Assembly: GCF_017742995.1 (NCBI RefSeq)
Contig: NZ_CP072426.1
Location: forward strand, 1,237,392 to 1,301,391
Source: Pseudoalteromonas viridis
Lineage (GTDB): Bacteria > Pseudomonadota > Gammaproteobacteria > Enterobacterales > Alteromonadaceae
Length of the DNA: 64,000 bases
Reading direction: 5' to 3'
Part shown: positions 1-64,000 of the stretch, one piece after another
Position numbering within the stretch: position 1 is the stretch's first letter
Layout of the letters: each line of letters opens with the position of its first letter
Made by a program: the position numbers and the translations under genes
The notes under the pieces: generated by a model
Database searches by the model: none
What the model was told of the DNA's origin: nothing
What the model saw: only the letters and a program-made list of their open reading frames with translations

Positions 1-1665
1 CAAGGACAGTTTGTGGTTAATGACATTGGTGAGAAAATCGCCATTCGTTTAAAGGTCACCGAAGAGGCTGATCCACAACTACAAGAAATCGGTCTGAAAA
101 TGATCGCCGGGTTTAACGGCTACGCCAAATTAGCGCAAACCCCCACCCGTCCTAAGTCGTACATTTTTTATGCCCCGGTAAAATCCGCCGGCTACAGCAT
201 TGCCTTAACTTTGCCTGAGCATGTGGTGTTTGCCCCTGTGTACGCGTTACGTCAGCAGCTGCTAATCATTCTTGGGTTTGCCGTGGCAATTTCATTACTG
301 GTTGCCTGGCGTTTTTCCAACAGTATTTATCAGCCCATTGCAAAGCTTACCAAGGCCGCGCAGGCACTGACCCAGGGCAACTTTAATGTGTCTTTATCTA
401 CCCGGGGTAAAGACGAGCTGGCCAATCTCGGCTGTGCTTTTGCCCAAATGCGCGATAAAGTATTCCAGCGCGAATCTGAACTTGAACAACGGGTCGATGA
501 GCGCACTGAAGCTTTGGAGCTGGCAAAACTGGCAGCGGAAGAAGCCGCCAATGCCAAAAGCCGCTTTCTGGCTAATATGAGTCATGAAATACGCACCCCA
601 ATGAATGGCATTTTGGGCACTTTGCAGTTGCTGAACCAACAAAACAACTTCAATGAAGAGCAGGCTACGCTTATTCGGGTTGCCAATGAATCTGGGCAGA
701 GCCTGCTGACGCTTATCAACGACATTCTCGACATTTCTAAGTTAGATCAGGGCGAGGTGTCGCTGTATTTCGAACCCTTTGATCTGCACGCTGTACTGCA
801 CCACCTGGAACAGCTGTTTAGCGAAAAGGTCATCGAAAAGCGGCTGCGTTTTCAATTGGTGATCGGCGACTCTGTGCCCAAAGAGGTGGTGAGCGATAAA
901 CACCGTCTGCAGCAGGTACTACTGAACCTGCTCAATAATGCCATCAAGTTCACTCACGAAGGCTTTATCCGTCTGGAAGTCGAAAATATTGGCAATATGG
1001 AGCAGGTAATGCTGAAATTTACTGTTGCTGATAGCGGTATTGGCATTGCAAAAGATAAGCTCCCGCATATCTTTAACCCCTTTTATCAGGAAGACGAAAG
1101 CACTACCCGACGTTACGGCGGCTCCGGGCTGGGTTTGTGTATTTGTCAGCAGATCATTGAGCTGTGCGGCGGCCACCTCAACTGCCAGTCACAGCAAGGA
1201 AAAGGCACACAATTTGACTTTAACTGGCCTGTTGCGCCATGTTGCCTGATCTATTCCGAAGACAGCGACCAGATAACACTGGGCGCGCTTCATGGTCATG
1301 TTTTGCTCGCAGAGGACAATGCGGTCAACCAAATTGTCACCAAAGCCATTTTGGAAAAACTGGGCCTGAGTGTCACCATAGTCACCGATGGCCAGCAGGC
1401 GCTGCAACAGCTGGAAAAAGAACATTATGATCTGGTTCTGATGGACATGCACATGCCCAATATGGATGGCATAGAGGCGACCAAAGCGATCCGTAAAATG
1501 CCACAACACCTGCAGCTGACCATTATTGCACTGACCGCCAACGTGTTGATCAAAGACATTGAAGCCTGCTTTGCTGCCGGTATGGACGACTACATCAGTA
1601 AGCCCATTGCGCTGGAGCAACTCAAAACCGTGCTCGATAAATGGTTAGCGGTAAAAAATGGCTAA
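1..1665 (+). CDS. Hybrid sensor histidine kinase/response regulator (5' partial)
   Basis: The reading frame is open from base 1, so the true start lies outside the window. What remains is the end of a periplasmic sensor region, a membrane segment near residues 85-103 (LLIILGFAVAISLLVAW), a HAMP linker, a coiled coil, a HisKA domain with the H-box SHEIRTPMNG (phospho-acceptor His about residue 195 of the visible part), an HATPase_c domain with DSGIGI and GSGLGL boxes, and a C-terminal receiver domain with LMDMHMPN carrying the phospho-accepting Asp (about 482) and a KP motif near the end. Such proteins autophosphorylate on His and pass phosphate to their own receiver and usually on to an Hpt protein. 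The ligand is unknown. The 3' end overlaps the convergent cupin gene by 21 bases. Confidence 0.95.
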   Translation, partial: QGQFVVNDIGEKIAIRLKVTEEADPQLQEIGLKMIAGFNGYAKLAQTPTRPKSYIFYAPVKSAGYSIALTLPEHVVFAPVYALRQQLLIILGFAVAISLLVAWRFSNSIYQPIAKLTKAAQALTQGNFNVSLSTRGKDELANLGCAFAQMRDKVFQRESELEQRVDERTEALELAKLAAEEAANAKSRFLANMSHEIRTPMNGILGTLQLLNQQNNFNEEQATLIRVANESGQSLLTLINDILDISKLDQGEVSLYFEPFDLHAVLHHLEQLFSEKVIEKRLRFQLVIGDSVPKEVVSDKHRLQQVLLNLLNNAIKFTHEGFIRLEVENIGNMEQVMLKFTVADSGIGIAKDKLPHIFNPFYQEDESTTRRYGGSGLGLCICQQIIELCGGHLNCQSQQGKGTQFDFNWPVAPCCLIYSEDSDQITLGALHGHVLLAEDNAVNQIVTKAILEKLGLSVTIVTDGQQALQQLEKEHYDLVLMDMHMPNMDGIEATKAIRKMPQHLQLTIIALTANVLIKDIEACFAAGMDDYISKPIALEQLKTVLDKWLAVKNG

Positions 1666-1959
1666 CCAGACAGTTTCCTGCTCAGGAGCGGTCCAGCTGA
1701 CTTTATGCTTACAATGCGCGGGAATGTTGAGGTGATCTCCGGCGCTCAGGCGCTCAACCCGGCCATCTTCAAATGTGAGTTCACCTGCCCCTTGCAGTAC
1801 CAGAACCCACTCATGCTCATCCTGATCGTACCAACCCTGAGGTGGCGAGGTATGCCCTTTGGATACAATACGCTCTATTTTGAGCTGTTCATGAGACAGT
1901 AATGTCTGGAAGACTTCGTCGCTGAGGTCTACAGGAATATCAGAAAACAGGTTATTCAT
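1645..1959 (-). CDS. Small cupin-domain protein
   Basis: This 104-residue single-domain protein has the two cupin motifs: a G-rich motif 1 region around HEWVLVLQGAGELTFEDG and motif 2 with GDHLNIPAHCKHKV, whose His residues would bind a metal. The sequence resembles cytosolic cupin proteins described as phosphoribosylaminomimidazole-carboxylase-like or cupin_2 family members, for which no single reaction is established. It has no signal peptide. It converges on the histidine kinase, with overlapping 3' ends, and nothing nearby suggests a pathway. Confidence 0.85.
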   Translation of the reverse strand: MNNLFSDIPVDLSDEVFQTLLSHEQLKIERIVSKGHTSPPQGWYDQDEHEWVLVLQGAGELTFEDGRVERLSAGDHLNIPAHCKHKVSWTAPEQETVWLAIFYR

Positions 1960-2043
1960 TGCTCACCGCAAATAAAATAAAGTAAAAACGTATCGTAACT
2001 TAGGCGAACTAAAAAGAGAATGAATTGAAAGGGAAGAGAGATT

Positions 2044-2119
<76 letters not shown>

Positions 2120-2279
2120 AAATCGACGACAAAGATACTAGAAGATTTTTCTGCCTTTGAAAACCCCCAAATGTAACTTTTTTAAAGTAATTAAGCTGTT
2201 AGACTAAATTTCAACCAAAGAGAGCGATATTTACTATCGCTCTGCCCGTTGTGCTGCTACAAATGCGCCCAGGGGCTGC

Positions 2280-2804
2280 TTAGTGCAGGAGTTGTAATGC
2301 GGCTTCAAGCTGTTGTTTAAGCTCGGTATTTGTCAGCTCGCCTGCTTCTGAGTCGAAGTTATCGAAAAAGCTTGGCACCGACAGGCTGGCTTTAACGTCC
2401 GCGGCAAAGAAAGGAGCCGACCCCACCGCTGATGCCAGCACGCTCTGTGCGCCACCTGGGCCCGGAGATGTTGCCATCATCAGCATCGGCGTATTCTGGT
2501 AAACCTGTTTATCTATGCGTGACGTCCAGTCAAACAGGTTCTTGTAAGCGGCTGAATAACTGCCATTGTGTTCGGCAAAAGACACAATGATTGCATCAGC
2601 GTCACCAATTTTGGCGAAAAAGCGCTGAGCCTGGTCCGGAATACCACTCTGAGTCTCGCGCTCAATGCTGTAAATCGGCATTTCGTAGTCATTCAGGTCT
2701 AGCACTTCAACTTCGGCATTGGGGATCAGCGAAGCTGCATAACTGGCTAACTGCTGGTTGATTGACTGGCGACTGTTACTGGCTGCAAATACTAAAACTT
2801 TCAT
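2280..2804 (-). CDS. NAD(P)H-dependent FMN reductase family protein
   Basis: The 174-residue product has a flavodoxin-like fold. The N-terminal strand MKVLVFAASNSRQSIN forms the phosphate-binding loop for FMN, and SFAEHNGSYSAAYKNLFDW matches the conserved family motif (usually PEYN-GS-LKN-DW), with an E-H-N-G-S variant. Members reduce FMN or quinones using NAD(P)H in the cytosol. It is divergent from the LysR gene at 2948 with a 143-base shared control region, so LysR control is likely. Confidence 0.88.
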   Translation of the reverse strand: MKVLVFAASNSRQSINQQLASYAASLIPNAEVEVLDLNDYEMPIYSIERETQSGIPDQAQRFFAKIGDADAIIVSFAEHNGSYSAAYKNLFDWTSRIDKQVYQNTPMLMMATSPGPGGAQSVLASAVGSAPFFAADVKASLSVPSFFDNFDSEAGELTNTELKQQLEAALQLLH

Positions 2805-2947
2805 GGTGTTACCCTCTCAAAATAAGTCTGAATTTAGATTCACCTGATGCCACACTTCACGCTGTGTTTGCCTCAAGCTGATGACAACCAGTGTATATTA
2901 GGTTTTAATAATGATTAATAGGGCAAAAGTAAAGTTACTATTTCCAT

Positions 2948-3856
2948 ATGAATAACAATCTTTTTGAAGGCATAGAGATCTTCACTGAAGTGGTCGAGAG
3001 CCAGAGCTTTATTGCCGCAGCCCAGAAGCTGGGCCACTCGCCTTCTCATATCAGCAAAGTGATTGCCAGGCTTGAGGAGCGGCTGGGTGTCAGGCTGTTA
3101 AACCGCACCACCCGCACCCTGGCTTTAACGCCCGAGGGGGAATCGTATTACCAAAACTGTACCCGGCTTATCCAGGATGCGCAGGCAGCCGCTCAGCAGC
3201 TGAATGTAGCCGATGATATCCCGCGCGGCACGCTGAAAATCACCTGTCCGGTGGCATTCAGTACAGATTACTTGCAACCCGTTTTGGCCGAGTATCTGAA
3301 TCGTTATCCCAATGTCTCGCTTGAATGGGATCTTGAAGACAAAGCCGTTGATGTGATTGGCGATGGCTATGATCTGGCGGTACGGGCAACGCCTCAGCTG
3401 GAGGAGTCCAGCCTGATCTGTAAACGGGTCTATCGATGCAAGACCTATATTGTTGCCAGCCCGGATTATCTCAGCCGATTCGGGCAGCCACATCACCCCA
3501 AAGAGTTACAAAAACACCACAGCATTTGTTATAGCAACCTCAAAACCCCCGACCGCTGGGAGTTTAAAGATAAACAGGGTAACGCATTTCATGTGGACGT
3601 AAGGCAAAGGATCTTATGTAACAATGGTCATATGCAAACCGCCATGGCGCGCGACGGAATAGGCATTGCGCGTCTGCCCGCCTTTTATGTCGACAGCTTA
3701 ATCACACAGCAGCAGCTCGTCACTCTGTTTCCCGACTACCCGCAGCCCGATGTGAACGTGTATGTGGTGTATCCCAGCCGCCGCCACCTCTCACCCAAAG
3801 TACGGCACTTTATCGACCTGCTGTCAGCGCATTTTGAGCAAGCGAGTGGCAACTAG
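2948..3856 (+). CDS. LysR-family transcriptional regulator
   Basis: The 302-residue protein has an N-terminal winged helix-turn-helix (residues about 5-65; SFIAAAQKLGHSPSHISKVIARLEERLGVRLLNRTTR), followed by a periplasmic-binding-protein-like effector domain from about residue 90 to the end. It most resembles the CrgA/AaeR-type LysR subgroup. The effector cannot be told from sequence. The FMN reductase at 2280-2804 is transcribed divergently and is the most likely target. Confidence 0.93.
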   Translation: MNNNLFEGIEIFTEVVESQSFIAAAQKLGHSPSHISKVIARLEERLGVRLLNRTTRTLALTPEGESYYQNCTRLIQDAQAAAQQLNVADDIPRGTLKITCPVAFSTDYLQPVLAEYLNRYPNVSLEWDLEDKAVDVIGDGYDLAVRATPQLEESSLICKRVYRCKTYIVASPDYLSRFGQPHHPKELQKHHSICYSNLKTPDRWEFKDKQGNAFHVDVRQRILCNNGHMQTAMARDGIGIARLPAFYVDSLITQQQLVTLFPDYPQPDVNVYVVYPSRRHLSPKVRHFIDLLSAHFEQASGN

Positions 3857-3894
3857 TACCAGTGCAATTACCATCGCTTAAAGGGCCGCCCCAA

Positions 3895-4917
3895 TTAGCT
3901 GGCTGTTGCCCAGTCACAGGCTTTGACGGCGTTGTACCAGCGGCGCTCGAATGGCCTGTTCACCAGGGGCTTAGGTAACTGAACGTCTACACCGAGGGGC
4001 GTTGCCAGGTGCTGAAACACCAGGCGGCGCACATTGTCATCCTGAAGCTGTGTGTAGGCCAGCTTCAGAGCACTTTTACTTTGCTGACTCACCGGGTGCC
4101 CTTCCAGCTGCATAAAACGGGCATTGACCCATAGCAACATGGCCTGCTTGGTCTCGTTGGGAAATGACTCGGTTAATCTGGCGGTCGGTCCGTATAACCG
4201 CTGATAGTTCAGCAGCTGCTTTTGAATAATAAAAGCAAACAGTAAATTCACGCCTGCGGAGATCTGCCCGGAGCGTTTGTCTATTTCCTGGTAATTCGCC
4301 AGCGCTTTACGAAACTGCGCTTCTGCCTCTGCCACTTTGCCAAGCTCCAGCTCAATGATCCCCAAATTATTAGCAATAATGCCATTTTTAGAGGTGATCC
4401 CAGCCTTGTCGGCGATGTTAATCGCTCTGTCATACAAAGTTTTGGCTTGTTCATAGTCACCGAGCTGGCGAGATACCAACGCCAGGCTGTTGGTCAGGGT
4501 CAGCCGTTGTTGATCAGACTGTGCATGCTTATAAGCACACTCCAGGCTGAGTCTGGCATCGTTCAGGAAATCGTGGCGGCGTAACCAAATCCCCAGCGCA
4601 CTCATGGCGGTGGGAATTTTTTCGATAAAATAGGGGTGAGTATGGTGCGAAAATATCGCTTCCAGTGAGTGCTCCATTGTTTCCATTTGATGGGTTGGCA
4701 CGGCGGCACGCAAGCGAATAAAGTGCCAGCGCAGGAATAAGGGGGTGGGCAGTCTGTCTAGTTGCTCAACCTGCTCCAGTAGCCTTAGCGTGGTTGCAGG
4801 GTCTACCGTTAAGTAATCTTCGGCTTCCTGCAGGGTGTCGACCACCGCGCCCGGCGTTTGCGTCCAAGCGATCACAGGTATCAGCAACATCCACAGCCCA
4901 ACAATCGCTCGTAACAT
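3895..4917 (-). CDS. Secreted or membrane-anchored TPR-repeat protein
   Basis: About 340 residues with an N-terminal signal sequence (LRAIVGLWMLLIPVIAWTQT) and a helical-repeat body. Clear tetratricopeptide repeats lie near residues 130-215, for example SRQLGDYEQAKTLYDRAINIADKAG and ELELGKVAEAEAQFRKALANYQE with the W/L-G-Y-A-F-A-P spacing. No enzymatic domain is visible. It probably acts as a periplasmic scaffold or is a remnant of a TPR-sensor family, but the partner is unknown. I chose the ATG at 4917 over the GTG one codon upstream. Confidence 0.75.
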   Translation of the reverse strand: MLRAIVGLWMLLIPVIAWTQTPGAVVDTLQEAEDYLTVDPATTLRLLEQVEQLDRLPTPLFLRWHFIRLRAAVPTHQMETMEHSLEAIFSHHTHPYFIEKIPTAMSALGIWLRRHDFLNDARLSLECAYKHAQSDQQRLTLTNSLALVSRQLGDYEQAKTLYDRAINIADKAGITSKNGIIANNLGIIELELGKVAEAEAQFRKALANYQEIDKRSGQISAGVNLLFAFIIQKQLLNYQRLYGPTARLTESFPNETKQAMLLWVNARFMQLEGHPVSQQSKSALKLAYTQLQDDNVRRLVFQHLATPLGVDVQLPKPLVNRPFERRWYNAVKACDWATAS

Positions 4918-4982
4918 CACCCAACTCGCTTTTACCTACCTCCTGAAACTATAGAATGCACGCTGCAAATGTTCAAAGCGGC

Positions 4983-6197
4983 TTACTGATGCTCGAAGTA
5001 AATGCGGTAGGTGCTCGACCAGATGGGGTAGTCTACTTCCATCAGATAGCAGCGGTAGTTAGCCGGGTCCAGCTCGGCGTAACGAAACAAGTAATCGAGC
5101 TTTTGCTGCTGTAGTTCGTCCCATTGCAATGCTCGGGCACCAGCTTTTAAGTCAATCAAGCGTAATTCAGGAAACTCCGGCAAACGCTCGGTCCACATGT
5201 CCTCTACGCTGAGCTTGCCTTCTTCGACTTTCTGATTGCCATGGTAACAGCCGACATTAACACAACTGTGGCGGTCCAGCTGCTGCTCTATCAATACCAG
5301 CAGGCGTAATTTCTTGGCCGGATTTTTGATTGAAATACTGGTGGAGCTGCACTTGCTGGCGTGACTGAGCGGGTCTACCAGCTCATCCGGGTTATTAAAA
5401 ATAAAGGTCGCGTCAAAGTGCTCCTTGCCCGCAATGGGATCAAACACCAGCCCACTGTTGCCGGGGGAATAACTGGCAAACGCCTGATACAATCCGGGGG
5501 TTGATAGCTCCTCGGCAATACCAATGCTAAAGCGCTGTGCCTCAACCCGACTGTTGGCGTTAATGTGCAAAGGTGCGATGAAATCATCATTATGAGGATG
5601 GGTGTAAAACTGCACGAAAGGCGCGGCACCGGTTTCACGCTTGATCTGCGACTTGCTGATCATCGCCACTTCCTGCAAAAACCCCTCTCGACCTCTTTCA
5701 CGGGTTAACACATAAGCACAGAAGATCTCATCCATGCTCGTGCCAAGCAAGGACTTTGCCGCGTAATACAGCTGTGCCCGTTTGTCCTGGCCCGACAGAT
5801 TTATATCCTGAGTAGTCACCTTATCCTCTTCTCGAGACGTCAGTAGTCGTTTTAGCTGCGCATGACTTCTGGCGTACTGAGGCATGGTGGTTTCGAAACG
5901 CTCACTCACCTGACGCCACTGCGCGACCAGGTCGTGTGGCACATGCCCTGTCAGTTGCTCACCCAAGGCATTGAGTGCCTGTTGCCCGGGTAAATGATAA
6001 AGCACCTGCTCGCCAGATTTGGCTTTGTATGCATTAAATAAACGCTGACTGGTTGAGCGATGGCAGCCAATATGGCGGGCAAACCCGCCTATGGTTTGCG
6101 CCTGGGCAGGCATTGCCCGCATAATCGCCGTGAGCACTTTTTTGACCCGCTCACCCAGTCTGCGTAGTTCACTGTGTGCCTGATGACTCAGTCCCAT
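4983..6197 (-). CDS. Unassigned cytoplasmic protein with helix-turn-helix-like N-terminus
   Basis: 404 residues, no signal peptide and no membrane segment. The first 60 residues are basic and helical, and TIGGFARHIGCHRSTSQRLF has the spacing of a helix-turn-helix (sigma-factor or MarR-like), suggesting DNA binding. The remainder is mixed alpha/beta and I do not recognise it. Full length and good codon use argue that it is a real gene. It may be a transcriptional regulator with a large sensory domain. Confidence 0.6.
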   Translation of the reverse strand: MGLSHQAHSELRRLGERVKKVLTAIMRAMPAQAQTIGGFARHIGCHRSTSQRLFNAYKAKSGEQVLYHLPGQQALNALGEQLTGHVPHDLVAQWRQVSERFETTMPQYARSHAQLKRLLTSREEDKVTTQDINLSGQDKRAQLYYAAKSLLGTSMDEIFCAYVLTRERGREGFLQEVAMISKSQIKRETGAAPFVQFYTHPHNDDFIAPLHINANSRVEAQRFSIGIAEELSTPGLYQAFASYSPGNSGLVFDPIAGKEHFDATFIFNNPDELVDPLSHASKCSSTSISIKNPAKKLRLLVLIEQQLDRHSCVNVGCYHGNQKVEEGKLSVEDMWTERLPEFPELRLIDLKAGARALQWDELQQQKLDYLFRYAELDPANYRCYLMEVDYPIWSSTYRIYFEHQ

Positions 6198-6256
6198 GAT
6201 CTTCTGTATTACCGTTCAATTTCTGATAGATTACCCGGGACTGAGCAAAAAAGCGA

Positions 6257-7897
6257 CTAGTTACAGGCGCCTACAGTTTTCCACGGACCCCAAGGACCAG
6301 ATTGAGCCGGGTCTTCACCCTGCACCCACCACTGCGCTTCGTAGACCACGCCGCTTTTGGCTACGCGGTCGCCGGTATTGTAAACGGCACTCGCATCCCA
6401 GCCTGGAATACCCTGACAGTTGTCATCACCGCCCACAGTCACCGTTTTAGATACTGTGCTGCTTTGTCCCTGGTCATCTGCTACCGTCAGGCGAATAGTA
6501 TAGCTGCCTGCTACGCGATAAGTGTGCGTCACAGAGGACCCAGAAGCACTCTGACCATCACCAAACTGCCACTGACTGGATACAATCTGACCATTGTCTG
6601 TGCTGGTGTTGTTCAGGGTGACGGTCAGGCCTGACTGAGCCACAGTGAAATTCGCAACGGGGGCAGGGTCACCTGAACCATCGCAGTTATCCAGCTTTTT
6701 CCAGACATTGGGATAGACATCCGGCTGTGCACCTGAAGACCACCAGATGGCTTCGTAAATGCTGCCCTGATAAGACACTTTATCGCCTAATGCGTATGAC
6801 GTTGTGCTGTTCCAGGCTTCTACATCACACACTGGCGGCTCACCAATTGAGACCACTTTTGACACGCTTGCCGTTTGTTGTGCGGTATCGGTTACCGTGA
6901 GCGTTACGTTGTAGCTGCCGTTCGCTGCATAGGTATGGCGTGGGTTTGCAGCACTAGAGCGATTACCGTCACCAAAGTTCCAGTCATACGCGGTAATGCC
7001 ATTGTCATCCGTTGCACGGTTGGCAAAACTTACGGTCAAACCCGATACCGATGAGCTGAAATCGGCAACCGGCTTTTCATCCGTTGGGTTATCCGGGTTG
7101 CCCGGTTTCAGGCCGGTTTTACGCTCGATCCAGTCCAGATAGCTGGTCGTGCGGGTAAATGCCGTCGCACCTGAACAGGCAATCCCCCAACTCACAGTAC
7201 CGATACTGTAGAAATCGTTACCAACACGCACCGCATAAGGTCCGCCGCTGTCGCCGTTACAGGCTGAACGACCACCTTCGCCACCGCCACAGATCACAGA
7301 GCCCGGAATATTGAAATTCAGCTGGCTGCTACAACTGGCATTAGAGATCACCGGTAACTGGGCTTCGCGCAGCACATCACTCGGGCGGCCACGGTTAGAG
7401 GTGAGGCCCCAGCCAGACACGGTTGGATAGTCGCCAATACCCGCGTATTGATCCGCAATCGACTGAGTCGGGAGTTTTGCCGGGGTATACTTGCTCGCAG
7501 CTGGCGTTGCCAGACGCAACACGGCGATATCATAGCCCGAGCGGATCCCGTTCGCACCACGCCAGTTTTCGTGCATGATAATCTGAGATACGCGCAACGT
7601 ATCACCGTCACCACGGCTAATAGAGTGAGCGCCCACGCGCACCGTCAGGCTGGCCGTTGATGCATTATCAAGACAGTGTGCAGCAGTCAGTACCCAGTTT
7701 TCACTCAATAGAGTACCGCCACAGCCCTGACGTCCATTCATTAGCAGAGCGACCTGGTAGGGTCTTGAGTATGCTGGAGTTTCAATCCCGCCCACAACAC
7801 TTGGAGTGATATCGGTTGAGCCCGGTTGCACTGTATTCGCAGAGACGGCAGTTGCTGACAATGACAGGACAGCCGCAGCCAAAAGTGTAATTTTCAT
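6257..7897 (-). CDS. Secreted trypsin-like serine protease with two PKD and two CBM5/12 domains
   Basis: 546 residues: a signal peptide (1-20), a short propeptide, then a chymotrypsin-fold S1 domain starting at the classic activation point VVGGIE (about residue 34). The catalytic triad is visible as His74 in LTAAHC, Asp123 in YDIAVLRL and Ser217 in GDSGGP. Downstream the order is PKD domain (about 276-352), chitin/cellulose-binding CBM5/12 module (about 357-404, YQGSIYEAIWW), a second PKD domain (about 412-488) and a second CBM5/12 module (about 494-546, GVVYEAQWW). The protein should be exported and bind an insoluble polysaccharide while cleaving protein. Asp at the S1 pocket position (CNGDSGG) suggests trypsin-like specificity, though the S1 pocket residue itself was not aligned. 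Confidence 0.93.
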   Translation of the reverse strand: MKITLLAAAVLSLSATAVSANTVQPGSTDITPSVVGGIETPAYSRPYQVALLMNGRQGCGGTLLSENWVLTAAHCLDNASTASLTVRVGAHSISRGDGDTLRVSQIIMHENWRGANGIRSGYDIAVLRLATPAASKYTPAKLPTQSIADQYAGIGDYPTVSGWGLTSNRGRPSDVLREAQLPVISNASCSSQLNFNIPGSVICGGGEGGRSACNGDSGGPYAVRVGNDFYSIGTVSWGIACSGATAFTRTTSYLDWIERKTGLKPGNPDNPTDEKPVADFSSSVSGLTVSFANRATDDNGITAYDWNFGDGNRSSAANPRHTYAANGSYNVTLTVTDTAQQTASVSKVVSIGEPPVCDVEAWNSTTSYALGDKVSYQGSIYEAIWWSSGAQPDVYPNVWKKLDNCDGSGDPAPVANFTVAQSGLTVTLNNTSTDNGQIVSSQWQFGDGQSASGSSVTHTYRVAGSYTIRLTVADDQGQSSTVSKTVTVGGDDNCQGIPGWDASAVYNTGDRVAKSGVVYEAQWWVQGEDPAQSGPWGPWKTVGACN

Positions 7898-8367
7898 GTT
7901 GTATCCTTGTATGGTTATTGCTCAAAAAGCAATCTAGAAATAATCTGAGATACACACAAAGATCAATGGGTATGATGAAAAAAGCAACTGGCACGACCAG
8001 TTAAAAATTTAGTCTGAACGCCATCATTAGCTGGTATTTTAAACACTTAACCGTAACATTTTTTTTACAGCAATTAGTGAAATTTATTTCACAAAAATTT
8101 CTGAAAAAGAGCCATCGCCAGATTGGAACGGTTTAAATAACAAAGACTTAAATCAACCAAATCGAGATAAAAGACATAATACTGACATAAACAAATCACA
8201 AAACCAGCACCACAAGCTTGCTAATAGTGTGCCTGTTTTTAAGGTGAGGAGTCGGTTTAGCGTGCGCTTGGCTAACCACATCATAAAGTGGGCAGCGCTC
8301 TCAGATACCCATACTTACTTTTTATCGCCCAACTTGGCAGATCTTTGGATTAGCAAGCAGGTGAAGC
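7898..8367. other. Intergenic stretch, no gene seen
   Basis: About 470 AT-rich bases between the start of the protease gene and the 3' end of the solute-binding protein gene. It must hold the protease promoter. I see no convincing ORF, RNA fold or repeat; the short overlapping ORFs lack a ribosome-binding site. Confidence 0.6.
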
Positions 8368-9117
8368 TCAAAAGGGCAGCATCTCAATGCCATATTTAAG
8401 GTAAATCCGGGTGATTTCACCTTGCTCCAGCATATGCTTGAGCGCCAGGTCAATTTCCTGCTTAAGCTGAGTATTGCTGGGCTGAATGCGCATAGACACT
8501 GGCAACTTGCTGATCTCGTATACTTCCTTAAAGCCGCGGTAAGCAGGGTTTGTCGCAATATAGTATGCAGCGGTGACATCACCAATCATGATGTAATCCA
8601 GACGGGTGTGTGCCAATTGCACCAGTAGCTTCCGCTCCGAAATGTTATCGTAGACGGCTATTTTCCCGGTGCCAAAGTGGCGCTCAAACGGCCCATAACG
8701 GTAGCCACGTACACGCCCCATCACCTTGCCATAAAAGGCTTCGGGTTGCTGATAAGCCCGCGCGTCTTTGCGACCGAGTACGACCTCGCGAGAAAAAGCA
8801 TAGTCAATGCTGTAAATACCTGGCACTCTGGAGCTTTGCCGCCAGCTGGGATTAACACCCGGTTCAATATCAATCTCACCCGATTCAAACGATTTGTGGC
8901 CACGAGCAACAGATAGGGGTACAAACTCAAATTCATGCCCCGTCAATTCACCAAGGCGAATAAAAATGTCCTTAAAAATGCCAGCCTGCTCTGAGCCCTC
9001 CAGATAGTTATAAGGTGGGTTTGCCCCGTGATACACCAGCACGGAATAACGCGCAGCATCAGCGTCTGCGGTCAGAAAAACGCACAACAACAGAATATAT
9101 CGTCTCAGACTACGCAT
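8368..9117 (-). CDS. Periplasmic solute-binding protein, family 3 (amino-acid-type)
   Basis: 249 residues with a signal peptide (RRYILLLCVFLTADADA) and a bilobed SBP_bac_3-type body: VLVYHGANPPYNYLEGSEQAGIFKDI at the start of the mature part and RIQPSNTQLKQEIDLALKHM near the end. No permease or ATPase gene is adjacent. Many such orphan proteins in Pseudoalteromonas and Shewanella are not transporter parts but isolated binding proteins of unknown ligand, and that is the safest reading here. Confidence 0.85.
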   Translation of the reverse strand: MRSLRRYILLLCVFLTADADAARYSVLVYHGANPPYNYLEGSEQAGIFKDIFIRLGELTGHEFEFVPLSVARGHKSFESGEIDIEPGVNPSWRQSSRVPGIYSIDYAFSREVVLGRKDARAYQQPEAFYGKVMGRVRGYRYGPFERHFGTGKIAVYDNISERKLLVQLAHTRLDYIMIGDVTAAYYIATNPAYRGFKEVYEISKLPVSMRIQPSNTQLKQEIDLALKHMLEQGEITRIYLKYGIEMLPF

Positions 9118-9596
9118 TGCCGCTAATCCGGTTTAATGCCTGTTTAATTTGCCAGGTATCTTGACTCATGGTTTGCACTTTGCAGCGGGACAGATCTTAA
9201 GCTTAGTTAAGCAACACGCTTAGGCAAAGAATTATAAATAAATTGTTACCCGAACATCGGATATTCAAGTTATCTGAATAAGAAAAAAGAACTATAAAAT
9301 GAAAATATTCATACCCAAGCCCAACACCAAAAGTAAGTGCACACTTACAACTTATAAAAGTCAATAAACCATGTTAAATTGAATGAAATTTGCACCAAAT
9401 TAAATTTAAATAAATAAAACTTTCTTTATTTCGTCTATTTATCGAAACATAAGTTTCATGATAATGTACCACCATGAGTTCAAGGGCACGGCATCAAACA
9501 CTGTGCCATTGTCGTCTGCTGTGGCTGAAGGCGAAGGGTTTCCCTTGATTTTTTGCGCCCGGTCACAGCGTTTTATAGCAAAAAGGAAGTTTAATT
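9118..9596. other. AT-rich intergenic region, no gene seen
   Basis: About 480 bases of strongly AT-rich sequence between divergent genes, containing promoters for both. A 65-codon ORF starting at 9458 overlaps the next gene out of frame and has no support. Confidence 0.6.
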
Positions 9597-10004
9597 ATGA
9601 AAAATGCGTTACTTGTTTCTTTACTCTCACTCGCCAGCACATCAGTACTTGCTAATGTCACGCCAGCGACGGCCTCAGCCAAACAAATACCTGAGCGCCC
9701 TGGGTACAGCAGCGTTAATGAAGTTATTGAATATGGCCGTCAATATCAGGAGATCAAAGGTCAGTTGCTGGAAGCTGGATATCAACTCCAGGCATGCAAC
9801 CAACATGTGATCAACTATTTTGTACAACCCGCGTCGCCTGTGTATCTGTACGCACAAGCCGAGTGCACGTATTCACGTTCAGTGGGGGGCGATTATTCAC
9901 TGGAAACCGACTATGCCCTGGTCAAAATCGACGTTGATTATCACCAGTTCAATCAGTTATTTCACGAAGGAGCGGTCAACGTTAACTATGTGACCGTGTA
10001 TTAA
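9597..10004 (+). CDS. Small exported protein of unknown function
   Basis: 135 residues with a clear signal peptide (MKNALLVSLLSLASTSVLAN) and a ribosome-binding site AAGGAAG eight or nine bases upstream. The mature part has two Cys residues (QACNQH and AECTY) that could form a disulphide and a beta-rich C-terminus. I do not recognise the family. It stands alone and is followed by a strong terminator. Confidence 0.75.
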   Translation: MKNALLVSLLSLASTSVLANVTPATASAKQIPERPGYSSVNEVIEYGRQYQEIKGQLLEAGYQLQACNQHVINYFVQPASPVYLYAQAECTYSRSVGGDYSLETDYALVKIDVDYHQFNQLFHEGAVNVNYVTVY

Positions 10005-10038
10005 TCTAATCAAATCAACAGCGTTACGCTTTCAGTCG

Positions 10039-10065
10039 GCACTCTCGCAAGGACAGCGAGAGTGC
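10039..10065 (+). repeat. 10-bp inverted repeat downstream of small exported protein
   Basis: GCACTCTCGC (10039-10048) pairs perfectly with GCGAGAGTGC (10056-10065) around a 7-base loop. It has no T-run and lies just before the classical terminator at 10079. It could be a 3' stabilising hairpin. Confidence 0.6.
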
Positions 10066-10078
10066 GATACTGACCTTT

Positions 10079-10102
10079 GGCCGCCGACGTGCGGCCTTTT
10101 TT
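10079..10102 (+). terminator. Rho-independent terminator
   Basis: Stem GGCCGC/GCGGCC with loop CGACGT followed by six T residues, placed after the exported-protein gene ending at 10004. Confidence 0.85.
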
Positions 10103-10264
10103 GTGGTTGCAAACCAACGAGCCAATCCAGTTGATAAACAACGCTGGCCAATGGAAGTGCATAATGGAAATGTGATGAATACAGAGAAATCGGCAAGCTA
10201 GGCGCTTAAGCCCACTTATAATATGCGGGGAGTTACTGCGCAGGCCGGCCCACGCAGTAAACTT

Positions 10265-11287
10265 TTAAACCAATCGCTCCAGTGCACGGCTCAGGTACTG
10301 GCCCGACTGCACATCGGTTTTTACTCTCTGAACATTCTGCTTCATCTGGTCGATTTGCTCAGGCGTGAGCTCTGCCAGACGGGTTTTAATATCACGCAAT
10401 GAGCTGACCTTAAAACCAATTCCCTGCTCTTCAACAAAGTCGGCCATTGCCGCTTTGTCCCAGATGATGATCGGCATGTCACACAACAAATACAAAGACA
10501 GTTTATGTGGGTTGTTATACTTAAGATACTGACCGGTCACACCATCACAGGTATCCAGGGTGTTGCCATACCAGACCAGACCAAAGTCACCGTCAATATG
10601 ATCGATCACCTGATCGGATGGGAAACAACCTTTGTAGTCCAGCATGGTATTGTTGATGTTTTTAACTTTCTTCTCATCATAACCAACGCCATACAGGTCA
10701 AACTTAAAGTTGCCACGCTCCAGTGCATCCAGCTCATACACGAATGGACCCATGTTACCGGCAAACACAATACGGATTTGGTCATAATCGGTTGGTGTGC
10801 GCTTGGCATTAGGGTTATCTGTGTGCAGGTAATCGAACACTTCAATATTAGTGATTTCAGCTTGAATGTTCTGCTCTTCAAACCAGGCACGCATCTTGTC
10901 ATTGTGCACAATCAGCTGATCCGATTTATTGAGCATGTTGATCTCTTTTTCCGAATGGCCGTATTTGCCTTTCAGACTGCGCACATCGTGCACCAGAGTC
11001 AGTACTTTGCTGTTTTTAAGCTTTGCGCCCCACAGGCAGTAGCCATAAAACTTATTAAACGGATACTGCAAACACACAGTGCTGCCCGATTTTAACCTCA
11101 GCAGCGCCCAGCTCACACCCAGTGCACTGATCAGCGTACCCAAAATCGAGTTTGCTATCCAGGTTTGCTTAAAGCCAATGTTTTTCCAACCGTTGTTTTG
11201 CAAAATGGTCTCGCAGTCCATCTTTGCCTTACCGGCTGCATCAAACTTAGAGCGGTAGTTTCTTGCGATATAAACTTTACGACTCAT
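10265..11287 (-). CDS. Glycosyltransferase, likely galactofuranosyltransferase
   Basis: 340 residues with no signal peptide and a GT-B-like layout: an N-terminal half with LTLVHDVRSLKGKYG and a C-terminal half with VFAGNMGPF, FDLYGVGYDE and NNPHKLSLYLLCDMPII. This resembles the beta-1,6-galactofuranosyltransferases (WbbI/GlfT-like) of O-antigen and exopolysaccharide clusters. The gene is four bases downstream of glf, which supplies UDP-galactofuranose, so the two form an operon. The acceptor is unknown; no other polysaccharide genes are adjacent. Confidence 0.82.
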   Translation of the reverse strand: MSRKVYIARNYRSKFDAAGKAKMDCETILQNNGWKNIGFKQTWIANSILGTLISALGVSWALLRLKSGSTVCLQYPFNKFYGYCLWGAKLKNSKVLTLVHDVRSLKGKYGHSEKEINMLNKSDQLIVHNDKMRAWFEEQNIQAEITNIEVFDYLHTDNPNAKRTPTDYDQIRIVFAGNMGPFVYELDALERGNFKFDLYGVGYDEKKVKNINNTMLDYKGCFPSDQVIDHIDGDFGLVWYGNTLDTCDGVTGQYLKYNNPHKLSLYLLCDMPIIIWDKAAMADFVEEQGIGFKVSSLRDIKTRLAELTPEQIDQMKQNVQRVKTDVQSGQYLSRALERLV

Positions 11288-11291
11288 GATG

Positions 11292-12410
11292 TTATGCCAA
11301 TTCCTTGCTGGTTAATGCCAGTGCCGCTTCAATGGTGTCGTCCATATCATAGTATTTATAGTCGGCAAGACGACCGCCAAAAATGAATTTATCGGCATAA
11401 GGGGCCGTTTTTGCCAGCTCCTGATAACGTGCTAATAACGCATTATTGGTTTCGTCGTTAATGGGGTAATACGGCTCGTTGTCTTTACTGAACTCATGAG
11501 GATATTCTTTGGTTACCACGGTTTTTTCCTGGGTACCAAATTCAAAATGCTTGTGCTCCAGAATACGCGTATAAGGCACATCGCGCTCGGTGTAATTCAC
11601 CACCGCATTGCCCTGGTAATTCTCTTCATCCAGCACTTCGGTTTCAAAATGCAGGCTACGATATTCAAGCTTGCCAAACTGACAGTCAAAGAACTCATCA
11701 ATTTTACCGGTATAAAGTACCTTATCGGCAAGCTTGTTGAGGTTTTCAGCATCTTCAAAGTAGTTCACGCCGGTTCTGACTTCAACGCCTTCAAACAGGG
11801 CATCTGTCAGGGCATTGTATCCACCAATTGGGATCCCCTGATAACGGTCGTTAAAGTAGTTGTTATCAAAGGTGAACCTGAACGGCAGTCGCTTGATGAT
11901 AAATGCCGGGATCTCAGTGGCCGGACGGCCCCATTGCTTTTCGGTATAACCTTTAATGAGCTTTTCGTACAGGTCGCGACCACCCAGGTACAATGCCTGC
12001 TCTTCGAGGTTTTGCGGTGTCAGGTCAGCATACGGCGCGCGGGCTTCAGCAATTTTCTCTTTTGCCTCTTTTGGCGTAGTCACGCCCCACAGCTGATAAA
12101 AGGTATTCATGTTAAAAGGCAGGTTATAAAGCTTGTCTTCGTGTCTGGCAACCGGCGAGTTGACATAGTGATTGAATGACACGTAACGATTTACGTAATC
12201 CCACACCTGCTGATTGCTGGTATGAAAAATATGCGCACCGTACTTATGTACGTTGATCCCTTCTACCCGTTCACAGTAGATATTACCACCGGTGTGGTCG
12301 CGCTTATCTATCACCAGGACTTTCTTGCCCTGATCGGTTGCTTCTCTGGCGAATACAGCACCAAACAGGCCTGCACCCACAATCAGATAATCGTATTGAG
12401 CTTCATTCAT
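11292..12410 (-). CDS. glf: UDP-galactopyranose mutase
   Basis: Converts UDP-galactopyranose to UDP-galactofuranose using reduced FAD. The N-terminus has the dinucleotide-binding motif YLIVGAGLFGAVFAREA and VIDKRDHTGGNIY; GAHIFHTSN, KQWGRPATEIPAF and NNYFNDRYQGIP are family-typical, and the C-terminus has FGGRLADYKYYDMDDTI, which binds the substrate and flavin. I placed the start at 12410 (MNEAQYDYL), which has an AAAAAGG site nine bases upstream, rather than at the in-frame ATG 27 bases further out. About 372 residues, normal length. It is co-transcribed with the glycosyltransferase that follows. Confidence 0.96.
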   Translation of the reverse strand: MNEAQYDYLIVGAGLFGAVFAREATDQGKKVLVIDKRDHTGGNIYCERVEGINVHKYGAHIFHTSNQQVWDYVNRYVSFNHYVNSPVARHEDKLYNLPFNMNTFYQLWGVTTPKEAKEKIAEARAPYADLTPQNLEEQALYLGGRDLYEKLIKGYTEKQWGRPATEIPAFIIKRLPFRFTFDNNYFNDRYQGIPIGGYNALTDALFEGVEVRTGVNYFEDAENLNKLADKVLYTGKIDEFFDCQFGKLEYRSLHFETEVLDEENYQGNAVVNYTERDVPYTRILEHKHFEFGTQEKTVVTKEYPHEFSKDNEPYYPINDETNNALLARYQELAKTAPYADKFIFGGRLADYKYYDMDDTIEAALALTSKELA

Positions 12411-12687
12411 TAAATTTTGCCTTTTTGAATCGTTCATGGCTCTATCGTAAGCGCAAAACTATATCAGAAAAAGTGAAGAAATGATTATTCATCACTGAGG
12501 AAAAGACAAAATAGTCCCTAAATTAGGAGAAATTTTTCCACCACCAAAACAACTTCAAATTAGCAAGACAAAACACGTAAAATTTTGTTATGGAATTGAT
12601 GGATAAACAGACAAAACCTGGTCATAAACGGGCCGCCTTAATATAGAGCAAGTCTGTGTAAAAGGGTTGTAAGAATACAGGTTTAGC

Positions 12688-13098
12688 CTAATTTGCCGGT
12701 TGTGGGCGCTGTTTTTGGCAACCTGCAATCAGCTTATCTGCACCCGCAGCCATCAGGATGCCCAAGGTATAACACACCAGATCACTGCCTTTAAAGCCAA
12801 AGCCCAGTATCAGTGCACCCAATCGGGTATGTCGGATATCATTGAGCCACTGAGCCTGATACAACTGCGAAAATTCAATCGCAAAAGCAAACCCAAAGGC
12901 CAGCAACGCAATACCTGCGGTGCGCATTCCACGTCGCACACAGCAAAATAACCAGAAGACCATCATCGCCCACAAGGTGTCACCGGCATAAAGCGTCAGT
13001 ATCTCTGGCAGTTCAAGCAACGAAGATCGGCTGAGCAAGCCCAAACATATAGTGATTAGGACTAAACTTGCATACAAAATAAGATTACGTTTGATCAC
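12688..13098 (-). CDS. DUF2809-family integral membrane protein
   Basis: About 136 residues with four predicted membrane helices. The region AFAIEFSQLYQAQWLNDIRHTRLGALILG is the hallmark of the DUF2809 family, with conserved E-S-Q and R-T/L residues. The function of this family is not established. I prefer the GTG start at 13098, preceded by AGAGG, to the upstream TTG. It lies 35 bases downstream of the GST gene and may be co-transcribed with it. Confidence 0.8.
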   Translation of the reverse strand: MIKRNLILYASLVLITICLGLLSRSSLLELPEILTLYAGDTLWAMMVFWLFCCVRRGMRTAGIALLAFGFAFAIEFSQLYQAQWLNDIRHTRLGALILGFGFKGSDLVCYTLGILMAAGADKLIAGCQKQRPQPAN

Positions 13099-13133
13099 GC
13101 TTACCTCTGCCAACAATACATATTCGGCTATTT

Positions 13134-13775
13134 TTAGTACGCTTCGCGCGCTTTTAATTCGCTAAAATCACTCATGATCCACCGCTGATAACCGGGGCGT
13201 TGCTTCAATTTTTCGTACCAATGGCCGACCCGCTGGGGTAACTCAACGGTTAACCCTTGTGAGGTGAGTCTGTAAAGCACAGCGCCCACTGTGATATCGG
13301 CCAGACTCAGCGTACTGCCAGCCAGATACTCGGTTTCTTTTAGCTGCGCCTCAAGGTTATTAATACAATCAGTACAGGTATCGAGCGCCTGCTGCACGGC
13401 ATCCATATCGCGCTTTTCCGCAGGCATCCTGTAGTATCCCCAAAAAGAAGCCATAAAAGCAGGCTGAAACACACATTGCGACCAGTCCATCCAGCGCTCA
13501 TAGAGTGAGCGTTGATAAGGGCACGCAGGATACCACTGCTCATCGCCATAACTGGCCGCGAGATAGCGCAAAATGGCATGGGATTCCCACGCAGCCTTGT
13601 CTTGATCAACAAGTACCGGCACCTTTTTCATTGGGTTAAACTGAGTAAAAGCAGGATCGTCCAGGCCGCCAAAGCGTCCGCCCAGCTCAATATGTGTGTA
13701 ATTTACTTCTAGTTCTTCGAGTAACCAGAGTACTTTCTGGACATTAAATGACGTAGTGCGACCATACAGTTTCAC
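13134..13775 (-). CDS. Glutathione S-transferase family protein
   Basis: 213 residues: an N-terminal thioredoxin-like domain (MKLYGRTTSFNVQKVLWLLEEL, KKVPVLVD, ESHAILRYLA, the last being the glutathione gamma-glutamyl-binding motif) and an alpha-helical C-terminal domain with TLSLADITVGAVLYR. Such cytosolic enzymes conjugate glutathione to electrophiles or reduce peroxides. The start is a GTG with AAGGAA five bases upstream. Confidence 0.93.
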   Translation of the reverse strand: MKLYGRTTSFNVQKVLWLLEELEVNYTHIELGGRFGGLDDPAFTQFNPMKKVPVLVDQDKAAWESHAILRYLAASYGDEQWYPACPYQRSLYERWMDWSQCVFQPAFMASFWGYYRMPAEKRDMDAVQQALDTCTDCINNLEAQLKETEYLAGSTLSLADITVGAVLYRLTSQGLTVELPQRVGHWYEKLKQRPGYQRWIMSDFSELKAREAY

Positions 13776-14010
13776 GACAGTTCCTTGTTTTTGTTATTAA
13801 TCAGAGAGTAGAAACCTCGATTGTTCCCACCACGGTTCCATATACTAATATCAGAAAACCACTTGGCTGACAAAAACTGCAGCGCGTGTCATCACAACGC
13901 TACCCGTGCAAAAGCAGCCGATGACACAATTCCACCCAATTACAATACTTAACGATCAGAATTAGACTAAAGTCTAAGCTTGGCCTGCGGTTTTTCCATT
14001 ATGTTGGATA

Positions 14011-14062
14011 GGGTCCGGTGACGTTTTGAGCGAACAATTGAGCTTGGCGCGTCACCGGACCC
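14011..14062 (+). promoter_or_regulatory. Perfect 13-bp inverted repeat in the cellulase leader
   Basis: GGGTCCGGTGACG (14011-14023) is matched by CGTCACCGGACCC (14050-14062) across a 26-base loop, ending about ten bases before the ribosome-binding site AAAGGAG of the GH5 gene. There is no T-run, so it is not a terminator. It could be a palindromic operator or a 5' UTR hairpin. The remainder of 13776-14085 shows nothing else. Confidence 0.7.
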
Positions 14063-14085
14063 AACACATGTAAAGGAGACCGAAT

Positions 14086-15270
14086 ATGAATAACAAGCAC
14101 GTAATTGCCATTGCACTGACCGCCGGACTAGGATTCAGCCAGGCCTATGCAGCAAGCTGTCAGGGCGTCAACACCTACCCGGACTGGACACAAACAGACT
14201 GGCAGGGCAACCCCAGCCACGCCAACACCAATGACAAAATGCAGCATCAGGGCAAGCTTTATCGCGCCAACTGGTGGACCCGCTCGGAGCCCGGCAGCAG
14301 CTCAGCCTGGCAATACCTTGGCCGCTGCGACACTGGCAACCAGACGACTCCGGTTGAACGCTACGGTAAACTCAGCGTCTGCGGCACCGGGCTGTGTAGT
14401 GAACAGCAAGAAAAAATCCAGCTGCGCGGCATGAGCAGCCATGGCTTGCAATGGTATGGACTAAACAAATGTTTAACCGATGCCTCGCTGGATGTACTGG
14501 CCCAGGATTGGCAGGCCGATATTGTTCGTCTTAGCATGTACGTGCAAGAAGGTGGCTTTGAGACCGATCCGGCGGGCTTTACTCAACAGATGAATACCCT
14601 GATCGACATGGCCAGCCAACGTGGTTTATATGTGCTGGTAGACTGGCATCAGCTTAATCCGGGCGATCCGAACTATAACCTGGAACTTGCCAGGCAGTTC
14701 TTTACCGACATAGTCACTGCCAACAAAAACCGCAATAACGTGATTTATGACATTGCCAATGAACCGAATAATGTCAGCTGGCCTGAAGTGCGCCACTACA
14801 GCGAGCAAATTATCCCGGTGATCCGCGCCATTAAGCCCGATGCGTTAATTCTGATCGGCACTCATGGCTGGTCCACCTTCGGCGCATCGACCGGCGGCAG
14901 CGTCCAGGAAGTGCTAAACGATCCTGTCCCGTTCGACAACATCATGTACACCTTCCACTTTTATGCGGCATCACACAAAGACTATCATCGCTCGGTACTC
15001 GATCAGGCCTCTGACGTACTGCCCGTGTTTGTCAGTGAGTGGGGCACGCAAAACTATGATGGCGACGGTCCGAACGACCGTATCAGTTCACAAAAATACA
15101 TTGACCTGATGAAACGCAAAAAGATCAGCTGGACCAACTGGAACTATTCCGACGATTTTCGCAGCGGTGCAGTGTGGCAACGTGGCACCTGCAACACGCA
15201 GAATTTTGTCGACAGTCAGCTTAAAGAAGCCGGAGTCTGGGTCAAAGGCTGGATCAGCGAAGGCAGATAG
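14086..15270 (+). CDS. Secreted GH5 endoglucanase with N-terminal CBM5/12
   Basis: 394 residues: signal peptide (1-22, cleavage after AYA), a CBM5/12 module (about 25-81, with KLYRANWW and W-Q-Y-L-G), then a GH5 catalytic domain (about 92-390). The acid/base Glu226 is in YDIANEPNN and the nucleophile Glu318 in VFVSEWGT; DWHQL and HFYAA are also conserved in the family. It resembles the Cel5 enzymes of Erwinia and Pseudoalteromonas, but in Cel5G of P. haloplanktis the binding module is C-terminal while here it is N-terminal. It should hydrolyse beta-1,4-glucan outside the cell. AAAGGAG precedes the ATG. Confidence 0.95.
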   Translation: MNNKHVIAIALTAGLGFSQAYAASCQGVNTYPDWTQTDWQGNPSHANTNDKMQHQGKLYRANWWTRSEPGSSSAWQYLGRCDTGNQTTPVERYGKLSVCGTGLCSEQQEKIQLRGMSSHGLQWYGLNKCLTDASLDVLAQDWQADIVRLSMYVQEGGFETDPAGFTQQMNTLIDMASQRGLYVLVDWHQLNPGDPNYNLELARQFFTDIVTANKNRNNVIYDIANEPNNVSWPEVRHYSEQIIPVIRAIKPDALILIGTHGWSTFGASTGGSVQEVLNDPVPFDNIMYTFHFYAASHKDYHRSVLDQASDVLPVFVSEWGTQNYDGDGPNDRISSQKYIDLMKRKKISWTNWNYSDDFRSGAVWQRGTCNTQNFVDSQLKEAGVWVKGWISEGR

Positions 15271-15311
15271 TCGCATAACGCTGCCCGTACGTGAACAGGC
15301 AGCCTATTCAA

Positions 15312-15683
15312 CTACACCAATTCAAAGGGCGCGCAGGCCGTGCCCTGATGATATTTCAGCTGCCATTGCTCATCAGTTAATACCCAGATCGAACAGCGCT
15401 CAGCAAAATTACACGCTTCACCCTCTTCGTCGACCAATGCGGACTGATAACGCAATAAACATACGCCCGGTGCCAAAGTGTTACAGCAGTAACTTTGTGA
15501 ATGCACACGCTGTTGAGCACGATCTTCCTCTCCCATCATGGCAACGATGGAATCCAGGTTGTAACGTGTGCCCGACATGCCGACCTCCGAAAATTCGACA
15601 TGTAGCAGGCGTTCAATAGTAGCGCGATTATGTCGCGTATAATATTGATGTAGCTCGATTTCTTGTGCAATCAACAGGTCCAT
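15312..15683 (-). CDS. NTF2-like / DUF4440 family protein
   Basis: 123 residues of the cone-shaped NTF2-like fold: an N-terminal helix (DLLIAQEIELHQYYTRHNRATIERLLH) followed by FSEVGMSGTRY and paired strands ending WVLTDEQWQLKYHQGTA. Members are usually small cytosolic proteins of unassigned function. AAGGAGGG precedes the ATG. It is the last gene before the convergent cellulase. Confidence 0.8.
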   Translation of the reverse strand: MDLLIAQEIELHQYYTRHNRATIERLLHVEFSEVGMSGTRYNLDSIVAMMGEEDRAQQRVHSQSYCCNTLAPGVCLLRYQSALVDEEGEACNFAERCSIWVLTDEQWQLKYHQGTACAPFELV

Positions 15684-15776
15684 AATACCCTCCTTGAGCG
15701 TAATTGTGGAGCGTATCAGTGTACGCTCATTGCATATTAGAGTACGCGACCAATAACCTGCTCGCCAGTTTAGCGC

Positions 15777-16946
15777 TTACTCCTCAAAAACATGAATATA
15801 ACCGTCCAGGTCTGGCACTATCACTTTGCCGTAGCCAACCGCTGGTGCACCATAGACGCCACCGTGCACAAAGCCATCGATCATTTTTGGTTGATACTGC
15901 CACTGCTGCTCGCCGGTTTGGCTATCGAGCGCAAAAAAGCCTCGCTGCGTTTCAAACCAGCCTGGTTCATCATGGCCCGTTGCGCCAATATACACAGTGC
16001 CATTTTTAACAACTGGCTGACCCCAGCTCCACCCGCCGGTCTCGAATTGCCAGGTAAGCGCACCGCTGCGGGCATGAAATTTATTGAGCAAATTGGAATC
16101 TGAACTGCCGATGTAAAAATGCTCTCCATCTGCGGCCGCCGTTGCCGACGATTCCACCCAGGAGCCGCCGGGATAGGCCTGCTTCCAGAGCAGTTCACCA
16201 TTTTGCGGATCAAGGCCATAAAGATGAGTATCACGAGAGCCAATCACCAGCACATTGTCCACTATCAGTGGACTGGACGTCAGCGCGCCTTGTGTCTCGT
16301 ATTGCCATACTAAGGCACCGGTGTGTTTGTTGAGTGCATAGACAGAGCCGTCCCAGCTGCTGATAAACACGAGTCCCTGATGGTGCGCGGGAGTGGCGCG
16401 AATTTTGCCCTCGGTTTTAAAGCGCCACAGCACCTCACCGGAGTTTCTCGCAAGGGCATAAAGATGACCGTCGCCGCTGCCAATAAAAACCTGATTGCCC
16501 AAGACCAGGGCACTGGATTTAGTGTAATCAAACTCCCAGGGCGCGTGATTCGCGGGCAGAATACGCTGCACATCGGCATCGTTTAGACTGGTGCGCCATA
16601 GCAACTTGCCCTGCCAGCGGTTTAGCGCATACAGATAGCCATCATCGCTGCTAAAAAAGATCTGATGATGTTTTATCGTCGGTTTAGAGCGCACCAGGCC
16701 GGCGGTTTTATACGACCAGGCCAGCTTGGGTTGTTCAACATTCAGTGCGTACAGATGACCATCGTCACTGCCAAAATACGCGGTGTGGTCACGCAGCGTA
16801 ATGCCTCCCCAGTTTTCTCCTTTAACCTGATAACTAAACAGATAATCGCCGCTGGCAGCCCGTGCCGTCTGAGCGACATTGTGGCCAAGCCCGGCCAAAA
16901 GTAAACTGGCCAGTCCAAGTTGTTGCAGTGTTTTTGTTGCGTTCAT
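15777..16946 (-). CDS. Exported PQQ-like beta-propeller protein (BamB-like repeats)
   Basis: 389 residues with a signal peptide and about seven to eight repeats of the PQQ-enzyme type, each with a G-x-LYALN or DGHLYAL strand followed by G-x-W (for example FGSDDGHLYALN, FSSDDGYLYALNRW, FISSWDGSVYALNKHTG). The repeats form a beta-propeller. The BamB lipobox is absent, so it is not the assembly factor itself; catalytic residues of quinoprotein dehydrogenases are not evident. I chose the ATG at 16946, which has AAGGAGAA at ideal distance, over an ORF start 39 bases upstream. Confidence 0.85.
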   Translation of the reverse strand: MNATKTLQQLGLASLLLAGLGHNVAQTARAASGDYLFSYQVKGENWGGITLRDHTAYFGSDDGHLYALNVEQPKLAWSYKTAGLVRSKPTIKHHQIFFSSDDGYLYALNRWQGKLLWRTSLNDADVQRILPANHAPWEFDYTKSSALVLGNQVFIGSGDGHLYALARNSGEVLWRFKTEGKIRATPAHHQGLVFISSWDGSVYALNKHTGALVWQYETQGALTSSPLIVDNVLVIGSRDTHLYGLDPQNGELLWKQAYPGGSWVESSATAAADGEHFYIGSSDSNLLNKFHARSGALTWQFETGGWSWGQPVVKNGTVYIGATGHDEPGWFETQRGFFALDSQTGEQQWQYQPKMIDGFVHGGVYGAPAVGYGKVIVPDLDGYIHVFEE

Positions 16947-17135
16947 GGTGTTCTCCTTATGTGATTTGCCATCACCCTGGCGCACAACACCTAAAAAAGT
17001 CCTGAAATCACTCTGAAACCTTCTTAAAGATCCTTAAAGTACTTATTTAACTACTTATTTTTAATAATTGACGACATGCAAAAGAGATTAAAATAGAATT
17101 GAGCGCAAACAACTGATGCAATTTGTAAGGTTGAA

Positions 17136-17171
17136 ACCTCAGCAAACCTGCCAGGTTGTGCCTGCTGAGGT
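17136..17171 (-). terminator. Hairpin, probable terminator of the fibrinogen-domain gene
   Basis: ACCTCAGCA (17136-17144) pairs with TGCTGAGGT (17163-17171), and AACCT/AGGTT forms an inner stem. On the minus strand it follows the stop at 17192 and is followed only by TTTC, so termination may be weak. Confidence 0.5.
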
Positions 17172-17191
17172 AAAGATCGATGTTTAGTATT

Positions 17192-18217
17192 TTATCTCAT
17201 CCAGAGCAGCGCCCAGCGACTGCCATCTGGTCCACCACGATGGAAGCAACGTGCCGAACCGAGCGCGCTCGAGGCGTAGTTTCCGCGGGCTACCCAACAA
17301 TCTATCGTGCCATGAATATCAGTTTGCCAGCCCACAACCGTTTTCGTGGTTGCACTGGTTAGCTTGTCGAGCCCCATACATCCTTCGACTACCTCATCGG
17401 AGACGTAGCTACGTCTGCAAGCCGGCACATCACTATAAGTTGGCATATAGCTCGCTCTGTCTTCATAGCCCCATGAATAGCGGATATTTTCAAGCTCCAA
17501 AGTTGTCATGCTTGTACCATAAGCGCTTTTACCTTCGGCACAGCCAGCACTGCTACAGGCAACTTGTTCTCTTACATCAAAAAATGGACTCAGATCGCCC
17601 TGGAACAACCAGGTAGACTGTGGATCTACCGCTTCTGTGCCCGGCCCGGGAGAATATTCAGAAATATGTGCTTTGCCTCCCGGCGTGTTTTTGGCATAGG
17701 CACCCAGTAAGGTCCAACCACCCCCATCGGTCGTCATATCACAATAAACAGAAATCGTTTCGCCACCGCTGAGTATGTCATAAACACCATCGCCATTGCT
17801 GACTCCGGCTTTGAGGATTTCATTACAGGACGCATACAAACCCGGTGTGCTCGATTTGAGCTGCCAATCGCCTTTTTCGCCTGTATTAGAGAACCATACT
17901 CCCGCGTATTGTCTGTCACTGACCAAAGCGCCGGTGAAGTAGCGGATCTCACTCGTTACTTTATCTGTCGCTGTCCAGTGGATCAGCTTTTCCTGAGTCG
18001 AAACGTTGCCGGATACAACATGCGAAGATTTTTCAGCTATGAAGTGACTCAGCTTACCCGCAAAAACATAGTCTTCAGTTTCGAGCTCGATGAGTTGGCC
18101 ATCTAGCACACGGTCAAATTCAAGTTTCGAATTATCACCAATTATGCTACCCGCTTGAGCTGTGAACACCGATGCAAGTGCCGCAGTGGCAACTAGCTTG
18201 GTACTTAGCATTTCCAT
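17192..18217 (-). CDS. Secreted protein with C-terminal fibrinogen-like domain
   Basis: 341 residues: signal peptide (to about AQAG, residue 23), an N-terminal beta-rich part, and a fibrinogen-C-like domain from about residue 128 (LYASCNEIL). That domain begins with the conserved Cys, then VYCDMTTDGGGWTLLG, the family hallmark. Later Cys pairs (ACSSAGC, PACRR, EGCMG, IDCW, ARCFH) fit further disulphides. In animals such domains bind sugars or acetylated groups; in marine bacteria their role is not settled, and surface adhesion is a reasonable inference. AAGGA lies seven bases upstream of the first ATG; a second ATG two codons in is also possible. Confidence 0.85.
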   Translation of the reverse strand: MEMLSTKLVATAALASVFTAQAGSIIGDNSKLEFDRVLDGQLIELETEDYVFAGKLSHFIAEKSSHVVSGNVSTQEKLIHWTATDKVTSEIRYFTGALVSDRQYAGVWFSNTGEKGDWQLKSSTPGLYASCNEILKAGVSNGDGVYDILSGGETISVYCDMTTDGGGWTLLGAYAKNTPGGKAHISEYSPGPGTEAVDPQSTWLFQGDLSPFFDVREQVACSSAGCAEGKSAYGTSMTTLELENIRYSWGYEDRASYMPTYSDVPACRRSYVSDEVVEGCMGLDKLTSATTKTVVGWQTDIHGTIDCWVARGNYASSALGSARCFHRGGPDGSRWALLWMR

Positions 18218-18539
18218 ATTTTATTCCTTTTTTTATTTTATATTACAAAGCATTATGCTTGAAATAATCATACCCAGCTTATTCAGCTTAAACAATCAAC
18301 TTGCTTCAGCATACTCAATCAACAGTGCCACCAAAGCTGCTTTATGTCGGTAAAATAAATTAATATGAATTTATTTATACCACTTCACATTCTTTGCGCA
18401 TTTTCTTTCTAGCTTTAAAACAAGCAAGGCGAACAGACGCTTTGGCTAGATTTTGGCACCGTTTCACGACACATCAGACCAAAAGGTAAAGGTCTGAAAG
18501 CAGTCACTAAACGGGCACCGCCACAGAAGGAATATTGAC
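18218..18539. other. Divergent intergenic region
   Basis: About 320 AT-rich bases between the fibrinogen-domain gene and the NRPS. The NRPS ribosome-binding site GAAGGAA is near 18529. No other element recognised. Confidence 0.6.
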
Positions 18540-21500
18540 ATGAATGACTTAACAACCAAACAACGGGCCCTGAGCGCGTTTAAATCTCGCGTTATCTCGC
18601 AGCTGGGCTGCGATGAGCTGGTTCACGAGCAGCTACAAATCGCTACCGACAGCGTACTGAACCCCGATACGCTGAAATACCACATTGGAGGCTTGTTTCA
18701 TCTGCAAGGTGATTTTTGCCCACAAGACTTGATCAAGCAGATCACCTTAGTGTTTAACCACCTGTGCGGTGAAAGTGAGCTGGACTTGGATATGACACAG
18801 GCGCTTGCAGATAAGACGCAGGCCCGGACATTTGCCGAGCAGTTTAAACAGCGCCCGTTTGATTTAGAACACGGTGCACTGGTGCGCATTGCACTGAGGC
18901 CCGCTTTACAGGGTGGTTACTTTGTGGTGCTCATTGCGCATCATATTTTGCTCGACGGGCTCAGCCTGTACCGGCTGTTTTGTAAGGCACTGGCCATGTT
19001 GCCTTTGTCGGTCACAGAGATAACCACCGAGCTGGCACAAATGCGCTATCACAATACGCACAAACACACAGCCCGCCACCTGGCATTTTGGCAAACATAC
19101 CTGCAAGACTTACCCGACTTTATGTTTGACTATATTCCGCCCGCTCAAGCCGGCACGCAAACCCTCAGCGCTCACTTTTCTGTGTCCAACACACAGATAC
19201 AGGCACTACACAGTTTATGTCAGCAGCACAATGTGGGTTTTCATGTTTACATTGCCCACTTGCTGGGAGAGTTTTACCAGCATCATTTTAACCAATCCGT
19301 GGTGGTGGGATATGCGCTGAATAATCAGCGGCGCAATCAGCACAACTATGGTATGTCATCCAAATTGCTGCCACAGATAGTGAAACCTGCCGGGCAAACC
19401 TTTATCGAGTCTATCAAGGCGCTGCAATGGGACTTCAATCAACTGTTCCGTAAAAGTCAGGTGCCCATTGGTGAGATCAATCAATGCGCGGCGGTGTCGG
19501 CCAGCGCCCGCACCTTGGTATATGATGTGATGATCAACTACCTCAACCCTGGCGCTTTGATGAATATTGACGGCGTCGACCTTGCCAGTGAAATGCTGGT
19601 GCAATCGGATCACAGTCACCCGATTTCTGTGAACCTGGTGCACAATGAACATAGCAACATGGAAGTCATGCTCAGTGCTAACCCCACCTTTGTTACTCCT
19701 GCTCACTTGCAACAACTTGCCACATTGCTGGAAAACGCATTGCATCTGGGCGCGCAGCAGACCTTGCAGTTTAACGCAACTGACAACGGCGCAGTTGAAG
19801 AGACCCCCACCGCACCACAGTGGCAGTTTATGCGAGGCAAGTCGCACCCGCTAACCCCTGCGGATCTGCCTGCACAGGTGATTGAGACCCTAAGCAAACA
19901 GGCACCTGAAAGTATCGCAATCTGCGATCATCAGGGTCAGACGTTCAGTTACCAGTGGCTGCAAGAACGCCAGCAGCGCATTGCGCGCTGGTTGCTGTCA
20001 AACACCTTAGCGCAACACAATGTAGCGGTGCTGATGGAGCACACCGCAGATATGGTGGCAACTATGCTGGCGTGTTTGCACACAGGCCGGGTGATCGTGC
20101 CCGTCAATGCCGATGCCGACGTCAGTTACGCACAAGACATTCTGGCCCGCGCCCAGGCAGCTTGCGTGATGGTGGACGATCCGCGCTGGGCCAGTGCCCT
20201 CAGCCAGTTTAATGTAGCAACCATTGAATCTGTCATTGATGCGCCCGTCAGCGCGCCAGAGCAGGCGCATAGACAGGGGGTGTGCCTCGATTCACTGGCC
20301 TACCTGGTGTTCAGCTCCGGCACAACGGGCGTGCCTAAAGGCATTATGCTGGCACAACGCACCCTGGCAAACCTGTGTTTGCACCATCGTCTGGACCCTA
20401 ATTTGTCTACACCGGCTCAGGTGCTGAACACCACGGCGCTCGGGTTTGATGTGGCTATCCAGACCTTACTCACCACACTATGTTGTGGAGGGACTTTGCA
20501 TCTCACCACGTCAAATGTGCGCAAAGAAGCGGCCAATATTCTCGACAATGTTGCGGGTAATCACATTTCCAGGCTGATAGTCACCCCCAGCCTGCTGCAT
20601 ATTCTGGCGGCGCAGGCCAGCTTTAGTACCCACACATTTGACACACTGGAGCAGGTCATTGTATCTGGTGAGCAAATGGTGATGAGCGAGCAAGTACGTG
20701 CCTTTTTAAACCGCTCCGGTGCTACGTTAATCAATCAGTACGGGCCTGCCGAAACACACGTGGTCACCCAGCACAGCCTCCATGATTTGGCCGCGCTGGC
20801 CAATGGCGATGCCGTGCCCATTGGCCGACCCATTTGCAATGTCAGGCTGGCGATACAACAAACTGCGGAGCTAAATAGTGATAGCCAGGGAGTCTTGTAC
20901 ATCGGCGGGCCCAGTGTGGCACTGGAGTATATCCAGGCGCCGCAACTCAGCGCCGAACGTTTTGTTCACTTACCAGTGCCTGCCAACTCAGCCCTGTTTT
21001 TCAACAGCCGCGACCGGGTTATCACCTTACCCGGAGGCAGACTGTTGTTCAGCGGCCGCGAGGATGACTCGGTTAAAGTGCGCGGCCGGTTTGTGAACCT
21101 GAAAACCGTTGAGAAACTGTTGATGGCCATCGACGATGTGGCAGAGGCCTGTGCAACAACCTATCGCAGCCATGGCGTGATGCGCTTACTGGCGTTTGTC
21201 ACCTTATCTGGCCAGCGCAGCGACGCGGCCGCCCTGAATATCCGGCAAACTCTGCTCGATAACGCACCAAACTGGCTGGTTCCGGATACCCTGGTGCCAC
21301 TTGAATGCTTTCCCAGAACCGCCAACGGCAAAGTCGACACCAAAGCGCTGCTGGCCGAGTTTGAGCATATGCAGCAAACTTGCGCTCCAACGCAGGCAGA
21401 GCATGCCAATCCTGTCAGCGAAATTGAGCAACAGGTACTGGCGGTACTGGCGCAAAAATGCGGAGTTCATCCACACACCCTGGATGAAGACTTGCGCACC

Positions 21501-22976
21501 TGTGGTATGGACTCTCTGAGCATCATTATTTATATGACCCACTTGTCTGAAACCTTTGGCCTGCAACTGAATACCGATGACTTTATTGCCCACCCCAGCG
21601 TCGCAGCCATTTCTGCTCATATTAGAACGGCTCAGGCCAGCGCACTTGCCACCGCTATATCGGGTCAGAAAGTCAAAAAACTGGGCAAAAAGCATGCGCC
21701 TGCCACATTCACACAAAGTAATATTTTCCGCCAGTGGCAGCAGGGTAATTTGTACAATATGTTCCAGTGCTTTGCAGTGCATGGCTCGGTGTGCCCAGAG
21801 CGAATGCGTCAGGCCTTTGCCCGGCTGGTATCCAATACGGGCCTGTTTAACAGCCGCTTTGAGATGCGCGGCGATACACTGTGGTGTTGCAGCAATGACG
21901 CCGACGTGGTTAACCCATTTGAGCACCTTGATTTAAGCCATCTGGCGCACGAAGCCGCACATGAAGCGCTGGAACGGCAGTGTAGTCAGCAAAAAAGTCA
22001 TCGCTTTGCACTTGAACAGGGCGAGCTTATTCATGCGCAACTACTTACCTTAGGGAACAAACAACAGTATCTGCTGTTGAATATTCATCACATCATCACC
22101 GATGCGGTTTCCAACATTAATATCATCGGCGAGCTAAAGCGTTACTATGATCAGCAAGCTGACAACCAACCCGATAAAGAGTCGGTGGACTTTTTTGACT
22201 ATGCCTGGGAAGAGCAACGCTTCTTCTCCTGCACTGAGGGTCAGCAGATTGTCAGCGACTATCAGGCAGAGTTTAAACACCACTCCCCTTACCCTAAGTT
22301 TAAGCACCTCAACGGTGCACTCTGGACCCCCTCGCTATATCACACTCAAAACTGCACATTGCCAGGCTTTTTCGCACACGCTGCCAGCCAAAACGGCGTC
22401 AGCCAGATCCAGTCACTGATAGGCGCTTTGTGCCAGGTTTTCTCGCCGCATCTGATGACCCCTGAAATCCTGATGGCAGTCACCTTTACCGGCCGTACTT
22501 CCCGCGAAACCCGCGACATGATAGGACCACTGTATAAAGTCGCGCCGCTGCTGGTTAAGCCCGACGAAACGCTCGATTTCAGTGCCTCGGTCGCCTCAGG
22601 TGTGGCCAAAATCTACAATGAGTGCGTGCCCGAGTTCACCCAGGTTATTACCGACCCCGCACTGAGTGAGTACTTGCCTTACTTCAAGCTCAATTACATC
22701 ACCAACAGTAATCAGCTACTGGCACTCGACTTTGATGGTTTTGAATTACAGCCCGAAGACCACGGCGATCAGGAAGATGTGATCAAAAACATGGGAGTCT
22801 CACGCCGGGTACCACTCAATATCGTGGCGGTGCAATCCGGCGAGGATCTGGTGATGCACTGGCATTACGTGGCAGGCGCGTTGTCTGATGCGATGATTAC
22901 CAATATGTGCGCGGGATTTGTCAGATTACTGAGTAGCGCCGAGGCCCCTACCCCACTGCAACGCTGCGCCAAGTAA
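18540..22976 (+). CDS. Single-module non-ribosomal peptide synthetase, C-A-T-C
   Basis: 1478 residues. Domain order: condensation (about 1-440) with intact HHILLDG near residue 133; adenylation (about 450-955) with SSGTTGVPKG near 590, NQYGPAETH near 731, and the A10 motif RTANGKVD; carrier (about 965-1035) with GMDSLS, where Ser takes phosphopantetheine (near 990); and a second condensation domain (about 1055-1475) with HHIITDA near 1182, so the usual final Gly is replaced by Ala. The adenylation pocket begins with D-V (GFDVAI); I cannot assign a substrate. No thioesterase is present. The MFS gene lies convergent downstream and may export the product, but this is only inferred from position. 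Confidence 0.93.
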   Translation: MNDLTTKQRALSAFKSRVISQLGCDELVHEQLQIATDSVLNPDTLKYHIGGLFHLQGDFCPQDLIKQITLVFNHLCGESELDLDMTQALADKTQARTFAEQFKQRPFDLEHGALVRIALRPALQGGYFVVLIAHHILLDGLSLYRLFCKALAMLPLSVTEITTELAQMRYHNTHKHTARHLAFWQTYLQDLPDFMFDYIPPAQAGTQTLSAHFSVSNTQIQALHSLCQQHNVGFHVYIAHLLGEFYQHHFNQSVVVGYALNNQRRNQHNYGMSSKLLPQIVKPAGQTFIESIKALQWDFNQLFRKSQVPIGEINQCAAVSASARTLVYDVMINYLNPGALMNIDGVDLASEMLVQSDHSHPISVNLVHNEHSNMEVMLSANPTFVTPAHLQQLATLLENALHLGAQQTLQFNATDNGAVEETPTAPQWQFMRGKSHPLTPADLPAQVIETLSKQAPESIAICDHQGQTFSYQWLQERQQRIARWLLSNTLAQHNVAVLMEHTADMVATMLACLHTGRVIVPVNADADVSYAQDILARAQAACVMVDDPRWASALSQFNVATIESVIDAPVSAPEQAHRQGVCLDSLAYLVFSSGTTGVPKGIMLAQRTLANLCLHHRLDPNLSTPAQVLNTTALGFDVAIQTLLTTLCCGGTLHLTTSNVRKEAANILDNVAGNHISRLIVTPSLLHILAAQASFSTHTFDTLEQVIVSGEQMVMSEQVRAFLNRSGATLINQYGPAETHVVTQHSLHDLAALANGDAVPIGRPICNVRLAIQQTAELNSDSQGVLYIGGPSVALEYIQAPQLSAERFVHLPVPANSALFFNSRDRVITLPGGRLLFSGREDDSVKVRGRFVNLKTVEKLLMAIDDVAEACATTYRSHGVMRLLAFVTLSGQRSDAAALNIRQTLLDNAPNWLVPDTLVPLECFPRTANGKVDTKALLAEFEHMQQTCAPTQAEHANPVSEIEQQVLAVLAQKCGVHPHTLDEDLRTCGMDSLSIIIYMTHLSETFGLQLNTDDFIAHPSVAAISAHIRTAQASALATAISGQKVKKLGKKHAPATFTQSNIFRQWQQGNLYNMFQCFAVHGSVCPERMRQAFARLVSNTGLFNSRFEMRGDTLWCCSNDADVVNPFEHLDLSHLAHEAAHEALERQCSQQKSHRFALEQGELIHAQLLTLGNKQQYLLLNIHHIITDAVSNINIIGELKRYYDQQADNQPDKESVDFFDYAWEEQRFFSCTEGQQIVSDYQAEFKHHSPYPKFKHLNGALWTPSLYHTQNCTLPGFFAHAASQNGVSQIQSLIGALCQVFSPHLMTPEILMAVTFTGRTSRETRDMIGPLYKVAPLLVKPDETLDFSASVASGVAKIYNECVPEFTQVITDPALSEYLPYFKLNYITNSNQLLALDFDGFELQPEDHGDQEDVIKNMGVSRRVPLNIVAVQSGEDLVMHWHYVAGALSDAMITNMCAGFVRLLSSAEAPTPLQRCAK

Positions 22977-22998
22977 CGACTAGGCGTTTAGCAACACG

Positions 22999-23030
22999 AA
23001 AAAAGCGCGGCCTCATACAGCAGGCCGCGC
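22999..23030 (-). terminator. Terminator between NRPS and MFS genes
   Basis: GCGCGGCCT (23005-23013) pairs with AGGCCGCGC (23022-23030); on the minus strand it is followed by six T residues, so it is an intrinsic terminator for the MFS gene. It can also form on the NRPS transcript but lacks a T-run there. Confidence 0.85.
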
Positions 23031-23037
23031 TGCTCAT

Positions 23038-24267
23038 TCACACTTCAGGCACGGCACGAGGCGCATCTTTTAACTGTAGCTGGGCAATTTTATAAAACGC
23101 CAGGGCCACAAAAGAGGTGAGGGTTGTCAGTACAAACAAGATCACACCAGTTGATAAATCCAGCACCAGGCCGCCTAAAATGGGTGCAAACGCATAGCCC
23201 AGCGAACATAATCCCGCGGCGCCAAAATAGCTGGCCTTCAGGTTATCGGGCGCCAGCCGGTCAATATACACATTGATATTGCTGAACATAATCGCTTCGC
23301 TCAGGCTCAGTACAATCATGGCTACTATCCAGCCCCAGGTATTGTGAACATCATTGAGGGCCATCATCACCTGCGACACCGCCAGAATGGCGCCGCCCAG
23401 ATACAACCTGTGCTCAATAGACCAGTTGCGCATCAAATGCAGCAGTGGAAACTGGCAAACAATAATTACTGTGGAATTGGTAATGATCACCGCTGAAATC
23501 AACCACGCAAGCTCAGGGACGTCAGCGCGAGTAAGGTACTGCACCAGACTGGTATCGCACTGGGCATAAACAAAGTACACCAGCGTCGTTGCCACCAGCA
23601 CCACCAGAAAAGTCCGGTCTTTATTGAGGATCTTCAGCCACTGTGAAAATTTTGGCGCCGACTGTGTAGCAGGTGTTGCGCCGTCACGCCTGGGTCTGAA
23701 GTAAAGCAGAGCCACCAGTAAGCCAAGGTAAGACACGGCGGTGTAAATAAAGCTAAACTGCTCACCATTGAGCCCGGCCCATAAGCCATAAAGTGGCCCC
23801 AGAGCGGCCCCCACATTGACCAGAAAGTACAGCAGGTGCAGCGCCAGCTCACGGTCTTTGGGGTTAGCCAGCTCTTCAGTGAGCAAAGCTTTGCTGGGCG
23901 CTTCCCACAGGGTGCGTGGCATACAGGCCAAAAATACCGCGACCGCAAACAGCCATAACGCATTGACCAGCGCCAGCATGGCAAAAGACACCACCCCCAC
24001 CAGCACTGCAACATAAAGCATTCGGGTACGACCAAACCTGTCTGCCAGATTACCGGTATAAAACCCCAAAAACACCGCCAGCGTGGCCGAGCCGGTTAAC
24101 AACAGCCCAACCTCAGTGGCACTGAGCCTGTAGCTTTCGTACAACATCACAGCCAGAAAGGGCCACACCATATAGTAACTGGCGCGCACAAAGAAATTGC
24201 CGATCAACATCACCCAGACCAGCGGCGTAAAGCGCGAAAGCTGCACTGGTAAACTACTTATATCCAT
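23038..24267 (-). CDS. MFS transporter (drug-efflux type)
   Basis: 409 residues with 12 predicted membrane helices. The conserved loop between helices 2 and 3 reads GNLADRFGRTRMLY, the major-facilitator signature, and PxLxGLxLD appears in the second half. It resembles MdtH-like and related exporters. A MerR/SoxR-type promoter lies directly upstream (24302-24332), which argues for induction by redox-active compounds or drugs. Confidence 0.92.
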   Translation of the reverse strand: MDISSLPVQLSRFTPLVWVMLIGNFFVRASYYMVWPFLAVMLYESYRLSATEVGLLLTGSATLAVFLGFYTGNLADRFGRTRMLYVAVLVGVVSFAMLALVNALWLFAVAVFLACMPRTLWEAPSKALLTEELANPKDRELALHLLYFLVNVGAALGPLYGLWAGLNGEQFSFIYTAVSYLGLLVALLYFRPRRDGATPATQSAPKFSQWLKILNKDRTFLVVLVATTLVYFVYAQCDTSLVQYLTRADVPELAWLISAVIITNSTVIIVCQFPLLHLMRNWSIEHRLYLGGAILAVSQVMMALNDVHNTWGWIVAMIVLSLSEAIMFSNINVYIDRLAPDNLKASYFGAAGLCSLGYAFAPILGGLVLDLSTGVILFVLTTLTSFVALAFYKIAQLQLKDAPRAVPEV

Positions 24268-24301
24268 ATTTATCCCTTTTATCGTTGTTATTGTGATGGC
24301 C

Positions 24302-24332
24302 AGACTAATTCCTCAAGTTAAGTTTAGGTCAA
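24302..24332 (-). promoter_or_regulatory. SoxR/MerR-type promoter and operator of the MFS gene
   Basis: On the minus strand, TTGACC (24327-24332) and TAGTCT (24302-24307) are separated by 19 bases, the over-long spacer typical of MerR-family activation. The near-palindrome CCTAAACTTAACTTGAGG (24311-24328) fills the spacer and closely matches the known SoxR box. The predicted start of transcription is about 28 bases before the MFS start codon. No soxR gene is in the window. Confidence 0.7.
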
Positions 24333-24495
24333 GCATAACGCACGCTGTTTGTTCATATTATTGCGCAAGATTGTGCAAAAAATAAAAAGGCCAAGGCGCT
24401 TAAGATGAAAAATGCGGCCATGGTAGCCGCACCGGTTGGGAGTCATTCGGGACAGGCTGTTACCTTCATAGGAAATAGCCTTAAAGAGCCAGCCC

Positions 24496-25926
24496 TTATA
24501 GAGAGTAGGTTACGCTCAGTGCTTTGGTCACAAATTCCGTTTTGCTCAGGCCTTGCTGGCTGACGGCAAGGTCGGGCTGCACCGGGGTCATTTGCTGTTT
24601 GCCAGACGGACGGTGCAGAATAAAGCGCGGGGCGATGGCACGTATGCCGGTATGCTTGAGGGTAAGAAACTGGATCCCACCGCTTTGCGAGCTGCGCCCG
24701 CCCGTTGGCGTGCCCACCAAAGTGGCAAAGCCATAGTCCTGAACGGTGTTGGCAAACAGCACAGATGATGAGTAAGTCAGCGGCCCGGTTAATACACTCA
24801 CCTTGCCTTTGAACAGTTTGGCAGAGTCTGTTTCGGGCTGGGTCATTTTAGTCAACTCTCCCGATAAGACAGAGCCCACCACCTCGCCCGGGTCGCGGTA
24901 TTTTTCCAAAATTCTCACCTGGTAAGTCGAGCCATGGCGATAAGGCGTAGTAGCAATGTATTTCAAAATACCCTGTTTCCAGTACACATCGTCGCCGCCG
25001 GTATTATCAGAAATATCGATCATCAGGTGCTGAACCTTCGCTGTGCTCAGTCGTTCGAAGGCTTCAGCCATAAACTGAAAATAGGCATCAGGCTCATCCC
25101 AACCGAACTGTTTGATGGTGAGCAGTGCCTGCTGATTATCGAGCAGTTTAAGGTTGAAGTTATCATCAAACGTGCGTTGCTGAATGCTTTTGGGTGCCTT
25201 GTTGAGCGCTGCTGCCTGCACTGTCTGGCCTGTGCCGAACGTAAGTGCAAATGTGTCGGTAGCGCCATACATTAACCGATAGGTCATGGCAAAGCGGCGG
25301 GCCAGTAAAGCGCTGCGAAAAGCATAGTTATCGCCCTCTGTCCGCTTGAGCAAAGTTGCAACGACCTCTGCGGCCGGCACCTCATTGATCTGTGTTATGT
25401 ACTTACCTTCGTGAACAGACGGTGCGCCGCCCAGCTCACTGACCACGCGCAGCCCTTGCTCATCCAGAGCCACTTCAAAGGGAAACAGCGTCGCGCCCTG
25501 CGCAACCCATTGTCGCCACTGCGCATTGGAGCCATCATCTATGCTCAGATGGCCATCTGCCATCAGACTGTTGAGGGTCGCAAACTCACGCCAGATTTGC
25601 GCACCGGTCATAGATTTATTGAGTGTGTCACGCAAGGTGTCGATGCGCGCATAGAATGCATCAATATCGTCAATGCTGTGCGTAAGGTCCGGGTGCGTGG
25701 TGTGCACCCAATGAGTCCACTGTTCGATATCCGCCTGAACTTGCTCAGCACTGTATTGCTCTGAGAAGTGCCCCAACGCCTGGGAAGCCATAGCGGTCTG
25801 AGCCCCCGCCATCAGGAGTAAAACCCCGGTCAGTGCGCCGTTTAATGTTCGTCTGACCGACGCAGTAATACTTTTAGTTGCTTGTTTGGATACCTGAACT
25901 GACTTGCTCGCGGATTGGTTAAACAT
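24496..25926 (-). CDS. S41-family (C-terminal processing-type) peptidase, exported
   Basis: About 476 residues, with a basic N-terminus and a signal-type hydrophobic segment (TGVLLLMAGAQTAMA). The C-terminal half is the S41 tail-specific protease domain: LMIDISDNTGGDD, VLTGPLTYSSSVLFANTVQDY (the Ser region expected to hold the nucleophile), and LVGTPTGGRSSQSG. There is no clear PDZ domain, as in the S41 peptidases often found beside secondary-metabolite genes. I chose the ATG at 25926, preceded by AAAGGAG, over the ORF start 54 bases upstream. Confidence 0.85.
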   Translation of the reverse strand: MFNQSASKSVQVSKQATKSITASVRRTLNGALTGVLLLMAGAQTAMASQALGHFSEQYSAEQVQADIEQWTHWVHTTHPDLTHSIDDIDAFYARIDTLRDTLNKSMTGAQIWREFATLNSLMADGHLSIDDGSNAQWRQWVAQGATLFPFEVALDEQGLRVVSELGGAPSVHEGKYITQINEVPAAEVVATLLKRTEGDNYAFRSALLARRFAMTYRLMYGATDTFALTFGTGQTVQAAALNKAPKSIQQRTFDDNFNLKLLDNQQALLTIKQFGWDEPDAYFQFMAEAFERLSTAKVQHLMIDISDNTGGDDVYWKQGILKYIATTPYRHGSTYQVRILEKYRDPGEVVGSVLSGELTKMTQPETDSAKLFKGKVSVLTGPLTYSSSVLFANTVQDYGFATLVGTPTGGRSSQSGGIQFLTLKHTGIRAIAPRFILHRPSGKQQMTPVQPDLAVSQQGLSKTEFVTKALSVTYSL

Positions 25927-26040
25927 GTCTGACTCCTTTGCTTTATGGTTATCGTTTTTTGTACTCACTGACAATTGCACGTTACATGCCAGAAAATAAA
26001 CCCTTAAAAATCAACATATTAAAAGATCACACCTTGCCTT

Positions 26041-26070
26041 GCGGACGGACAGCGGACAGTCCGCGGACAG
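26041..26070. repeat. Three GCGGAC(A/G)G direct repeats at 11-bp spacing
   Basis: GCGGACGG (26041), GCGGACAG (26052) and GCGGACAG (26063) recur once per helical turn in the shared control region of the S41 peptidase and the gene at 26148. The middle part is also a palindrome, GCGGACAGTCCGC (26053-26065 region). This is a plausible operator for a regulator binding one face of the DNA. Confidence 0.6.
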
Positions 26071-26147
26071 TACAAACTGTACCCATTTTATTGTGTGCTT
26101 TTTATTCATGCTGTAGAATGCCAGCGGATTTTTCATGGAGAATTTGA

Positions 26148-28976
26148 ATGCAGTATCTGATTATTGGCATGCTTTTTATATTGGGCACGATAGAGCAGGC
26201 CCAGGCACAAGTAGATGTCAGCCAGCTCAGCGTCTACAAAGTTGCTGAGCATGAATATATAAATTATGAAGCCTCTAACGGCGTGTCAAAAATTTCCGGG
26301 AACACCCTGTTTAAAGAAGGCACAGAGGGTAACAGCTTCTACCATGTTGATAGTCAGGGCATCACTTTTAAACGCCAGTACCCCAAATCGCACTTCGTTG
26401 AACCGACAAACATTATTGTTGAGTACGAGCTATCTGACGACGGTAAAAAACTGCTCTCGATTGACAAAGCCAACGAAATTGCAAAAATTTGGCAGATCAA
26501 TGCCGACTTTTCGTTGGAATTATTGTCGGAGATTAGCTTTAACAAACCGCCTGAAGAACTGAGATTTGTCGATTTCGCTTTTCAGGATGGTCACTATATT
26601 CTGTATGGTCAGAAGGAAGGTGGTACCTTTGTACGCACTGTATTTGCCTGGGATCAAGCCAACAACGGCTTTTCTCAGCACAGCCGTTTAACCTTCAATA
26701 ACGAAAACCCGTCTAATAAGCTTGCGTTTCATAACTACCCAGAACAGGGGCTGATGGTCGCAATCTCTCCAGAAGCACTTTACCTCTATCAGGAAGGCGC
26801 ACAAGAATTTGAGCTGAAGCAGGAACTGGCTTTTGAATTTGTCAGCCATAACTATATTGCAACCCAACTGGACACCATCAATAACCGCTTATTGGTGCAT
26901 TACAGATCAGAAACCATCATGCTAGAGCTGGACGAAAACAACAGCGTGACAGCCGCCTCATCGCACCCTCACCAGAATTTGTTTGGAATTAACATCAGAG
27001 TAGATGATATTCACCCGACTTCGGACCGTTTAATCGCGCAGGATCTGAACTGCCTATACACGCTAAGCTTAAACGATTTTAATACCTATACGGCAACAGA
27101 GCTTGATTGCGATCCAGCGGTCACCGATATCAGTGATATCAGCGCGGACGGAAACAAACTACTTATGCCTGGCCGGAGCTTTAATGTCGCTGATATCTCT
27201 AATATTAATGACATTAAACAGATAACCCGGCCACAAGAGCAAGGGCGCATCAAAGCACCAGGCTTTCACCATGTGAATCTTCCTTTAGGGGAGCACAGCA
27301 GCCTGAACTACAATGGCACCTTACTAACCCACAGCCATTTAACGCCTGAGCTTGGCCAGACCTTTGTCGCTGACAGCCCGCTCGAACAAGCAAGCATCCC
27401 CGAATGCGGATACCGGTGCAAGGAATGGCTAGCCCTGGGGAAAGAAGTGGTGGCACTGCACGGCGACCAGTTTACTCGCTACAGCGTGAGCGGTGAAGAA
27501 GACACGCTAGCCACACTCAGTGGCACACTCACTTTAGCTGACAGCACGCCTCTTGGTAATTGGTACAAAGCCATTGCATTGAACGAGATAGAATTCATGC
27601 TGACTGACGGCAATTCCCTGTCAGTCTTTACCAAAACCCAGACCGGGTTTGCCCATAAATTCACTCAAAACATTGATATTGAGTTTGATTATTACGGCTA
27701 TACCAACGTCGACTTTATATATCAAAATAATCATTTGCACTTATTCGACAGGAACACTAAGCAACTGTTGCGCTACAACTACACAGGCGATGAGCTCGCT
27801 TATGACACTGCCATTCCTTTTGGCTCGCTCGAAACTGGTGATTTTTTCGATAGAAATTTAGCGACTTATATGCTTAATGATCGTCTGATTGTTGAAACCC
27901 AACGCGGTTATCAGTACATCAGAGCTGTTAAAATATTCAGAATTGAAAACAACAGCCTTATTGAAGAAGCCAGTCTGCCAGGCACATTGCTTGCGCAGCC
28001 CCATGCTGTCAGCGAAACGCAGATGTTGCTTTTGGCCGACCAGGGTGACCACAAGGCCTTTATCTTTGACGCATTGGCTGATGAGCCCCTCATTGAAGTC
28101 GGGGACTACAACGGCTACGAGGGGAGTTACATATCGAAAGACCAGCTACTGCACTTTTATGGCCAGGGCAGCGTCTTTGTCAGTAAAGCCCTAAAACCCA
28201 ATGCTGACACGCTGGAGATCACCACTTTACAGGGAGTAGCCGCAGAATTTAATCTCAACGCGCTGTTTAACGCCTCTTTGCAGGGTAAGCTGACGTTTTC
28301 TGCAGAAAATTTACCCGATGGCCTGACCCTATCTGCTCAAGGCATGCTGTACTTTGATGGCACTGCGCAGCCTGACACTGCAATCGCAATTGAGGTGCTC
28401 GATAATCATCAGCGCACCGCAACTTTTGCAGTGCAAAACACCTATATACCTGGCCCCGAAGCCACAGGCAGCCTGCTGATTGAACTCACTCAGAATGAAT
28501 CATACACGGTTGATCTAAAAACCCTGATTAAAGACGCGCTGGCAGTCACAGTCAATTACGCTGTAGGCGATATGACCTTGTCTGACTCAACGCTCACCGT
28601 TACTTTCTATGAGCCCGGCGAGTATCAACTGCCCTTCAGTGCTGTTAATGTGCACGGTGCCCTGGCAACCCATGTACTGCAATTTAGTGTATCGGAGCTG
28701 GTGGAAGAAAAAGAAGACGACTCAGATGCAGGCTCGGACTCTGAAAAAACCCCAGATGATGGTGAACAGGATAATGGAGACGGTGACAGTAAAGAGGAAA
28801 GCACTGAAACCAAAACCGATGACAATACAACGTCAACCACTGGCAACACACAGAGCACTGCCAACACCAATAGCCCCAGTAAAAGTGAGGATGGCTCAGG
28901 CGGTAGTTTGGCCTTTCTACTGATGGCAATGACACTGCTATTACCCGCACGCGAACGCTTCAGACTGCGGCGTTAA
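26148..28976 (+). CDS. Large exported protein with GlyGly-CTERM sorting tail
   Basis: 942 residues: signal peptide (to AQAQV, about residue 21); a long WD40/YVTN-like body with many strands (about 25-700); cadherin-like or Ig-like segments (about 690-865, for example LTFSAENLPDGLTLSAQGMLYFDG, a putative Ig or dystroglycan-type cadherin motif); an acidic, Thr/Ser/Asp/Glu-rich linker (about 868-915); and a C-terminal GlyGly-CTERM signal with Gly-Ser-Gly-Gly-Ser followed by a hydrophobic helix and RERFRLRR. The tail is the substrate of rhombosortase and goes with type II secretion and surface attachment in Shewanella, Vibrio and Pseudoalteromonas. The cargo function is unknown. GGAG precedes the ATG. 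Confidence 0.85.
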   Translation: MQYLIIGMLFILGTIEQAQAQVDVSQLSVYKVAEHEYINYEASNGVSKISGNTLFKEGTEGNSFYHVDSQGITFKRQYPKSHFVEPTNIIVEYELSDDGKKLLSIDKANEIAKIWQINADFSLELLSEISFNKPPEELRFVDFAFQDGHYILYGQKEGGTFVRTVFAWDQANNGFSQHSRLTFNNENPSNKLAFHNYPEQGLMVAISPEALYLYQEGAQEFELKQELAFEFVSHNYIATQLDTINNRLLVHYRSETIMLELDENNSVTAASSHPHQNLFGINIRVDDIHPTSDRLIAQDLNCLYTLSLNDFNTYTATELDCDPAVTDISDISADGNKLLMPGRSFNVADISNINDIKQITRPQEQGRIKAPGFHHVNLPLGEHSSLNYNGTLLTHSHLTPELGQTFVADSPLEQASIPECGYRCKEWLALGKEVVALHGDQFTRYSVSGEEDTLATLSGTLTLADSTPLGNWYKAIALNEIEFMLTDGNSLSVFTKTQTGFAHKFTQNIDIEFDYYGYTNVDFIYQNNHLHLFDRNTKQLLRYNYTGDELAYDTAIPFGSLETGDFFDRNLATYMLNDRLIVETQRGYQYIRAVKIFRIENNSLIEEASLPGTLLAQPHAVSETQMLLLADQGDHKAFIFDALADEPLIEVGDYNGYEGSYISKDQLLHFYGQGSVFVSKALKPNADTLEITTLQGVAAEFNLNALFNASLQGKLTFSAENLPDGLTLSAQGMLYFDGTAQPDTAIAIEVLDNHQRTATFAVQNTYIPGPEATGSLLIELTQNESYTVDLKTLIKDALAVTVNYAVGDMTLSDSTLTVTFYEPGEYQLPFSAVNVHGALATHVLQFSVSELVEEKEDDSDAGSDSEKTPDDGEQDNGDGDSKEESTETKTDDNTTSTTGNTQSTANTNSPSKSEDGSGGSLAFLLMAMTLLLPARERFRLRR

Positions 28977-28993
28977 CACGGTCTGATTATGCG

Positions 28994-29020
28994 AAAAAGG
29001 CGCCAACTGGCGCCTTTTTT
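28994..29020. terminator. Bidirectional terminator
   Basis: GGCGCC-AACT-GGCGCC flanked by A5 on the left and T6 on the right lies between the convergent genes ending at 28976 and 29029 and can serve both. Confidence 0.88.
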
Positions 29021-29028
29021 ATGAGTAT

Positions 29029-30402
29029 TTAATGAGCCAATATGCCCAGTCGCTGCATCAGACTTTGATAGGGAGAGTACTTATGCAAAGGGGTAAAAAC
29101 CGGGTCAACCGCAGCCCACAGCATGGCCTGCTGACGCGCCTCAAACGCCTGGTTCAGATAAGTGACAGCAAGCTCATGCTCACCGGCCATCACGGCGTAA
29201 CGCGCCAATGACATGGGCGGTGTGTAATGACCAATCTCTGCGCGTAATGGATCTTCATGCAACAGCCAGCGATATACGCCGGGTAAGCCATCACGATTAA
29301 ATGCCAACTCAGCCTGCGCTATTAATTGCGAGCTGTAACCGGCATCCTGCATCACCCATTTCATCTCGGCAAAGGCCTTATCGTACTCACCCAGCTGCTC
29401 GTACACCGTACGTAAACAGGTATGGTAAAAGCGGTTGCTGTCGCTGTAGGGCTGCAATTTGAGCAAAGCATTTAACGCGGCTTCATGGCGCTGACTCATG
29501 GTATATACCCAGGCCACACTCTCGCTGGAATAGCCATTGGCCTCTAACAGGCGGTACTGCTCAATGTGCTCAAGCGCCCCCTGAAAATCGCCCCGCGCCA
29601 GCAAATACTGCCCATACCAGTGATGCCCTTGTGCACTGGGTAACGCCGCTTTGAAGTAATGTCCGGCAGCTAAGGGGTCGAAGTCGATGAGCATGATCAG
29701 CTGTGCCATCAGCAGATTTGCCTGCACATGCTCCGGGATTTTGGCCAGAACCGACGTCAGCAGCGCATGGGCGCGGTTACGATTGCGTGCGTTACGCTGT
29801 CGATCGGCGAGTAACTGGCGCAGATAGGCATCCGCCAGCCACACTTGTGGCTCTGTGAGATCTGAGCGGGTTAACGTCAGCGGTTGTAACAGGGCAATGC
29901 TCTGCGCAACGGCGGTGGGGTCGTTATTGAGCAGGTAACGGGCTTTTTTAAAGTTTTCGGCCTGCTCAGGCGACATAGGCTCGGGCGCTGAGGAGATACT
30001 AAACTGGCTACCCAACAACACCACGCCAAGTAAACACAGTGCTGCCGAGAGTATCAGATAACGCGGCAGCAGTGGCTTATCCTCACCGATGTTCGGACCC
30101 ACCCAGCGATAACCCACACCCGACACCGTTTTGATATACCTGGGTTGTTTAACGCTGTCACCCAATAGCTTGCGCAGGCCGTTCACCGTGACATAAATGG
30201 CGTCTTCGCTGACCACCCGGCCCGGCCATAAGGCATTGAAGATCTGCTCTTTTGTCACATCCTGGCTGGCATGCGTCATGAGCAAAGTCAGCAATGCATA
30301 CTGCTTGTCATCCAGCGAGATCACCCGCTGATTGCTATGTAACTGCTGATGCTGATGATTAAGCACCCAATCTGGTTTGGGAATGATGTTGACCGTCGCC
30401 AT
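29029..30402 (-). CDS. CadC/ToxR-like membrane transcriptional regulator with TPR-like periplasmic domain
   Basis: 457 residues: an N-terminal OmpR-type winged helix (about 10-103; ISLDDKQYALLTLLM, VTVNGLRKLLGD, RYIKTVSGVGYRWVG), one membrane helix (about 113-135, YLILSAALCLLGVVLLG), and a C-terminal helical-repeat domain with TPR features (YDKAFAEMKWV, ELAVTYLNQAFEARQQ). This is the layout of CadC-family one-component regulators, which bind DNA while anchored in the inner membrane. The target is unknown; the GlyGly-CTERM gene or the VOC gene are nearest. Confidence 0.9.
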   Translation of the reverse strand: MATVNIIPKPDWVLNHQHQQLHSNQRVISLDDKQYALLTLLMTHASQDVTKEQIFNALWPGRVVSEDAIYVTVNGLRKLLGDSVKQPRYIKTVSGVGYRWVGPNIGEDKPLLPRYLILSAALCLLGVVLLGSQFSISSAPEPMSPEQAENFKKARYLLNNDPTAVAQSIALLQPLTLTRSDLTEPQVWLADAYLRQLLADRQRNARNRNRAHALLTSVLAKIPEHVQANLLMAQLIMLIDFDPLAAGHYFKAALPSAQGHHWYGQYLLARGDFQGALEHIEQYRLLEANGYSSESVAWVYTMSQRHEAALNALLKLQPYSDSNRFYHTCLRTVYEQLGEYDKAFAEMKWVMQDAGYSSQLIAQAELAFNRDGLPGVYRWLLHEDPLRAEIGHYTPPMSLARYAVMAGEHELAVTYLNQAFEARQQAMLWAAVDPVFTPLHKYSPYQSLMQRLGILAH

Positions 30403-30486
30403 CCCGGCAGCCTCTGATAGAACCCTTTCTGACTGCCGATGATAAGGTAAATTTTTTGTAAAGTCTCGTACCGATTTATCGTTTGA

Positions 30487-30900
30487 CTAATCGCTGTTGC
30501 GCTCAGCGGGTATATCACTCAGATATTCAACAAATTCTACCTCAAACCCGGCCGGGTCGATAAAGTAAACATTTTTACGGTGCGGATGCTGCGCCCCGTC
30601 TTTATCCACCGGATACCCGGCCTGGTTGAGCCGCGCTATAACCGCGTCCACCGATTGCACCACATAAGCAAAATGCGCCAGCCCTACCGAGTGACCCGTG
30701 AGTTCACGGTTGCTGCCCTCACCATGATCACTAAAGGCAATATAATGGTAGTCATCGCCAAAATGCAGCCAGTTTCTGGCCTTGCCGTGCCAGCTGCCGC
30801 TGCCCTCACTGCGCACATACCAGTGTGGAAAAGCAGCACGATAAAACTTGAGTGCCTGCTCAATGTCGTCAACAACTAAATTTACATGTTCCAGATACAT
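30487..30900 (-). CDS. VOC-superfamily (glyoxalase-like) protein
   Basis: 137 residues with the paired beta-alpha-beta-beta-beta modules of the vicinal-oxygen-chelate fold: MYLEHVNLVVDDIEQALKFYRAAF at the start, HFAYVVQSVDAVIARLNQAGYPVDKDG in the middle, and VYFIDPAGFEVEFVEYL at the end. His5 and Glu at FEVEFVEY are candidate metal ligands. The substrate is unknown. It is preceded nine bases upstream by a 26-codon ORF and a SoxR-type promoter, suggesting a role in resistance to redox-cycling or electrophilic compounds. Confidence 0.9.
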   Translation of the reverse strand: MYLEHVNLVVDDIEQALKFYRAAFPHWYVRSEGSGSWHGKARNWLHFGDDYHYIAFSDHGEGSNRELTGHSVGLAHFAYVVQSVDAVIARLNQAGYPVDKDGAQHPHRKNVYFIDPAGFEVEFVEYLSDIPAERNSD

Positions 30901-30909
30901 AACAGCTCC

Positions 30910-30990
30910 TTATTTATTCTGCATTGTGGTGTTAAATGTACGCAGCAACTGCGCGGTAAAAGACGCTTTGGTAAGCATAAACGTTTGCAT
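30910..30990 (-). CDS. 26-residue leader ORF upstream of the VOC gene
   Basis: The ORF starts ATG CAA ACG TTT at 30990, runs 26 codons and stops at 30910, nine bases before the VOC start. It has a strong site AAAGGAG seven bases before the ATG. The peptide begins MQTFMLTKASFTAQ and ends FNTTMQNK. It lies just downstream of the SoxR-type promoter and so should be the first thing translated on that message. It may be a leader peptide that couples translation, or a small functional peptide. Confidence 0.6.
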   Translation of the reverse strand: MQTFMLTKASFTAQLLRTFNTTMQNK

Positions 30991-31018
30991 AATCTGACTC
31001 CTTTATTAATGTGCAGCC

Positions 31019-31049
31019 AAGATAAAACCCCAAGTTAAGTTGAGGTAAA
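31019..31049 (-). promoter_or_regulatory. SoxR/MerR-type promoter and operator of the VOC operon
   Basis: On the minus strand TTTACC (31044-31049) and TATCTT (31019-31024) have a 19-base spacer that contains CCTCAACTTAACTTGGGG (31028-31045), a near-palindrome closely matching the SoxR box and the one before the MFS gene. The -10 element is about 29 bases before the leader ORF. Confidence 0.75.
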
Positions 31050-31247
31050 GCGTTTTTTTAAAGTTTTTGCAGCTCGGATTGGAGTAATGTGATCAGGCGT
31101 AAGGTTTTTGGGGTGCCGCTTTGCTCAGCGAAACTAGACAGGCCAGGTGGCAGAAAATGATTTTGTGCAGGATGTTAATTAGTGAAAGCGATGGCTAGGG
31201 TGTGCAGGCAAGGCTAGCCAACAGGGTCAGCCTCTGTAAGTATGCTA

Positions 31248-31921
31248 TCAAAACGCGTACTGGACGTTAACGCCCCATTCACGATACTCATCCACATAGC
31301 GATATTGTGTATTCACAGACCAGGCCTGATTGAAGTGATAGCCCACAGCCAGTAAACCATATAGGTTATTTGGCGCATCACCTGACAGATGCTCGTATCC
31401 CACTGCCGCTTTGAGTGACAGATTTTCAAACAAGACCTTCTGATATTGAACACGCAGGTCCCGGAAGGCGACATTGATGGAGTTACTGGCTTTGACTAAG
31501 TTCGAGCTTGAGCCATCGTAATGCGTAGCCCAATATTCAGTGGGGAAATCGTATTCATTTTTGCTAAGCAATAAACCCACATCAATCGCCGAGGTAGTGT
31601 CCAGGTCAAAGATAAAACCACCACCCACACGATACCGGGTCAGCTCAATGCCCTGGATTGTAGTAAAGGCGCTATAGCCTGGATATGAGCCAACATGGGT
31701 CATACTTCTATCGAACTGCTCGGCATTCAGTTCAAGGTAAAACTCGTTGACACGTTTACTGAGCGTAAATTGCATCCCCCGAGAGAAGAACCCGATTTAG
31801 CGTTGTAACGTTTATACCCGGCTTCAACATAATCATAATTTACCGGCTGAACTTGCTCCGCCATCGCGCTCGTACCACACAGCAACAAAGTCAATCCAGC
31901 CAAAGAAGGTAACTGCTTCAT
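31248..31921 (-). pseudogene. Outer-membrane beta-barrel protein, frameshifted at a G5 run
   Basis: The first frame starts at 31921 (MKQLPSLAGLTLLLCGTSAMA, signal peptide) and reads VEAGYKRYNAKSGSSLGG, then shifts out of frame. The second frame resumes with MQFTLSKRV and runs to a C-terminal YAF, typical of outer-membrane barrels. One more G in the run GGGGG at 31776-31780 would restore a single 224-residue protein. The homologue at 51215-51916 is intact and aligns across the join (LALSKRFDNLYMEGRYY versus FTLSKRVNEFYLELNAE). It may be a decayed copy, a phase-variable gene, or a sequencing error. Confidence 0.8.
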
Positions 31922-32040
31922 ATCAATCCTCAATATGTACCTAAAAATGAGCGCGGTATTCTATGTATTTTTCTGCAAATAGCCAGTTTTTATTAAAGGC
32001 CTATTCCCGGCAGTACGTGCCTTAAGCGATATTAAACACC

Positions 32041-32075
32041 TTAAAACAACAACCGCAGACTATTGCCTGCGGTTG
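32041..32075 (-). terminator. Terminator of the M13 peptidase gene
   Basis: CAACCGCAG (32050-32058) pairs with CTGCGGTTG (32067-32075); on the minus strand it is followed by TTGTTTTAA, six bases after the stop at 32081. Confidence 0.75.
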
Positions 32076-32080
32076 ATACG

Positions 32081-34141
32081 CTACCAGATCTTTACTCGCT
32101 CGCTGGGCGGCCGGTAAAGCTTATCGCCCTCTTTCACAGCAAATGCCTCATAGAAAGGCGTAAAGTTAGACAGCGGGCCATTGGCACGGAACGCTTCCGG
32201 AGCATGCACATCCGTCACCAAGCGCTGACGTAACTCCGCTTCGTGCTTTTTAGTCCGCCATTTTTGCGCGTAGCCAATAAAAAACCGTTGCTCTGGCGTA
32301 TACCCATCCAGCAGCGTTTTTTCTTTACCTTGCAGAGACAAGATATAGGCCTTGTATGCCAATGTGACGCCGCCCAGATCTCCGATGTTTTCGCCCAGCG
32401 TTAAACGGCCGTCAATAGCCACATCTTCAAAAGGACGATAGCGATTAAACTGCGCAACCAGCACATCGCCACGGGCTTTGAACTCAGCCAGGTCGGGCTC
32501 TGCCCACCAGTTACGAATGTTCCCGTCACCGTCAAACTGCGCCCCCTGATCATCAAACCCATGGCTCAACTCATGACCAATGACAGAACCAATTGCACCA
32601 TAACTTACGGCATCATCGGCTAATAAATCGAACGACGGAGGCTGCAACCTGGCGGCAGGGAATACAATCTCATTTTTCAGCGGATGGTAATAGGCATTGA
32701 CCGTTTGTGGTGTCATTTCCCATTTATGCTCGTCAACCGGCTGGTTGATTTGCGCCATTTCGTATTTAAAATTATGTTGATGAGCGCGCATAACGTTGCC
32801 TACCAGGTCATCCCGGCGGATCTCAAAGTCGTAACTGCGCCAGACATCCGGATAACCAATTTTATAGCGAACCTTGGCCAGCTTTTCCTGCGCGGCGGCC
32901 TTGGTTTCGTCACTCATCCAGGTCAGCTCATTGATGCTGTCACGATAGGCCGCAATTAAGTTGCGGACCATTTCTTCCATTTTTGCTTTCGCCTGGGGTG
33001 AAAAGTGCGCTTTAACATACAGCTTACCCACTTCTTCACCCAAAGTGTCGCTGATAAGCCCCACACCCCGCTGCCAGCGAGGCTCTATCTTTTTAACATC
33101 GCGCAGCGTGCGCTTATAAAAATCGAAGTGTGCAGTGACAAATGGCGCACTCAGCTGTGGTGCAAAGTGATTCAGCGTGTGAAACCTGAGATAAGTCTGC
33201 CAGTCCTGCACCGACACCTGGTTAAACAACTCCCCCAGGCCGGTGAAGAAGTCGGGTTGCATCAGGATCACTTTATCCATTGCAGGCAACGCCATTGCCT
33301 GCGCGGCTTTTTCCCAGTTCAATTTTCCGAGTGTGGTGCGTAACTGATCGGGCGTTCGTGGGTTGTAAATAAGGCTGAGCTGGCGCGACTGCGAGCGGCT
33401 CAACATCACAGCAGCCAGTTTGGTCTCCAGCTCAAGCACCGCCTGAGCACGAACTTGCGGCTGAGGCTCACCACTGAGACGCAACAACTCAGTGACAAAT
33501 TGCAGATACTGACGGCGCGTCTGGGCCGTTTTTTCATCTTTATTAAGGTAATAATCTCTGGCAGGCATACCGGTGCCATCTTGCATAAGATACAGCACAG
33601 TGTGCGACGAGTTTTCGCCATCCGGCACCGCAAACAGCCGCAGCGGCGTTGTTACCTGAAGCGAGGTCAGTTTACCAATTAGCGTGCTTAGCTGATCATA
33701 GCTCTGTACGGCATCAATCTCAGCTAACAAGGGGTTAAGTGGTTTGAGCCCAACTTGCTCCACGCGCTCTTGATCCATAAAACTGGCATAAAAGTCACCA
33801 ATTTTTTGCTCACTACTGCCGTGCGCCCCCGACTGTTGCTGCGCTTGCTGGATCAAAGCTTTTACCGCTTCATCGGACTCGTAACGCAGCTTGTCAAAAC
33901 TACCCCACGACGAGCGCTCAGCCGGAATGGCGGTTGTGCTTAACCATTTACCATTAACATGCTGATAAAAGTCATCCTGTGGCCTGACGTTCATATCAAA
34001 GTTTTGCAGTTCAACCCCCGATTTAAGGCCATGCTGCACCTGAGCATGCACACTCTTATCGCTTGAGCTGACATGCTGAGTACAACCGCCCAACATAACC
34101 AACGCCGCCGACACAGCCAACACCAACGCGCTCTTTTTCAT
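32081..34141 (-). CDS. M13-family metallopeptidase (neprilysin/PepO-like) lipoprotein
   Basis: 686 residues. An N-terminal lipobox (LVMLGGC) makes it a lipoprotein. The body is the M13 fold with the zinc motif HELSH in GSVIGHELSHGFDDQG, the third zinc ligand in GENIGDLGG, and the conserved NAYYHPLKNEIVFPA. Members cleave oligopeptides. Length and motifs are complete. The start has AAGGATAGTAGGG upstream. Confidence 0.96.
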   Translation of the reverse strand: MKKSALVLAVSAALVMLGGCTQHVSSSDKSVHAQVQHGLKSGVELQNFDMNVRPQDDFYQHVNGKWLSTTAIPAERSSWGSFDKLRYESDEAVKALIQQAQQQSGAHGSSEQKIGDFYASFMDQERVEQVGLKPLNPLLAEIDAVQSYDQLSTLIGKLTSLQVTTPLRLFAVPDGENSSHTVLYLMQDGTGMPARDYYLNKDEKTAQTRRQYLQFVTELLRLSGEPQPQVRAQAVLELETKLAAVMLSRSQSRQLSLIYNPRTPDQLRTTLGKLNWEKAAQAMALPAMDKVILMQPDFFTGLGELFNQVSVQDWQTYLRFHTLNHFAPQLSAPFVTAHFDFYKRTLRDVKKIEPRWQRGVGLISDTLGEEVGKLYVKAHFSPQAKAKMEEMVRNLIAAYRDSINELTWMSDETKAAAQEKLAKVRYKIGYPDVWRSYDFEIRRDDLVGNVMRAHQHNFKYEMAQINQPVDEHKWEMTPQTVNAYYHPLKNEIVFPAARLQPPSFDLLADDAVSYGAIGSVIGHELSHGFDDQGAQFDGDGNIRNWWAEPDLAEFKARGDVLVAQFNRYRPFEDVAIDGRLTLGENIGDLGGVTLAYKAYILSLQGKEKTLLDGYTPEQRFFIGYAQKWRTKKHEAELRQRLVTDVHAPEAFRANGPLSNFTPFYEAFAVKEGDKLYRPPSERVKIW

Positions 34142-34362
34142 CCCTACTATCCTTAATATTGTTATTATTCATATTTTTAGAGCCGAACTATCTCTCATCA
34201 CAAAAAGCATTGCAAGGCGGAGTTAACCCGGTCGTAGCACAATTTTGTAAGAAATTATCTATACCTTTCATTGTATTAACACTTGCCCCTCATCGTACGC
34301 TGGTTGTTGGTTTGGTGTATGTGAGGACTCTGATCAACATGCACCTTCAGTTCGTCATGCTC

Positions 34363-35493
34363 CAGTTTCGCCCCGCGAGTTCAGGGAACACATTTTTTGA
34401 TAAGTGGCTGACCATGCTGATCGGCGGTTCAGCCCCGTGCGTACGGGGAACACATCGACATCAACAATACCTAGTTGAATCCATTCGGTTCAGCCCCGTG
34501 CGTACGGGGAACACAGTATTCGTTTCCAGCTTAGCAATTGTGGCCGCGGTTCAGCCCCGTGCGTACGGGGAACACATAAGCATTTGGTGGATGCGTCGTT
34601 GGTAATGCGGTTCAGCCCCGTGCGTACGGGGAACACTTCATTCGATAGTTTAAGCGCGATTTTTAGCCGCGGTTCAGCCCCGTGCGTACGGGGAACACTC
34701 GCTCAACAATCTCAAGCACCAGGCGGCTCTCGGTTCAGCCCCGTGCGTACGGGGAACACATGTACGGTGCTGTGAATGTTGCAATGCCTGGCGGTTCAGC
34801 CCCGTGCGTACGGGGAACACATGCCAGCTTAAGTTCGCTAAGGCTGAAATCACGGTTCAGCCCCGTGCGTACGGGGAACACGTAGAGCCGGATGACGATA
34901 GCGGTAAATTTCAACGGTTCAGCCCCGTGCGTACGGGGAACACTATTATTAACGCTGTTTGATGCATTAAAAGACCGGTTCAGCCCCGTGCGTACGGGGA
35001 ACACGTTTTAGGTTAAAAAAATCCATTATGCGGCGTCCGGTTCAGCCCCGTGCATACGGGGAACACCCACGCCATCGCGCACGCCGTTCAGGCTCTGGCG
35101 GTTCAGCCCCGTGCGTACGGGGAACACAATATATCAAAAATGATATTGAAATATATCAACGGTTCAGCCCCGTGCGTACGGGGAACACCGTTTGTGCGTG
35201 CATACCCATAGTTATTGCACCGGTTCAGCCCCGTGCGTACGGGGAACACGCTTAGAGTCTGGCCCAACTACAAACCCGCTACGGTTCAGCCCCGTGCGTA
35301 CGGGGAACACGTTGCGGTCAGGGTGGTTTAGCATACCGTAAACGGTTCAGCCCCGTGCGTACGGGGAACACAAGTTGACCGCTGCCGTTTACTGTTAATT
35401 CCGCGGTTCAGCCCCGTGCGTACGGGGAACACGATCTCTGCGTCAGCGTACCAAACGTCATTAACGGTTCAGCCCCGTGCGTACGGGGAACAC
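34363..35493 (-). CRISPR. CRISPR array 1, type I-E, 19 repeats
   Basis: A 29-base repeat (on the plus strand it starts CGGTTCAGCCCCGTGCGTAC and ends GGGGAACAC) recurs with 32-base spacers; four spacers are 33 bases. Eighteen repeats are near-identical (one has GCAT for GCGT, at 35038), and the first, at 34363, is degenerate. The read orientation is the minus strand, where each repeat begins GTGTTCCCCGTACGCACGGGG, the I-E type with a palindromic stem. The degenerate repeat is thus the leader-distal end, and the leader is on the right beside cas2. Confidence 0.99.
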
Positions 35494-35648
35494 TCTAAAA
35501 TTATATACTTGTTTTTTATAAAGAAAAAACACACTTAAAAATCCACCAAAAATATTGGGTACAAACATATCTATTTTTTGAGCTTTAAATCTCAATATCC
35601 AACTTGTTAAAGAGCAATAAATCACAGATGGAATGAAGGAATAATTCG
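35494..35648 (-). promoter_or_regulatory. CRISPR array 1 leader
   Basis: AT-rich stretch between the last repeat and cas2. It shares with the array 2 leader a block starting TCTAAAATTATATACTTG directly after the repeat and ACCAAAAATATTGGGTACAA about 50 bases further on. These conserved blocks mark the acquisition-side end of the array. Confidence 0.85.
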
Positions 35649-36883
<1,235 letters not shown>

Positions 36884-36954
36884 TCCCTGCACTCCTGAAT
36901 TGAATAAAAGATTAGTGAAGAAAGAAGGCGAGTCGCCCCGCCTTACTGATTAGA

Positions 36955-37632
36955 TTACAAAGGTTTAATCAACATCATCCCACAGCCAAAAGCTTTGGAG
37001 CGGCCGATGCCGTTGAATAATGCCTGCTCCAGTTTTTGCACATCGGTGATTTTCGCCACACCAAAATAGTCCAGTGTGCTTAACTGGATGGGCCTGGCCC
37101 CGTCTTTTTTAACCACTTTATGCTGCTTGTAATTGCTGAACTCAATACACTGAGTCAGCAACTCCAGACCACCCTTTTGTAGTTTTTTGTCAAGCCAGGC
37201 TTTTGCAGCAATATCAACAGCTTCATTCACGTTGCTATTTGCTCTTTGAGCCTGTTTTTTGGCATGCATCAAAACATCGTGACGGCGAGTTTTCTCTCCT
37301 TTTGGCGTAATATCTACCGTGGGGTTAGCTCGCAACGAAAACTGAACCAGCCCAGCATCTTTGAGTTGTTCCGGCTGTGTTTGAGTAACTATTTTCCAGC
37401 TTTTAATCGCTTCTTTTAGCTGACGTTTTGAGCGAATAAATACTGTTGGCACTGGCAGGGCCATATCCACACGAAACATAAAATCAGCCTGAGTCAGCTC
37501 GCTGTCAACAAAACAACGCCACACCCACTGATGCTGCTTGTAAAGATCATCAGGATGTAAAAACCCAAGATCTTCTCCCGCCTGGTCAGGATCAAAATAC
37601 AATCGGCTCTCGTACCAGAGAATGTCAGACAT
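36955..37632 (-). CDS. cas6e: Cas6e pre-crRNA endonuclease
   Basis: 225 residues with the tandem ferredoxin-like layout of Cas6e (CasE/Cse3) and the C-terminal Gly-rich loop GIGRSKAFGCGMMLI, which contacts the repeat hairpin. It cuts at the 3' base of the repeat stem and stays in Cascade. It overlaps cas5 by eight bases. Confidence 0.95.
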   Translation of the reverse strand: MSDILWYESRLYFDPDQAGEDLGFLHPDDLYKQHQWVWRCFVDSELTQADFMFRVDMALPVPTVFIRSKRQLKEAIKSWKIVTQTQPEQLKDAGLVQFSLRANPTVDITPKGEKTRRHDVLMHAKKQAQRANSNVNEAVDIAAKAWLDKKLQKGGLELLTQCIEFSNYKQHKVVKKDGARPIQLSTLDYFGVAKITDVQKLEQALFNGIGRSKAFGCGMMLIKPL

Positions 37633-38302
37633 ATAGCACTTCCTCCGTATCTACCAATCCCCAACTGCTTTTAACGCTTCTAAATGTAAAGGCCCGGTGG
37701 TTTATCTCAAAGCTCAGTGGCACGTCATGCCGTTGCTCCGTGCCTTCTTGTGCTTCGCTGTCTATGATGTATTTCACCGGTGTTCCGTTTATCTTTTCAT
37801 GCTCGGCTTGCATTCTTGGCGCTTGTTGCAACGCCTGCTCTAAAGGTAACCCTAAACAAGCATTGTGAGGATCAACTAACGGAATGCCCGGCAAATAGGA
37901 CTTACGCCCTAAAAACTGCGGCCAAACCGGGTTTAACAAGGCATGATGCAGTTTTTTAAGCAAAACCACGTCGCCTTCAAAGCCTACCCAAAAGGCAGCA
38001 TCCGCCAGATAAGCTCGGTGCGACAACTGCGTGTCCGGCTTGCCACCGTCAGCCTTTGCCACATTCAGCGCCGTTTGATAATCAAATGCCAGATCGCCTG
38101 GTTTATCTATGCGCACGCCCATTCGCAATGCAGTAAGATCATTCAGAGGCTCATTTCGCTCACGTCCTAGCGATGCGCACAGCAAACCGATCACACCACT
38201 TTTTGTCGGATCAAGCTGAGTATTGCGCAGTTCAAAGGCACTTTTTAGCCCCCATGACTGCATTGGTCCGGCTAGTCGGATCAACAAAGTGCTCATTGAC
38301 AC
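37625..38302 (-). CDS. cas5e: Cas5e Cascade subunit
   Basis: 225 residues beginning MSMSTLLIRLAGPMQSWGLKSAFELRNT, the I-E Cas5 (CasD) signature: LxGPMQSWG near the N-terminus. It binds the 5' handle of the crRNA. It overlaps cas7 by ten bases and cas6e by eight. Confidence 0.96.
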   Translation of the reverse strand: MSMSTLLIRLAGPMQSWGLKSAFELRNTQLDPTKSGVIGLLCASLGRERNEPLNDLTALRMGVRIDKPGDLAFDYQTALNVAKADGGKPDTQLSHRAYLADAAFWVGFEGDVVLLKKLHHALLNPVWPQFLGRKSYLPGIPLVDPHNACLGLPLEQALQQAPRMQAEHEKINGTPVKYIIDSEAQEGTEQRHDVPLSFEINHRAFTFRSVKSSWGLVDTEEVLYV

Positions 38303-39438
38303 TCCAAAGCACCTTGCAGTGCATCAAGCATCTGAGCTTCCAGTTGTGCAATGGTGCCACTGTCTTTGTCCTGATACTCTTCCAGATTGTCGATGTAAGT
38401 GCTGCGGCCCTCAAAAATAAAGCCCGATTCGCCATACATAGCCGCCAGCTTCTTGGCGAACATTTCCAGTTTTTGTGCCGACTGGTGCTCAAGCTCCGCT
38501 TCATCAGGCTTGTCTATCATTACCGCCTGAGTAAATGCGTTGCTCAGAGACCAGGGCGCACCACCTTTGCGTACATTCACTTTGATATAGCTTGGCGGAT
38601 TCTGCGCCGCAAAACTGTTTTGTTTACCCGAAGGCACCGCCTGAACTAACGCCCGGAAAAACCCTTTTACCGCGCCAGTCACCTGTTCCTTATCCTGCCC
38701 AAGATTGGCCGCCAGTTTATCTATATTGATCTGGGCATAGCGGTAATAACAGGCACTGTTAAAGTAAACGCCACCCATCATGCCAGAGCCTTGCTCACCT
38801 GCCTGTAACTCATCGTCCACAGCAGTGAAAAAATCCATGGCTGGTGTAACGATATTGGTTGAAATTGCATGGGCCACCTGGCACGCCGCATCAACATTAA
38901 TATTGTTGTTGTCCGCGACCATACGGCCGAATAGTGCGATATCTGCGGCGAAAGACTTACCCTCTTTTACAAACACATCGCCCACCGCTTTGGTGATGGC
39001 TTTGTCCAGCTTGTCTGCCTGAAACTCACTAAAGTGCGCCTCAGCAATCGCTTTCAAAGCACTCACTTCATTTAATCCAAGAAACAGCAGATATTCTGTT
39101 TTAAACGGATGCTTTTTGTCTTTGCTCAGGCTCAGCTTTACCTGTTCTAACAACTTTTGTGCGACGGTTTCGCTTTGCTTTTCGTCATTACCATTAGCAA
39201 TCAGGTGATCACGGATGTCGATGGCTAGCTTACGAGTGCGTACCGCACGATCGCCCTGATGCTCTACCACTGCATCGTTAAATGCCCCATGTGTACGGAT
39301 CGCACGCTTCTGACACTGGCTTGAGATACGCGCCCGTTGTGAACCACCGAACACACAAGATTTTGGCGTATTGGTATCGTCGCGGTTTAGGTTGCTGGGG
39401 GCAAAGTTCTGTAATACATGAAATTCGATAAAAGACAT
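38293..39438 (-). CDS. cas7e: Cas7e Cascade backbone
   Basis: 381 residues. It starts MSFIEFHVLQNFAPSNLNRDDTNTPKSCVFGG, the I-E Cas7 (CasC/Cse4) pattern, with SRISSQC-type contacts (RARISSQCQKRAIR). It forms the six-subunit crRNA backbone. AAAGGAG lies eight bases before the ATG. Confidence 0.97.
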   Translation of the reverse strand: MSFIEFHVLQNFAPSNLNRDDTNTPKSCVFGGSQRARISSQCQKRAIRTHGAFNDAVVEHQGDRAVRTRKLAIDIRDHLIANGNDEKQSETVAQKLLEQVKLSLSKDKKHPFKTEYLLFLGLNEVSALKAIAEAHFSEFQADKLDKAITKAVGDVFVKEGKSFAADIALFGRMVADNNNINVDAACQVAHAISTNIVTPAMDFFTAVDDELQAGEQGSGMMGGVYFNSACYYRYAQINIDKLAANLGQDKEQVTGAVKGFFRALVQAVPSGKQNSFAAQNPPSYIKVNVRKGGAPWSLSNAFTQAVMIDKPDEAELEHQSAQKLEMFAKKLAAMYGESGFIFEGRSTYIDNLEEYQDKDSGTIAQLEAQMLDALQGALECQ

Positions 39439-39452
39439 AAGATAACTCCTTT

Positions 39453-41537
39453 TTAATTTGTCGCGTCTGCTGAGTTTGTAGACTCATCGGATTGAATTGG
39501 TTTGGCCCAGTAATCTCTGGCCCATTTAAGTTGAATGCGTTTATCGTCGCTATCCCAGTGATAGAGATCTTCCATCAGGGTTCGGTAATCAATGGCAATG
39601 TCTTTACTTTTTAGAATTTGTACCATCTGGCGCAGCGTTTGTTTTAACTGCTCGCCTTTGGCCTCCAGCAGGCACTCAAAGCGAAAGCTCATGCCGGGGC
39701 GCTCACTGCCATCGCAGATCTGCCAAGCTTTACCAAAGCTCTGATGCTTTTCGCTAAAGTACAGTGTGTTATGGCTAGCAAACAGTCCAGCAACAAAGGC
39801 CTGAGTCTCAGCTCTTGTTAAATCGTCAGATAGAAGGTGAGCAAGATAGGGCATGACAGCAAGGTGCGTACTCTTTTGTTGGTCAAGTGACTTTTTCAGC
39901 GCAGCGAGAATTTCCCGGTTTGGATGCTCCGGGTTTGCCCATTGCTCCAGTTTTGCCACTAATGTCTGTGTATCCTCACTCCAGTATTGGCTAGACTGCC
40001 ATTCACGTCCATAAAGTGCCCGCTCCAGCTGCTGTGACGCAAGACCCAACCCTTTTTTAACTTTTGAGCCTCCATAACGCCAACTCACCGTCGCACCTTC
40101 GAACGCCTTCATCGCTGTGCCTATACAAAGTGCACGCCATTTAGCATTGGCATCATCTGTGTTAGTGCTCAGCGCCCAAACAAACTGCTCAAACCCTTCA
40201 TTTAGCCGTGGCCAGTAAAATCTGTCTGGGTTGATCGCAGACACTCTTGCATTCACATCCTGAACGCGAGCACCATCAGGCAACAAATGCCGGGCAAATA
40301 CCCTAACTGCATTTTCAAGCTGGTAGAACATGGCTTCTGCGGTTCTCAGGCCATTTACCAATAACTCACTGTAATTGATGCCCAACTCTGCATCTTTTTG
40401 CACCAAGTTTGCAGGCAAGGGTAAGCGCTCATTGAACCACGAAAGCGGGTTGGCCTTGTTGTTGTCCAGCCCAATCAGCTGACAGTTCAGCGTAAGTCCA
40501 CTTAACACTCTATTATCCAATGTTGCCAGCAGCTGAACGCCCGCTGGACGCAAGTCTTTGGTTGCTATTTTACCTTTTGTAAATTCCGCCAGTCGTAACA
40601 GGTTGGCTGTATCTCGCCAGCAACTGCGTGCAAAACTCAGTCGAACAGGCAACATTTTTTCGTCTTTGTTAAGGCGGTAGGCAAAATAAGGTTCCCGAGG
40701 CATTTCTTCCGGTGTTGGCAGGCCCTGAGAAAAATGCATTTCAGATACTGATCCATCTTCCTCAGCAATAAGCCGAACGTGCCTTGAACGCCATGTCAGA
40801 TAATCGGTTAGGCCACGCATAGCCCTGGCTTTAGGGGCCTCCTGTTTACTATCTGTTTGCTCCCACACAGGCAAATCAGAGTCATCCAGCAGGGCTTTAT
40901 CTTTAGGCATTTTCAGGTTCAGCATCAGGGTTTGAAATAAGTTTTCCCCTTCAACCATCACCACAGCACCGCCCACTAGAGGCGCATTAGTAAAGTTGGG
41001 GTGTTTCTTAAATAAGTTTGAACTGCCACTTACCCCACCTCCGAGGCTAAAATACTGACAAACCAGTAGCTGGATCGCCGCTTCACTCGCTGAGATTGAG
41101 AACTTTTTGTTATCAGCCAAATGGCTCCAGAGTAGCTTATTTGAACCTGTACTATAGTCGGGCACTAGCTTTTTAACCGATGTGGTTACACCATTGTCTT
41201 TTTGAAATTCGGCAGTCTGAAAAAAGGGATACTGCGTACAAAACAGATCGAACTTCCCCTGGCATCGGTCAGACTTTATATAATCAAATACACACGCATC
41301 AAACTCTCCTTTTTCGAATGCTTTGTGCCAGTTTTTACCGCTTAAATACCGGTAACTGCGGTAAAGTACGGCTAGCAACAGCCTTGAAATTGCGCTGACG
41401 GCTAGTGGCCTGTCATGCACAATTTGGCGCAGTTGGGGGGCAGCCTGTAGCACACCACGTATTGAGTAGTGCCGGATCTCACCCTGTAAATCTTGTGCCG
41501 GGATCCAGCACTCCTGTTCCAAAAGATCATAGTCCAT
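39453..41537 (-). CDS. cas8e: Cas8e-Cas11 (Cse1-Cse2) fusion
   Basis: 694 residues, about 190 longer than E. coli Cse1 (502). Residues about 1-530 are Cas8e-like (ARDLQGEIRHYS-type start seen here as WIPAQDLQGEIRHYS, then IGLDNNKANPLSWFNERLP and the C-terminal four-helix bundle). The last ~160 residues carry the Cas11/Cse2 signature: FECLLEAKGEQLKQTLRQM, ILKSKDIAIDYRTLMEDLYHW and WARDYW. No separate cse2 ORF exists; only 15 bases separate this gene from cas7. I chose the ATG at 41537 with AGGAGG upstream. Cas8e recognises the PAM and recruits Cas3; Cas11 stabilises the target strands. Confidence 0.9.
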   Translation of the reverse strand: MDYDLLEQECWIPAQDLQGEIRHYSIRGVLQAAPQLRQIVHDRPLAVSAISRLLLAVLYRSYRYLSGKNWHKAFEKGEFDACVFDYIKSDRCQGKFDLFCTQYPFFQTAEFQKDNGVTTSVKKLVPDYSTGSNKLLWSHLADNKKFSISASEAAIQLLVCQYFSLGGGVSGSSNLFKKHPNFTNAPLVGGAVVMVEGENLFQTLMLNLKMPKDKALLDDSDLPVWEQTDSKQEAPKARAMRGLTDYLTWRSRHVRLIAEEDGSVSEMHFSQGLPTPEEMPREPYFAYRLNKDEKMLPVRLSFARSCWRDTANLLRLAEFTKGKIATKDLRPAGVQLLATLDNRVLSGLTLNCQLIGLDNNKANPLSWFNERLPLPANLVQKDAELGINYSELLVNGLRTAEAMFYQLENAVRVFARHLLPDGARVQDVNARVSAINPDRFYWPRLNEGFEQFVWALSTNTDDANAKWRALCIGTAMKAFEGATVSWRYGGSKVKKGLGLASQQLERALYGREWQSSQYWSEDTQTLVAKLEQWANPEHPNREILAALKKSLDQQKSTHLAVMPYLAHLLSDDLTRAETQAFVAGLFASHNTLYFSEKHQSFGKAWQICDGSERPGMSFRFECLLEAKGEQLKQTLRQMVQILKSKDIAIDYRTLMEDLYHWDSDDKRIQLKWARDYWAKPIQSDESTNSADATN

Positions 41538-41610
41538 AATCCTATAAGTCCTCCTGTAGGTTTGTACGCAGATCCGGCCACCACACAATGCCAAATCAGT
41601 ACTTGCATCT

Positions 41611-41629
41611 GTCTAGCAAGTTGCTAGAC
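41611..41629. repeat. Perfect palindrome upstream of cas8e
   Basis: GTCTAGCAA (41611-41619) and TTGCTAGAC (41621-41629) are perfect inverses around one base. It lies between the small membrane-protein gene and cas8e, a possible operator. On the plus strand it is followed by CTATTTTTC, so it could also terminate a plus-strand RNA. Confidence 0.55.
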
Positions 41630-41630
41630 T

Positions 41631-41753
41631 CTATTTTTCTTTCTTGTTGCTTTTCTTTTTGTAAAATGCCCAAATCAAAAAGAACAGCAGCGCATAAGTA
41701 GGCGCATTGGCATTCTGTAGCGCGATAATGACATCTGCCAAGCCGTTGAACAT
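41631..41753 (-). CDS. 40-residue single-pass membrane protein inside the cas operon
   Basis: The ORF starts at 41753 with AGAAGGA ten bases upstream. The peptide begins MFNGLADVIIALQNANAP, has a hydrophobic helix (ALLFFLIWAFY) and ends in a very basic tail (KKKSNKKEK). It sits between cas3 and cas8e in the same direction. A related but frameshifted ORF lies between the WYL gene and cas3 (44902-45016). I know no function; it could be an inner-membrane anchor or toxin-like peptide. Confidence 0.6.
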   Translation of the reverse strand: MFNGLADVIIALQNANAPTYALLFFLIWAFYKKKSNKKEK

Positions 41754-41960
41754 AAGTTTCGTATCCTTCTAGTTGGTTAGTCACTACAATGTATACGTTT
41801 TGCTCAACCTTGTCTATTAATTTATCTATCAATATAGAAACTCTACTCTTGAAATTTAATTTTCATTTCTTGTTTCTAAGTTCGGTGTTAAAATTCAAAC
41901 CTTCCTAACTCTCGTTGGGATGAACCGAGTAGCGTTTCAATATTTATAGATGCTGCCAAC

Positions 41961-42008
41961 TTGTTCCCCGTACGTACGGGGCGCCTGCCGATAGCTTCAG
42001 CTATCGGC
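41961..42008 (+). ncRNA. Orphan CRISPR-like repeat plus hairpin between cas3 and cas8e
   Basis: TTGTTCCCCGTACGTACGGG followed by GCGCC (41961-41985) matches the crRNA-sense repeat over its palindromic stem (CCCCGTACGTACGGGG) and 5' flank, but runs on the plus strand, opposite to both arrays. Directly after it is a second stem, GCCGATAGC (41987-41995) / GCTATCGGC (42000-42008), with loop TTCA. A stand-alone repeat beside cas genes is how cas-regulating crRNA-like RNAs (CreA/CreR type) look. Alternatively it may be a decayed repeat, or a terminator of cas3. Confidence 0.55.
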
Positions 42009-42011
42009 TTC

Positions 42012-44897
42012 TTACCTCTTAGAGTGATTGTGACTACTCCTACATTTCTCTACTTTTAATCCCAACACGGGATCCAGTTTAAGTGTGCCAATCGAGGGCA
42101 CTGAGTAGGTAAAGTGCTGATCCAAGATAACCGGTACACAACAGTGTAGCTGTGAAGTTCTTTGCCACACATCCTGAGCGACAAAATTAAATGGCCAGTT
42201 GCTTTCAACTTCACGAAAGTGTTCAACCCAGTCTGCATGGCTGAGTTTCACCAAGGATTGCTTCAGCCTGCCAATATCATTTTTATTAAAGCGTTTATCT
42301 GCACGCCAGTTTATCGCTTCATAGGGAGCATTTTCTCTCATGGGCGTCTGGCATTGTTGCAGGTAAGGCTGATATTCTGTAATGGGTACCAACGAGCCGT
42401 CTTCATTCTGGATCAGCAGAATTATCTGCACACTGAGACTGGCAAGCCGGGTCGATAAAACCAAGTCCTCATCATCAAACTGATCATTTAGATAATCCAG
42501 CAAATCCGATACATCTTCCTGGTCTGCATCGAACATCATGTTGTTAGCAAGCCGGTACACGAGCTTCTTTTCAAGCTCGAATTCAAACGCTTTTTCTTGC
42601 TCCTGCTTCAACCAGTCCGCCTGCTGCTCAATATCGGTGTATACGTTATTTACCCAATCATCAATCTCTGTATCAAGATCCAACTCGAAACCGTTATTCT
42701 TCCCTGTACTTGCAGCTTCCTCCCACAGCAAACGGGTCGTTACCCCGAGTATATGCGACGGGTAAATTTTGACATCGGCGTATCCAAGCCATTTAGCGTA
42801 GTCTTCAGGGATCTCATCTAACCCCGGCAAATAGACATTAAGTCTCGGGCTTTGAACAAGCTTAGACCTGAAAGGGTTATTTACCTGATGCCGCCATATC
42901 CGCCCTAGCCGTTGCATGATCAGATCAATGGGTGCGACCTGAGTAAACATCTCACAGGCGTCATAATCCAAACTCTGTTCCAAAACTTGGGACCCAATTA
43001 AAATTAAACACTGATCTTTGACGGGTCGATTTGGATTAACCGCTTTTCGATCTCCCGGATTCTTGCCTACCAGATATTCAACCATGTCTTCGATGGCTAA
43101 GCGGTTACCGATGGGGTATCTGGCATGAAACACCAGACACTGCATGTTTTGACTTTCCTTCCGATTGCATTGCTCAAGGATAATTTCACTGAGTGCCTGC
43201 GCCGCGTTTACCGTATTCAGGATACACACAAATACACCGCATCCCGCCTCCTTTACGCGTGCCAAAACATCGCTTGCCATCTGTTCAACACACTGTTGTG
43301 GCGTGGTTTTATGCAACTGAATCCCAAACCGTTTAGGTGGTGAAGCCAGCTCATCAGTATTTTTACCTTCTGCAACGTGAACAGATGTCGCCAACTGCCC
43401 TCCGCTATAAGTTGTAAGCCTCGGATAGGCAGCCTCTTTTAGCTCAATATTCTTACCGAACTCCTGGCCATAAGCCTGCACTAACTCTCGGAGCATTAGT
43501 TTAGGTAAAGTAGCAGATAATATGATTACCCTGACTTTCAGTTTTGCCATCCACCGTAACGTGTTTTTGAGCAAAGAAAGCTGGAAGTAATCCAGTGCAT
43601 ATACCTCATCTAATATTACGGTTTTGTTCGCAATAGCGAATAACCGCACAAAATTATGCTTGTAACGCATAGCAGCCATAAGCAGTTGATCAATGGTGCC
43701 AACACAAGCTCCGGCCAGTAACCCTCTTTTTTTAGCTGTAAACCATAAGTTTGCCTTTACGGCATTTTGCTCATTCAGATCCTCAATACTGGACAGCAAT
43801 AAGCCCTCATAAGCTGGGTTAAACTCCGCGTTACTGTGCTTTAAATGGGTTTCGATGTCCTCATAACCCAAAGACTCATGTTTCAGGAACTTCAATGTCC
43901 GTTTATAGAGTTGATTCGCCGTAGCCTGAGATGGCATAGCCACATACAGCCCAGAGTGATCCAGGTTACGAATAAAATGGTCAGCCAGTATGAGTGCAGC
44001 TTCTGTTTTTCCGCTTCCCATACCGCTTTCAATCACTGTCAGCCAGGGCAATTCTTGTGAGTTAAATAAGGCTAATATGCTTTGCTGCAGTGCGTTGGGT
44101 TTAAAGCCAAAGACTTTATTGAATTCAATGATACTCTGTGCAGCTTTTACATGCTTAATGTTCAGCTTATCTGCCAGCCGGTGTGCCGTCTCAACACGCA
44201 GCGCAACATTGGCAAAATACTCATCAGAACTGATGTAGGTAAAATAGTGATGATCGGAGCCAATCCAGTCAGCAACCGAGCATAGTCCAGCCATATAGAC
44301 GTACCAGGTGGGTGTGAGCAGTTCATCGTCAATTTCACAAAGCAGTGAAACGTCAACCAGAAAGTAGTCGAATAGCCATTCAATCGAAGCTAGCTGAACT
44401 TTTTCCCAGATATAACCTTTTCCCCAAACTCGACCATTTTTTGAATCGGTTACAAATTCTCCATGATGACTTGCGACAGAGGAGAACAAAGGTTTTTCGG
44501 TGTAGCAACTTAGGCCGATACTTTCTGCCCAGTTTGATAATATCTTGTAACCAGACGTACCATGTTGAGTTTCACTTGCATTCTTAAGATCGTATCTCTG
44601 AGTATCAAACAGCCTTCTGATACGTTCAAATGGCAACTTATACTGAAAACCCGGTGTGATCTTGCCAATATCATGCACGGCAATAAGCAGTACTACCATA
44701 GCAATCGCCGTATCTTCATCAACGCCTTCAATAGCTAAAAACGGCTTGAGTAAAATAGCCCGCTCCTGAGCTGCCAGTTTGAGAATAATCGCCCGGGCCA
44801 CAAAGGCGACATCCAGCATATGACACACTGCGGGTAACGTATTGTGCTCGTCGGCCTTGCCCCAGAACTGAAAAATCTCGCTATTAAAATCACTCAC
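42012..44897 (-). CDS. cas3: Cas3 nuclease-helicase (type I-E)
   Basis: 961 residues. An N-terminal HD nuclease domain (about 1-270) has His18, His26 and the His75-Asp76 pair in LIAVHDIGK. The SF2 helicase follows with Walker A in ESGMGSGKTEAALI, motif II LDEVYALD (Tyr where E. coli has His), motif III ILSATLP, and motif VI QRLGRIWRH. Cascade recruits it to unwind and degrade DNA. The start is a GTG at 44897 with AAGGAAG seven bases upstream. Confidence 0.96.
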   Translation of the reverse strand: MSDFNSEIFQFWGKADEHNTLPAVCHMLDVAFVARAIILKLAAQERAILLKPFLAIEGVDEDTAIAMVVLLIAVHDIGKITPGFQYKLPFERIRRLFDTQRYDLKNASETQHGTSGYKILSNWAESIGLSCYTEKPLFSSVASHHGEFVTDSKNGRVWGKGYIWEKVQLASIEWLFDYFLVDVSLLCEIDDELLTPTWYVYMAGLCSVADWIGSDHHYFTYISSDEYFANVALRVETAHRLADKLNIKHVKAAQSIIEFNKVFGFKPNALQQSILALFNSQELPWLTVIESGMGSGKTEAALILADHFIRNLDHSGLYVAMPSQATANQLYKRTLKFLKHESLGYEDIETHLKHSNAEFNPAYEGLLLSSIEDLNEQNAVKANLWFTAKKRGLLAGACVGTIDQLLMAAMRYKHNFVRLFAIANKTVILDEVYALDYFQLSLLKNTLRWMAKLKVRVIILSATLPKLMLRELVQAYGQEFGKNIELKEAAYPRLTTYSGGQLATSVHVAEGKNTDELASPPKRFGIQLHKTTPQQCVEQMASDVLARVKEAGCGVFVCILNTVNAAQALSEIILEQCNRKESQNMQCLVFHARYPIGNRLAIEDMVEYLVGKNPGDRKAVNPNRPVKDQCLILIGSQVLEQSLDYDACEMFTQVAPIDLIMQRLGRIWRHQVNNPFRSKLVQSPRLNVYLPGLDEIPEDYAKWLGYADVKIYPSHILGVTTRLLWEEAASTGKNNGFELDLDTEIDDWVNNVYTDIEQQADWLKQEQEKAFEFELEKKLVYRLANNMMFDADQEDVSDLLDYLNDQFDDEDLVLSTRLASLSVQIILLIQNEDGSLVPITEYQPYLQQCQTPMRENAPYEAINWRADKRFNKNDIGRLKQSLVKLSHADWVEHFREVESNWPFNFVAQDVWQRTSQLHCCVPVILDQHFTYSVPSIGTLKLDPVLGLKVEKCRSSHNHSKR

Positions 44898-44901
44898 ACT
44901 G

Positions 44902-45016
44902 TTACTTCCTTGCTTTTAATACACTCAGCTTACGACGCGAATAAAATGCCGACAATCCTGCGATTGCAACCAGTAAAAAAATTAACCGGTCTGGTGCGTT
45001 TGCTCAGCTGTTCCAT
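44902..45016 (-). pseudogene. Small membrane-protein ORF with a frameshift, upstream of cas3
   Basis: The ATG at 45016 (MEQLSKRT) overlaps the WYL stop and stops at 44930 after 28 codons. In the +1 frame the same stretch reads APDRLIFLLVAIAGLSAFYS followed by RRK and a basic tail to the stop at 44902. It matches the 40-residue protein at 41631-41753 in order: N-A-P, membrane helix, F-Y, Lys/Arg tail. Removing one A from CAAA (near 44998) or one T from the T7 run would restore one ~37-residue protein. Confidence 0.5.
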
Positions 45017-45837
45017 AATAACCTTCTGGCCCTCAGCTCTCTGTAGCAGGCCGGTTCCATCACAATTTGCTGTGCTTCCGGGTGTGGATGCTGAACATCT
45101 AACCTCAAAATGCTGATCAGGTAATTGATCAATGCAGCGTTGGTTTTTATTTGCTTTTGGTGGTTGTGCATATCAAAGTCGTGGGCAATAACTTGCTGGG
45201 CGTATTCGCTGAGTCTTGGGTCGGGAATAATGGTTAAAGTGACTTCCTGCTGCCAGGCTTCGTCGTCTTTTTTGTATTTTTGTGCTTTGCTGATAAATTC
45301 CGGGGAGGCAGAGACGATACGCGATAATGAAAAGTCTCTGAAGCCTTTGGCTTTTTCACAGTAGGCTCTCAGGTGGTAACGCAGCCCGGAGTTGATCAAG
45401 GTGTGAGGGCGGATCACGCGCTCGGTTTCACCGCCTTCTTTTATTGACTGATAGCGAATATCCAGCACGCTTTGTCGCCGACAGGCATTTAATATGGGTC
45501 GCAGAATGGTTGGATTGAGCTTTCTGTGTGGTAATGCCAGCGCTGTGATGGTGGAGGTGCTCAGGTTATGGACATACTGATCGCCGGTCAGACTGGCGTA
45601 TTCAGCAAAATCCTGAGAGATGTAGTTCGGTGTAAAGGGGCTTGTCAGTACATAGGCTTTGTCAGACTCATTGTAGCTTGCTGCAATCTGGTAGCGCTCG
45701 ATAAAGTCGGTGACATAACGCCGTGCACTGGGCCGTGAAAGCTTGAATTTATCCTGGAAACTATCGGTTTGGATTTCTCCTTGCCAAAACAACACCGCTT
45801 CAATATACCGAAAATATTGCTCTTCCTTAGCCTGCAT
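45004..45837 (-). CDS. WYL-domain transcriptional regulator
   Basis: 277 residues with an N-terminal winged helix (about 20-60; FKLSRPSARRYVTDFIERY) and a WYL domain (about 115-190; LDIRYQSI, RVIRPHTLINSGLRYHLRAYCE, and FRDFSLSRI, the conserved Arg-rich ligand-binding region). WYL regulators often control CRISPR-Cas and other defence genes in response to nucleic acids or nucleotides. It is first in the cas gene series, so it is the prime candidate for cas control. Confidence 0.92.
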   Translation of the reverse strand: MQAKEEQYFRYIEAVLFWQGEIQTDSFQDKFKLSRPSARRYVTDFIERYQIAASYNESDKAYVLTSPFTPNYISQDFAEYASLTGDQYVHNLSTSTITALALPHRKLNPTILRPILNACRRQSVLDIRYQSIKEGGETERVIRPHTLINSGLRYHLRAYCEKAKGFRDFSLSRIVSASPEFISKAQKYKKDDEAWQQEVTLTIIPDPRLSEYAQQVIAHDFDMHNHQKQIKTNAALINYLISILRLDVQHPHPEAQQIVMEPACYRELRARRLLWNS

Positions 45838-45964
45838 AAAACACTTTAGTAAACTTATCGTGAAATAAATGTATCAAAACCAACAGTACAAGTCATTGAC
45901 CTGAGACAAACTGCCAGAACAATCGTACTGGCATTTTTTTGATGGTAGATTAATAATCAGTTTT

Positions 45965-46035
45965 GGCGGCAGTGTACCCCGATAGGTAAGGGGCTGTGTT
46001 ACAGTGATGTGAGTTCGATTCTCACCCTGCCGCCA
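45965..46035 (+). ncRNA. tRNA-like element A
   Basis: 71 bases: acceptor-like stem GGCGGCAG (45965-45972) pairs with CTGCCGCC (46027-46034) for eight pairs, then A. The D-arm is CCCC-GATAGGTAA-GGGG, and the T-arm GTGAG-TTCGATT-CTCAC has a perfect T-loop. The anticodon arm is only CTGTGTTACAG, too short for a normal seven-base loop. No CCA is encoded. It looks like a tRNA-derived RNA without a working anticodon. Confidence 0.6.
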
Positions 46036-46119
46036 CTTTGACATATTCTCTGCACTACCTTGATTCACAAAGCCAAGTGTCGCTTCACAAGCTGGTTAAC
46101 TTGAGCAATAATCGAACCT

Positions 46120-46195
46120 GGCGGCAGTGTTTCCAATGGGTAACGGTTATATGTAGTCTGTATATGATGTGAGTTCGAGTCTCGCCCTGCCGCCA
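46120..46195 (+). ncRNA. tRNA-like element B
   Basis: 76 bases, related to element A: the same GGCGGCAG/CTGCCGCC eight-pair stem, D-loop AATGGGTAA, and T-arm GTGAG-TTCGAGT-CTCGC. Here the anticodon arm is full-size, TATAT-GTAGTCT-GTATA, with loop bases AGT at the anticodon position. An A at the wobble position with C after it would be unusual for a bacterial tRNA. One unpaired C lies between T-stem and acceptor. No CCA is encoded. Confidence 0.6.
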
Positions 46196-46285
46196 CTTCT
46201 AAATCGACAACAATCACCAATTAACCCATTTTCAGAGTCTTTGAGAGCGAAAGCCTAAGCCCTCTTTCACCACTAGCAGCTTACA

Positions 46286-46314
46286 CGTTTCAACCCCGCG
46301 TCTGCGAGGAACAC
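46286..46314 (-). repeat. Orphan degenerate CRISPR-like repeat
   Basis: A single 29-base stretch starting CGTTTCAACCCCGCGTCTGC and ending GAGGAACAC matches the array repeat at both ends and partly in the stem, in the same orientation as the arrays. No second copy is at 61-base spacing. Some 1.9 kb further on lie the two degenerate end repeats of array 2, so it may be a relic of a longer array. Confidence 0.65.
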
Positions 46315-46569
46315 AACTAAAAACACCGCCAGCGTCCTCTGACGGGCTTTAACCTCCTCAGTGGCTACCTTTGCGCTAACCCTGCTTCGAAACGTTTCTA
46401 AGCACACAGATTGGCTGTAAGTAAGGGGTTGAGGACAAAATAACCCGAGACAATTTAAATGCAATTCGCTAAAGTGAGCGCCAATGTATACGGACGGTAC
46501 ATATTTTCACTTTGCTGTGCCCTCCGCCCATTTCAACTTATGAATAAAATAATAGATAAGAATTTGATT

Positions 46570-47415
46570 ATGGAAAGTATTGTACTGCGCTTTGATGGTG
46601 AAGCATTAAATGACCACTCTATGGACCTCAGTTTACTGGCAGAATCTTTGACTGGCTTAGAGAAGTTAATAACTGAAGTCCATGAACATTTAAACGGCTC
46701 AACACATGACTTGAAAGTTCAAGTTCAGGGTGGATTTGAGGAAGGATCTTTTGAGTTTTTACTGAACGTTATTGAAACCGCTGAAATCAGTACGCTAGCA
46801 GCGATTGGATTTACCAGTTCACTAGCAGGTGGTGGGCTTGTTGGTGCACTTAAGTGGTTAGGCGGAGAGCCAATTGAAAAAATTGCACGCCACAAAGATG
46901 GCGACTGCATTTTAAAGAAAAAGGACGGAAATGCCCTTGTAGTAGATAGCCGTTTGAAAGAAGCTATTGCATCTCCTTCAATCAGAACAGCTTTTAACAG
47001 GTTGATACAGAAACCTTTGAATAAAGAAGGTATTGATGTGTTTGAAGTACTCAAGCCATCCGCTGACGGTGAGGAAGACCGCAAGGTGCTGGTTGAAGTT
47101 GAAAAAAGTGAAGCCGCCAGCTTCAAAGCACAAAAAGCACCTGTAAAAGAAAAAGTAATGGAAGATGAAATTTATGACAATGTTCGCATCACCTTTTTGA
47201 CAGTCCACAAAGATAAACCCAGTGGCTGGCGGATCCATTATGACGATACTGAACTTAGCCGAGTGAAGATACAAGATGACAACTTTATCCGTCATGTGCA
47301 AAGCGGAGCTGGTGAAGCTATATTTGATGATGCATACCGTGTGAAGCTGGTCGCTAAATACAAAAGCAACAGCTTTACGGAAAAGGACTGGTATATTGAG
47401 AAGGTATACCTTTAG
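46570..47415 (+). CDS. Unknown protein, first gene of cassette beside array 2
   Basis: About 281 residues from the ATG at 46570 (MESIVLRFDGEALNDHSMDL); in-frame ATGs also lie upstream and none has a strong ribosome-binding site. The N-terminal part has SLTGLEKLI and QVQGGFEEGSFEF, then a Gly/Ala-rich hydrophobic segment (AAIGFTSSLAGGGLVGALKW, about 90-112) that could enter a membrane. The C-terminal half (WRIHYDDTELSRV, YKSNSFTEKDWYIEKVYL) is beta-rich. I have seen similar sequences only as hypothetical proteins. It is followed at 54 and 286 bases by two membrane-protein genes. Confidence 0.65.
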   Translation: MESIVLRFDGEALNDHSMDLSLLAESLTGLEKLITEVHEHLNGSTHDLKVQVQGGFEEGSFEFLLNVIETAEISTLAAIGFTSSLAGGGLVGALKWLGGEPIEKIARHKDGDCILKKKDGNALVVDSRLKEAIASPSIRTAFNRLIQKPLNKEGIDVFEVLKPSADGEEDRKVLVEVEKSEAASFKAQKAPVKEKVMEDEIYDNVRITFLTVHKDKPSGWRIHYDDTELSRVKIQDDNFIRHVQSGAGEAIFDDAYRVKLVAKYKSNSFTEKDWYIEKVYL

Positions 47416-47469
47416 TGTTTAAATGCTAAAAACCTTTTGTAAATTCTCAGAACTAACTAAGGAGGCAAA

Positions 47470-47702
47470 ATGACAGACAAAATTGTTGCAATAATACTCA
47501 TTATCGCACTGATGCCTCTTTTTTCTGGTTAGGCAAGACCATTGTCTACATTGCCATGTGCAAGTTCTTCGGGGTCAACGTGACATATAAAGAGGAAGTA
47601 GACGGTGTAATGGTCACAAAAAAAGTAAGAGTGAACAGCAAGATCTCCTACGAGGAACTGGTAGCGCTGTATAAAAAAACTCAGCAGCGAAGGAAGGTGT
47701 AA
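47470..47702 (+). pseudogene. Small membrane protein with frameshift at a T6 run
   Basis: The first frame from the ATG at 47470 (GGAGG upstream) reads MTDKIVAIILIIALMPLFSG and stops at 47532. The overlapping frame continues FWLGKTIVYIAMCKFFGVN, then YKEEVDGVMVTKKVRV and ends KKTQQRRKV at 47702, overlapping the start of the next gene by one base. A seventh T in the TTTTTT run near 47519-47524 would give one ~77-residue protein. Perhaps real −1 slippage, phase variation or an assembly indel. Confidence 0.6.
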
Positions 47703-48181
47703 TGACTACGAAAGCTGCTGCAATTTCCAATACGTGTGCTTCGGTTATCGGGGGCTGCTTATTGTACTTTGCAAACGACTTGCCGGATGAGCAAATAAAG
47801 TTAGCTGCAACTTCCTTGATACCGGGCTTAACCCTCTTTATCGCTTTTGTATTTAAAGTAGCCGCCAGTTATGGGGTCTTAGGTTTGTTCAAGCTTTTAC
47901 TTAAAAGAAAAGCGAAATCTCAACTTGATTCACTCGAAAAGGCTATAAACAACCCTCACATCTCTGAAGAAAAACGCCAAGAGTATCGGAAGGCATACGA
48001 AGAAGCTCTGGATGTTTCTATGCAAGTAGACAACGAAGATATTAGAGAGCTGGTAACTATGACGGATGAGGCACGGACAAACCTTAAAAGTGATATTGCT
48101 TCAGGATACCGAGACAATAAGGAACTGAGCGAATCATTAGCTGCTGAATCTAAGCCAACTAACACTACACCCCAACCATAA
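47702..48181 (+). CDS. Small membrane protein of unknown function, cassette gene 3
   Basis: 159 residues: two hydrophobic segments (CASVIGGCLLYFAND, about 12-27; ATSLIPGLTLFIAFVFKVAA, about 36-55), then a charged helical cytoplasmic part (LLLKRKAKSQLDSLEKAI, KRQEYRKAYEEALDV, a likely coiled coil) and a Thr/Asn/Pro tail. The ATG overlaps the preceding stop (TAATG). It ends four bases before array 2. Confidence 0.75.
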   Translation: MTTKAAAISNTCASVIGGCLLYFANDLPDEQIKLAATSLIPGLTLFIAFVFKVAASYGVLGLFKLLLKRKAKSQLDSLEKAINNPHISEEKRQEYRKAYEEALDVSMQVDNEDIRELVTMTDEARTNLKSDIASGYRDNKELSESLAAESKPTNTTPQP

Positions 48182-48184
48182 TTT

Positions 48185-49986
48185 CGGTTTAGCCCTGCGC
48201 CTGCGGGGAACACTACATGGCACTCATAAAGCTGGCATTCGATCACGGTTCAGCCCCGCTCGTGCGGGGAACACAGCCATGACATTTTAAATTTATAAAC
48301 GTTATGCGGTTCAGCCCCGTGCGTACGGGGAACACAAAAAACCTACCATATCTCTCAGTTTATTAGTCGGTTCAGCCCCGTGCGTACGGGGAACACAACA
48401 GCACAGTGGATGGTTCGGTTAGCACAGACGGTTCAGCTCCGTGCGTACGGGGAACACTGTAGTCTGGGAGATTAACCAAGCGGGACGCTCGGTTCAGCCC
48501 CGTGCGTACGGGGAACACAACTCCGCAGGTGTGATTAGCGCAAAGTCGCAGGGTTCAGCCCCGTGCGTACGGGGAACACGTGAGAAGACCAACGCTTTCT
48601 GCTGCTATCTGCGGTTCAGCCCCGTGCGTACGGGGAACACACATGTTGGCACCCAGGCCAACAACGGCATTGGCGGTTCAGCCCCGTGCGTACGGGGAAC
48701 ACACCCGGTTAGTAAACGTGCCGCTATGGGCGCGCGGTTCAGCCCCGTGCGTACGGGGAACACCGAGCATTGCCCGGACTTCAAACGAACAAAAACGGTT
48801 CAGCCCCGTGCGTACGGGGAACACAATCGACAGATCGAGCGTAGCCACCATGTTCGCGGTTCAGCCCCGTGCGTACGGGGAACACACTGACAGTGCCGTC
48901 AGCTCTCAAATAAATACAGGTTCAGCCCCGTGCGTACGGGGAACACTGTCTACTGCTGCGTCGTTCAGCCGCTCTTTTCGGTTCAGCCCCGTGCGTACGG
49001 GGAACACGCAAAGACTGAACTGGCTGGGCAGCAAAAAGCGCGGTTCAGCCCCGTGCGTACGGGGAACACTCTATTTCTAAACCTGCATCGCTATCATCAC
49101 CCGGTTCAGCCCCGTGCGTACGGGGAACACGTCCATTTCGGCTAGGTCTTGCATGTTGGTTACGGTTCAGCCCCGTGCGTACGGGGAACACGTTGCATGG
49201 GTAAACTTAAAACCGCAACACACGCGGTTCAGCCCCGTGCGTACGGGGAACACATGTCACCGTGCATCAAATCCAGGTTTAGCCCCGGTTCAGCCCCGTG
49301 CGTACGGGGAACACTTGCCGTCAGGGCGGGTTTATTACTCATTACGCGGTTCAGCCCCGTGCGTACGGGGAACACAGGTCATCTAGTTGCAGCGACAGAT
49401 CCTGATCCGGTTCAGCCCCGTGCGTACGGGGAACACTGGCTAAATCTACGTCACTACAAGGCCAGGACCGGTTCAGCCCCGTGCGTACGGGGAACACTTT
49501 GCGTTGTTGTTCGTGATTGGTGACAAACTCGGTTCAGCCCCGTGCGTACGGGGAACACCAAACTGAATTAGAAACAAATCTGGATCATTGCGGTTCAGCC
49601 CCGTGCGTACGGGGAACACTCCGCCAGTTTGAACGTAAACGCCAGATGGTCAGGTTCAGCCCCGTGCGTACGGGGAACACGCGGGTATATAAAAGGATAT
49701 AAATGTCTGCCCACGGTTCAGCCCCGTGCGTACGGGGAACACAGTGATAGTGCATTAGTCGGCAGACCTGACAGCGGTTCAGCCCCGTGCGTACGGGGAA
49801 CACCCAGGGAGTATATCAATGAGCAACACAGCAAACGGTTCAGCCCCGTGCGTACGGGGAACACGGTGCCACCGGTGATGACGGCGAATTCGTCACCGGT
49901 TCAGCCCCGTGCGTACGGGGAACACGCGCTTCTTTGATACTGGCAACACCATATAAGCGGTTCAGCCCCGTGCGTACGGGGAACAC
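48185..49986 (-). CRISPR. CRISPR array 2, type I-E, 30 repeats
   Basis: Thirty repeats and 29 spacers, the same 29-base repeat as array 1. The two left-most (48185, 48246) are degenerate, including GGTTTAGCCCTGCGCCTGCG and a GCTCGTGC variant; 48429 has CAGCTCC; first-base variants occur at 48551 (G), 48918 and 49652 (A). Four spacers are 33 bases, the rest 32. The leader is on the right, so the degenerate end is leader-distal, as in array 1. Spacer 49254-49285 ends in GGTTTAGCCC, nearly a piece of the repeat. Confidence 0.99.
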
Positions 49987-50087
49987 TCTAAAATTATATA
50001 CTTGTTTTCACTAAAGAAAAATCGCATGGAAAAAGTTACCAAAAATATTGGGTACAAATTTGGCCCTGCTTTTCGGATTTTTGTTCG
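49987..50087 (-). promoter_or_regulatory. CRISPR array 2 leader
   Basis: It begins TCTAAAATTATATACTTG right after the last repeat and contains ACCAAAAATATTGGGTACAA at 50038-50058, the same two blocks as the array 1 leader. Between these blocks the sequences differ, so the shared blocks are likely functional sites. Confidence 0.85.
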
Positions 50088-50354
50088 CTATCTAGTCATG
50101 TTGTTAAAGAGCATCTGTTTAATGTAGCAACACAGCAGGCAGGAAAAAAGAGTTATAGCCAGGGTCATAAACAAACAGAACAAGATCAGGCCAAGCAGTA
50201 TCGCGGCTAAAAATGCCACCAGCGGCGAGGTGAGTAAGAGCACCCATTCGGCCTCAATAACGGCAAAGCACACCGTTGTAAAAAAGCCAAACAGATAGAG
50301 AAAGTGGCCATCAAGCCAGAATTCGCCCTTGTCGTACAAAGCTTGCAACCACAT
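50088..50354 (-). CDS. Small integral membrane protein, unknown
   Basis: About 88 residues, with two or three hydrophobic helices (FLYLFGFFTTVCFAVI, EWVLLLTSPLVAFLAAILLG, ILFCLFMTLAITLFSCLLC). The start at 50354 (MWLQAL) has AGGG nearby; a GTG 21 bases upstream is the alternative. It follows the gene at 50381 by 26 bases and probably shares its transcript. The stop lies inside the region of the array 2 leader. Confidence 0.65.
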   Translation of the reverse strand: MWLQALYDKGEFWLDGHFLYLFGFFTTVCFAVIEAEWVLLLTSPLVAFLAAILLGLILFCLFMTLAITLFSCLLCCYIKQMLFNNMTR

Positions 50355-50380
50355 ACAAACCCTGCATTCTTCCACCCTCT

Positions 50381-50815
50381 TTACGCCCCATTATTTCTGC
50401 TGGTGCCAAATACGTACCCTAGCAGCGCGGTCAGGGTTGGGAACAGCACGTTAAGTATGATCAGCTGGAGGGTGTCGAACCAGAAGGCGCGGAAGGTGGC
50501 GCGCTGAGTCGCGAGCAGTTCGAGCTTGGCCTGCATTTGTTCGGCGGTCAGTGTGTTGTTGGGGTTGGCGGTGATGGCGTTAAAAAAGCGGATTTCGCCC
50601 CAGACAAAAATACTGAGAATGATCAGCAAAAAGCCGATTAGCACGGCAATGATCCCCCAGGTGAGGTTTACGCCGGCTTTTTCTTTGCCTGTGAGTGGCT
50701 CCGGGTCGGAGACCGGGGCTTCCATGGGTGATGAGTCCTGGGCGGAGCTTAAGTCCAGGTTTTGCCATGGTGATTGTGTGTGGTTTTGGTCGCTGTCCTG
50801 TGCGTTACCCGTCAT
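50381..50815 (-). CDS. Membrane protein of unknown function
   Basis: 144 residues: a polar, Ser/Gln/Asp/Pro-rich N-terminus (1-45), a membrane helix (about 50-75, LTWGIIAVLIGFLLIILSIFVW), a helical linker (LTAEQMQAKLELLATQRATFRAF), and a second hydrophobic segment near the end (LQLIILNVLFPTLTALLGYVFG). I do not recognise it. The order in the unit is RHH-like gene, this, small membrane protein. Confidence 0.65.
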   Translation of the reverse strand: MTGNAQDSDQNHTQSPWQNLDLSSAQDSSPMEAPVSDPEPLTGKEKAGVNLTWGIIAVLIGFLLIILSIFVWGEIRFFNAITANPNNTLTAEQMQAKLELLATQRATFRAFWFDTLQLIILNVLFPTLTALLGYVFGTSRNNGA

Positions 50816-50824
50816 CCTGTGTAC

Positions 50825-51079
50825 CTAATGTTGTGCGTTGGGTTTTGATTTATTGATGTTGTTGAGTTCAGGCATAACCAGCCGATGTACGTCTTTGCCT
50901 TGCTTGTCTGCCGATAAAATGGCTCTGTCGTGTACCACTTCGTCTGAGGCCCAGTCCAATAAGGTCAGTGCCACTTTGGTCAGATCGCTGGACTTTTTTA
51001 ACCCTAAGCGTTGCTGTAGCTGGGCCAGATAGTCTGCGTCAACGGAAAAGCGTACTTCGGTTTTTTTGCTGTCTGCCAT
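50825..51079 (-). CDS. Small ribbon-helix-helix-like protein
   Basis: 84 residues. MADSKKTEVRFSVDADYLAQ then LQQRLGLKKSSDLTKVALTL has the strand-helix-helix spacing of small DNA-binding (Arc/MetJ-type) proteins, though its length is greater and the strand weak. I chose the ATG at 51079 with GGAG upstream over the longer ORF. It leads the three-gene group and may control it. Confidence 0.6.
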   Translation of the reverse strand: MADSKKTEVRFSVDADYLAQLQQRLGLKKSSDLTKVALTLLDWASDEVVHDRAILSADKQGKDVHRLVMPELNNINKSKPNAQH

Positions 51080-51214
51080 AATTACTCCAAAAAGTTTCCG
51101 GATTTTCTCCAATCTTAGTGGAATATTCGAGGCGGCGCAATTAAAACAAGGCTGAAGCATAGATCAACAAAGGCCAGTCAACTGGCTGGCCTTGTGTTTA
51201 TCGTGTATGCGCTG

Positions 51215-51916
51215 TTAGAAGCTATATCTAAAGTTAACGTCTAACGTGCTGTAGTCATCAACATTACGATATTCGGTATTGACCGAAAACTTACTATTAA
51301 AGTGATAACCTGCACCAACAAAAAGCAGCGGACTGCTATCGCCGTCTTCGCCGGTGGCTTTTTCGAAGCCTAACCCTGCTTTTAACTCAAGATTTTCCAG
51401 CACTCGTGTCTGATATTGGCCACGCAAACGGTAAATAGTGCTATCGTCCTCAGCAGACTCACTCGATGGTCTGACTGACTCGCTACCGTCCTGGTAACCA
51501 ATCGTCACCGTACCATCCAGTGACAGGTCAACTCGACCAATATGCAGGCTCACATCAAAAATAGACGTTTCGTCGAGTGTGTGGATATAACCCGCACCCA
51601 CTGTATATTGCTGAATTTCAAATTCTGTATCAAAAGTGAGGAACTTTGGATTTGTCGCCCGCAAAAATGGATCGCTGTAGTATACGCGGTTATAATCACT
51701 CACATTGTAGTAACGGCCTTCCATATACAGGTTATCAAAGCGCTTGCTCAGTGCCAGATTGAAACCGTTCAAAACATCAAGTGGCTCAATATCTTTGTCA
51801 TCAATTTCAAAACGTTTGTAACCCACTTCTACTTTGTCAAAGTTAATGGTGTGAGCGGCTGCAGACGCACCTGTCAGAAGCGTGACCAGTCCAGCCACAA
51901 GAGATAACTGCTTCAT
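51215..51916 (-). CDS. Outer-membrane beta-barrel protein (intact homologue)
   Basis: 233 residues: signal peptide (MKQLSLVAGLVTLLTGASAAA), then alternating strands with VEVGYKRFE, LALSKRFDNLYMEGRYY, QYTVGAGYIHTLDE, FDVSLHIGRV, RLRGQYQTRVLENLELKAG, FVGAGYHFNSKFSVNTEYRN and a C-terminal Phe (RYSF), as in eight-stranded barrels. The disrupted gene at 31248-31921 is its paralogue. AAGGAA precedes the ATG. Function unknown. Confidence 0.85.
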   Translation of the reverse strand: MKQLSLVAGLVTLLTGASAAAHTINFDKVEVGYKRFEIDDKDIEPLDVLNGFNLALSKRFDNLYMEGRYYNVSDYNRVYYSDPFLRATNPKFLTFDTEFEIQQYTVGAGYIHTLDETSIFDVSLHIGRVDLSLDGTVTIGYQDGSESVRPSSESAEDDSTIYRLRGQYQTRVLENLELKAGLGFEKATGEDGDSSPLLFVGAGYHFNSKFSVNTEYRNVDDYSTLDVNFRYSF

Positions 51917-52119
51917 TGTGTTCCTTATATTTCTATCTCAAACAAATTAGACTACCGGGCCCGTCTTGACCCCAATATAGCTGCGCGCATTATAGGTATT
52001 TGATCTAAGAAGTATAGGATCATCGCAATAGATGTATAAAAAGCAGGTTGGCCGGGCAGATACGGCTCAATTATTAAAAGTAGGGGGCTTACGCTCACAT
52101 AAGCCCCGCAACTTATTTC

Positions 52120-53112
52120 TTACTCACACTGCGCCGCCGGGTAGGTGTCTACCTCATTGGTTATATGTGAATAGTAGCTATTATTGGTGATGGCCGTGGT
52201 GCCGTAATGTCCGGCATCCGGGCCTATGGTAAAGCTGTTTTGTGCACCCAGGCCGGCGCGAATAAAGGCTTCGGCATCGGTTTTTGCATTTCCGTAGGCA
52301 CGTACAATATTCAGGCCCTGCGATTGCAGCTGCTGGATCTGCTCAATTTTGTATTCAGCGGTTCTGAACAGGCTGGTTTCATTGCTCAAAGAGGTACGCA
52401 GGAAACCACGCGGCAGCCCCATCCAGTTTAACCAGTCGCGGGTGCCTTTGGCATACCAATAAACACGCGCGGTCAGGTAAACCGGCTGATAGCCCAGATC
52501 CAGATAACGGCGTACCAGGCTGTATGCGCCCTCTTTTTGGTCGGCGCGATCAATCCCGGTGTAGTCGCCAATTTGTTCGGCGTCCGACTCGGTTAAAGTG
52601 CCGTCAATATCAAACAGTACGGCTGGTGTATTTGGCTGTATGACAGTGACAAACCCTTCCGCCCCGGTGCCATCGGCAGGCACTGCGGCATAAATGCGGT
52701 ACTGGCCCGCGTTCATTGCCGGTAAGGTTACGCTGGCCTTGCCATCGCTGTTGGTCACGGCATCGCCCAGGTAACGCCAGTCGCTGTCTTGCTGTCCGCG
52801 CAGATAAAAGCGGACCGTTTCAAATTCCAGGTCTTTGTGTGCAACCGCGCCGTAATCAAACTTTGCTGTTACTTTTACACTATTGCCCTCTGCTACTACT
52901 TCGTCATGTACCATATGAAAACTGGGCAACCAGGTAATCAAGCGATTAAGCCCATTGCGATACCCGGCACTGGGCACATCAGGTTTGACATAGTTTTGCT
53001 CAATCCAGCTTGGATCTGGGCACTGTGGCAACGCATTCGCGCCAAAAGACCATGCAATGGCTGCAATTGCAACCGATTTAGCTGTGATATGAGCCAACCT
53101 TGATAACTTCAT
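52120..53112 (-). CDS. Exported LNS2/HAD-like phosphatase-domain protein
   Basis: 330 residues with a signal peptide (AKSVAIAAIAWSFGANA), an Ig-like beta region (about 70-160) and a C-terminal HAD-fold domain of the LNS2 (lipin/Ned1/Smp2) kind. The catalytic DIDGTLTESD motif is near residue 170, then YLTARVYWYAKGTRDWL, TSLSNETSLFRTAEYKIEQI and AYGNAKTDAEAF. Lipins dephosphorylate phosphatidic acid; a periplasmic lipid phosphatase or a surface binding protein is likely. It stands alone. Confidence 0.85.
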   Translation of the reverse strand: MKLSRLAHITAKSVAIAAIAWSFGANALPQCPDPSWIEQNYVKPDVPSAGYRNGLNRLITWLPSFHMVHDEVVAEGNSVKVTAKFDYGAVAHKDLEFETVRFYLRGQQDSDWRYLGDAVTNSDGKASVTLPAMNAGQYRIYAAVPADGTGAEGFVTVIQPNTPAVLFDIDGTLTESDAEQIGDYTGIDRADQKEGAYSLVRRYLDLGYQPVYLTARVYWYAKGTRDWLNWMGLPRGFLRTSLSNETSLFRTAEYKIEQIQQLQSQGLNIVRAYGNAKTDAEAFIRAGLGAQNSFTIGPDAGHYGTTAITNNSYYSHITNEVDTYPAAQCE

Positions 53113-53234
53113 ATATACTCCCGTCGTTGAATTCGAGGCAAGAATATATACTCTAGATTACATTTTTATTAACGCAAACTTTTCACATTAACATTTTAAA
53201 TTAACAATGAGGTTACCCTAGGCAGATAACGCCG

Positions 53235-53963
53235 CTATAAACGCGTCGCCATGGTCGTGTTAAGGTTTGCGCCACGTCCGGTGCTAACCGGGGGATTTTC
53301 TGTCGGTGTGTGGCTGTGCACCGAGACGTTTTTGAACGGTGATGAGTGGATGTTTCGCTTTGCAGCGACCCAAGCATATTGTCCATATGATTCAAACACA
53401 TAGTTACCACTGGGCAGCTGTATTTGGCCGTAAATTACGTCGTTAGTCAATGTCAGGTGCACTTGATAGCGTTCATCCGCTTGCTTACCCACTTGCCCGG
53501 TCAATCGCTTTTCCTGATCTGTCTGTGTGATATCTACGATTTCAGAGCAAATTTTTTCCTGTGTCTGAGGAATTAAAAATTCAAAGCTGTCGCCGATTGC
53601 CAAGGTGCGAATGCTTTTTACGTCCAGTTCCACGTAGGCTTCGTTATGCAATTCATAAGGCACAGTGGTACTCGATTTGAAAAATGCCCTGGCGTGCTGC
53701 GACTCTTTATTGATGGTGTAGTAGGTGCTTTGTAATTCATGTTGTGGCAGCCTGACGTCACTGTTTTTATAACCCGATGTCGCAGGTTCCGGTTCATGGG
53801 TCATGGCCAGTTGTAGCTGCGCCACATTCAGCGGCGCACTATGCTGCCCGCCCGACGCGTCTGGCGCGTCAGCAAAGGCTCGCTCATTGTCATAAAAAAG
53901 CAATGAGGCACACGACACCAACCCAATGGCGCCCATTAATATGTAAGTAGACACTTTCAACAT
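53235..53963 (-). CDS. Secreted protein of unknown function
   Basis: 242 residues: signal or anchor segment (MLKVSTYILMGAIGLVSCAS, with a possible lipobox Cys at LVSC), an Asp/Ser/His-rich mature N-terminus and a beta-rich part (GQIQLPSGNYVFESYGQYAWVA) that recalls regions seen beside secreted metalloproteases. Without a search I do not assign a family. An unlikely ribosome-binding site leaves the start open. Confidence 0.6.
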   Translation of the reverse strand: MLKVSTYILMGAIGLVSCASLLFYDNERAFADAPDASGGQHSAPLNVAQLQLAMTHEPEPATSGYKNSDVRLPQHELQSTYYTINKESQHARAFFKSSTTVPYELHNEAYVELDVKSIRTLAIGDSFEFLIPQTQEKICSEIVDITQTDQEKRLTGQVGKQADERYQVHLTLTNDVIYGQIQLPSGNYVFESYGQYAWVAAKRNIHSSPFKNVSVHSHTPTENPPVSTGRGANLNTTMATRL

Positions 53964-54292
53964 ATCAATAAATTAACAAATGAAGTACTAATGGGAACAT
54001 TAATTGCTCCGCCGCTTTTTATCAAGTGAGATTAATGCGCACATCGGCCGCCAGCGCCGCGCTCATCTATAACCAATCTAATATCAACATGTTAAAAGAG
54101 AAACACTATTTACCTTTGTTTACATTACCAGACGCGCCAAACAACTGAATTCTCTACTTAAAGGGCAATTTTCACACAACCGCTGCGCATCTGGGTCTGT
54201 CAGTGCTATGCTTGAAGATTAATAAAAGTCCAATCGAAGGCCTGTGTAAGGGCACCCAAGGGCAGCAACTGGAATACAAATAGGTCGATTTA
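53964..54292. other. Intergenic region without recognised features
   Basis: About 330 bases, divergent promoter zone for genes at 53963 and 54293. No repeat or ORF supported. Confidence 0.5.
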
Positions 54293-55486
54293 ATGCAGGT
54301 TCATGATCTTACATTGATGCTGTCTTTATGGATTGCATCTCTTGCAGGTGCCACTGTGCTGTTTGTGATCTCAAAAATGACACAAACGATTGTGGGCACA
54401 CGCCTGTGGTCACTGGCCATGTTGCTGCTTTCCTTTGCCTATCTGGCGCAGCTGACCATGCAAAACCTGGACGTTCAGTGGCGCGTATTAACCTTTAATA
54501 GTTTCCTGATATTGGGGCACTCGGCCTGGTTAATTGGCACCTGGCAGTTTGTTAAACGCACGCCCTCTAAACAAAAAATCGCCTGGTTAGTCTTACCCAT
54601 TTTGCTTATCTCCTGGCTGACCGCCACCGTAATACCCGACAGGGAGCTGCGTATTACCCTGATTGGCGTGTGGCTGATAGCGGTGCGCTGCCACTACGCC
54701 TGGGTGCTGTACAGGCACGCTCGTCAGGACAAAAATGAGTTTTTGGCTGCCAGGATCACCGTCGGCGTAGTGTTACTGGAAGTGTCTTTTTCCGTTCTCT
54801 ATACCCTGCAAGGTGCGCTGGGCAATTTACCGCAGATAGGCGAGGCCTTTAACTGGGTTGCAGGCTATACCTGGGTGGCAGCGTTATTGGGGATCCTGGC
54901 TGGTACTCCCATTTTGTTGCTACTCAGTGCCGGACGCTTTGTGAAAGAGCTGGAGTTTGCCGCCAACCACGACCTGCTGACCGGGCTGCTTAATCGTCGC
55001 GGCCTGGCCCGGCAACTAAACGAGCTGCTGCCCCTGAGCAAGCGCAAGTGCGATTCGCTCACCGTGATGATGATTGACCTCGACCATTTTAAGCGAGTTA
55101 ACGACTTATACGGCCACCACAATGGCGACCGTGCGATTGTCTGTCTTGCCGAAGTGCTACAAAAGCACTTTCGCAGCGCCGATCTGCAGGCGCGCTGGGG
55201 TGGCGAAGAGTTTTGTCTGGTGCTGTTCGATATGCAGCCCGACATGGCGGTGGCAAGTGCAAACAAACTACAAGCCACCTTTGCAACGCAAAGCCTGCAA
55301 CTAGGGTTACAGGACACGCCGTTAACCATCAGTATTGGCATTGCCTGTACCCGGGAGATCAGCCAGCAGGGGTTCGAAAGCACCCAGAACCAGGCCGACA
55401 ATGCCTTGTACGATGCCAAACATGCCGGGCGCAACTGCGTAAAAGTGGCCAGCATGGCGCTCAGCCTGCTCGAAGAAAATCCCTGA
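54293..55486 (+). CDS. Membrane-bound diguanylate cyclase (GGDEF)
   Basis: 397 residues. Seven hydrophobic helices (about 10-215) precede a GGDEF domain (about 228-390): DLLTGLLNRRG, DLDHFKRVNDLYGHHNGD, the active-site RWGGEEF and ISIGIA. The family makes cyclic di-GMP from GTP; the GGEEF variant is active in most homologues. An RxxD product-inhibition site is not evident. It sits on its own and is convergent with the QorB-like gene. Confidence 0.95.
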   Translation: MQVHDLTLMLSLWIASLAGATVLFVISKMTQTIVGTRLWSLAMLLLSFAYLAQLTMQNLDVQWRVLTFNSFLILGHSAWLIGTWQFVKRTPSKQKIAWLVLPILLISWLTATVIPDRELRITLIGVWLIAVRCHYAWVLYRHARQDKNEFLAARITVGVVLLEVSFSVLYTLQGALGNLPQIGEAFNWVAGYTWVAALLGILAGTPILLLLSAGRFVKELEFAANHDLLTGLLNRRGLARQLNELLPLSKRKCDSLTVMMIDLDHFKRVNDLYGHHNGDRAIVCLAEVLQKHFRSADLQARWGGEEFCLVLFDMQPDMAVASANKLQATFATQSLQLGLQDTPLTISIGIACTREISQQGFESTQNQADNALYDAKHAGRNCVKVASMALSLLEENP

Positions 55487-55489
55487 GCT

Positions 55490-56344
55490 TTAAACGCTTA
55501 ACTGATGCGCCAAACTCTGCAACATTGGCGTGGTTGGCCGACCTATCAGGCGGCTCAGCGTGCCGCTGCTATCGTGCAGCCAGTGCGCATTGGCCTGTAC
55601 TTCAGCATCGGCCAGCAACGCAGCAAATCCGGCCGGTAATCCCAGCTGAGTCAGAAAATCCGCATACTGCTGTTCAGATACATACTGAGTAACGACGGTT
55701 TTGCCGCTAAGCTCACTGGCAAGCTCGGCCAGCCCCTGCAAAGTAAAGCTCTGATCGCCCGCCAGTTCATAGGTGTTGCCTGCATGATCCGGTTCGGTGA
55801 GCACCACCGCTGCGGCCTCGGCATAATCTGCCCGTGCGGCACTGGCAATGCGCCCTTCATGCATGGCTCCCACAATAGTCCCTGCAGCGATACAGCCGGC
55901 AATGCCCGCACTGTAATTTTCGTTGTACCAGCCGTTGCGCAGCAACACATAAGGCAGGCCTGAGTCTTTGATCAACTGCTCGGTTACCCGGTGCTCTTCA
56001 CTCAGTTGCATAGGCGATGTACCGGCATGCAATATACTGGTATAGGCCAGCAAAGTCACATCTGCTTGTTTCGCAGCCTGGATGACTGCGCTGTGCTGCC
56101 GTACCCGCTGGCCAATCATATTACCCGATATAAGTAATAGCTTACTTACGCCTTTAAGTGCATCTGTTAAGGTTTGCGGCTGATCGTAATCTGCGGCTCT
56201 GAGCGTTACGCCAAGACGGCTTAAGGCTTCAGCCTGCTTAGGGTCACGTACCAGGGCCACTACCTGAGATGCCGGTACTTGCTTTAAAAGTGCCGCTATA
56301 ACCAAACGACCCAGCTGACCATTTGCGCCTGTTACTGCAATCAT
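55490..56344 (-). CDS. NmrA/QorB-like NAD(P)-dependent oxidoreductase
   Basis: 284 residues with a Rossmann motif (IAVTGANGQLGRLVIAAL), KLLLISGNMIGQRVRQH and ELAGDQSFTLQGLA, the pattern of QorB (NAD(P)H:quinone oxidoreductase 2). It is cytosolic. I chose the ATG at 56344 with GGAGAG upstream rather than the longest ORF. It is divergent from the LysR gene with a 99-base shared region and may be regulated by it. Confidence 0.9.
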   Translation of the reverse strand: MIAVTGANGQLGRLVIAALLKQVPASQVVALVRDPKQAEALSRLGVTLRAADYDQPQTLTDALKGVSKLLLISGNMIGQRVRQHSAVIQAAKQADVTLLAYTSILHAGTSPMQLSEEHRVTEQLIKDSGLPYVLLRNGWYNENYSAGIAGCIAAGTIVGAMHEGRIASAARADYAEAAAVVLTEPDHAGNTYELAGDQSFTLQGLAELASELSGKTVVTQYVSEQQYADFLTQLGLPAGFAALLADAEVQANAHWLHDSSGTLSRLIGRPTTPMLQSLAHQLSV

Positions 56345-56395
56345 ATTATCTCTCCACTGTTTGTGTTTTATGTTGACGGGCTTATTGTCTGGCAA

Positions 56396-56422
56396 AATGA
56401 CTGTTATCATAAGATGGTCATT
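56396..56422. promoter_or_regulatory. Dyad in the shared LysR/QorB-like control region
   Basis: AATGAC (56396-56401) and GTCATT (56417-56422) are inverted around 15 bases, and lie in the 99-base region between the divergent genes. This has the size of a LysR-type binding site. Confidence 0.55.
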
Positions 56423-56443
56423 ACAAAATGAAGCGTTCTGAAA

Positions 56444-57343
56444 ATGATTACAATCAATCATAACTCGCTGAAGCTGCTGGCCATCTTTGCAACCGTGATC
56501 GACAGTGGCAGTTTTGCCGCCGCCGCACGGCGTTTACACTCCAGCCGCTCACGGGTGAGCGAGCAGGTGTCTCAGCTGGAACTGCAACTAAATGTACGCC
56601 TGCTACAACGCAGTACTCGCCAGCTCAAGCTGACTCAGGAAGGCGAAAAGGTGTTGCAGCACGCCCGTCAGCTGAAAGGGATATTGCAGCATGTTGAAGC
56701 GGAACTCACAGATACCGAACCCAGCGGCCGGGTTACGCTGACCATGAACCACGACATTGCTCATAAGTTTGTGGTGCCTAAGCTCGACAAACTGGCGCAA
56801 CGTTATCCGCAGATCAGCCTGGACCTTATTGTCGACGACGATCCCCTTGATTTAATTGAGCAGCAGATTGACCTGGCCATTCGTATTGGTTTTATTCGCG
56901 ATGAATCTTTGGTTGCACGTATTCTGCATCAGGAGCGCTTTGCCCTGTTTGCCAGTCCGGCATTGCTCGAAAAACACGGCACACCCCACACGCTTGAGGA
57001 ATTGGAAGCCATGCCCTGGCTGATGCTCAAACAAACCGCAGAGCGCGGCGCACAAATGCTGTATCACCACGAGGAGCCGGTGGTACTGCAGCCACATCAG
57101 CACCACAGCTGCAACTCGCCGTATCTGCTGCAACATATGGTGGTCAGCGGACTTGGCGTGGCTACTTTGTTGCCCTCAACGGTGCAGACGGAGATCAGCG
57201 AGGGCAAACTGGTGCGTATTTTTGAGTCGCTGCACAGCGAGCCGCTGGTGTTTTCTCTGGTTTATCCTTCGCGCCGCCAGGTGCCACAACGTACCCGAGC
57301 CGTGATTGATTTTTTACTCTCGGAATCTTTGTTTGAAGTTTAA
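56444..57343 (+). CDS. LysR-family transcriptional regulator
   Basis: 299 residues: N-terminal winged helix (about 8-65; SGSFAAAARRLHSSRSRVSEQVSQLELQ at its core), then the effector domain (about 90-290; VTLTMNHDIAHKFVVPKLDKL, DLAIRIGF, SPALLEKHG). It is divergent from the QorB-like gene, its probable target. Confidence 0.93.
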   Translation: MITINHNSLKLLAIFATVIDSGSFAAAARRLHSSRSRVSEQVSQLELQLNVRLLQRSTRQLKLTQEGEKVLQHARQLKGILQHVEAELTDTEPSGRVTLTMNHDIAHKFVVPKLDKLAQRYPQISLDLIVDDDPLDLIEQQIDLAIRIGFIRDESLVARILHQERFALFASPALLEKHGTPHTLEELEAMPWLMLKQTAERGAQMLYHHEEPVVLQPHQHHSCNSPYLLQHMVVSGLGVATLLPSTVQTEISEGKLVRIFESLHSEPLVFSLVYPSRRQVPQRTRAVIDFLLSESLFEV

Positions 57344-57492
57344 ATTCTTTTTTATAGAACAAAAGGTGCGATTTTTAGAAATTTTAAAATCTAAAAACGA
57401 ATTTATACTGTTTCATATCGGCTGAGGGGAAAACAACTAAGGGCGTTTCCCGCAAGCCCTGGCTTTGATATTACAAACTTGAGGAAACGGTA

Positions 57493-57939
57493 ATGACTAA
57501 ATTAATTCAACTATTCGACCAAAACACGTCTTTGTCTCATTTTGCGGCGCTGCTGGCGCGCGTTGGCCTGTCAGCGATTTTTATTCTGGCTGCAATGAAC
57601 AAAATTCAGTACTTTGAGGGCAACGCCCAGTATATGGCCTCTAGCGGTTTGCCGGGAGAGCTGCTGCCACTGGTGATTGCGTTTGAGCTGATCGGTGGCC
57701 TGATGATCCTGGGTGGCTTGCTTACTCGTCTGACGGCGATTGCATTTGCCGGATTCAGCCTGGTCAGTGCCTTGCTATTCCACTTCGACCTGGCAGATCA
57801 GATGCAGTTTATTATGTTCTTCAAAAATGTCGCGATGGCGGGTGGTTTCCTGGCGCTGGCGGCACACGGTGCGGGTAAATTCAGTATCGACCACAAAATA
57901 CTGGCATCTCAGCCAATAGTAAAAGGTAAACTTGCTTGA
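57493..57939 (+). CDS. DoxX-family membrane protein
   Basis: 148 residues, four predicted membrane helices: LLARVGLSAIFILAAMNKIQ, GELLPLVIAFELIGGLMILGG, RLTAIAFAGFSLVSALLFHF and MFFKNVAMAGGFLALAAHG, the DoxX/YphA order. The family is linked to redox or thiosulphate metabolism and stress; the exact role varies. GAGGAAACGG precedes the ATG, and a strong terminator follows. Confidence 0.9.
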   Translation: MTKLIQLFDQNTSLSHFAALLARVGLSAIFILAAMNKIQYFEGNAQYMASSGLPGELLPLVIAFELIGGLMILGGLLTRLTAIAFAGFSLVSALLFHFDLADQMQFIMFFKNVAMAGGFLALAAHGAGKFSIDHKILASQPIVKGKLA

Positions 57940-57963
57940 TTAAACCAGATTAAAATGATTAAC

Positions 57964-57995
57964 ACGCGCGGTGGCTTAGCTCACCGCGCGTTTTT
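57964..57995 (+). terminator. Terminator after the DoxX gene
   Basis: ACGCGCGGTG (57964-57973) pairs with CACCGCGCGT (57982-57991), followed by five T residues. Confidence 0.88.
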
Positions 57996-57999
57996 GCTG

Positions 58000-58671
58000 T
58001 TACTCTGCGGCCATTACACGCTTACCATTGGCATCAACCACTAGCAGGTAAGATTTACCAAAATCACCGTTACACAGGTCAACAGCATTGCCGCCAACCT
58101 CAAGCCCGTCGGCACAGCTGCTCACTGCATAATAGCCCGTAACCTGGCCTTTTTCTGTGGTGGTCACTTTCTCTCCGCCCACCATAACGTCGTAGCTGCC
58201 ATTAGCAAACAGGCGTACGTTAAAGACATCGGCCTTATTTTCCTGCTTTTTGCTTATCACAGACAAGGCACGATCGCCGCTTGACTCCCAGGCAATTACC
58301 CACAGATTAGCGCCATCTTTGAGCGTGGTGTTCATACGGTCTTGTTTTTCACCGCTGTTGCTGTCTTTAACACCCAGGTTGATCATATTATTGATGGCTT
58401 TATAGCTGTAGCTATAAGTCTTGCCAACTTCCAATGCTGGCACATCTGCCGACACTACGCTGCCACTGTCGAACAAACCGCTGTAACCTGAACTGATAGA
58501 CCTTTTTTTGGCGTGAAAATCGGCCATATAGTCCAGTGAGTTAACAAAAGACATTTTTGCATCATGGTTCAGTTGCTCTTTTAGCTCGTCGCTACCCTCA
58601 CCACAACCAGTCAGGGCCGCTGATAAACCCAGCAACACTGCCAGCCCTAATCCTTTGTTGACGTTCTTCAT
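58000..58671 (-). CDS. Putative lipoprotein of unknown function
   Basis: About 223 residues from the ATG at 58671 (GGAG upstream). Signal peptide with a lipobox (LLGLSAALTGC), then a polar and beta-rich mature part (YSYSYKAINNMI, KGQVTGYYAVSSCADGLEVGGNAVDLCNGDFGKSYLLVVD) with two Cys that could pair. I do not recognise the family. Confidence 0.75.
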   Translation of the reverse strand: MKNVNKGLGLAVLLGLSAALTGCGEGSDELKEQLNHDAKMSFVNSLDYMADFHAKKRSISSGYSGLFDSGSVVSADVPALEVGKTYSYSYKAINNMINLGVKDSNSGEKQDRMNTTLKDGANLWVIAWESSGDRALSVISKKQENKADVFNVRLFANGSYDVMVGGEKVTTTEKGQVTGYYAVSSCADGLEVGGNAVDLCNGDFGKSYLLVVDANGKRVMAAE

Positions 58672-59084
58672 AATCATCTCCGTAAATCCATACAATAAAA
58701 AGTCATTCTGTCAGGCACTGTGAGGCCTGAAGCAGGTCATTCGCATTGTCTGGCGCTAACCCAGGGCAGTACCAGACGGTGTTGTAAATTAGTGTCTACC
58801 CATATCTTTTACGTGCGCATGTTAACATGATTATTACCTTCACCAAGGTTGGCAAGTGTGCACAATTGTTTAATTTTGTAAGCCAAATGACAGCTCTGTC
58901 ATATACTTCACTCAGCCTCTTTTATAATCTAAAAAGCACTTTAAAATCATGAATTAAAAAGCACCCAGCAGATAAAGCTACAATATGACAAAAAGGTGAC
59001 AATCGGCATTGGATAAACACCCGTATCAGGATAGGGCTGGCAGGTTAATCGCTGCTTAAAACATAGAAAATTCACAATAATGTA
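58672..59084. other. Intergenic region, nothing recognised
   Basis: About 410 AT-rich bases upstream of the lipoprotein gene and downstream of the NRPS terminator. A 107-codon minus-strand ORF at 58947 runs over the end of the NRPS in another frame and is not supported. Confidence 0.55.
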
Positions 59085-59127
59085 AAAATAAAAAGCAACC
59101 CGGGGAATAGGCAGTCGGGTTGCTTTT
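59085..59127 (-). terminator. Terminator of the NRPS gene
   Basis: AAAAGCAACCCG (59091-59102) pairs with CGGGTTGCTTTT (59116-59127); on the minus strand it is followed by TTTTTATTTTTA. It lies just past the stop at 59134. Confidence 0.88.
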
Positions 59128-59133
59128 ATGGGC

Positions 59134-62100
59134 TCAGATCTCAAGCACTTCTTCGTCTTCATCAATGTCACTGTCGTCAAAAGCAGACAGCACAGCCATT
59201 TCGTTGCGGATAAGCTCCGCCACCTGGCCCAGATACTGACACTCAAAGACCTCTGCCACACTGGGCTCAATCTGCCAGTGCGCCTTAATTTCGCTCATCA
59301 GTCGCATCATCAGCAACGAATGTCCGCCCAAATCGAAGAAGTTGGCCGACATACTGATGGTGTCGGGCTCAACCTCCAGCAGGCGTGCAACCACAGTAAC
59401 CAGTTGCTGTTCAAGCGGTGTTTGCGGCGCGATATATTCCTCAGTCATGCCCGTCAGCTCCACTTCGGGCAACGCTTTTCTGTCAATTTTACCATTGGCA
59501 GTGAGTGGCCAGGCGTCGATCAACTGCCAGGCCGACGGCACCATATAAGGCGGCAAACTGGCAGTCAGGCTGGCCCTTAACTGCATTATTAACTCGCTTG
59601 CAGGCAACCCTGATTGTGGTTCAACGTAGGCCACAATCAGGCCACGGGTTTTATCCACCGTAACCAGCGACTGTGCTACCCGCGCGTCCGCATTGAGTGC
59701 GGTTTCAATCTCGCCCAGTTCGACCCGAAAACCCCGGATCTTGATCTGGTCGTCCATCCGCCCGATGTACTCTAACAAGCCATCCGGGCCAAAGCGCACC
59801 AGATCGCCGGTTCGATACAGCCGCGTTGCCTGCCCTGACTGAGTAATGTACGGATTGGCAACAAAACGCTCGTTACTCAGTTGCGGCTGGTTCAGGTACC
59901 CCAGCGCCAGGCCATCGCCGCCCACGCACAACTCGCCCGCCACACCGCCTGGCAACAGTCGTCCCTGCGGACTGAGGATCAGGATCTCATCGCCCTGAAC
60001 ACCCCGACCAATTGGCACACCGGCACTAACGTCTTTGTCTGTCGGTACCGGATAGCAGGCAGTGAAAGTGGTATTTTCAGTCGGACCATACCCGTTGACC
60101 ACAGTCACCTCAGGCAGCGCTGCCTGCACCGCTTTAACAGCCTGCGGGTTAAGTACATCGCCCCCGGCCAGCACGGTTTGCAGTGCCAGTGTATCGCCAC
60201 TTAATGTGCCGCAACTCTTGCTCCATTCGCTAAACAGGCCGGAAGTCAGCCACATAGCGGTGATCCCTTGTGTTCTCAGCACTGTGTTGATCCCTTCCAG
60301 CGAAAGATAGGCCTCGGGATACAGCACACAGCGCCCGCCGTTGAGCAGCGGTCCCCAGATCTCCAATGTGGCGGCATCGAACGCAATATTGGCACTTTGC
60401 AGGAACACCGTCTCGCGGCTGACTGTCATAAAGTTCGGCTCACACACCAGGCGATTCACAGCCCGGTGCGGTGTCATCACGCCTTTTGGTGTGCCGGTCG
60501 AGCCCGAGGTGTAAATCACGTAGGCCAGCGACTGGGCTGTCAGCCCTGCTGGACGGGGTAAATCTGAGGTATCGAGCGCTGACCAAGGGGCATCGTTACC
60601 ATCCAACACTACTTTAGCCACGGTACTAAACGCCAGTGCCTGCTGCTGGGCCTGCTCGATCAGGATCACATTCAGCTGGGTGTCTTCGAGCATATATGCC
60701 AGACGAGACTCAGGGTACGCCGGGTCCAGCGGCACATAAGCACCACCGGCTTTTAAAATGGCCAAAGTCGCGACCAGCAGATCCAGTGAGCGGCCAATAC
60801 ACAAGCCCACTAAGGTACCTGCACCAACCTGATATTCGTCACGCAGATACCGCGCCAGCTGGTTGGCACGCGCGTTCAGCTCGCCATAACTGAGCGCCTG
60901 CGCATTAAGCTGCACCGCAATCTGTTCAGGGGTTGCCGCTGCCTGCGACTCAAATAATTCATGAATACAAGACAAACGCGGATAGCTGGCCTGCTCGCTT
61001 TGCCATGCGTTTTGCTGTGCTACTTCAGCCGCTGGCAGCACCGCCAGAGTCGCCACTGGTTGACAGCTGTCGGTGGTGAGTGCCGCGACCAGCGCATTGA
61101 GCGATGTGTCCATCAAAGCAGCAATGCGGCTTGCCTCCACGCTTTGTTCAATCTGAAAATCCAGTGTAAAACAGGCTTGCTCACCCAGGTCATTGACCGA
61201 CAGGTCAAACGGATAATTAGTGCGTTCACGGGTACTCAACAGCCTGGCAGTGCCTTCACCACCGGCCTCGGCGCTTGCATCGTGTGCGGTATGGCGATAG
61301 TTGAGAATGGCGCTGAACAAAGGCGTGTTGCCGCTCAGGCCGCTGTGGCTTTGCGCTTCGGCCAGCGACACCTGCTCGTAAGGCAGCAACGCTTGCAGTG
61401 CCGCGTTGACCTCGCCCAGCGCAACCTCAGCACTTTGCTGCCCCAGCAAAACGCGCAGCGGCAAGGTATTGATCAGCATTCCCATCATGCGCTCTATACC
61501 AGGCATTGCATTCATCCGCCCCGACATCACAGTACCAAAGACCACCTCATCTCGGCCGGTACAGGCGCTTAGCACCTGTGCCCAGGCCAGATGGAACAGC
61601 GCCGCCGGGCTGCATTGTAAACGTCTGGTAAGCGCGCGGATCTGCTGTGACAGCTCCATGCCCAGCTCGGTGCTGTATTCGGCCACAGCATTGCCATCGC
61701 CAGTTACCTGAGACAAACCAAACGGCAAAGTGGGCGTATCAATATCACCAAGCTGCTCGGTGAAAAACGCCGCCGTATCCAGCTCAGCGCTTTGCGCCAT
61801 TGAGCGGGCAATAAAGTCACGATAAGGCAGGGGCGCAGGCAACTGGGCTTTATTCGGTACGCTCAGCTCAGAGAGCAAAATTTCCAGAGAAACATGGTCG
61901 GTGATTAAATGGTGGAACTTAAGTAACGCATAGACTTGGCCCTGTTCATCCTGCGGTGACACCATCAGTTGGATCAGCGGTGCCGACTCCAGCTCAAAGC
62001 CGTGGGCGGCGTTGGCCACATAGTCTTCAAACTGGGCTTTTATCTGTGCGTGTTCGAATGGCAACTCAGACACCGGCAGCTGCGCCTCACGCAGCACCAC

Positions 62101-64000
62101 CTGCACCGCCTGTGCACGGCCGCGCCAGAAAATCGCGGTGCGCAGCACATCATGGCGCTTAATCACAAAATTCAGCTCATCTATGAGCTGTGCCAGCTGC
62201 GCGCTATCTGCCAGCTCAAACGCCATGGTACTGACATAGGGGTCGTGCTGCTGGTTCAGAGTGTGCACAAACAACACCCCTTCCTGAAGCGGCGCCAGCG
62301 GATACATATCCTGTACGTTCGCAGCACCTCCGGGCACCTTTGCAAGCATGGCATCGATCTCGTCCTGAGCCAGCTCAATCAGCGGCAACATCTCAGGTGT
62401 GATAGTGCTAGCCTGTTCGGGAATGCGGTTTGGCGGCACGCTGAACGCAAAATCAACCAGGGGTTGTGCATCCAGATGCGCGGCCATCGCACTCAAACTG
62501 CCTGCCTTAAACAAGGCTTGCGCCTGGCACTGATAACCCAGCTGTTTAACCCGTGACAGCAGCTGCATGACCAATAAGGAATGGCCGCCCAGCGCAAAAA
62601 AGTTGGCGTCGCGGCTCACTTGCTCAACAGGCAGGTTAAGAACATCGGCCCAGATTGCCGCCAGTGTGCGCTCTGTGTCGCTCTGTGGTGGTACATAGTC
62701 GCCGCTTAAATCGGCTTGCTCGGGCGCGGGCAGCGCCTTGCGGTCAATTTTACCGTTGGATGTTTGTGGCCATTCGTCAATCAGTACAAAGCTGGCCGGG
62801 ATCATGTACTGCGCCAGTGACCGGCTCAGCTCAGTGACAATCGACTCAATCAATGTTTGATCCGGCTGTTCGGTGAGCGGTTTAACGTAGGCCACCAGAC
62901 GCTGGTTGCCTTGCGGATCTGACAAGGCCATTACCAGTGCCGAATCCACCTTATGATGCTCACCAATGTGGTATTCGATTTCGCCCAGCTCGATACGCAG
63001 GCCGCGAATTTTCACCTGATGGTCCATCCGGCCCATATATTCTATGCTGCCATCATCACGAAAGCGCACCAGATCGCCGGTTTTATAGAGCCGCGCGCTT
63101 GGCAGTATCTCTTTAAACGGGTTGTCGATAAAGCGCTCGGCCGTCAGCTCAGGGCGGTTATGATAGCCGCGCGCCAGACCTTCACCGCCAATGTGCAACT
63201 CACCACAGGCGCCTTGCGGTAATAAATTCAGTGACTCGTCCAAAATCACCAGCTGAATATTCTGAATGGGTTTACCAATCGGTACACTGCTGCCGTGTGG
63301 CTGGCTGCAATCCCAGTAGCTGACATCAATAGCCGCTTCCGTCGGGCCATATAAGTTGTGCAACTGCGCGGCTGGCAAACAAGCTCTGAACTGTTCAACA
63401 TGGCTTATTTGCAGCGCTTCACCACTACAGAATACCTGATTGATGGAGGTGCAGCGCTCAAGGTTGCCGTGCTCCAGCATCACACCCAACATAGAAGGCA
63501 CAAAGTGCAACTTGGTGATCCCCGCCGCCACGATCAGCTCGCTGAGGTATTCCGGCTCTTTGTGACCACCCGGTTTGGCAATCACCAGCTGCGCGCCTTT
63601 GAGCATCGGCCAGACGAATTCCCATACGGAGACATCAAAACTGTAAGGGGTCTTTTGCAAAATTCGGTCGTCCGGGCCACAGCCGTATTCGTTGTCCATC
63701 CAGTCAATGCGATTATGCAGCGCCTGATGCTCAACCAGCACGCCTTTTGGCAGCCCGGTGGAGCCCGACGTGTAAATGGTATAGGCCAGATTGCGAGCGT
63801 TAAGACCGATATCACTCACCGCAATATTGGTATCCGGATAAGCGCTAAAATCAAACTCATCCAGTCGCGTAACACTTGCTTTGCCAAGGCTGATTCGCCC
63901 GGCAACCTCTGCTGTGCTAAGTACCACAGAGGCATTGGCATCTTCAACCAGATAGCTCAGACGTGCCGGTGGCAGCTCGGGGTCCAGCGGGACATAGGCA
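59134..64000 (-). CDS. Non-ribosomal peptide synthetase, A-T-C-A-T (5' partial)
   Basis: The frame is open to base 64000 and reads AYVPLDPE at the edge, so the gene continues to the right. About 1620 residues are visible. Order: end of an A domain (YTIYTSGSTGLPKG; LYGPTEAAID), T domain (FFALGGHSLL), C domain (from about 505; MYPLAPLQEGVLF, HHLITDH near 672), a full A domain (YVIYTSGSTGTPKG near 1139, NGYGPTENTTF), a T domain (FFDLGGHSLLMM near 1530) and an acidic tail DSDIDEDEEVLEI. There is no thioesterase or reductase. From pocket residues, the first A resembles a serine code (D-V-W-H-F-S-L) and the second a valine-like code (D-A-L-W-L-G-G); both are inferences by eye. Confidence 0.95.
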   Translation of the reverse strand, partial: AYVPLDPELPPARLSYLVEDANASVVLSTAEVAGRISLGKASVTRLDEFDFSAYPDTNIAVSDIGLNARNLAYTIYTSGSTGLPKGVLVEHQALHNRIDWMDNEYGCGPDDRILQKTPYSFDVSVWEFVWPMLKGAQLVIAKPGGHKEPEYLSELIVAAGITKLHFVPSMLGVMLEHGNLERCTSINQVFCSGEALQISHVEQFRACLPAAQLHNLYGPTEAAIDVSYWDCSQPHGSSVPIGKPIQNIQLVILDESLNLLPQGACGELHIGGEGLARGYHNRPELTAERFIDNPFKEILPSARLYKTGDLVRFRDDGSIEYMGRMDHQVKIRGLRIELGEIEYHIGEHHKVDSALVMALSDPQGNQRLVAYVKPLTEQPDQTLIESIVTELSRSLAQYMIPASFVLIDEWPQTSNGKIDRKALPAPEQADLSGDYVPPQSDTERTLAAIWADVLNLPVEQVSRDANFFALGGHSLLVMQLLSRVKQLGYQCQAQALFKAGSLSAMAAHLDAQPLVDFAFSVPPNRIPEQASTITPEMLPLIELAQDEIDAMLAKVPGGAANVQDMYPLAPLQEGVLFVHTLNQQHDPYVSTMAFELADSAQLAQLIDELNFVIKRHDVLRTAIFWRGRAQAVQVVLREAQLPVSELPFEHAQIKAQFEDYVANAAHGFELESAPLIQLMVSPQDEQGQVYALLKFHHLITDHVSLEILLSELSVPNKAQLPAPLPYRDFIARSMAQSAELDTAAFFTEQLGDIDTPTLPFGLSQVTGDGNAVAEYSTELGMELSQQIRALTRRLQCSPAALFHLAWAQVLSACTGRDEVVFGTVMSGRMNAMPGIERMMGMLINTLPLRVLLGQQSAEVALGEVNAALQALLPYEQVSLAEAQSHSGLSGNTPLFSAILNYRHTAHDASAEAGGEGTARLLSTRERTNYPFDLSVNDLGEQACFTLDFQIEQSVEASRIAALMDTSLNALVAALTTDSCQPVATLAVLPAAEVAQQNAWQSEQASYPRLSCIHELFESQAAATPEQIAVQLNAQALSYGELNARANQLARYLRDEYQVGAGTLVGLCIGRSLDLLVATLAILKAGGAYVPLDPAYPESRLAYMLEDTQLNVILIEQAQQQALAFSTVAKVVLDGNDAPWSALDTSDLPRPAGLTAQSLAYVIYTSGSTGTPKGVMTPHRAVNRLVCEPNFMTVSRETVFLQSANIAFDAATLEIWGPLLNGGRCVLYPEAYLSLEGINTVLRTQGITAMWLTSGLFSEWSKSCGTLSGDTLALQTVLAGGDVLNPQAVKAVQAALPEVTVVNGYGPTENTTFTACYPVPTDKDVSAGVPIGRGVQGDEILILSPQGRLLPGGVAGELCVGGDGLALGYLNQPQLSNERFVANPYITQSGQATRLYRTGDLVRFGPDGLLEYIGRMDDQIKIRGFRVELGEIETALNADARVAQSLVTVDKTRGLIVAYVEPQSGLPASELIMQLRASLTASLPPYMVPSAWQLIDAWPLTANGKIDRKALPEVELTGMTEEYIAPQTPLEQQLVTVVARLLEVEPDTISMSANFFDLGGHSLLMMRLMSEIKAHWQIEPSVAEVFECQYLGQVAELIRNEMAVLSAFDDSDIDEDEEVLEI

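Follow-up and report, generated by a model that had tools for sequence, protein, structure and literature searches.

A Cas8e-Cas11 fusion in the type I-E CRISPR system of Pseudoalteromonas and its possible consequence for Cascade stoichiometry

How is a type I-E Cascade built when its large and small subunits, Cas8e and Cas11, are encoded by one gene? For Class 1 CRISPR, type I-E Cascade serves as the reference complex, and the presence of two Cas11 copies in it is not questioned, even though Cas11 is reported in PMC12235044 to be dispensable for some functions in E. coli; in the canonical complex described in PMC5965380, six Cas7 subunits are combined with one Cse1 and two Cse2. The question is raised by a locus of Pseudoalteromonas viridis contained in a stretch of 64,000 nucleotides (the window), which covers positions 1237392-1301391 of the 1.3-Mb second replicon on which the CRISPR system sits (C2, 1301391 bases). 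A 97%-identical gene in P. piscicida 2515 is carried by a record of 1.32 Mb that is classed as a plasmid. An earlier note on this DNA had proposed that Cas8e and Cas11 are fused in a polypeptide of about 694 residues, and that a 1:1 fusion would be at odds with the usual stoichiometry. The gene and its parts are as follows.

39453..41537, minus strand: cas8e-cas11 fusion gene, an ORF of 694 codons with its ATG behind AGGAGG
40005..41537, minus strand: Cas8e (large subunit) part, residues 1-511, from profiles and predicted structure
39981..40004, minus strand: predicted linker, residues 512-519, the gap between the structure matches, with pLDDT <50 at 512-517
39501..39980, minus strand: Cas11/Cse2 (small subunit) domain, residues 520-679, from profiles and predicted structure

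The length of the ORF agrees with the long polypeptide that had been proposed. Cas8e profiles span residues 8-509 of its product (TIGR02547, 129 bits against a cut-off of 70; PF09481, 261 bits over residues 8-469), Cse2 profiles span residues 532-678 (TIGR02548, 70 bits against 28.5; PF09485, 80 bits against 24.6), and among the PADLOC models four for Cas8e and seven for Cas11e also give matches. In the predicted structure, residues 1-511 match Cse1 structures and residues 520-679 match Cse2 structures, the first Cas11 helix being placed at residues 521-533. The motifs cited earlier as a Cse2 signature, WARDYW among them, are found in the protein, and the Cse2 nature of its C-terminal part is borne out by TIGR02548, PF09485, the PADLOC Cas11e models and the predicted structure alike. 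By Pfam, NCBIfam, PADLOC and the structure prediction, one protein is thus confirmed to combine a complete Cas8e with a complete Cse2/Cas11 domain. A predicted linker of about 8 residues would keep the two domains near each other. One way around the stoichiometry problem would be a protease that cuts this linker, after which the separate subunits would assemble normally and some Cas8e would be discarded; the very low model confidence at residues 512-517 would suit such a cut, but the linker is merely about 8 residues long, and we consider cleavage improbable.

The stoichiometry problem would disappear if a second, free Cas11 were encoded elsewhere. In the whole genome, however, the fusion itself is the single PF09485 match at E <=0.001, so that the separate cas11 gene of a canonical I-E locus was not found by this profile, and in the eight other fusion-bearing Pseudoalteromonas genomes no PF09485 match besides the fusion rose above the cut-off. 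In a control search PF09485 reached E. coli Cse2 weakly, below the cut-off, and a very divergent free Cas11 might be missed at this threshold. A second Cse2 match in genome G053, at E 0.66 and with an internal stop, was dismissed. The earlier statement that no separate cas11 gene exists therefore stands for this genome and eight relatives as the fusion being their sole Cse2 match above the cut-off, and the problem posed by a 1:1 fusion holds up. Two findings had been named beforehand that would speak against the proposal, a C-terminal part without a Cse2 match and a relative with the same long Cas8e beside a separate cas11; neither appeared within the search.

The fusion is no accident of sequencing or assembly, since the same uninterrupted gene, 692-694 codons long, is present in 9 of 108 Pseudoalteromonas genomes, the window's included. 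Of 394 genomes sampled from the order, 39 had a Cas8e match, and in four of these (the window's and three from another genus, g58) the frame exceeded 700 codons. Cse2 matches were found in 32 of 369 genomes sampled from the class and 26 of 398 from the phylum; across these two samples, the dismissed G561 aside, the window's was the only one in a frame of more than 600 codons. The match in G561 (24.7 bits to Cse2, in an 851-codon frame) was rejected as a further fusion because the frame overlaps unrelated reading frames, and the 567-codon frame of G798 was rejected because it sits behind a separate Cas8e frame. When the Cas11 part was searched against the protein database it returned six proteins, all of them fusions of 692-694 aa; one was the window's own and the other five were Pseudoalteromonas proteins that NCBI names simply Cse1/CasA, which is why the fusion loci appear to lack cas11. 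The Cas8e part found at least 13 two-domain proteins (P0001-P0012 and P0073) among 120 of its 190 matches, and a search with P0073 added a further Cas8e-Cas11 fusion of 685 aa, P0121.

On a tree of 77 Cas8e parts, built by a quick method with SH-aLRT support alone and without P0121, the window's protein and P0002-P0012 form one clade of 12 fused sequences (SH-aLRT 99), within which identity to the window's protein falls to 37-38%. Its sister group, P0013-P0016, consists of unfused proteins of 510-513 aa, read as proteins. P0073, a fusion of 743 aa, groups with unfused proteins, and the fusions of the three g58 loci of the same order (L025, L027 and L035) have a separate origin on the tree, other g58 genomes having split genes. 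Over the 16 fused rows the label 'fused' changes four times, most simply as four gains, though some of the changes may be losses. The tree carries warnings for the long rows L071, P0116 and L054 and for the doubtful join of a group of 18 rows, the g58 rows among them; the main fused clade is untouched by these warnings. Given the depth of the 12-sequence clade and its unfused sister, the tree argues that the fusion is old and stable, and that the two genes have been joined on more than one occasion.

A different arrangement was seen in genome G667, of the same class, where a 357-aa tandem Cas11-Cas11 with two Cse2 matches in one frame (L054:4227-5297) stands behind a 535-aa Cas8e. This is the opposite solution to that of the window, with two Cas11 copies fixed in one chain.

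Around the fusion gene the window holds the remaining parts of a type I-E system.

34425..35493, plus strand: CRISPR array 1, 18 repeats of 29 nt
35649..35957, minus strand: cas2e (TIGR01873, 115 bits)
35954..36892, minus strand: cas1e (TIGR03638, 372 bits)
36955..37632, minus strand: cas6e (TIGR01907, 129 bits)
37625..38302, minus strand: cas5e (TIGR01868, 142 bits)
38293..39438, minus strand: cas7, Cse4/CasC (TIGR01869, 318 bits)
42012..44897, minus strand: cas3, HD nuclease and helicase (TIGR01587 and TIGR01596 above cut-off; PADLOC Cas3e, 504 bits)
45004..45837, minus strand: WYL-domain regulator adjoining cas3 (PF13280, 53.5 bits)
48185..49986, plus strand: CRISPR array 2, 30 repeats of 29 nt

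By profiles, cas3, cas8e, cas7, cas5e, cas6e, cas1e and cas2e are all present, and Cse2/Cas11 is present as a domain of the fusion. The repeats and spacers are also those of type I-E, in which repeats have 28-29 nt and spacers 32-33 nt: over both arrays, spacer length is 32 nt in 39 cases and 33 nt in 7. Against the whole-length I-E model PRK09694, cas3 scored 325, below the cut-off of 569, while the Cas3 core and HD models matched. The gap between the fusion and cas7, for which 15 bases had been given earlier, is 14 bases from the stop codon to the cas7 ATG and contains an AAGGAG site.

This setting bears on the suggestion that the system is decaying and that the fusion arose by accident, whether harmless or damaging, which we regard as very improbable. 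All other I-E cas genes score above their profile cut-offs (cas3 by its two domain models), the arrays keep 18 and 30 repeats, and the fusion persists across a deep clade. Between two Pseudoalteromonas groups, moreover, windows of 40 codons show amino acid identities of 0.44-0.97 in the fusion, against differences of 0.21-0.85 at fourfold sites.

Two tRNA-like elements, at 45965-46036 and 46120-46196 on the plus strand, lie between the WYL gene and array 2. Each has an 8-bp end stem and a T-arm-like hairpin, with folding z of -3.2 and -2.6; ARAGORN made no call on them, and the first scores 26.8 bits with Rfam tRNA-Sec, below its threshold of 47. Within the genus, 18 of 108 genomes have partial matches, which in G018 and G072 lie about 4 kb away from the fusion gene.

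Translation that starts inside the fusion gene could also supply free Cas11, either complete or truncated, which would restore the usual two Cas11 subunits. Internal ribosome-binding sites of this kind are reported for types I-B, I-C and I-D (PMC7684278), and the earlier note had named an internal start as one escape from the 1:1 ratio. Nine Pseudoalteromonas genes and three g58 genes were compared for such a start. Thirty order-sample loci had been fetched, of which L038 was left out of the reading, and the scanned stretch of L030 held no cas11-sized ORF. The g58 genes served as a positive control: in split g58 loci, GGAG stands 5-6 bases from the cas11 start in eight of the nine read, and the fused genes of L025, L027 and L035 all keep the GGAG-6 nt-ATG of the old cas11 start (-6.4 kcal/mol). 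Since the fused frame retains this ribosome-binding site and ATG, free Cas11 is probably still made in the g58 fusions, and there the internal-start route looks real.

The Pseudoalteromonas genes gave a different result: a ribosome-binding site and start conserved at the domain boundary were not found among the nine. Within codons 500-530 no in-frame ATG, GTG or TTG is common to all; GTG 527 occurs in three genes, three others have TTG 502 behind a poorly matching upstream sequence, and the remaining three have none. These last, L010, L011 and L012, lack any in-frame ATG, GTG or TTG across codons 496-562. The window's gene has one such codon between 500 and 530:

39957..39959, minus strand: GTG codon 527, candidate internal start, with GAGG 14 nt upstream

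The upstream duplex of this codon is valued at -6.0 kcal/mol in the window and at -4.1 in the two nearest relatives (94%), which keep the GTG; the other six genes have ATC, ATA or GTA in its place. Further starts are scattered. L014 has TTG 542 with an upstream duplex of -8.9, and codon 576 is ATG or GTG in six relatives, with strong upstream matches in L013 and L015 (-8.7 and -9.4); a start at this codon would yield about 117 residues, and the beginning of the Cas11 domain would be missing. P0008 and P0010, read as proteins, have a Met at the domain boundary. Any start at 527 or later, however, cuts into the first predicted Cas11 helix, and the boundary is without synonymous constraint: between the two Pseudoalteromonas groups, fourfold-site change shows no dip over codons 500-559, with values of 0.83 for the window that begins at codon 500 and 0.72 for the one that begins at 520. 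Because no boundary start is conserved, and codons 496-562 offer none at all in three of nine genes, these fusions are unlikely to rely in general on translating a complete free Cas11. As an escape route the internal start thus fared unevenly, with no conserved start in nine genes and a candidate, GTG 527, in the window and two relatives; local mechanisms may operate even where a conserved one is not seen. Taking the g58 precedent together with these scattered starts, we judge two Cas11 subunits supplied through internal translation to be unlikely in the window's system.

The contact residues of the Cas11 part bear on whether it is still functional. In E. coli Cse2, R27 and R101 anchor the subunit to Cas7 (PMC5965380). 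Across 14 aligned fused proteins (P0001-P0012, P0073 and P0121), the R27 place holds K or R in 13, with N in P0007, and the R101 place holds R in all 14. Among the residues reported to guide the displaced strand, K or R occupies place 142 in 13 of the 14 proteins, R occupies place 143 in 6, R or K occupies place 110 in 3, and the R53 place did not align. E150, reported as a bridge from Cse2 to Cse1, is conserved neither in the fusions nor in T. thermophilus.

A recombination breakpoint among Pseudoalteromonas strains was also observed inside the Cas11 domain, at 39695-39705 in the window (codon ~613). L009 and L011 differ upstream of about codon 613 and are identical across the next ~420 aligned bases, into cas7. 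Synonymous divergence is low in the last ~85 codons of the fusion; an overlapping element was considered as the cause and rejected in favour of recombination, given this breakpoint and the ordinary divergence of cas7 (0.58-0.64 at fourfold sites between the window and L003-L005).

Putting these observations together, we propose the following working of the complex. The Cas8e part would take its usual position at the crRNA 5' end and read the PAM. Two conserved basic residues of the tethered Cas11 domain would let it dock on Cas7 in the part of the belly adjoining Cas8e, where it would hold the displaced strand. Because the spacers have the normal length of 32-33 nt, a backbone of six Cas7 with room for two Cas11 is expected. 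If the fusion is the only source of Cas11, supply is 1:1, so the distal belly place would most likely be empty, giving a Cascade with one Cas8e and one Cas11. That a single fusion molecule serves in this manner as Cas8e and as one of the two Cas11 subunits, leaving the distal place vacant, we hold at about even odds, and this stoichiometry is the least certain step of the proposal. In the canonical complex the helix bundle of Cse1 touches Cse2.2, and the Cse2 dimer shifts by ~16 A relative to Cse1 upon DNA binding (PMC5965380). The tether might compensate for a missing subunit by raising the local concentration of Cas11 and by coupling its movement to Cas8e.

An empty Cas11 place seems tolerable, since E. 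coli Cascade without Cas11 still silences and retains plasmid interference at lower efficiency (PMC12235044). Against this, Jore et al., as reported in the same paper, found every subunit to be needed against phage lambda. A single Cas11 per complex is supported by the kept Cas7-anchoring places and by both domains being full length. It is weakened by the lack of conservation at E150, which faces Cse1, and at R110, by R53 being unaligned, and by the upstream match of GTG 527 coming near that of the g58 control (-6.0 against -6.4), albeit at longer spacing.

The main rival accepts the same tethered chain and fills both places: a second fusion would occupy the distal place with its Cas11 domain alone, leaving its Cas8e part unattached. 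The spacer length leaves space for two Cas11, the anchoring residues are retained and the linker is predicted to be flexible, but an additional Cas8e part of ~500 residues would presumably crowd the complex, and we think two fusions per Cascade rather unlikely. Among the rivals it nevertheless ranks ahead of free Cas11 from an internal start, which in turn ranks ahead of cleavage. A bolder reading, to which we assign a probability of roughly 0.4, is an obligate single-Cas11 I-E Cascade, in which all Cas11 of the cell would be covalently attached to Cas8e, nothing would fill the distal place, and locking of the R-loop would be linked directly to the subunit that reads the PAM.

A search of open-access papers turned up no description of a type I-E Cas8e-Cas11 fusion. 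The passages found in PMC12669027 mention none, and the word cas8e is absent from its main text; mentions of cse1-cse2 or cas8e-cse2 in the retrieved parts of PMC12231136, PMC10952691 and PMC4762764 proved to be mere gene lists. The parts and the pathway are standard, and what is new is the covalent join and its consequence for stoichiometry: Cascade in these marine Pseudoalteromonas probably departs in its construction from the textbook version. A long-lived natural fusion without an evident free Cas11 makes it directly testable how many Cas11 are needed, and why there are two, and it offers a Cascade from four protein genes rather than five. Should the obligate single-Cas11 reading be true, other lineages would display the steps from split genes, through a fusion with a kept internal start, to an obligate fusion.

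Compared with the canonical I-E systems of E. coli K-12 and Thermus thermophilus HB8, the window has the same gene set and order apart from cas11, the same folds, 29-nt repeats and 32-33-nt spacers. Those systems encode casA and casB separately, with overlaps of 8 and 4 bases between the two genes, respectively, whereas the window has one gene; for the canonical complex a ratio of one Cse1 to two Cse2 is described (PMC5965380). Types I-B, I-C and I-D resemble the window in carrying a small subunit at the 3' end of the large-subunit gene; they are described as producing it separately from an internal ribosome-binding site (PMC7684278), in contrast to the Pseudoalteromonas fusions with no conserved site, and the window's proteins all match type I-E families. 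Type I-F likewise has no separate Cas11, and one large subunit is thought to do both jobs (PMC5965380), but the window's proteins are type I-E by profile and their Cas11 part is a recognisable Cse2 domain. The variants I-E2 and I-E3 share with the window the fusion of domains inside type I-E; they are described as joining an HNH nuclease to Cas5 or a PD-(D/E)xK nuclease to Cas11 (PMC12669027), whereas in the window neither Cas5 nor the fusion matched a nuclease or further Pfam domain at E up to 1. The closest likeness in architecture is to the g58 fusions (717-727 codons), which join the same two domains in the same order, and which differ in their separate origin on the tree and in keeping the old cas11 start in frame.
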